A DNA stretch of 29,021 nt from a virus, in the IMG/VR virus record IMGVR_UViG_3300025652_000365, positions 1 to 29,021 of that record, one strand, 5' to 3'. Position 1 is the first letter of the stretch; every line of letters starts with the position of its first letter. Made by a program: the position numbers and the translations under genes. The notes under the pieces are model-generated. The model did no database searches. It saw nothing but the letters and a program-made list of their open reading frames with translations, and was not told the DNA's origin. Of the stretch, positions 1 through 29,021 are shown one piece after another.

Positions 1-1
1 A

Positions 2-838
2 GACTATAACGAGGAGATGTATAGCACACTTGGAATTACAACAGGTAACTTTCAATGGGTCAATGGAATTAAAGATTCACAAGTTATATTTTATCCAGAT
101 CCAAAGGGCAGGTTTAAGGTTAGTTGGGTCCCACCTCAGCAGTTGCAAAACAGAGTGATACTTAAAAATGGTATTAAATATCCTGGCAACGAACACATGG
201 GTGCTTTTGGTTGTGATAGTTACGATATATCGGGTACAGTAGATGGTGTTGGCTCGAAAGGAGCTTTACACGGTTTAACTAGGTTTAGTATGGAAGATGC
301 CCCGGCTAACAGTTTCTTTTTAGAATACCTATCAAGACCGCCAACAGCTGAGATGTTCTTTGAGGACGTTCTAATGGCTTTAGTATTTTACGGGATGCCT
401 ATACTCGCGGAAAACAATAAACCTCGTCTTTTGTACTATCTGAGGCGTAGAGGATATAGAGGGTTTAGTATGAATAGACCCGATAAGATATGGAACAAAT
501 TATCTGTTGCAGAAAAAGAAGTTGGTGGAATACCTAACTCTTCAGAAGATATTAAACAAGCTCACGCGGCTGCTATTGAAATGTATATACAAGATCATGT
601 TGGTGTTAAACAAGATGGTAGTCATGGTGATTTATATTTCAATGAACTACTAAATGATTGGGCAAAGTTTGATATAAACAAAAGAACAAAGCATGATGCA
701 TCAATAAGTTCTGGTCTAGCTGTTATGGCTAACAATAGGCACTTATACAGGCCAAATGCTAAGGTTGAAAAGCAACCACTAAATATAAACATTTCTAAGT
801 ATATTAATACTGGAAACAATTCACAAATAATCAAATAA
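2..838 (+). CDS. terL: Terminase large subunit, C-terminal nuclease part (5' end outside window)
   Basis: This is the DNA-packaging motor subunit; the part seen is the RNase H-like nuclease that cuts concatemeric DNA. The frame is open to the left edge, so the ATG at 17 is probably internal and the ATPase domain lies outside the window. The three expected acidic positions of the terminase nuclease are recognisable: GCDSYD (Asp codon at 215), FFEDVLMALVFYG (Glu at 362) followed by a run typical of the family (AENNKPRLLYYLRRRGY), and KHDASISSGLAVMA (Asp at 695). It ends in tandem TAA codons, six bases before the portal start. Its position directly upstream of portal, scaffold and capsid genes supports the call. 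Catalytic roles are known for the family (e.g. T4 gp17); their assignment here is by motif spacing only. Confidence 0.88.
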   Translation, partial: DYNEEMYSTLGITTGNFQWVNGIKDSQVIFYPDPKGRFKVSWVPPQQLQNRVILKNGIKYPGNEHMGAFGCDSYDISGTVDGVGSKGALHGLTRFSMEDAPANSFFLEYLSRPPTAEMFFEDVLMALVFYGMPILAENNKPRLLYYLRRRGYRGFSMNRPDKIWNKLSVAEKEVGGIPNSSEDIKQAHAAAIEMYIQDHVGVKQDGSHGDLYFNELLNDWAKFDINKRTKHDASISSGLAVMANNRHLYRPNAKVEKQPLNINISKYINTGNNSQIIK

Positions 839-843
839 TAAAT

Positions 844-3264
844 ATGGCAGAGTCTGGCATTAAAAGTTATTTCCCGAGTCAAACAGTTAGTGATGCTGAA
901 AAGCTAAGCTATGATTATGGTTTGAAAGTAGGTAAAGCAATAGAGCAAGAGTGGTTTAATAATGATAGAGGTTCTAATAGACATAGAACTAATTATAATG
1001 ATTTTCACAGCTTAAGACTATACGCAAGAGGCGAGCAGTCTATACAAAAATACAAGGATGAGTTATCTATAAATGGTGATTTGTCCTATTTAAACTTAGA
1101 CTGGAAACCAGTGCCTATTATATCTAAGTTTGTTGATATAGTTGTAAATGGTATTGCCGAAAGAACTTACGACGTAAAGGCTTACTCTCAAGATCCGCAT
1201 GGAGTTTCTAAAAGAACTAAGTACATGGAGTCTGTATTAAAAGACATGAGGTTAAAAGAATTTAACGAAGCTGTTAAACGGGAGCTAAACTTAAATGTTA
1301 AAGAGAGTCAAATGGAAGAGCTTCCAGAAAGCAACGAGGAGCTAGAGCTTCACATGCAGTTAACTTATAAGCAATCTATTGAGATAGCAGAAGAGCAAGC
1401 TATTAACACTTTATTAGAAGGTAATAGATACGAGCTTACAAAAAAACAATTTTATTATGACCTTACTGTTTTAGGTATAGGGGCAGTAAAAACATCATTC
1501 AATACTTCAGAGGGTGTTGTCGTAGATTACGTTGATCCAGCTAATTTGGTTTACTCTCATACTGATTCGCCTTATTTTGATGATATATACTATGTTGGTG
1601 AGGTAAAAACTATTCCTGTAAACGAGTTAGCAAAACAATTTCCTCACTTAAGCGAAACCGATCTTGAAGATATAATGAAGAATAAATCTAACAATAGATC
1701 TAACCACAACTCTATACATAACTACAACAAAGAAGACAATAATACTATCCAGGTTTTATATTTTAACTACAAAACCTACATGAACGAGGTTTATAAAACC
1801 AAAGAAACAGCGACGGGTGGTGATAAAATTATACCTAAAGATGATTCATTTAATCCTCCAGAAAACATGGAAGGTGGATTTGGTAAAATGTTAAGGTCTA
1901 TAGAGTGTCTATATGATGGAGCTATGATTTTAGGTACAGAAAAGCTGCTTAGGTGGGAGATGGCTAAAAACATGATGCGTCCTAAAAGTGATTTTACTAA
2001 AGTTAAAATGAATTACGCTATTGTTGCTCCTAGAATGTATAATGGTAAGATTGACTCGTTGGTAAAGCGTATAACTGGTTTTGCTGATATGATTCAGTTG
2101 ACTCACTTAAAACTACAACAGGTAATGTCTAGGATGGTTCCAGATGGAGTTTACTTAGATGCCGATGGTTTAGCTGAAGTTGATTTAGGTAATGGAACTA
2201 ACTACAATCCACAAGAAGCTTTAAATATGTTTTTTCAAACTGGTTCGGTAATTGGTAGATCATTTACCTCTGAAGGTGATATGAATCCAGGTAAAGTACC
2301 AATTCAAGAAATTACATCAGGTTCTGGTGGAAACAAAATGCAAGCTCTTATTGGTAACTATAATTACTACTTGCAAATGATAAGAGATGTGACCGGACTT
2401 AACGAAGCTAGAGACGGTAGTACTCCAGATAAAAATGCTTTAGTTGGGGTTCAAAAGTTGGCAGCAGCAAACTCAAATACAGCAACTAGGCATATATTAC
2501 AGTCTGGACTATTTTTAACAGCTGAGGTGTGCGAGTGTTTATCTTTGAGAATTTCTGATATTATAGAATACTCACCAACAAAAAATGCTTTCATACAAGC
2601 TATTGGTGTTCACAATGCAGCTGTATTAGAAGAGCTTAGTGAGTTGCACTTGTATGATTTTGGTATATTTATTAACCTACAGCCAGATGAAGAGGAAAGA
2701 ATGATGTTGGAAAACAACATTCAAATGGCGTTACAACAACAAATAATTGAATTAGCTGACGCAATTGATATTAGAGAAATAAAAAATATTAAATTAGCTA
2801 ATCAACTGCTTAAAATACGTAGAAAGAAAAAACTAGACAAAGACCAAGCTTTGCAACAACAAAATATGCAAATGCAGAGTCAAATGAACCAACAAGCTGC
2901 TCAAGCAGCGGCTCAATCAGAAGTACAAAAAAACCAAGCCTTAACACAAAGTCAAGCGCAGTTAGAACAAGTTAAAGCTCAATTAGAGTCTCAAAGAATG
3001 ATGCAAGAGGTTCAAATGAAAAAAGAGTTAATGCAGTTAGAGTTTGAAATGAATATGCAACTTAAAGGTATTGAGGTTGATGGTCAAAAAACAAAAGAAA
3101 AACAAAAGGAAGATCGTAAAGACGAGAGGACTAGAATACAAGCCTCTCAACAAAGCGAACTTATAGATCAAAGAAATAGTGGTAAACCACCTAAAAACTT
3201 TGAGTCCGCAGGTAATGATATATTAGGCGGAGGATTTGATTTAGGAGTGTTTGACCCTAGATAA
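844..3264 (+). CDS. Portal protein (about 800 residues, Gln-rich coiled-coil C-terminus)
   Basis: The probable portal forms the dodecameric ring at the capsid vertex through which DNA is packaged and ejected. The body (residues about 1-640) is a mixed alpha/beta protein. It has portal-like stretches such as PVPIISKFVDIVVNGIAER near residue 90, and YLQMIRDVTGLNEARDGSTP near residue 515, a kind of segment common in podovirus portals. From about residue 665 the chain is almost all Gln, Met, Lys and Glu in a predicted coiled coil, which fits the long helical barrel of P22-type portals. At 806 residues it is at the large end for portals, as in P22-like and crAss-like phages. The last 25 residues are Gly/Asp-rich and contain FESAGND, a motif that recurs in the next gene. 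Placement between terminase and scaffold/capsid makes the call firm, although I could not run a profile search. Confidence 0.85.
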   Translation: MAESGIKSYFPSQTVSDAEKLSYDYGLKVGKAIEQEWFNNDRGSNRHRTNYNDFHSLRLYARGEQSIQKYKDELSINGDLSYLNLDWKPVPIISKFVDIVVNGIAERTYDVKAYSQDPHGVSKRTKYMESVLKDMRLKEFNEAVKRELNLNVKESQMEELPESNEELELHMQLTYKQSIEIAEEQAINTLLEGNRYELTKKQFYYDLTVLGIGAVKTSFNTSEGVVVDYVDPANLVYSHTDSPYFDDIYYVGEVKTIPVNELAKQFPHLSETDLEDIMKNKSNNRSNHNSIHNYNKEDNNTIQVLYFNYKTYMNEVYKTKETATGGDKIIPKDDSFNPPENMEGGFGKMLRSIECLYDGAMILGTEKLLRWEMAKNMMRPKSDFTKVKMNYAIVAPRMYNGKIDSLVKRITGFADMIQLTHLKLQQVMSRMVPDGVYLDADGLAEVDLGNGTNYNPQEALNMFFQTGSVIGRSFTSEGDMNPGKVPIQEITSGSGGNKMQALIGNYNYYLQMIRDVTGLNEARDGSTPDKNALVGVQKLAAANSNTATRHILQSGLFLTAEVCECLSLRISDIIEYSPTKNAFIQAIGVHNAAVLEELSELHLYDFGIFINLQPDEEERMMLENNIQMALQQQIIELADAIDIREIKNIKLANQLLKIRRKKKLDKDQALQQQNMQMQSQMNQQAAQAAAQSEVQKNQALTQSQAQLEQVKAQLESQRMMQEVQMKKELMQLEFEMNMQLKGIEVDGQKTKEKQKEDRKDERTRIQASQQSELIDQRNSGKPPKNFESAGNDILGGGFDLGVFDPR

Positions 3265-3274
3265 ATTATTAACT

Positions 3275-3290
3275 ATTATTATATTATATT
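3275..3290 (+). promoter_or_regulatory. AT-only leader with repeated TTATA before the scaffold start
   Basis: The bases just before the ATG at 3291 are only A and T and consist of repeats of TTATA. The 12 bases TTATATTATATT that touch the ATG recur exactly before the gene at 6029. There is no purine-rich Shine-Dalgarno site. An unstructured AT-rich leader fits translation initiation in Bacteroidota; a promoter role is possible but unproven. Confidence 0.4.
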
Positions 3291-4457
3291 ATGGAAGAAG
3301 AAAATGAAAAAGTAGTCGAAGAGACTACACAAGAAACAACTGAACAAGTTGATGAAAGTAAATTTGAATCAGCTGGAGACGATAGTGTTGTTAAGGTAGA
3401 TTTAAGTAAACCACCAGAACCAAAAAAAGATGAAGTTAAAGAAGATAACGCTGACGACAGCGGAGTGGTTGCAGAGTCTGAAGATGCCGAGCCCACACAA
3501 GAACAAGAAGAAGTACAACCGGAAGCTGAAACACAAGAAGCTACAGTATTAGAAGAAATTACTGAAGAAGAAGATGTTGAGGAGCAGGTTGAAGAAGCTA
3601 TAGCAGAAGCTGAAGCTACTGGAAAACCATTACCAGAGAATATCCAAAAGTTAATGGACTTTATGGATGATACTGGTGGAGATTTAAGTGATTATGTTAA
3701 GCTTAATCAAGATTATTCAAAGTTAGACGACCAAAGTCTATTGCGTGAATATTACAAGCAAACAAAACCTCATTTAGATAATGAAGAAATTAACTTCCTT
3801 ATGGAAGATACATTCTCTTACGACGAAGATATGGACGACGATAGAGATATACGTAGAAAGAAATTAGCGCTTAAAGAGCAAGTTGCCAGCGCTAAAAGCC
3901 ACCTAGACGGGCAAAAGTCTAAATACTATGACGATATCAAAGCTGGAAGCAAACTTACGGGTGAGCAACAAAAGGCAATTGATTTCTTTAATAGATATAA
4001 CAAGGAGTCAGAAGCAACTCAAAAAACAGTTAAAAAGAACTCTGATATTTTTACACAGAAAACTGAACAAGTTTTCAACGACAAGTTCAAAGGTTTTGAA
4101 TATAACGTCGGTGACAAGAAATACAGGTTTAATGTAAACAATGCTGAAGAGGTTAAAAACACTCAGAGCGACATAAGTAATTTTACCAAAAAGTTTTTGG
4201 ATAAGAAATCTGCTTTAACAGACGCTAAGGGTTATCATAAATCTTTATACACAGCAATGAACGCTGACGCTGTTGCAAAACACTTTTACGAACAAGGAAA
4301 AGCAGATGCCATGAAAAATAGTATTGCTAATGCTAAAAACGTTGATATGAACCCAAGGCAAAGTCATGGGCAAGTTGAAGTGGGCGGTTTAAAAGTAAAG
4401 GTGTTAGGTAATAATTCTTCTGATTTTAAGTTTAAAATTAAAAACAAAAATAAATAA
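3291..4457 (+). CDS. Probable capsid scaffold protein
   Basis: The protein would guide capsid assembly from inside the procapsid and leave before or during DNA packaging. The first ~110 residues are extremely acidic (long runs of Glu with Val/Thr/Gln) and look disordered. The middle (about 120-340) is charged and helical. The C-terminal tail is short and strongly basic (ends KFKIKNKNK), the polarity seen in scaffold proteins that dock on the shell through a basic C-terminus. It lies directly between portal and major capsid protein, the usual scaffold position. A motif FESAGDD near residue 25 matches the portal C-terminus. There is no protease signature, so it does not look like a fused scaffold-protease. 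The call rests on composition and position, not sequence homology. Confidence 0.7.
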   Translation: MEEENEKVVEETTQETTEQVDESKFESAGDDSVVKVDLSKPPEPKKDEVKEDNADDSGVVAESEDAEPTQEQEEVQPEAETQEATVLEEITEEEDVEEQVEEAIAEAEATGKPLPENIQKLMDFMDDTGGDLSDYVKLNQDYSKLDDQSLLREYYKQTKPHLDNEEINFLMEDTFSYDEDMDDDRDIRRKKLALKEQVASAKSHLDGQKSKYYDDIKAGSKLTGEQQKAIDFFNRYNKESEATQKTVKKNSDIFTQKTEQVFNDKFKGFEYNVGDKKYRFNVNNAEEVKNTQSDISNFTKKFLDKKSALTDAKGYHKSLYTAMNADAVAKHFYEQGKADAMKNSIANAKNVDMNPRQSHGQVEVGGLKVKVLGNNSSDFKFKIKNKNK

Positions 4458-4475
4458 ATTTAAAAAAACAAAATT

Positions 4476-5957
4476 ATGGCAATTACTCCAGGCGCAAGCC
4501 TAAATAGTGTACCTGCTCCAATACAGCAAACACTATCAACTAACTACTTAGACCTTAATGGTTCTGGTGGTTGGGCACAACAATACTTACCAGATCTAAT
4601 GGAAGCGGAAGCTGAAGTTTTCGGACCGAGAACTATATCAGGATTTCTTTCACAAGTTGGAGCTGAAGAATCTATGACTGCTGACCAAGTTATTTGGTCT
4701 GAGCAAGGTAGATTACACCTTTCTTATAAAGGTGATATCGACGCAGAGAACGTTATAACTATTCAATCTGATATTGACGGGAACTTTGGTTCTAGTGCAA
4801 CTTTAGTTGAAGCTGGTATGACAACTCACGGTGTTAGATTAAACGATACAGTTATTGTATCAAACGCTAACGTGACTGTTAAATGTTTAGTTACAGGTGT
4901 TTCAGGTGCTGATATTACTGTAGCTCCTTACGATGGTGTTGCAATTGCAGCGCTTACAACTAACTTAGCTACAACTATGTTAGTTTATGGTTCTGAATAT
5001 GCTAAAGGTACTGGTTACAACGCCGCTGCTGCTACAACTGTAGAGTCAAGAGGTGCTAACGAGCCAGACTTTAAAACATTTTCAAACAAACCAATTATCT
5101 TAAAAGATTACTACGAAGTATCAGGTTCTGATGCGTCTAGAATTGGTTGGGTTGAAACTACTGGAGAAACTGGTCAAACTGGCTACATGTGGTATTTAAA
5201 AGCTGAAGCTGATACAAGAGCTCGTTTTAATGATTACATTGAGATGGCAATGATAGAAGGTGTTAAAGGTTCTAATACTAATGCTGTTGATACTTTCTTA
5301 GGAGGTGTTATTGCTGGTAACGATGAATTAGTTGGTACTGAAGGTTTATTCGCTGCTATTGAGTCAAGAGGTAATTTAACTTCTGGAATCACTGGTATTA
5401 ACGCTGCAACTGATTTAGCTGAATTTGACGCTATATTAGCTGAGTTTGATAAGCAAGGTGCTATTGAAGAAAACATGATGTTTGTAAACAGAGCTACTTC
5501 GTTAGCAATGGATGACATGTTAGCTTCTATGAATTCTTACGGAGCTGGTGGTACTTCTTACGGAGTATTTGATAACTCTGAAGATATGGCTTTAAACTTA
5601 GGTTTCTCTGGTTTCAGAAGAGGTTCTTATGACTTCTACAAGTCTGACTTTAGATACCTAAATGATTTGGCAACAAGAGGTGGTATTAATGCTGCTAACG
5701 CTGCTGCTGCAATTAGAGGGGTTATTATTCCAGCTGGTACTTCAACGGTTTATGACCAACAATTAGGAAAGAATCTTAAGAGACCTTTCTTACACGTTCG
5801 TTATAGAGCTTCTCAAACTGATGATAGAAAAATGAAATCATGGGTTACTGGTTCTGTTGGTGCTGCTACATCTGCTTTAGATGCAATGCAAATCCACATG
5901 TTATCGGAAAGATGTTTAGTTACACAAGGTGCTAACAATTTCATGTTAATGAAGTAA
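4476..5957 (+). CDS. Major capsid protein
   Basis: The likely main shell protein, presumed HK97 fold, has 493 residues, a normal size for podovirus capsid proteins of the crAss-like type. Its N-terminal part (LMEAEAEVFGPRTISGFLSQ, near residue 40) and the stretch ASRIGWVETTGETGQTGYMW near residue 221 look like the conserved arm and core of such proteins. Residues about 85-190 are beta-rich, low in charge and full of Thr/Val/Ala, and look like an inserted surface domain. The C-terminal third contains an arginine-containing loop (LKRPFLHVRYRASQTDDRK). The start touches an AAATT leader, codons are mostly U-ending, and a strong terminator follows. All of this fits a very highly expressed gene. 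Confidence 0.82.
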   Translation: MAITPGASLNSVPAPIQQTLSTNYLDLNGSGGWAQQYLPDLMEAEAEVFGPRTISGFLSQVGAEESMTADQVIWSEQGRLHLSYKGDIDAENVITIQSDIDGNFGSSATLVEAGMTTHGVRLNDTVIVSNANVTVKCLVTGVSGADITVAPYDGVAIAALTTNLATTMLVYGSEYAKGTGYNAAAATTVESRGANEPDFKTFSNKPIILKDYYEVSGSDASRIGWVETTGETGQTGYMWYLKAEADTRARFNDYIEMAMIEGVKGSNTNAVDTFLGGVIAGNDELVGTEGLFAAIESRGNLTSGITGINAATDLAEFDAILAEFDKQGAIEENMMFVNRATSLAMDDMLASMNSYGAGGTSYGVFDNSEDMALNLGFSGFRRGSYDFYKSDFRYLNDLATRGGINAANAAAAIRGVIIPAGTSTVYDQQLGKNLKRPFLHVRYRASQTDDRKMKSWVTGSVGAATSALDAMQIHMLSERCLVTQGANNFMLMK

Positions 5958-5976
5958 GCACGATTTATATTAAAGA

Positions 5977-6009
5977 CCGGGGCTTCGGCCTCGGCCTTTT
6001 ATTTTATTA
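5977..6009 (+). terminator. Intrinsic terminator after the major capsid gene
   Basis: A seven-base-pair stem (CCGGGGC pairing with GCCTCGG, one G-U pair) closes a TTCG tetraloop and is followed by CCTTTTATTTTATT. A C(UUCG)G-capped stem plus a T-rich tail is a textbook rho-independent terminator. It lies about 20 bases after the capsid stop and is the only clear terminator in the window, so it probably lowers read-through from capsid into the neck genes. Confidence 0.85.
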
Positions 6010-6010
6010 A

Positions 6011-6028
6011 TTTATATTATATTATATT
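6011..6028 (+). promoter_or_regulatory. AT-only TTATA-repeat leader before the gene at 6029
   Basis: The 18 bases immediately before the ATG are only A and T. They repeat the TTATATTATATT block found before the scaffold start. Because it follows a terminator, this stretch is also where a promoter for the downstream genes could sit, but no clear Bacteroidota -7 element (TAnnTTTG) is visible. Confidence 0.35.
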
Positions 6029-6874
6029 ATGGCAAAAAAACAAAAAACAGAAAAGGTTGTAGAACCTTTAATAGAAAAAGACTTCGAAGAAGTTATGGTG
6101 GAAACACCGGTGGTTGAAGAACCAAAAGCAAGACAAAGATTAAAACCTACAAACGAGTGGGAGATTAAAGATAGAATGTATTACTTAAAAGGTGGTAAAA
6201 AACCTTTGTCTAGATCAATAAAGGCAGCTGGTATATATTATTTTGACAAAGAAAAAGGTTATGAAAGAGAACTTAAATATTGTCAAAACCAAAAAACACC
6301 ATTTGTTGATGAAATGAAAGGTGACCAAAGATTAGAGCACATTGTATTTAGATCAGGATCCTTGTACGTACCAAAAGAAAAAACAGTTTTACAAAAACTA
6401 TTATCTTTATATCATCCTCATAAAAATAACTTATACGAAGAGTACAAACCAGCAGCTGTTGCGGCTGATGAGATTGAAGTTTTAGACATGCAGGTTGACG
6501 CTTTGGTGGCCGCTAGAAACATTGATATAGATATGGCTGAAGCTATCATGCGTGTAGAGAAAGGATCTGAGGTATCAGAGTTGAGTTCTAAGGAGCTTAA
6601 AAGAGATTTATTAGTATTTGCTCGTAGCAACCCTAAATTATTCTTAGAGTTAGCAGATGACGAAAATGTAATGCTAAGAAATTTTGGTATTAAAGCTGTT
6701 GAGGCTGGTATATTAAGATTGTCTTCTGATCAAAGAAACTTTTTGTGGGGTAGTAACGGGAGAAAGCTAATGGTTATACCATTTGACGAGCACCCATACA
6801 CTGCTTTAGCACATTGGTTTAAAACAGATGAAGGGATGGAGATTTATTCTAATATTGAAAAAAGATTAAATTAA
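6029..6874 (+). CDS. Conserved-looking virion-region protein of unknown function
   Basis: The protein has 281 residues and I cannot assign a function. The first ~45 residues are charged, disordered and rich in Lys/Glu/Pro/Val. A compact region follows (EWEIKDRMYYLKGGKKPLSR near residue 47). The C-terminal half is helical and acidic, with a well-formed segment NPKLFLELADDENVMLRNFG near residue 203 and SSDQRNFLWGSNGRKLMVIP near residue 235. There is no signal peptide, membrane segment or catalytic motif. It sits between capsid and neck genes, so it may be a minor head, decoration or head-completion protein, but that comes from position alone. Translation starts from an AT-only leader right after the capsid terminator. 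Confidence 0.75.
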   Translation: MAKKQKTEKVVEPLIEKDFEEVMVETPVVEEPKARQRLKPTNEWEIKDRMYYLKGGKKPLSRSIKAAGIYYFDKEKGYERELKYCQNQKTPFVDEMKGDQRLEHIVFRSGSLYVPKEKTVLQKLLSLYHPHKNNLYEEYKPAAVAADEIEVLDMQVDALVAARNIDIDMAEAIMRVEKGSEVSELSSKELKRDLLVFARSNPKLFLELADDENVMLRNFGIKAVEAGILRLSSDQRNFLWGSNGRKLMVIPFDEHPYTALAHWFKTDEGMEIYSNIEKRLN

Positions 6875-6880
6875 TCTAAC

Positions 6881-6919
6881 TGTAGATGCGGTCGCTCTAC
6901 GGGGCGATCGTAAACTACA
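6881..6919 (+). promoter_or_regulatory. Intergenic stem-loop without U-tract
   Basis: The outer arms TGTAG/CTACA (5 base pairs) enclose a small internal loop and an inner stem CGGTCGC/GCGATCG (7 base pairs, one G-U) with an 8-base loop. It is followed by AAATTAAATTAT and the start of the gene at 6932, not by a T-run. It is therefore a poor intrinsic terminator, and could be an RNA-processing, stability or partial attenuation element, or simply a 5' structure of the small gene's message. Confidence 0.5.
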
Positions 6920-6931
6920 AAATTAAATTAT
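6920..6931 (+). promoter_or_regulatory. AAATT-repeat leader before the small Cys gene
   Basis: Two direct AAATT copies then AT precede the ATG at 6932, with no Shine-Dalgarno site. The same pentamer lies directly against the start codons at 4476, 7102, 20762 and 21256, so it looks like the usual initiation context of this phage. Confidence 0.4.
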
Positions 6932-7093
6932 ATGGAAAACAAATCAAAAGGACTAGGCGACTCAATAGAGAAAATTACAAAAGCAACGGGAATAAAAAAA
7001 GTTGTTGACACCGTTGCTAAAGCAACCGGTAAAGACTGCGGGTGTGGAAAAAGAAAAGATACTCTTAACAGATTGTTCCCTTATAATAAATAA
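6932..7093 (+). CDS. Small 53-residue Cys-containing virion-region protein
   Basis: A short gene fills the gap between two larger ones. It starts ATGG after an AAATT leader and stops at TAA eight bases before the next ATG. The protein is basic and helical in its first 35 residues (two KKVV/KATG-type half repeats: KITKATGIKK and DTVAKATGK). It ends with KDCGCGKRKDTLNRLFPYNK, where a CxC pair is followed by a conserved-looking LNxLFPY tail. I recall such CGC...LNxxFPY tails in small phage proteins near head genes, but no function is known to me. The two Cys are too few for a zinc finger unless the protein dimerises. Confidence 0.72.
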   Translation: MENKSKGLGDSIEKITKATGIKKVVDTVAKATGKDCGCGKRKDTLNRLFPYNK

Positions 7094-7101
7094 AAGAAAT
7101 T

Positions 7102-7827
7102 ATGGTAAGCGTAGATACAGTATATCAAAAAGTTTTAGCGTTAGCTAATAAAGAACAAAGAGGTTATATAACGCCTCAAGATTTCAATCTATTTGCCAAC
7201 CAAGCACAAATGGAGATATTTGAACAATATTTCTACGACACAAATGTTGCAAGAAAAAGTCCTGGTAACGACACTGTTTATGCAGATGTAGACAACATGT
7301 TAGAGGAAAAAATTCAGATTTTTGAAAGGTCACAAGGTCCCGCACAAATTGCAAATTACGTAGGGGCTGGGGGTGGTGGTATAAACAAACAGTTGCCAAG
7401 CGATGTTTATAGAGTTCATAGGGTTGAAGCATTAGGTAATGTTTTTTGCGAAATATTAAACACTAAAGATTTTAATGACGCTAGAAAAGGCGGTCCACTG
7501 ACGAAGCCTTCTGACAGTAGGCCTATAGTTAACATAAGAGGTAATATAATAAGGTGTGTTGGTTCTAACGACTCTTTTATAACTATATCAGGTTTTATTT
7601 ATTTTAGAATTCCTACAAAAGTTAATTGGACTTATGTTGTTATAAATAAACAAGCAATGTACGACGCCAACCCTTCAACTCAAGACTTTGAATTGCATAG
7701 ATCAGAAGAAAATCAACTTGTAAATAAAATATTGATGTTAGCTGGGTTAGCTAACCAGCAACCAGATATAATGAAAGCTGGTCAAGGCATGGACATGGCA
7801 ACAAAACAACAACAACCTAAAATATAA
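7102..7827 (+). CDS. Probable neck/ring (head-tail connector) protein
   Basis: The protein has 241 residues. Its N-terminus is helical (VYQKVLALANKEQRGYITPQ, then DFNLFANQAQMEIFEQYFYD), a segment I associate with a conserved structural protein of marine Bacteroidota phages placed after the capsid gene. A Gly-rich loop (VGAGGGG near residue 88) follows, then a beta-rich middle (PSDVYRVHRVEALGNVFCEI), then DFELHRSEENQLVNKILMLA near the C-terminus. This adaptor-like pattern of helical ends around a beta centre, and its place just before the large tail gene, fit a protein that binds below the portal. It ends in tandem TAA codons that abut the next ATG in the same frame. Confidence in the gene is high, in the exact role moderate. 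Confidence 0.7.
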   Translation: MVSVDTVYQKVLALANKEQRGYITPQDFNLFANQAQMEIFEQYFYDTNVARKSPGNDTVYADVDNMLEEKIQIFERSQGPAQIANYVGAGGGGINKQLPSDVYRVHRVEALGNVFCEILNTKDFNDARKGGPLTKPSDSRPIVNIRGNIIRCVGSNDSFITISGFIYFRIPTKVNWTYVVINKQAMYDANPSTQDFELHRSEENQLVNKILMLAGLANQQPDIMKAGQGMDMATKQQQPKI

Positions 7828-7830
7828 TAA

Positions 7831-8709
7831 ATGGCATTATTAGACAATCAATCCTCTTCTCAATATTATGGCAACGTTAGTTTATATGGTGAATATCAAT
7901 TTGTTTCACTAAGTGACATTATAAGTCAATTTATGTTTGTGTATGTTGGTGAAGATAAAATAATATCAAAAGCTAGTAGAACAGATGTAGCGTTTCATGC
8001 GCAAAGAGGTTTAGCTGAAATGTCGTTTGACACTTTCAAATCTACAAAGGCTCTAGAGATAACTGTTCCAGCAACACTACAGATGACGTTACCACAAGAC
8101 TATGTTAGTTACGTTAAAATAAGCTGGGTTGATAGTGCTGGTATTAATCATGTTGTGTATCCGGTTAGTAAAACTTCTAATCCTACAAAACCAACACAAG
8201 CTTCTGATGGCTCATACTCTTTTAATGGTGCTGATGGTAGTATGTTGACTGATTCTGAATCTAAAGCTTGGAGTAATTATAAATCAAAAACACCTTCTGA
8301 AAATCAAGATGATTATCAAGATGATACTTATTGGAAAATGAATGGTAATAGATACGGTTTAGATCCTCAGCACGCTCAAGCTAATGGTTCTTTTTATGTA
8401 GATGAAAATGCAGGAAAAATACATTTTAGTTCTAATATTTCTGGAAAAACTGTAATATTAGATTACATAAGCGATAGCCTAGGCACTGAAGATGAAATGA
8501 AAGTTCACAAGTTTGCTGAAGAAGCAATGTACAAGTGGATTTCTTGCGCTATTTTATCAGGAAAATCTAATATACCTGAATATCAAGTAAACAGGTTTAA
8601 AAAAGAAAAATTTGCAGCTGTTAGAACTGCAAAACTAAGGTTATCTAATTTAAAATTAGAAGAATTAACTCAAATTTTAAGAGGTAAATCGAAACAAATA
8701 AAACACTAG
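7831..8709 (+). CDS. Probable second neck/ring or tail adaptor protein
   Basis: The protein has 292 residues. The N-terminal part contains YQFVSLSDIISQFMFVYVGE (near residue 22) and RTDVAFHAQRGLAEMSFDTF (near residue 50). These are followed by a beta segment ending LPQDYVSYVKISWVD. Together they form a block I recall as conserved in structural proteins of environmental podoviruses. A polar, Ser/Asp-rich insertion spans about residues 120-190. The C-terminus is helical and basic (EEAMYKWISCAILSGKSNIP, then repeated Lys/Leu). It ends with a single TAG, three bases before the ATG of the giant tail gene and in the same reading frame. This is the only gene in the window closed by a lone amber codon. 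It probably forms the tail ring that receives the giant protein. Confidence 0.68.
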   Translation: MALLDNQSSSQYYGNVSLYGEYQFVSLSDIISQFMFVYVGEDKIISKASRTDVAFHAQRGLAEMSFDTFKSTKALEITVPATLQMTLPQDYVSYVKISWVDSAGINHVVYPVSKTSNPTKPTQASDGSYSFNGADGSMLTDSESKAWSNYKSKTPSENQDDYQDDTYWKMNGNRYGLDPQHAQANGSFYVDENAGKIHFSSNISGKTVILDYISDSLGTEDEMKVHKFAEEAMYKWISCAILSGKSNIPEYQVNRFKKEKFAAVRTAKLRLSNLKLEELTQILRGKSKQIKH

Positions 8710-8712
8710 TAC

Positions 8713-11700
8713 ATGCCAGAGATCAAGCATAATTTTACCGGTGGTAAAATGAACAAGGATGTCGATCAAAGACTTGTTCCAAAAGGAGAGTATAGAGATG
8801 CAATGAACATACAAGTGTCAACTTCAGAAGGATCTGATGTTGGAACTGTTCAGAATATATTGGGTAATCAACATGGTTGCATGGGTGGTAGTCTTGATAG
8901 TATTACAAATAATTCTACTACCGTGGGGTCTGTAACGGATGAAAAAACAGACTCTTTATATTGGTTTATATCAGGGGGACAACCCCAACCTGGTCCGAAT
9001 GTCACAATGAGAGATTCTATTTGGAGACATACGTCAAACGATAATTGTAAACCTGTTTTCGTAGATAATTACGGTATTTCACTTACAAATCCTTTTGATG
9101 ACACTTTTATCAGTTCAATTTTAACAAATATAACTTCGTCTGTTTTTAATGAAATAGAAGTTGGATGGACGGTAGTAGGTGTCACTAACGATGGTGTTTA
9201 TTCTAACACAGCTACCATATCTTCTTTTAACACAGCGCCATATATCCCTTTTGATTTTGGCTACACACCAACAATTAATACCGTAAATATTGTAAGCGGA
9301 ATTGCTTTAAACCCTATGATTGACGTGGCGTCTGGTATTAGTTTTGTAATGATACAAGATATAAATGGAAATTTTTCGCAATCCACTCTAAACGAAGTAT
9401 ATATACACGGATGGAGTGGGGGTTCTGTTAATCAGCTTGTTGGTGATACAATAGAAATCCCTGCTTATTCTGGTAACACATATACGATTAACACTGCTAG
9501 TATTGTTTCTTTGACGTACTTAAATGGGGTGGGTGCGCAGGCTGTAAAGTTAATACTAGACACTAATACAGTACTATTTTCAAACCCAACGTTAGATCCT
9601 AGCGTTACCGCAGAATTAACTAGCGGTATAGGATTAGTTGGATCTTATAACGGATCTTCTATTTCCGCTTTAATAACTAGCTCGGATCAAGTAACAACTA
9701 ATATTGCAAACGGAGAAATTATATTCAATACTGTGGATTATGATGTTACAAACACTACTGTTGGAAGTGTTGTTAGCATTAGCGGTATTACGGGTGGTAT
9801 TCAACTTAGTGATTTCTGTGTTCAATCTATAAACACTTCTAACAACTCTATAGTACTAGAAGATTGTCAAACTGGAGTTACTGCACTACAAGGATTTCAA
9901 GTTGGTGGATTATCTTATGGCGTACCTCAAGCTACAGGTGGAGCAATTCAGTTTGCAGTTAGTGGGCTAGTGGAACTTGACCAACCTTTAAATCTACAAG
10001 GAACCTACCAATCGTTATACTTTCAAGGACCAAGAACACTTAATTTTAACGCTAACACTTTAATAACTGGAATTGATGTTGTAGATGACATGCTGTTTTG
10101 GACCGATAACACAACTGAGCCTAAAAAAATAAATATACAACGTAGTATAGACGGAACTCATTTCAACGGTACGCAGCATACTCGCGTTATAAATCCTGAC
10201 CAAGGATTATCTATAGGTAGTAATGTTATGGCGCGTGAAAAACATATAACTGTTATTCGAAAAAGCCCTATTAAATCTTTGTCACTAGAGCTTAGTGACG
10301 GAAGGGACCCTTCTTTAAACTACTCTGCAATTACAATAACTTCAGATGATCCAATAAACACGTCAATAATTAGCTCTAGTAACCCGGCAACTACTACTGA
10401 TTTTTCAGGATTATTAATTGAGGATACTATTCAAGTTTCATTTCCTTATGACTATGATATAAACAGCACGTTTAGTGTTGCTTGGGCTCCTGGTGATTAC
10501 TTATTATTAAAAGAAGAGATTAGCCCAACGGATTTACCATCTACACCTTTGACCAACTGGACAATAAGGGGTAAAATACTAAACGTTCAAAATGGTAATA
10601 ATTTTGACTCAAGCAATGGTGTTGTTGTTGCAACTATTGAGATAGTTGGTTTAAATGGTGTTCCTCCCGAACCAGCCGCGGGCCAAACAATGATGTTTGT
10701 AGCTGATTTAGAGTACTCTGACACCCGTATATTTCAAGATAAATTTCCTAGGTTTTCTTATAGATACAAATACAGTGATGGAGAATATTCTACGTTTGCT
10801 CCGTGGTCTGAGCCAGCTTTTATTCCAACAAGCTTTAATTATGACCCTAAAAAAGGTTGGAACACTGGTATGCGTAACAACCTTCAATCAGTAAAGTTAA
10901 AAGGTTTTAACACATCAACGTATGCGGATATTACATCTATTGATATATTATACAAAGATGACTCTTCTCCAAATGTTTACCTTGTTCAGACGATTAGTCC
11001 AATAGATATTATTTCGAGTGGACAGGTGGATCGCCCTTGGTTTTTAAATGAGTATATCGTAAACTCAGAAAACATAAAAGGTGTAATTCCTTCTGGGCAG
11101 TTGTTACGAGCATGGGATGGAGTTCCTAAAAAAGCTCTTGCTCAAAGCATTAGTGGTAACAGGGTCATTTACGGTAACTACGAGCAACATTATGATTTGT
11201 TAATAGGTGGAGAGATTTATACCCCAGATTTTAATAACAGTTTAGTTGCGTGGGCACCCTCAACAGCTGGATCACCGCAAAAGTCAATTAAATCTTTAAG
11301 GGATTACAAGTTAGGTGTTGTTTTTACAGATAAATACGGTAGAGAGACACCAGTACTTATAGGGGAGAATGGAGGTTTTAGTGTTAAAAAAATTGAATCT
11401 AAAAATTATAACAGGTTGACAGCTTCTTTAAGTGGTGTTCCGCCAAGCGAAATGGCGTACTACAAGTTTTATATAAAAGAAACATCTTCCGAATATTACA
11501 ACGTACCTATGGACCGCTGGTACTCCGCTGAAGACGGAAATATATGGTTATCCATGCCATCTGCTGATAGAAATAAAATTGATTTAGATACTTTTTTATA
11601 TTTTAAAAAGGGAGAGTCTGGCGACAAAAATGTTATAGAAAACTCTACAGAGTACAAAGTGTTAGATATAGATAACGAGGCTCCAAAATGGATTAAAACT

Positions 11701-14700
11701 AAAAAAATTCGTATAGGATCAGCAAAACACAATGTAGCAGGTAATTCATGTTTATTTGGATTTGCCAATGACACAACAAACTTAGCGCCTAAAGTAGGTG
11801 AAATATCTTTTAGTTTAAACTACGACGGTCCTAGTGAGTTTGCTAATTTACCTTTTAAAACATCAACGTTAGCTAGTTTGCAAAACGTTGAAGAGCAATT
11901 GTATATACAGTTTGTAATGGGTAACGACTACTCGTCTCAATACGCTATAAATGAAATTACTTCAGATTTTGATGCGAGTTCTACCGCTGTCAGTAACTAT
12001 TTTATATCGCTAACAAAACCTTTAGATAACGATATAAATATTATATTTGACAACCCAGCGTTTTCTAGTGCAATCAAAGAGGATGTTAGAGTTGTATTTA
12101 CTAAAGGAGTAATACAAAACACGCCAAACTTTGATGGTAGATTTTTTGTTAAAATTGAAAACGATGGTAAAATTCAATCAATGGTTTCTGACAGTACTCA
12201 AGGTATTAATTATCAGGTAAAAGTTTCTATGCCAGTTTATGAGAAAAGTGGAGGTGAATCTATTGGAGATTATGGTATTCACGCTCACGCTTATACTCGC
12301 TCGGGTACTAACTATGTAGCAAAAGACTGGTGTGGCTCTGTAACCGGCGGGTGTGGAAACTTTACTTGGGGAGGGTATGGAGTGTATACAAGTTGCTCTC
12401 AGTACAAAGGAGCTCTCGATAATCCTGGTGGTTACAATTATAACAGACTAGCATCTAGAAAAAGTTTTACAAGAGATTTAGGTGGCGAGACAATGAGCAG
12501 TCTTGGTGATAGTGGTGAGGGTAGTGCAAGTGGTGTGTTTTTTATCAACGCGGGCAAAAGAACTTGGAAAAAGAAAAACACTGTTGGTTGTAACGATGAT
12601 ACGTTAAGTTGGCCTGACAATAATAACATGAATCATCTGTCTCCAGGGTGTAATAATCTTGATTCAGGTTCAGGTTGTGGCGTCGGTTGGATTGACCCTT
12701 TTCCTGGTATCCACCCTGGTGGTGGGGGATCATATATTAATATAGGTTTTTCTGGTATAAAAGCACCAGGTAGTAGTAGTTTAAGATCACTCTTTCATGG
12801 GGGTTATGACTCGGATGGAACTGGTAATTTCCATCTGCACAATTCCATCTCTTCGTTTTTTGGTGTTGGTACAACAAATGACAGTCACAATGACCCAACT
12901 ACTAAAACATTTGTAGAAAGTCTTGTGGCGGGATCAAAATTCAAGTGGAAAGAAGACCCCACTGAAACTATATATACAATAGTAGATCAAACAGAATGTA
13001 GTTATGACGTGCATTTTGCTAGACATTCTGATGGATACTGTATACATGGAGGGGCTTTTATTGGTGATCCAAGTACATATACTAAAAACTGGGATTTTAG
13101 AACAGACAAACCTATAGTTTGGAACCCGTCTAATGATTCTGGAAATGCTTTTATTGACGGTGGTCTTCATTTAGGTGATGCAACTGGACCTGCAGATCAC
13201 GTGCGTAATGTTACCACTGATGGTGGTTTAACTCTAACCCTAGCAGATGCATCCGGAATACAAGTAGGTATGGCTGTAAGACACGCAAATATACCTTTAG
13301 AGTGTAATGTCTTGACTGTTGCTGGAAACTCAGTTGGGATTAGCTTAGCGTCTACAAGCACTGGAGTTGGAGGTGTTGACGTGAGCTTTGGTTTTATAAT
13401 ACGTGTTAAGGGTGGTTTAATTAATGGTATTGATGTTGGTGGAGTTGTTGGGACTAATCCTCAGGAAAACTATCTTTTGGTAGATCGTATTAGTACACAA
13501 TGTAGTAATGGTAATAGTTTAAAACCTATGTACGATCTACATGTTGGAATGGCTCTTGATTTTTGCAACGGCACGCTTAGTGATAATTTTTATGGTCTTG
13601 CTATAAAAAGTATAGGAGAAAAAGACAGTAATGGTAATTATAGAATAGATTTAGGTGGTATGTATAAACCACTTATAGGGTTTGAGGTTTGTCCTAATTT
13701 TACTAGTACTAGTGGCGTAGAGCTTAACAAGGCTTTAGCGGTTAAGCAGGCTGTAATGAATGGGGCTAGTAATTTTTCTGAAGCTAACACGGATTACAGT
13801 TTACAAAACCATCCAATGGCAATAGAAAATGGGGTTTGCGGATCTATAGTAGCGGTAGGTTATACACTTCAATTTCTTCAAGAATACGACACATATAGCG
13901 ATGGAAATGTTATGCCAGAAAACCCTTTTATTTGGGAAACAAAGCCAAAAAATGATGAGGGGATAGATGTTTATTACGAAATTAGTGATAGATATTCTAT
14001 TGAATTGAACCCAAGTACAATCTCACAAACAATACCTTTACAGTCACGAGTAGCTAGCGTACTTAACGAGGGGGGGATGGATTTAATGCAACCACTTGTG
14101 CTTAACGTTGGAGGTCCTGGTGGGGACGAGATAACAATACAAACTAGTATTATTAATGGAATTCCAGGAGCTTGGGTTGGACCAGGATCATCACCAACGG
14201 GAGTAAACCCTATTGTAGTTGGAAGTACTTTAATAATAACTAAACCTAACGGGGAGTCGTTTAACGTTGTGGTTGAAGAGATTATGAATCAAATGGCATT
14301 TGGAACAGGTTATCTTTCCAACAAGTTTCGTCTTCAAAAAAATCTATATGGAAGCGAGCACACTTTAAATTGGCACAACTGTTATTCCTTTGGAAACGGA
14401 GTAGAATCAAATAGATCAAAAGATGTGTATAATGCTAGCTTTATGGGTAATGGCGTTAAAGTTTCATCTGTTTTTGAAGAGTATGCAAAAGAACGTCGTT
14501 ATAGTGGGTTAGTATATTCTGGTATATACAACTCTACATCAGGGGTAAATAATTTAAACCAATTTTCTTACGCTGAAAAAATTACAAAAGACATAAACCC
14601 TATTTATGGTAGTATACAAAAACTACATAGTGGGTGGGGACAAGGTGGAGATTTAGTAACGCTTTGTGAAGATAGAGTATTAAAAATACTAGCTAATAAA

Positions 14701-17700
14701 GATGCTTTGTTTAATGCTGATGGAAATTCAAATGTAACTTCAACTAACAATGTTTTAGGCCAAGCTATTCCTTACTCTGGCGAGTATGGTATGTCTAAAA
14801 ATCCAGAGTCATTTGCATCAGAAGCTTATAGAATTTATTTCACTGATAAAGTTAGAGGTACTGTTATGAGGTTGTCTATGGACGGGTTAACACCTATATC
14901 GAACCATGGTATGAAAGATTGGTTTAGAGATCACCTAAAGCTAGGTGATAAACTGATTGGTAGTTACGACGATAGAAAAGACGAATACAATATTACTATA
15001 AAAGGTGATAATATTGCCAAAACAGTTACATTTAAAGAAGATGTAAAAGGTTGGGTGAGTTTCAAATCATTTACACCTGAAAATGCTATTAGCTGCGCTA
15101 ATGAGTACTACACGTTTAAAGGTGGTGATATATGGAAACATCACAGTGAGGCTGTTGATAGAAATACTTTTTACAACGAAAGCCTTGTACCATCAAGTGT
15201 AGAAGTTATATTCAACGAGGTACCTGGAAGCGTTAAATCTTTCAAAACTGTAAATTACGAAGGCTCACAAGCTAAAGTAACTTCAAAAGATGAAAACAAT
15301 ATCACGTTAATGGATGGCGAGTACTTTAACTTAGAAGCAGAAAAAGGTTGGCATGTTACTAATGTTATTACTAATTTAGAACAAGGTGGTATAACTGAAT
15401 TTATAAAGAAAGAAGGTAAATGGTTTGGGTATGTTATAGGTAACGACGTTATTATATCTGAAGTTGGTAACGCGTCAGGAAACTATAATACTGAGGATTT
15501 TAGTATACAAGGTATAGGTAGAACCTCTGGTACAATAACTAGTGTTGTATATGGCTGTATGGACGACACAATGTTTAATTATAACGACGCCGTTACTAAT
15601 GATGATGGTTCTTGTATTAATTTTAGTCATGGGTGTATGGATCCTGATGCTGACAACTTCCAATTGAGCGCTAATACAGATGATGGAAGTTGCTACTACC
15701 TAGGTTGCACAACGGGACCTTTAGCTGATCAAGAACAGTTTGGTGGATCTATAAACTATGATCCTAACGCAACAGTTGATGATGGTAGTTGTATTCCAGG
15801 TGTTTGGGGGTGTACTCTTTTAGGTTATTTTAATTCTAATCCATCGGCAAACATGCCAAGTAACTACTGTATTCCGATTAATTTTGGCTGTACAGATTCT
15901 AGCGCTAATAACTATGTTGCTCTTGTTGACGAAATGACAGATGTTAATACTGACGATGGAAGTTGTGAATATGAAGGGTGCGCTGATCCTATAGCTACAA
16001 ACTATAGCTTTACAGGTAGTTCACCGGTTGTTGATGGTCCTAATGGAAATTTAACTTATCTAAATGGTACCGCAATTGATGATGGTTCATGTACTTATGT
16101 TGGTGGTTGTATGGATAATACTGCTTGTAACTTTGATGCTTTAGCAACAATTGATAATGGTTTATGCTATTTATGTGCAGATGATAACGCTGATAATTAT
16201 GACGCGGTAATACCTTTCACTGATTACACCTGCCTTGGTGCTTGTACCTACTGTAATGATGTGGCTAGCGTTACAATCACGAACCAAACAACATCTGACG
16301 CTGGAATGAGCAATGGAACTGTCACGATAGAGTGGCCAGCATCTACATCAAGCTCAGTTACTTCGTATGAAGTTTACAATTGGAATTATACTATCCTAGA
16401 AACTATTACATCTTCTGGAAATCCTACAGAAACACTTACTATTACAGGTTTAGAAGCAGGAACTTATAATATATACGTTAAGACTATTTGCACAACTAGT
16501 GATGGTAACACACTTACAGCAGGTGAGAATCTTCCAGGAGGTAACACGGGAGCAGGTCCGCATTTTGGAACACCTGTTTCAACAACTATTACGTCAACTC
16601 CAATACCTGGTTGTATGGATAGTACTGGCGCATTCAATAACGCTGGTGGAACTTGGGGCGCTTGTAACTTTGATGCATCGGCTACTATAGATGATGGTTC
16701 ATGTGAATACACAACATGTACTGGTTGTACTGATAGCGCGTACTCAGAGTATTGTGGTGATTGTTGGGATGCTGTTAACCAAGTTAATGGACCAGAAGGA
16801 AGTGGTTATGGCCCTTGGGTTGCTGATACAATTCCTACTAGTTGTTTAACTCTTATAGTTCCTGGATGTACTGATGCTAGTGCGTTTAATTATGATGCTA
16901 CAGCTACTGTAGATGATGGTAGTTGTGTTGCTATTGTTTTAGGCTGTACAGATGACACGCTAAATAATGATGGAAGTTATGCTGCTTCAAACTATAATGC
17001 GCTCGCTAATACAGATGATGGTAGCTGTAACCCTTATAATTGTCCAACAATAGAAATTGGTCAAAGCCTTTTCAACACTACTTTTAAAATAAACACATAT
17101 AACACCCCGTACCCTAACACCTCTTCTTATTGGAATTCTGTAAATCCAATTGCTACCATTAATGGTAATAATGTAAACCTAAACCCTTGGAGTAGCTTAG
17201 TGAGTGGTAGTACTGTTATTGGTGTTAAAACAAGTGAACCAACAATGAATTATGTTGCGGCTGGGTCAACTACCGCTGATATAGTGTTTTTTATTATGAC
17301 AGCTGATGGCCTTTGTTTTGCAACGGAAACACAAACATTTACTATTGGTTGTACTGATAGCGCAGCTAACAACGCCACTGGCTTTAATATATCTGACAAC
17401 ACACAATGTACATATTCAGGGTGTATGGATGCTACTGCTTGTAATTACAATATTTTAGCAACTACTCCTGACGCTAATAATCCTTGTCTTTTCTGTGGTG
17501 ACGTAAGTGCTTTAAATTACGATGGCGCTACTTGTACTGATGGTTGTGTTTACGGTGGTTGTACTGATAGTACTCCGTCGGTTATGGATCCAAATGCACA
17601 GGCCGCAAGTAACTTTGATGCAAATGTTACGGTAAGTTGTGGTACTAATAACGACAACGAATGCTGTACTTACCATGATGATCAAGATGTAGTCGCGAGT

Positions 17701-18585
17701 TTAGCTGGTGGTACTACCTTCTGGATGGTACAAATTGCATACGAGCCTGGGTCTACTGGTTATACTGAAGCTGTGCTGGCTAACTTTGTATTAGGTGAAT
17801 CTCCAGGCACCATGGTTGGTCTGACCAACCAGTATCCGCTAAATAACATGACTTCTTATCTTGGTGATAGGATAGCACTAATGTTGGTTCCTTCAGTATG
17901 GGAGACTTACGTTTACAACAATAACTTGAGAATAACTCTTAACGCTGACTTTAACGGGGCTTGTGACAATGACTTTTTATCTGATCAACTACCTACAGGA
18001 AGCACTGGTTTTAGAACGTTTGATTTTTCAGTTGGTTGTAAAGACGATAATACCGCTATCAACTATGATCCAAGCGTAGATCTTGGTATGGCTAGTACTT
18101 GTATTGCTGCTAACCCAGGGTGTATGGATTCTACAGCAACTAACTATGACGCTGCATTTAATCAAGATTGTACTGCAACTGGTAGTGCAAATCCTAATGA
18201 CTGCTGTTGTTACACTTGTAGCGAACCTCTTTGGGACTCAACTAATCCTGTTGTTGTTAACACTTGGAACTCTTTAACGTCTCCAACACACGCAACGCAA
18301 ATTACATTTAACTTCGCCGCAGTTAACACGGCAGTTAGTTATACCATTGTAATTCAATTTGGCGCTACTTCAACAATCGTTGGGTCCGGTGTCGTGCCTA
18401 CGTCAATAAACAACGGTATTGCTAGTTACGTTTACAATAGCCCTTGGCCTGCGGGATCAACTTGGTTCCAAGACGGAACTACATACGGATTCGCCGTAGT
18501 GGCAAATTGCGAAAATGAAGATGGAGATTCTTGTGGCACAGCCGGTAGTGGTTACATATCAATTGAATTAAACTCTAATATTTAA
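8713..18585 (+). CDS. Giant tail protein (3290 residues): stabilisation/muzzle-like body plus Cys-rich adhesin-like repeats
   Basis: This is one of the two largest genes here and probably the main tail component and host-contact protein. Its N-terminus (FTGGKMNKDVDQRLVPKGEY, then RDAMNIQVSTSEGSDVG) matches, from memory, the opening of tail stabilisation/muzzle-type proteins of crAss-like and marine podoviruses. Other core segments are DDMLFWTDNTTEPKKINIQR near residue 458, FPRFSYRYKYSDGEYSTFAP near 678, and a block near 2015-2075 with GQAIPYSGEYGMSKNPESFA and FTDKVRGTVMRLSMDGLTPI. Residues about 1180-1500 form a Gly/Cys/His-rich insertion. From residue 2281 to about 3169 there are roughly 18 Cys repeats of the form GC[MT]D..A.N[YF]...A..DDGSC. 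These are interrupted by three beta-rich domains, and a last beta-sandwich-like domain ends the chain. No signal peptide is present, as expected for a virion protein. The body assignment is moderate, the repeat array is directly visible. Confidence 0.75.
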   Translation: MPEIKHNFTGGKMNKDVDQRLVPKGEYRDAMNIQVSTSEGSDVGTVQNILGNQHGCMGGSLDSITNNSTTVGSVTDEKTDSLYWFISGGQPQPGPNVTMRDSIWRHTSNDNCKPVFVDNYGISLTNPFDDTFISSILTNITSSVFNEIEVGWTVVGVTNDGVYSNTATISSFNTAPYIPFDFGYTPTINTVNIVSGIALNPMIDVASGISFVMIQDINGNFSQSTLNEVYIHGWSGGSVNQLVGDTIEIPAYSGNTYTINTASIVSLTYLNGVGAQAVKLILDTNTVLFSNPTLDPSVTAELTSGIGLVGSYNGSSISALITSSDQVTTNIANGEIIFNTVDYDVTNTTVGSVVSISGITGGIQLSDFCVQSINTSNNSIVLEDCQTGVTALQGFQVGGLSYGVPQATGGAIQFAVSGLVELDQPLNLQGTYQSLYFQGPRTLNFNANTLITGIDVVDDMLFWTDNTTEPKKINIQRSIDGTHFNGTQHTRVINPDQGLSIGSNVMAREKHITVIRKSPIKSLSLELSDGRDPSLNYSAITITSDDPINTSIISSSNPATTTDFSGLLIEDTIQVSFPYDYDINSTFSVAWAPGDYLLLKEEISPTDLPSTPLTNWTIRGKILNVQNGNNFDSSNGVVVATIEIVGLNGVPPEPAAGQTMMFVADLEYSDTRIFQDKFPRFSYRYKYSDGEYSTFAPWSEPAFIPTSFNYDPKKGWNTGMRNNLQSVKLKGFNTSTYADITSIDILYKDDSSPNVYLVQTISPIDIISSGQVDRPWFLNEYIVNSENIKGVIPSGQLLRAWDGVPKKALAQSISGNRVIYGNYEQHYDLLIGGEIYTPDFNNSLVAWAPSTAGSPQKSIKSLRDYKLGVVFTDKYGRETPVLIGENGGFSVKKIESKNYNRLTASLSGVPPSEMAYYKFYIKETSSEYYNVPMDRWYSAEDGNIWLSMPSADRNKIDLDTFLYFKKGESGDKNVIENSTEYKVLDIDNEAPKWIKTKKIRIGSAKHNVAGNSCLFGFANDTTNLAPKVGEISFSLNYDGPSEFANLPFKTSTLASLQNVEEQLYIQFVMGNDYSSQYAINEITSDFDASSTAVSNYFISLTKPLDNDINIIFDNPAFSSAIKEDVRVVFTKGVIQNTPNFDGRFFVKIENDGKIQSMVSDSTQGINYQVKVSMPVYEKSGGESIGDYGIHAHAYTRSGTNYVAKDWCGSVTGGCGNFTWGGYGVYTSCSQYKGALDNPGGYNYNRLASRKSFTRDLGGETMSSLGDSGEGSASGVFFINAGKRTWKKKNTVGCNDDTLSWPDNNNMNHLSPGCNNLDSGSGCGVGWIDPFPGIHPGGGGSYINIGFSGIKAPGSSSLRSLFHGGYDSDGTGNFHLHNSISSFFGVGTTNDSHNDPTTKTFVESLVAGSKFKWKEDPTETIYTIVDQTECSYDVHFARHSDGYCIHGGAFIGDPSTYTKNWDFRTDKPIVWNPSNDSGNAFIDGGLHLGDATGPADHVRNVTTDGGLTLTLADASGIQVGMAVRHANIPLECNVLTVAGNSVGISLASTSTGVGGVDVSFGFIIRVKGGLINGIDVGGVVGTNPQENYLLVDRISTQCSNGNSLKPMYDLHVGMALDFCNGTLSDNFYGLAIKSIGEKDSNGNYRIDLGGMYKPLIGFEVCPNFTSTSGVELNKALAVKQAVMNGASNFSEANTDYSLQNHPMAIENGVCGSIVAVGYTLQFLQEYDTYSDGNVMPENPFIWETKPKNDEGIDVYYEISDRYSIELNPSTISQTIPLQSRVASVLNEGGMDLMQPLVLNVGGPGGDEITIQTSIINGIPGAWVGPGSSPTGVNPIVVGSTLIITKPNGESFNVVVEEIMNQMAFGTGYLSNKFRLQKNLYGSEHTLNWHNCYSFGNGVESNRSKDVYNASFMGNGVKVSSVFEEYAKERRYSGLVYSGIYNSTSGVNNLNQFSYAEKITKDINPIYGSIQKLHSGWGQGGDLVTLCEDRVLKILANKDALFNADGNSNVTSTNNVLGQAIPYSGEYGMSKNPESFASEAYRIYFTDKVRGTVMRLSMDGLTPISNHGMKDWFRDHLKLGDKLIGSYDDRKDEYNITIKGDNIAKTVTFKEDVKGWVSFKSFTPENAISCANEYYTFKGGDIWKHHSEAVDRNTFYNESLVPSSVEVIFNEVPGSVKSFKTVNYEGSQAKVTSKDENNITLMDGEYFNLEAEKGWHVTNVITNLEQGGITEFIKKEGKWFGYVIGNDVIISEVGNASGNYNTEDFSIQGIGRTSGTITSVVYGCMDDTMFNYNDAVTNDDGSCINFSHGCMDPDADNFQLSANTDDGSCYYLGCTTGPLADQEQFGGSINYDPNATVDDGSCIPGVWGCTLLGYFNSNPSANMPSNYCIPINFGCTDSSANNYVALVDEMTDVNTDDGSCEYEGCADPIATNYSFTGSSPVVDGPNGNLTYLNGTAIDDGSCTYVGGCMDNTACNFDALATIDNGLCYLCADDNADNYDAVIPFTDYTCLGACTYCNDVASVTITNQTTSDAGMSNGTVTIEWPASTSSSVTSYEVYNWNYTILETITSSGNPTETLTITGLEAGTYNIYVKTICTTSDGNTLTAGENLPGGNTGAGPHFGTPVSTTITSTPIPGCMDSTGAFNNAGGTWGACNFDASATIDDGSCEYTTCTGCTDSAYSEYCGDCWDAVNQVNGPEGSGYGPWVADTIPTSCLTLIVPGCTDASAFNYDATATVDDGSCVAIVLGCTDDTLNNDGSYAASNYNALANTDDGSCNPYNCPTIEIGQSLFNTTFKINTYNTPYPNTSSYWNSVNPIATINGNNVNLNPWSSLVSGSTVIGVKTSEPTMNYVAAGSTTADIVFFIMTADGLCFATETQTFTIGCTDSAANNATGFNISDNTQCTYSGCMDATACNYNILATTPDANNPCLFCGDVSALNYDGATCTDGCVYGGCTDSTPSVMDPNAQAASNFDANVTVSCGTNNDNECCTYHDDQDVVASLAGGTTFWMVQIAYEPGSTGYTEAVLANFVLGESPGTMVGLTNQYPLNNMTSYLGDRIALMLVPSVWETYVYNNNLRITLNADFNGACDNDFLSDQLPTGSTGFRTFDFSVGCKDDNTAINYDPSVDLGMASTCIAANPGCMDSTATNYDAAFNQDCTATGSANPNDCCCYTCSEPLWDSTNPVVVNTWNSLTSPTHATQITFNFAAVNTAVSYTIVIQFGATSTIVGSGVVPTSINNGIASYVYNSPWPAGSTWFQDGTTYGFAVVANCENEDGDSCGTAGSGYISIELNSNI
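12250..13200 (+). other. Gly/Cys/His-rich insertion in the giant tail protein
   Basis: Residues about 1180-1500 differ from the surrounding beta-rich sequence. They are rich in Gly, Ser, His and Asn and hold eight Cys (e.g. WCGS, GGCGN, TSCSQY, VGCNDD, PGCNN, GCGVG, TECSY, GYCIHG). The next ~60 residues (ADASGIQVGMAVRHANIPLE) resemble a small beta module common in phage surface proteins. It is likely a surface-exposed insert; no family recognised. Confidence 0.5.
15553..18219 (+). repeat. Array of about 18 Cys-rich GC[MT]D...DDGSC protein repeats
   Basis: The repeats encode residues 2281-3169 of the giant tail protein. The best-formed units read GCMDDTMFNYNDAVTNDDGSC and similar, with a spacing of about 20-40 residues. 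Eight units end in exact DDGSC; the others are degenerate (DNGLC, SDNTQC, DANNPC, NQDC). The Ser of DDGSC is written with both TCN and AGY codons, so the repeats are old and held at protein level, not recently copied DNA. The paired Cys and clustered Asp suggest small disulfide- or calcium-stabilised modules. Similar repeats are frequent in secreted proteins of marine Bacteroidota. Confidence 0.88.
16258..16494 (+). other. Fibronectin type III-like domain inside the Cys repeat array
   Basis: Residues about 2516-2594 have the pattern of an Fn3 domain. They contain VASVTITNQTTSD, then GTVTIEWPAS with the Trp of strand B, then VTSYEVYNWN, TLTITGLEAGTYNIYVKTIC with the typical Leu-x-x-Gly-Thr-Tyr turn. 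The last ~115 residues of the protein (about 18223-18585) show a weaker version of the same pattern. Fn3 and other Ig-like domains are common on phage tails. Confidence 0.55.
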
Positions 18586-18587
18586 AC

Positions 18588-18974
18588 ATGGCATACGTAC
18601 AAACATTAACTTTTAATCACAATATAAACACCTCTCTACAAGTTGGAGATCAAGTTTACATGACGAGCACATCACCTCTTGGTGGTTTTGAAAATAATTC
18701 TAGTGCAGTACCAATACATGTTGGCTACGTTCATAATATTATTTCTTCTACAGAAATAGAGGTTTATAGTGAATATGTCGATGCTAATGGTGATCCTTTA
18801 AATTATAACTTATTAGATCCAAATGGAGGCGACTATATATCCTTCTCTAAAAATAGAGTTGTAAATAACAACAATTTATTAGGATATTACGCTTCTGTTC
18901 ATTTTGTAAATAATTCAACTACAGCCGCTAAATTATGGTCGGTAGGAAGTGGTATAACTGAAAACAGTAAATAA
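18588..18974 (+). CDS. Small probable virion protein of unknown function
   Basis: The protein has 128 residues and starts two bases after the giant tail gene in another frame. It is predicted to be all beta, rich in Asn, Ser and Tyr, with few Lys/Arg. It opens YVQTLTFNHNINTSLQVGDQ and continues HVGYVHNIISSTEIEVYSEY, patterns like a single barrel or sandwich domain. No Cys, signal peptide or membrane segment is present. Close spacing to the tail gene suggests a tail or fibre accessory protein, perhaps a cap, chaperone-like or decoration protein. I do not recognise a family. It ends with tandem TAA codons. Confidence 0.7.
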   Translation: MAYVQTLTFNHNINTSLQVGDQVYMTSTSPLGGFENNSSAVPIHVGYVHNIISSTEIEVYSEYVDANGDPLNYNLLDPNGGDYISFSKNRVVNNNNLLGYYASVHFVNNSTTAAKLWSVGSGITENSK

Positions 18975-18986
18975 TAAATAATAACT

Positions 18987-20708
18987 ATGTCATACCATAA
19001 CTTACCTAGCAGTACAAACTTAAGAACGACTAATGACCAAGGACAAGTAGCTCCTCCTGGATATCATTATATGCCAGATGGTAGTTTAATGCTTGATTCT
19101 GAAATGACAAACACAACACTTAATGGTGGTCCATCTTTACCTAGATTAACAAATCTTGACTTAGATTTATCAGACTTACCAGCTATTAAAGAGGTTAGGC
19201 GCTTTGTTATATCTGGAGACAAAGGCGCGGAGTTTAGATTAGAAATTAAAGATAAAGACACTGGTAAGTACTACAACTTTGTAACAAATCTTTTTCAAAC
19301 AACCGCCTCTAGTTTAGAAGAAGAAATACTTGGAAGATCATATAGTGGAGCTATAACTTTTCCAGCTATAACGGGTTCTACAGATCAATATGACATTTTT
19401 CTTTATGCAAAACCAGGTACAGAACACGCTGTTTATAGAGAGGTTAGATTTAGTGATGGTTCATTAGACATTAATAATTCTACAGGTTCTAACTCTTTAA
19501 TGATGCAAAAGGTTATATATCAGTATGCGGCTTTAACGTTAACACTACAAGGTTATTCAATTGATGGTACGGTAGCTGGAGCTATGGCAGCAGATACTAT
19601 TTCTATTAATAGAGGTAAACCTCAAGTTAAAACGGCTTTTAGTTTCACGGCTACAGCTGGCGCGACAGCTGCTTATAGGATTTTAAAACAACCAACGTCT
19701 AACGACGTCTTAGCTTTTATACAACCGGTTGTTGGATCTGCCCCAATAGATTTACCAGGAGAAAATATATATCCAGCAGTTACAGCTGCAAATAAAGTTG
19801 TTGATGGAGCTGTGACAAGTGGAGATGTAGTAACAATGGATGATGATTTTACTGGTTTGTGGGCTGTTGGAGATAAAATAACCGGTAATGCCGCTCTAGA
19901 CGCTAGAACTCAATACAACGCTGTTACCGTTAAAAGTATTAACCCTTCTAACGCTAAAGAGTTTCAAATGTCTGAAGCGATTGCTATAGATGATGACGAA
20001 ACATTAAGTTTTAGTAATAGAATGAATTATAGTTGGCCTATAACTAAGGCTCACTTAGTAAAACAAGGAATGATAACTGTGGGACTGGAAGGTACATCTG
20101 TAAGCTCCTATGAAGACTCTATAACTTTACTCGCTGGCACAAAAAATGAGAAAAAAATAATAAAAAACAAACGACCAGCGTTAAGTACTTTTGGTAAAAA
20201 ACCAACGGTAGTAAAAGGTTTAGTTACCGCTCAAGACGGTAATGTTGTTTTTGATACACAGCAGTTATTAGCTTTAGCTGGAGACACTTTAAAGATTGGT
20301 GGATATGGAGAGAGTGAAATACTAAGAGTATATGGTTGGGACGTTAAATTTACAGATTTAGCCATCACTTTAACTGCGCCAACTACAACAACATCTGGAG
20401 CTGTTAGCGCTAGTAGAACAATAGGCGTTGCAGATACAGAAGGTGTTATCAACAACGTATCTAGGATTAGTGGAATAGGTATTAACCCAGCTTTACAAAA
20501 TCCACTTATAACAGCGGGCGGTGGGACTGACGGTGCTGGAAACTGGACCGCTGATGCCGTTCAAACGTTAGAAAGCGGTATTACTCTAACTGTAGAAAAC
20601 ACAGGTAGAGTGGCTACTATAACTGGTAATATAGAAATTGTAAAAGCAGGTACGGCTAGTCAAACGTTAAGATTTGATATTAACCAACTACTTTCTACCT
20701 CAGCTTAA
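18987..20708 (+). CDS. Probable virion structural (tail or fibre) protein
   Basis: The protein has 573 residues. Its N-terminus GYHYMPDGSLMLDSEM looks like an opening I recall from phage structural proteins of marine samples. The rest is beta-rich with low charge and many Thr/Ala/Ile. Residues about 262-350 (VVDGAVTSGDVVTMDDDFTG, then WAVGDKITG and IDDDETLSFSN) form a small beta module of the type often found in phage fibre and decoration proteins. The C-terminal ~120 residues are Gly/Thr/Ala-rich strands. There are no catalytic motifs and no collagen-like or trimeric chaperone signature. Its place after the tail gene suggests a fibre or tail-surface component. The structural call is inference; the gene itself is certain. 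Confidence 0.65.
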   Translation: MSYHNLPSSTNLRTTNDQGQVAPPGYHYMPDGSLMLDSEMTNTTLNGGPSLPRLTNLDLDLSDLPAIKEVRRFVISGDKGAEFRLEIKDKDTGKYYNFVTNLFQTTASSLEEEILGRSYSGAITFPAITGSTDQYDIFLYAKPGTEHAVYREVRFSDGSLDINNSTGSNSLMMQKVIYQYAALTLTLQGYSIDGTVAGAMAADTISINRGKPQVKTAFSFTATAGATAAYRILKQPTSNDVLAFIQPVVGSAPIDLPGENIYPAVTAANKVVDGAVTSGDVVTMDDDFTGLWAVGDKITGNAALDARTQYNAVTVKSINPSNAKEFQMSEAIAIDDDETLSFSNRMNYSWPITKAHLVKQGMITVGLEGTSVSSYEDSITLLAGTKNEKKIIKNKRPALSTFGKKPTVVKGLVTAQDGNVVFDTQQLLALAGDTLKIGGYGESEILRVYGWDVKFTDLAITLTAPTTTTSGAVSASRTIGVADTEGVINNVSRISGIGINPALQNPLITAGGGTDGAGNWTADAVQTLESGITLTVENTGRVATITGNIEIVKAGTASQTLRFDINQLLSTSA

Positions 20709-20746
20709 TAGTAAAAAAACAAGCAAAACTGTGACTATTTAGATAT

Positions 20747-20761
20747 AAATTAAATTAAATT
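20747..20761 (+). promoter_or_regulatory. Three tandem AAATT copies directly before the cupin start
   Basis: Exactly three AAATT pentamers run up to the ATG at 20762. The preceding bases (20709-20746) hold no hairpin and no T-tail, so the upstream gene is not closed by an intrinsic terminator. The stretch probably acts as an unstructured initiation leader, as at 6932 and 23635. Confidence 0.45.
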
Positions 20762-21259
20762 ATGGCTAAGAATGAGTTGCAAAAAATATTTGACAATACT
20801 CCAGCTAAATCCTATAAAGAAAAGGTAAAGCGAATTGAGGATTACTTTGTGAGTGTTGCTGATGGGGAGAATATTATAGGTACTGGGAAGGAAATAATAT
20901 ACCCAGAACATTTGTGGGAATATAAGCATTCTTTTGCTGATGGGGTTTATATTAGAGAGATGAGAATGAAGAAGGGTCAACTGGGTTTTTCAGCAATACA
21001 TAAACACAGTTATGGATTTTTCTTGCTATCAGGAATACTAGCATCGTCAAAAGAAGATGGTGTTGAAGAGTTTATAGCACCGTGTTATATTATATCACCA
21101 CAAGGAGCAAAGCGAATTGTGTACGCTATAGAAGACTGTGTTATAACAACTGTACATGCAAATCCTACTAATACAGAGGATTTAAGTGAGTTAGCAGAAA
21201 TAAATGTAGTGTTCAACTGGGATGAGTACGAAGAATATTTAAAAGAAAATAAATTATGA
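20762..21259 (+). CDS. Cupin-fold protein in the structural operon
   Basis: The protein has 165 residues. Residues about 60-135 show the two cupin motifs: a first with GFSAIHKHSYGFFLLSG (His80 and His82) and a second with PQG at 113-115 and TTVHAN (His132). Three His in this arrangement could bind a metal, although the Glu usual in motif 1 is absent. The ~50-residue N-terminal helix bundle and acidic C-terminal helix (WDEYEEYLKEN) flank it. Cupins do many things (sugar isomerases, dioxygenases, sensors, pure structural folds), so no reaction can be assigned. In phage genomes small cupin-like proteins occur near tail genes. The stop overlaps the next start as ATGA, so the two genes are probably coupled. 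Confidence 0.72.
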   Translation: MAKNELQKIFDNTPAKSYKEKVKRIEDYFVSVADGENIIGTGKEIIYPEHLWEYKHSFADGVYIREMRMKKGQLGFSAIHKHSYGFFLLSGILASSKEDGVEEFIAPCYIISPQGAKRIVYAIEDCVITTVHANPTNTEDLSELAEINVVFNWDEYEEYLKENKL

Positions 21260-22065
21260 TAAATTTAACAGGCATAATGCACCCACACAACTACATGGAT
21301 AGAACATGGGGCGCGATTGTTGTCGGTGCTGTTGGGGCTGGTGTTAGTATGTACAACGCTAGTAAAAACAGAGATGCTGCCGAAACTGCCGCTGGTGAAG
21401 CTGAAACTAAACGTTTGGCTGAAAGCGCGAAGCTAGACAAGCAAAAAGCTGAATATAAAAGTATGCAGTTTACAAATCCATTTGCTAACATGGAAAACAC
21501 ATTTGAAGACTTAACCGTTAACCAACAACAAGCTCAATTTCAAGCTCAACAAGGTTCTCAACAAAGAGCTAATATAATGCAAAACATGAAAGGTGCCGCA
21601 GGGAGTAGTGGTATAGCAGGTTTAGCTCAAGCGCTTGCGAATCAAGGTCAAATTCAAACTCAAAAAATATCAGCTTCAATCGGTCAACAAGAATCAAGAA
21701 ATCAAGTAGCAGCAGCTAAAGGTGCTGCGGCTGTTCAAACTTACGATAGACAAGGTGAACAATGGGTTCAACAAGCTGAAATGGATAGACAAGCTACTTT
21801 ACTTGGAATGCAAATGGGTGAGACTACAGGTGCTAACTTAGCAGAGCAGCAAGCTCAAGCTAATCAAATGAACGCTAGTATTGCTCAAAATAACGCTATG
21901 ACAGGTATTTTTAATGTGGCTGGGCAAGCGGCTGGTCAAATAAATTGGGGTGGTAGCGCAAGACAAGCTGATCCAAAAGCGGATCTCGGTACCAAACCTT
22001 GGGAGGCAGAAGGAATTACAGAAGAACAGTGGCAATTAAATAACGTGGCATCAAAAGAAAATTAA
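21256..22065 (+). CDS. Ala/Gln-rich probable internal (ejected) virion protein
   Basis: The protein has 269 residues. It has one hydrophobic Gly/Ala/Val segment near the N-terminus (GAIVVGAVGAGVSMY, residues about 19-33), followed by a charged helix. The remainder is long, Ala/Gln-rich and helical with almost no Cys or Trp (QAQFQAQQGSQQRANIMQNM, then GIAGLAQALANQGQIQTQ). This make-up resembles small ejection proteins of short-tailed phages (the T7 gp14 or P22 gp7 type), which leave the virion with the DNA and enter the host envelope. The ATG overlaps the cupin stop (ATGA) and follows an AAATT. A second in-frame ATG at 21277 could be the true start. The next gene follows after three bases. The role is inferred from composition and position. 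Confidence 0.62.
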   Translation: MINLTGIMHPHNYMDRTWGAIVVGAVGAGVSMYNASKNRDAAETAAGEAETKRLAESAKLDKQKAEYKSMQFTNPFANMENTFEDLTVNQQQAQFQAQQGSQQRANIMQNMKGAAGSSGIAGLAQALANQGQIQTQKISASIGQQESRNQVAAAKGAAAVQTYDRQGEQWVQQAEMDRQATLLGMQMGETTGANLAEQQAQANQMNASIAQNNAMTGIFNVAGQAAGQINWGGSARQADPKADLGTKPWEAEGITEEQWQLNNVASKEN

Positions 22066-22068
22066 AAT

Positions 22069-23613
22069 ATGGCAGCAGATAGAACATTAGTAGACGCGGC
22101 GTTTAAAGAAGCTACATCAAGAGCTGGAGTAGACGTTCCAAATCTAAAACCTTTGTACGATAGCAATACAGAGAACATGAAATCTTATTTAGGTATCGCT
22201 ACAGATGCTATGAAAGAGTATAAGGTAGAAAAAGAAACTTTAAGGATTGGTAAGAACGCGCAGTTAGCTGAGTTTAAAAAAATCATGGATAACAACTATG
22301 AGAAAATTGTAAAGAGAAAAGAAACAATGCCTCAAGAGTTGGTTAACGCTGTTGATGCTGAAGTTAAAAGATTACAAGATGAGTTTGAAGCTGTAAACAC
22401 GTTTGGTAAAGGTGATAATATTGAAAACGAAAAAGCTAGAACAAGAATAACAGCAGACTTACAAAGAGTTATTGGTGAAGCTGTAGACGCTAGAACTACA
22501 TTTCAAATATTAAGTGAAAATAAAGCCGCTTGGCATACTAATGCTATTAAAGGCGAAACAATAGCTCCAATGATGTTAATGATGGATTTAGACAACATGG
22601 ATATGGACGATAACGTTTCGGTATCATTTGTTGATGGTAAACTAACTTTTAACGCAAAGAGTTATGTGGGGGATATTTTAGATTTTGACGTGAGTTATAA
22701 CTTAAGCCAAATGAGGGAAAACCTACCAACAATAAATGCTAAAAAACAAGGTGCTGTTGTAGATATTTATAGAACTAGAGTAGCTCAAGCAAAAATAGAC
22801 GCTGAAGATGGTGGTAAACCAATGCTTAATGATGAAGAACTGCTGTCAAATATTGAAGTTTTAATTAACACAAAAGAAGATTTTAGAGATTTAGCGTTAA
22901 CTAGAATTGACGGTGTTAATAGAGAATCTTTAGTATCGGCATTGCAAAATACTAAACCAGGAGAAGGAGCGTCTATATCGTTAGATCTTTTAGAGTCAAC
23001 TTTTTTAACAACATTTCAATTAACAGATGTTGACAAAGATGGTGATATTGATCTTCAGGACATGGAGGCCTTACCTGAAGCGGATAAAGCGCTTTTTAAA
23101 GAAAATTTTGATAAAATGGTTAATGTACTAACAGATATTACGGATAACGACTTTGATTTAGATAGATCAAAAAAAGTTTTAGTAAATCACTTAAAAAATG
23201 ATATTACTAGTAGATATGAGTATACATTCCAAGGGTTTGACAAGGCTATACTTGGTCAAGTTAAGGGTAATGCTAAAATTGGAAGAGGTGGTTTCTTATA
23301 CGATCCAGCAAAAGGTACAGAAAGTTATGTTGGTTGGAGGATGAATAGAGAGGGTAATGTTTTATATGATGACGAAGAAGTTGCTAAGAAAATTAAAAAT
23401 GGTGAAGAGTTTACAGATCCTTGGCAGAATGAGTACGTGCCAGTGTTGGATAACAACGGTGGAGTCGTGGGATACAATGTTAGAGATGGTGCTAATGGTC
23501 GACTTATAACACGGGATGAAGAAGATGAATTTGGAAACATTATTACTGGCCAACCTATTTTTTATAGTAAGGTTCAAGCAAGAAGAAACGCTGTTGGAGT
23601 AAAATATGATTAA
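22069..23613 (+). CDS. Probable internal virion protein with an EF-hand loop
   Basis: The protein has 514 residues and I do not recognise its family. The N-terminal ~150 residues are helical and charged. The middle is mixed with Met/Asp-rich turns (MMLMMDLDNMDMDDN near residue 167). Residues 320-331 (DVDKDGDIDLQD, bases 23026-23061) form a complete EF-hand-type calcium loop, with acidic residues at positions 1, 3, 5, 7 and 12, Gly at 6 and Ile at 8. Helical stretches flank it. The C-terminal part (RGGFLYDPAKGTESYVGWRM onward) is beta-rich with acidic clusters. It lies between an ejection-like protein and the giant polyvalent gene, so it may be part of the same internal or tail-tip complex. 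It ends with tandem TAA codons. Confidence 0.62.
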   Translation: MAADRTLVDAAFKEATSRAGVDVPNLKPLYDSNTENMKSYLGIATDAMKEYKVEKETLRIGKNAQLAEFKKIMDNNYEKIVKRKETMPQELVNAVDAEVKRLQDEFEAVNTFGKGDNIENEKARTRITADLQRVIGEAVDARTTFQILSENKAAWHTNAIKGETIAPMMLMMDLDNMDMDDNVSVSFVDGKLTFNAKSYVGDILDFDVSYNLSQMRENLPTINAKKQGAVVDIYRTRVAQAKIDAEDGGKPMLNDEELLSNIEVLINTKEDFRDLALTRIDGVNRESLVSALQNTKPGEGASISLDLLESTFLTTFQLTDVDKDGDIDLQDMEALPEADKALFKENFDKMVNVLTDITDNDFDLDRSKKVLVNHLKNDITSRYEYTFQGFDKAILGQVKGNAKIGRGGFLYDPAKGTESYVGWRMNREGNVLYDDEEVAKKIKNGEEFTDPWQNEYVPVLDNNGGVVGYNVRDGANGRLITRDEEDEFGNIITGQPIFYSKVQARRNAVGVKYD

Positions 23614-23615
23614 TA

Positions 23616-23630
23616 AAATTAAATTACATT
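23616..23630 (+). promoter_or_regulatory. AAATT-type leader before the giant gene at the right edge
   Basis: Two AAATT copies and one degenerate copy (ACATT) lie in register, ending four bases before the ATG at 23635. This is the same leader type as before 6932 and 20762. There is no Shine-Dalgarno site. Confidence 0.4.
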
Positions 23631-23634
23631 ACGT

Positions 23635-26600
23635 ATGTTAGAAGAGTTATATCAAGGTTTATATGATGATGGTTATTTTTACGGTAGTTTTAAGCAGTTT
23701 CAAGAGAAATTTAAAGACTTAGATTACAGAAAAACATTGCACGCTGGTATTGTAAATGATGGTGATTTTACGGGTGACTTTAATACTTTTGAAAATAAGT
23801 TTACTGGAGCAGCTACTGAAGTCCCTTCGTATAACCCGGAGACTATTTTATCGTCATCAGATTATGCTTCACCTATAGATGTTGCTGGCTATAACATTGA
23901 TGCTCACACTAGTTTGTTTAATAAAGGTGAGGGAGCGGCTGTAAGAGAATTACAAGAATTATACCCTGGCTTTAACTTTGAAGAAGTAGCGTTAGGATCT
24001 AAAGAAGGTGGTGGGTTAGATGCTATTAAAATTTCTACTAAAGATGGTAAGAACTCCGCTACGTTCGACATGAACATTGGCGGTTTAAATCTTTACGGTG
24101 GAGCTGGTTTAAGTGAAAAAGAAGGACGAGATAGATCTTTTAATATCCTGAAAGATTTTGTTAACCAGTATTCTACTGATGAAAATTTTGCTGCTCAAGA
24201 CAAGGCTAAAAAAGCAAGAAGAACAACTTGGGAAAATATAAATACTCAAAGAGATGAAGTTGCCGCTGAAGAAATAGCTAAAATACAAGAAGACTTTGAG
24301 AGTGGTGAGTTGTTTAAGCTTAAGACTGATGCAAAAATTGGACTTATGGGTAATCTTGAAATTTTAATAGGCGGTAGAGAGGCTATACCAAACGTTGTTG
24401 TAAACTCTATTACACCTTATAAGGAAGAGCAAAAAAGAGCTTTAGATGATTTAAAAGCAGAGTATAAGGCTGATGGAAACAAAAGCGCACCAACCACGGA
24501 AGAAGTGCACAAGAGGGCTTTAGAGTATATTATAGATGGTATTCAAGAAAAAGCATTAACTGAGGTTATAGAAAGAGACGAGTTGCAAGGTAATATTACT
24601 TTACCTTCTCAGGTTGGTTTGCAAAATAAAGTTATAAACTATACAAATGATTTATTTGGGGACAACAAAGCTAGTTTAGCTGAAAAATACACTATTGCTG
24701 CTAAAGAGTTTGATGTAGACTTTAACAAAGATTACAACACGCTTTTAGCAAAAGCTTTAGAATTAGATAATGGTGTTGAAATTATTAGGTTTAATGAAAT
24801 AAACTCTCAACTAGAAGATCCTGATTTTGAGTTTGATATTATACCTGGCGAAAGTGTAGTTACATTACAAAGTGGTAGACAAATTCCAGAAAGAATATTT
24901 AATGAGTTTAAAGGGCTTAATGTTAAAATTAATAACAAGGTAAAAGCCTTTAAGTCTTTTCAAGAAAAAGTAATGGAAAAAGCTGTTCAGTACAGTGACA
25001 ATGCTGCTGCGATTGATATTGCTAGAAGAAATTACGATGGTTTAGAAAAGTTTTTAACCACTACAGGTTTGGGGTTCACTGAAATGTATTTCAATGCTAC
25101 TATCGGTATGAATTTAATGGGTGGTGGAGAGAATAAAGAGGCTATTGATTTTCTGTCTGATTTTAAAACGTCAACGTCGGAAATTAGAGATTCTTATGCT
25201 AAAGACGTGCAATTTGATGATGCTTTTAGTTCTCTTACAAACTTTGGTACATTTGTGGCTCAAGAAGTAGCTAATCAAATACCTGTATTTGCAACTTTAG
25301 CAATACCTGGCGTTGGTGCTGCAACTCTTGGTTTAAGTGCTTTTGGAGAGCATTATACTGATTTATCTATTGAAAGAAACTCTGAGGGTGGAAGACAGCT
25401 TTCTAATGCGGAGATGTGGTGGATGAGTGCTGGTTTTGGCGCCTCTGAATTAGTATTTGAATCTTTAACTACAATTCCATTGCTTAGAGCTGCTAAAAGA
25501 GGTTTCTCAGCTACACCAGGGGCTAAAACCTTAACAGACTTAACAATAGGTAAATACTTTAAAAAGAATATTGGTAAAACAGTATATGGTATAGCATCGG
25601 AGCCTATAGGTGAGGGTATGACGCAGTTAACTCAAAACATTATAGATGGAAAGCCATTAACGCAAGGATTAGCTCACGCTATGTTTTCTGGACTTATGTT
25701 TGGTACAACTTTAAGTACAGCTCCATTTGCGAGAGGTTTATATTTGTCTCAATTTAACGATCACTCCGCTAACATAGATTATAGAGAGCGTGTTGATAAG
25801 ATTAAAAATCTTAACAAGACAAATTTAAATATAAAAATAAATTTAAAGGCTGGTATTACTGGTGTTGGAACGCAGGCTGATATAGATGTAAACAACAAAG
25901 CAATTGCTGATTTACAAGCTGAAAACGAAACGCATGTTAGAGAGCAAGAGACTCTTGTTAACAGTTTAAGCGACGATGCTACAAAATATTATTTTGCGTT
26001 AAACTCTGAGTTAGAAGGTATAAAAAACGAGGCTATTGAAGTTGATAACAATACTACTTTAACAGATCAACAAAAAAACGATAGACTAAAACAATTACAA
26101 GTAAAGTTTGATTCTAAACAAAGACAAAAAGATTTCTTTAGAGATAAAAACGCTTTTGGAAATGAGTGGGACGCTTACTCTGGTTTAGATGAAAACGCTG
26201 ATGACGTAGCGGCTTTAAAAAAGCAAGCTGGCGATGATTTAGTTAATGTTAACTTAGAAGCAACTAAAGCACGTAGAAAAGAACCAACGGAAATAGAGGT
26301 AAATCAGAGAGCTAAGTTTTTATATAACCTTAGAAAAATTAAAAAAGATCATGCGGCCAACTCAAAGGCTGGTTTAACAGACACTAAATTATTTGAAACA
26401 AACCAAGATGCTATAACTTGGGTTGAAAAACAAACAAACATATCTGAAGCCACTAAGGCTAAGTTTCTTAATGACATAAAAGATAGCAACGCTCATGGTG
26501 CAAATATAAAAACGCAAGACGGTCAAGTGCCATTTATTATTGCTAATAACATGGCTATGGATGATAGGTTGGAAACAAGAACGCATGAAGTTGGGCACTC

Positions 26601-29021
26601 TGTTTTTATAAAAGCTATTGGTGCTAATCCAGCTGCTTTTAAAGATCTTAGTGGACAAATAACAGAATATTTAAAACAAGCTAATCCAGCGGCACACAAA
26701 AGATTGCAGTTTCGATTAAATCAAGCTGGTGCTATTAAAGATAAGTTATACGATGAAACTATAATGGTATTTTTAGAAGAGGTTGCTAGTGGTAAAGTTG
26801 ATGTAGCTAAATCAAAACAAGCAGGGTTTTTAGCTAACCTTATGAATAAAGGTATTGAAAAAGTTGGTGGTAAAAAAATTGATTTAAGAGGAGAGACAGA
26901 TGCTATAAACTTTTTAATTGGAATAGCTAAGAAAATTAAAGCTGGTACTATTGACGTGTCGGATATACAGGCTATTAAAGAAAATAGAATAGCTAAACAA
27001 GCTAGGAAGTCTGCACCTAAAACTAAAGCTGAACCTACAACAAAGTTTTCTAAAACTCAAACTAAAACAATAAATGATCTTGGTAAACAAATTGTAGATG
27101 AAGACGGTACTGTAACGGATTTAGAAAAAGAAGGTCAGGGTAATGCTTACTTTCAGGTTGAAGCTGAAAATATTTGGAAGCAAATACAAAAACAAGGTTT
27201 ATTAGATGGCCTTATATTAGCTCAACCACACGAAGGAGTTAATGATAAAACGTTTTTAGATACCACTTATGCGGAGCTTTATTCTTGGTTTAAAAAATAT
27301 CAACCTGAAAGAAAAAATCCTAGTGGATTATTTGGTCATATAAACCCTCAAATACCTAATAGAGCAAAACAAGCTTACAACGTTATAACAAAAGGTGAAA
27401 TAAAATACACGCAAGAAATAGGTGAGACAACTAAAGAAGGTGAAGTAAAAGTTCAGGTTGCAGCGGAAACTGATGCGGCTATGGAGGCTTTTGAAACAGA
27501 AGATTTATCATTTCAAGGTCAAGCTAAGAAAAATAAAGCAAAAAAACAAAGATACTCTCAACTTAGACAGGAGATGGGTTTCAAAAGAGAGGTATTAGAT
27601 AAGGGTGGTAATGTTGTTGAAGAAGGTGACAAGATACATAAAGAGGTATTAGAAAGTGCTAAGAAAAGTTTAATAATGGCTTATGGTGCTACCCAGAATA
27701 TTGCAGATATTCAGCTAAGAGCTAAGGCTATAGTGGCTAAAATGAAAAAAGAATATGCTAGTCTTAACAGCCCTTTGTTTAAGCAAATCAAAAACTTCTT
27801 AACTTACGGTGTTGCTGATGCTTATGTAAAAAGAGGTACTAAAGACATTTACATATCTCAATTAAAAAAGCATAGAGAAGCTATCTTTGAAAATATATCT
27901 ACAGCTGATTTAGTTCAAATGGAAAGAAATACCCCTGAGGTCGATAGAATTTTTACAAATTTTGTTAAAACGTTAACTTCTATAGAGCAAGTGCAAGATG
28001 CTGTAAATAAAGAGCAATTACCCCCAGAAGCTTTAAACAAAATTACAAAAGACAAGAAAACTGGTAAAGGTGCTTTCTCACCTTCTTTATACGATAAGAT
28101 AATGCCAACACCAAATGAACTTGTGAGTTGGGCTGATCAACCGGGTATCAATCCGGTTACCGGTGCTAGACAAGGTTTAAAAGGTACTAGAAAAGATGGT
28201 ATTGCAATGCGAATATCAAACAGTTTGATTACTGATGCTACGATGGAAGCTGAGCAGTCTGCTGAGGTTCAAGAAAAAATTGCAGACATGGGTATTAGCC
28301 CGTCAAGCACCGCTGAATTAGCAGCTGCAATCGGTAGAGAGGTTAATCTTAAATTTTCTAAGAGTAACGCAATAGGAGACGTTACAGCAGCTATAGATGG
28401 CGCGGGAGATGTTAGCGTGTATTCTCAAATTAAGTTCTCTAAAGCTCATAGAGATGTTTATGAGAAGCAATTAACTAAAAGAAGACCTGATCTTACTGAA
28501 GATCAAAGAAAAAACGCTGTTCAATCTGTATTTGACTTTGTAGATGGTAAAGAAATACCTAATAATAAGAAATCTAAGTATGAGAAAATGGCTATGCACT
28601 ACATGGCTAATGGTTACTTAATACTACCTGAAGATGGTTATAAAGTTGTGGAAGCTGAGAGGTTAGCTACTCAGAAGAAGATAGATCCATTCTCTTTTAA
28701 AAACCCTAATGTTCTAATAGAAACATTTGTTGGGGAAGTTAAAGGCACTAGAACTAATCCTGATAAAGTAAAAACTTTTACTGACAAAACAGAATTTACT
28801 AATGGTGTTACAGTTTATAATGTTGAGAATTCTAGGCAGGGGCAAGCTGATACTAGAAAAGTAATTGATACTCACTTTGGTAAAAAATCTAATCCTTGGT
28901 GTTTAGCCGCTAGAATGCCAATTCAAAGTGTAACTCGTACGGTTTACGGAGCTCAAGATGTAAGCGCGCAAGAAAAGATGTGGGAAAAACAAGGTTGGAT
29001 TGTGGAGCAAACAAAAAGTCG
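23635..29021 (+). CDS. Giant multidomain virion protein with HEVGH zinc-peptidase motif (3' end outside window)
   Basis: The frame is open from the ATG at 23635 to the window end, at least 1795 codons, without a stop. Two copies of a ~22-residue motif open the protein (residues 5-26 and 35-56). Residues about 60-530 are charged and helical. Hydrophobic Gly/Ala-rich stretches occur near 535-574, 596-625 and 678-707. Coiled-coil sequence spans about 740-880. HEVGH at residues 984-988, with the acidic FLEEVAS about 60 residues later, looks like a gluzincin-type zinc peptidase. KFSK occurs at 1137, 1573 and 1600, between segments of different character. Near the edge is NPWCLAAR (1753-1760). This is the style of phage 'large polyvalent proteins', which are packaged and delivered into the host with several enzyme modules. 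The protein is probably ejected. Overall function and full length cannot be told from this window. Confidence 0.8.
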   Translation, partial: MLEELYQGLYDDGYFYGSFKQFQEKFKDLDYRKTLHAGIVNDGDFTGDFNTFENKFTGAATEVPSYNPETILSSSDYASPIDVAGYNIDAHTSLFNKGEGAAVRELQELYPGFNFEEVALGSKEGGGLDAIKISTKDGKNSATFDMNIGGLNLYGGAGLSEKEGRDRSFNILKDFVNQYSTDENFAAQDKAKKARRTTWENINTQRDEVAAEEIAKIQEDFESGELFKLKTDAKIGLMGNLEILIGGREAIPNVVVNSITPYKEEQKRALDDLKAEYKADGNKSAPTTEEVHKRALEYIIDGIQEKALTEVIERDELQGNITLPSQVGLQNKVINYTNDLFGDNKASLAEKYTIAAKEFDVDFNKDYNTLLAKALELDNGVEIIRFNEINSQLEDPDFEFDIIPGESVVTLQSGRQIPERIFNEFKGLNVKINNKVKAFKSFQEKVMEKAVQYSDNAAAIDIARRNYDGLEKFLTTTGLGFTEMYFNATIGMNLMGGGENKEAIDFLSDFKTSTSEIRDSYAKDVQFDDAFSSLTNFGTFVAQEVANQIPVFATLAIPGVGAATLGLSAFGEHYTDLSIERNSEGGRQLSNAEMWWMSAGFGASELVFESLTTIPLLRAAKRGFSATPGAKTLTDLTIGKYFKKNIGKTVYGIASEPIGEGMTQLTQNIIDGKPLTQGLAHAMFSGLMFGTTLSTAPFARGLYLSQFNDHSANIDYRERVDKIKNLNKTNLNIKINLKAGITGVGTQADIDVNNKAIADLQAENETHVREQETLVNSLSDDATKYYFALNSELEGIKNEAIEVDNNTTLTDQQKNDRLKQLQVKFDSKQRQKDFFRDKNAFGNEWDAYSGLDENADDVAALKKQAGDDLVNVNLEATKARRKEPTEIEVNQRAKFLYNLRKIKKDHAANSKAGLTDTKLFETNQDAITWVEKQTNISEATKAKFLNDIKDSNAHGANIKTQDGQVPFIIANNMAMDDRLETRTHEVGHSVFIKAIGANPAAFKDLSGQITEYLKQANPAAHKRLQFRLNQAGAIKDKLYDETIMVFLEEVASGKVDVAKSKQAGFLANLMNKGIEKVGGKKIDLRGETDAINFLIGIAKKIKAGTIDVSDIQAIKENRIAKQARKSAPKTKAEPTTKFSKTQTKTINDLGKQIVDEDGTVTDLEKEGQGNAYFQVEAENIWKQIQKQGLLDGLILAQPHEGVNDKTFLDTTYAELYSWFKKYQPERKNPSGLFGHINPQIPNRAKQAYNVITKGEIKYTQEIGETTKEGEVKVQVAAETDAAMEAFETEDLSFQGQAKKNKAKKQRYSQLRQEMGFKREVLDKGGNVVEEGDKIHKEVLESAKKSLIMAYGATQNIADIQLRAKAIVAKMKKEYASLNSPLFKQIKNFLTYGVADAYVKRGTKDIYISQLKKHREAIFENISTADLVQMERNTPEVDRIFTNFVKTLTSIEQVQDAVNKEQLPPEALNKITKDKKTGKGAFSPSLYDKIMPTPNELVSWADQPGINPVTGARQGLKGTRKDGIAMRISNSLITDATMEAEQSAEVQEKIADMGISPSSTAELAAAIGREVNLKFSKSNAIGDVTAAIDGAGDVSVYSQIKFSKAHRDVYEKQLTKRRPDLTEDQRKNAVQSVFDFVDGKEIPNNKKSKYEKMAMHYMANGYLILPEDGYKVVEAERLATQKKIDPFSFKNPNVLIETFVGEVKGTRTNPDKVKTFTDKTEFTNGVTVYNVENSRQGQADTRKVIDTHFGKKSNPWCLAARMPIQSVTRTVYGAQDVSAQEKMWEKQGWIVEQTKS
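23647..23802 (+). repeat. Tandem 22-residue motif at the N-terminus of the giant virion protein
   Basis: Residues 5-26 and 35-56 share the pattern L..G...DG.F.G.F..F..KF (period 30). Ten of 22 positions are identical, while the DNA copies are diverged. The regular Gly and Phe spacing suggests two small copies of one fold or a binding tag. I recall similar DG[YF]...F..F openings in other virion-packaged phage proteins. Confidence 0.6.

Follow-up and report, generated by a model that had tools for sequence, protein, structure and literature searches.

Repeated peptide tags downstream of an embedded zincin suggest self-processing of giant, probably virion-borne proteins in uncultured marine phages

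The window analyzed here (the whole stretch of 29,021 nt) is a 29-kb IMG/VR virus record from a marine bacterial virus. Its genes are arranged in the order terminase, portal, capsid-region genes, a gene for a 3,290-aa protein, several small genes, and finally a giant gene. This order matches that of Cellulophaga phage phi38:1 (Pervagoviridae), in which gp101, annotated as 'structural protein', occupies the place of the giant gene. In the 3,290-aa protein (window positions 8713-18585), residues 2149-2240 match the crassvirus muzzle C-terminal domain (PF25729, E 4.6e-7). Beyond them lies a long Cys-rich region built of repeats of the type GCMDxxAxNYDxxAxxDDGSCxY. The giant gene and its N-terminal features are the following.

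23635..29019, + strand: giant multidomain (polyvalent-type) protein of at least 1,795 aa; the contig end cuts the ORF
24898..25755 (residues 422-707), + strand: segment in common with phi38:1 gp101 (21.7% identity by tblastn, E 1e-6); presumed virion/injection part
26485..27000 (residues 951-1122), + strand: predicted zincin-type metalloprotease domain (HMM of 69 homologues; AlphaFold model)
26584..26598 (residues 984-988), + strand: HEVGH, predicted to provide two metal-ligand His and the catalytic Glu; invariant in 69/69 homologues
26755..26757, + strand: E1041, putative third metal ligand; invariant in 69/69 homologues, on predicted helix 1038-1051
26776..26778, + strand: E1048, conserved acidic position seven positions past E1041; D in 77% and E in 17%

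Given the synteny with phi38:1 gp101 and the distant similarity to this 'structural protein', the giant protein is likely a virion protein. The same synteny suggests that it is probably ejected into the host. The most hydrophobic stretch of the window protein by hydropathy (residues 549-567) lies inside the segment shared with gp101. Neither Pfam nor PHROGs yielded anything useful for the giant protein. In a tblastn search of 50,697 phage records, the sole hits were seven Cellulophaga records, via the 422-707 segment; the zincin and everything beyond it up to the C-terminus had no match in any cultured phage of this collection. Relatives were taken from IMG/VR, which contains over 580 loci coding for the protein's conserved C-terminal domain. 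The closest of them (L003) is a full-length protein of 3,383 aa that is 78% identical to the window protein in the best segment. Contigs that belong to this phage group or to distant relatives of it (L106, L108, L110-L113) are present in metagenome-assembled genomes labelled Maricaulis and Woesearchaeota, probably as mis-binned phage DNA.

The original prediction described HEVGH at residues 984-988 as a zinc-peptidase motif within a giant virion protein, and as the sole peptidase signature of the window. The motif is present at these residues (nt 26584-26598) and is the only HExxH among all six-frame ORFs of more than 60 aa. Its conservation in homologues, whose failure would have spoken against a peptidase, is complete within the zincin type of the window. 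We compared 69 homologues of this type, a diverse set in which nearly all members are 14-37% identical to the window, and found exactly four invariant columns: H984, E985, H988 and E1041. For the third ligand, the prediction had pointed to an acidic helix (MVFLEEVAS) about 60 residues downstream. An invariant Glu on a downstream helix does exist, 57 residues after H984, but it is E1041, which lies three residues upstream of the quoted string (starting at residue 1044) and thus outside it. Within the string, 94% of homologues have D or E at the E1048 column, and E1049 is not conserved. The H984/E985/H988/E1041 pattern is, on this conservation, a predicted zincin site of the gluzincin type, in which the third zinc ligand is a Glu on a downstream helix. 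Together with the gp101 synteny, the invariant HExxH and helix-borne Glu lend good support to the proposal that a giant virion protein contains a zinc-peptidase domain.

The wider family gives a similar picture. Of 85 distinct giants longer than 1,700 aa, 82 carry HExxH (0.6 expected after shuffling), and the remaining three have H-H-D-x-x-H at the same place. None of 306 other ORFs from the same loci contains HExxH. A second batch of relatives had HExxH in 67 of 68 giants. The types of zincin are swapped among relatives (HELLH, HELQHxxD, HHExxH), and some zincin is almost always retained at that place. Several relatives have an HExxHxxD form, which corresponds to a clade described by Iyer et al. 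2017 (PMC5512222) with Asp three residues past HExxH. Five proteins (L045, L082, L083, L227, L229) have HHDxxH at the zincin place, with the catalytic Glu replaced by Asp, and keep the downstream peptide tags described below in an altered form (FSE or ESK).

The fold search called for by the original prediction was run on an AlphaFold model and proved weakly informative. A first model built from 11 sequences was poor (pLDDT 61) and its matches were noise. The model from 69 sequences reached a mean pLDDT of 70.5, with several ten-residue blocks at 85-92. In it, E1041 lies on the third of the helices that follow the one bearing HExxH (model residues 100-113). The predicted helices 975-995 and 1038-1051 agree with the pattern described for polyvalent-protein metallopeptidases (MPTases), namely an HExxH helix, a ligand Glu on a later helix, and variable inserts. 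Before the HExxH helix, the models show with low confidence an N-terminal helix and two short strands, compared with an N-terminal helix and a three-stranded sheet in the type of Iyer et al. Foldseek with the 69-sequence model found no match at E<=0.001 in PDB or viral models. In a structural comparison, the catalytic domain of anthrax lethal factor (itself a gluzincin of family M34, with HExxH and a Glu on a later helix) ranked 2 and 3 with Z of 3.3 and 3.0 and 14-16% identity, scores that are within noise; it is the only peptidase among the matches listed, and its VIA Z of 3.3 is tied with unrelated chains. The family PF18818 (MPTase-PolyVal) was absent among the 25 families listed for the 69 members at E<=1, and it was found in 0 of 10 relatives' records, a search in which the control gave no signal either. 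The domain thus fits the description of Iyer et al. by its active-site pattern and not by the Pfam model, and we do not file it under PF18818.

The second feature of these proteins is a short peptide tag. In the lineage of the window it reads phi-[KR]-F-S-[KR]-[ST], with the variants FSE, FSA, ESK and LRS in other lineages. The pattern [KR]FS[KR][ST] occurs 86 times in the giants (1.1 expected) and in none of the 306 other ORFs from the same loci, and the tetrapeptide [KR]FS[KR] occurs seven times in L003 alone (0.24 expected). When repeated 5-mers were searched for blindly, this tag ranked first among the repeats of eight giants related to the window. The window protein has three tags.

27043..27057 (residues 1137-1141), + strand: tag 1, KFSKT, at the junction of the zincin and the next module; candidate cut site; homology to L070 starts here
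28351..28365 (residues 1573-1577), + strand: tag 2, KFSKS, at a module junction; candidate cut site; approximately 25 alignment ends at residues 1560-1600
28432..28446 (residues 1600-1604), + strand: tag 3, KFSKA, at a module junction; candidate cut site; alignment ends here; KFSKS in L003

At the DNA level, the 86 copies are spelled in 53 different 15-base versions, and TCN and AGY codons for the tag Ser are both used at background rates, which argues for selection on the protein and not on the DNA. A bias of the tag Lys toward AAG proved to be a general bias before Phe: in the giant genes of all relatives, AAG is used for 60% of Lys before Phe versus 17% overall, perhaps through avoidance of AAATTT runs.

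The code looks lineage-specific, since LPD38 proteins of other Bacteroidota generally lack FSK tags. One unrelated polyvalent-type LPD38 protein with a missing N-terminus, on a contig of a Bacteroidota genome (L145), has three copies of FYS[KR] (FYSKS, FYSKI, FYSRS), hinting that similar tags may exist elsewhere. The most distant relatives with zincins (L110-L113) have no recognizable tag; distant relatives are 39% identical in the C-terminal domain.

The distribution of tags along the chain is strongly one-sided. In proteins with a recognizable HExxH, there is no tag in the 57,505 aa upstream of the motif versus 83 tags in the 153,165 aa downstream. The tags also coincide with the borders of exchangeable modules. 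The density of pairwise alignment ends within 10 aa of a tag is five to six times that of the region as a whole, and for 126 of 130 tags such an end lies no more than 20 aa away (74 expected). For example, the N-terminal halves of the window protein and L070 are unrelated and carry different zincins (HEVGH versus HELQHIND), yet from window residue 1137 on, the first residue of tag 1 (KFSKTQ), the two are 54.5% identical. Approximately 25 alignments between the window and its relatives stop at residues 1560-1600, at tags 2 and 3. L068 and L070 are 73% identical over approximately 1,650 residues that follow unrelated N-terminal modules with different zincins. A single giant chain thus combines several domains, with modules swapped between relatives. 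The other mark of a polyvalent protein, delivery of the chain by the virus, is suggested by the synteny with a structural protein.

The modules of full-length relatives include a HAD-type phosphatase-like domain (DFDDT; approximately residues 2517-2680 of L003, and homologues), which is among the most conserved cargo modules and has a tag at both edges. PHROG matches suggest that it is kin to polynucleotide kinase/phosphatase. In a scan of 16 giants, two had a zeta-toxin/polynucleotide-kinase-like P-loop domain and three matched a PHROG polynucleotide kinase family. The giants of L004, L010, L016, L051, L055 and L075 end in an arginine-repeat tail (TRTRTRTRTR or SRSRSR) with a possible role in DNA or RNA binding.

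Tags within one protein vary in concert, being FSK throughout, or FSE, or ESK. We compared three anchored tag positions with the tag after the HAD-type domain. FSE was found with FSE, and FSK/FSR with FSK/FSR (5:0 versus 0:36, P 1.3e-6, a value inflated by the kinship of the proteins). The pattern was seen again in the second batch, fetched later (4:0 versus 1:25, P 1.8e-4, inflated in the same way). At the anchored positions, L054 and L089 have FSE, L085 and L087 have FSA at two tags, and L082 and L083 have ESK; the ESK before the HAD-type domain was discounted as an anchor in the ESK lineage, as ESKGI is also present there in FSK-type proteins. In L045 the tags read MFSEV, SFSES and QFSES, so that K is changed to E at three tags. 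The stretch around each of these tags has its nearest counterpart in a different FSK-type protein. The middle of L045, used as a query, had no match beyond itself. In the second batch, L233-L235 combine a pair of LRS/LKS-type tags around the HAD-type domain with HETRH zincins. By tree position or neighbourhood, the concerted switch took place in at least three separate lineages. Unrelated sites that change together require a shared reader.

The simplest such reader would be the zincin of the same chain. The deviant tag sets (FSE, FSA, ESK, LRS) mostly accompany unusual zincins of the same protein, the zincin is almost never lost from full-length proteins, and phi38:1 gp101, a protein of 1,691 aa that shares a 286-residue segment and the same place in the gene order, has neither HExxH nor any of the tags. 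We therefore propose, with a probability of approximately two in three and from sequence comparisons, that the giant protein would be an injected polyprotein processed at the tags by its own embedded zincin. Its chain would be ordered as the N-terminal virion/injection part, the zincin, exchangeable modules and the conserved C-terminal domain. Acting in cis or from one copy on another, the zincin would cleave the chain at the short tags that separate the modules. With cutting confined to sites downstream of the zincin, the N-terminal part and the protease would stay in one piece and the later modules would be freed, either at virion maturation or after entry. Cutting after refolding in the host would fit the view that crassvirus cargo proteins are extruded in a partly unfolded state (PMC10172136). 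As for the bond that might be cut, the ESK and LRS variants share no one obvious scissile residue, which counsels caution. Thermolysin-type zincins favour a large hydrophobic residue directly after the cut, so that a Lys/Phe cut would suit the main tag. Three sets of proteins count against a self-processed polyprotein: L010, L063 and L104 have a good zincin and few or no FSK tags, the distant L110-L113 have zincins and no clear tag, and the five HDxxH giants retain tags. The moderate confidence of the AlphaFold model and its lack of a significant fold match also count against it.

The observations can also be read in other ways. The zincin might serve as an effector against host proteins or cleave other virion proteins, with the tags serving another role. 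This option is listed for such domains by Iyer et al. 2017 (PMC5512222), and frequent change of zincin type is also a trait of host-directed effectors. We consider this unlikely because the tags occur only in the same protein, only after the protease, at module joints and in concert, with none in other ORFs of the same loci. Among the targets offered by the original prediction (the protein itself, other virion proteins, or host targets), these features favour the protein itself, and the other two appear less probable. It is also rather improbable that the tags would be cut by another protease (of head maturation or of the host), or bound and not cut, as a packaging or chaperone signal. Concerted variation in itself demands merely some shared reader, and in internal proteins of T4-like and phiKZ-like phages cut motifs double as packaging signals, which counts in favour of this possibility. 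However, the specificity of an outside reader would have to shift lineage by lineage, the association of deviant tags with unusual zincins of the same protein points elsewhere, and a packaging signal leaves the position exclusively downstream of the zincin unexplained.

The two remaining alternatives concern the nature of the tag and of the domain. As the tags coincide with recombination joints, they could be DNA-level recombination sites that survive because modules were swapped there. The 53 spellings, the background Ser codons and the concerted amino-acid change speak against this origin, which codon use largely refutes, and we regard it as barely credible. A degenerate or non-proteolytic metal-binding fold in place of an active protease would accord with the weak structural model, the lack of a clear fold match and the HDxxH in five members. 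On the other side, the presumed catalytic E985 is invariant in 69/69 homologues along with the ligands, which argues for catalysis, and such a fold seems very unlikely.

Polyvalent proteins were defined by Iyer et al. 2017; according to that work (PMC5512222), zincin-like domains are found in approximately 36% of them, self-processing was proposed, and DdrB of phage P1 is processed before packaging while the virion RNA polymerase of N4 is not. Like the window protein, polyvalent proteins including P1 DdrB are huge multidomain virion-associated chains with an embedded HExxH...E metalloprotease; the window group differs from the zincins of Iyer et al. in having no match to PF18818. In a search of open-access papers, we found no description of cut-site tags, their confinement downstream of the protease, their place at module joints, their concerted variation, or the swapping of the protease. 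Thus self-processing was predicted before, and the putative cut-site code appears new as far as these sources go. A functional analogy may be drawn with the polyproteins of eukaryotic RNA viruses, which likewise have one chain, an embedded protease and repeated cut sites at module joints. There is no homology between the two, and the protease is a cysteine or serine protease in the RNA viruses and, as predicted here, a metalloprotease delivered as a virion protein in the phages.

No domain is commoner in phage polyvalent proteins than the zinc-protease domain, whose role has been a matter of guesswork since 2017. With likely substrate sites that can be read from the sequence, self-processing becomes directly testable, and the tags offer a computational way to divide giant injected proteins into their true functional units. 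We lean slightly toward the broader view that a large group of uncultured marine phages delivers polyproteins, each of which is cleaved at a recurring peptide code by the exchangeable zincin that it carries, with the protease and the code changing together and the tags acting as plug-in joints for the exchange of releasable cargo. If true, protease and cut-site code would change together within single viral proteins, and these phages would provide a bacterial-virus counterpart of the polyprotein strategy of eukaryotic viruses, in which the limits of each cargo could be read from the cut sites.
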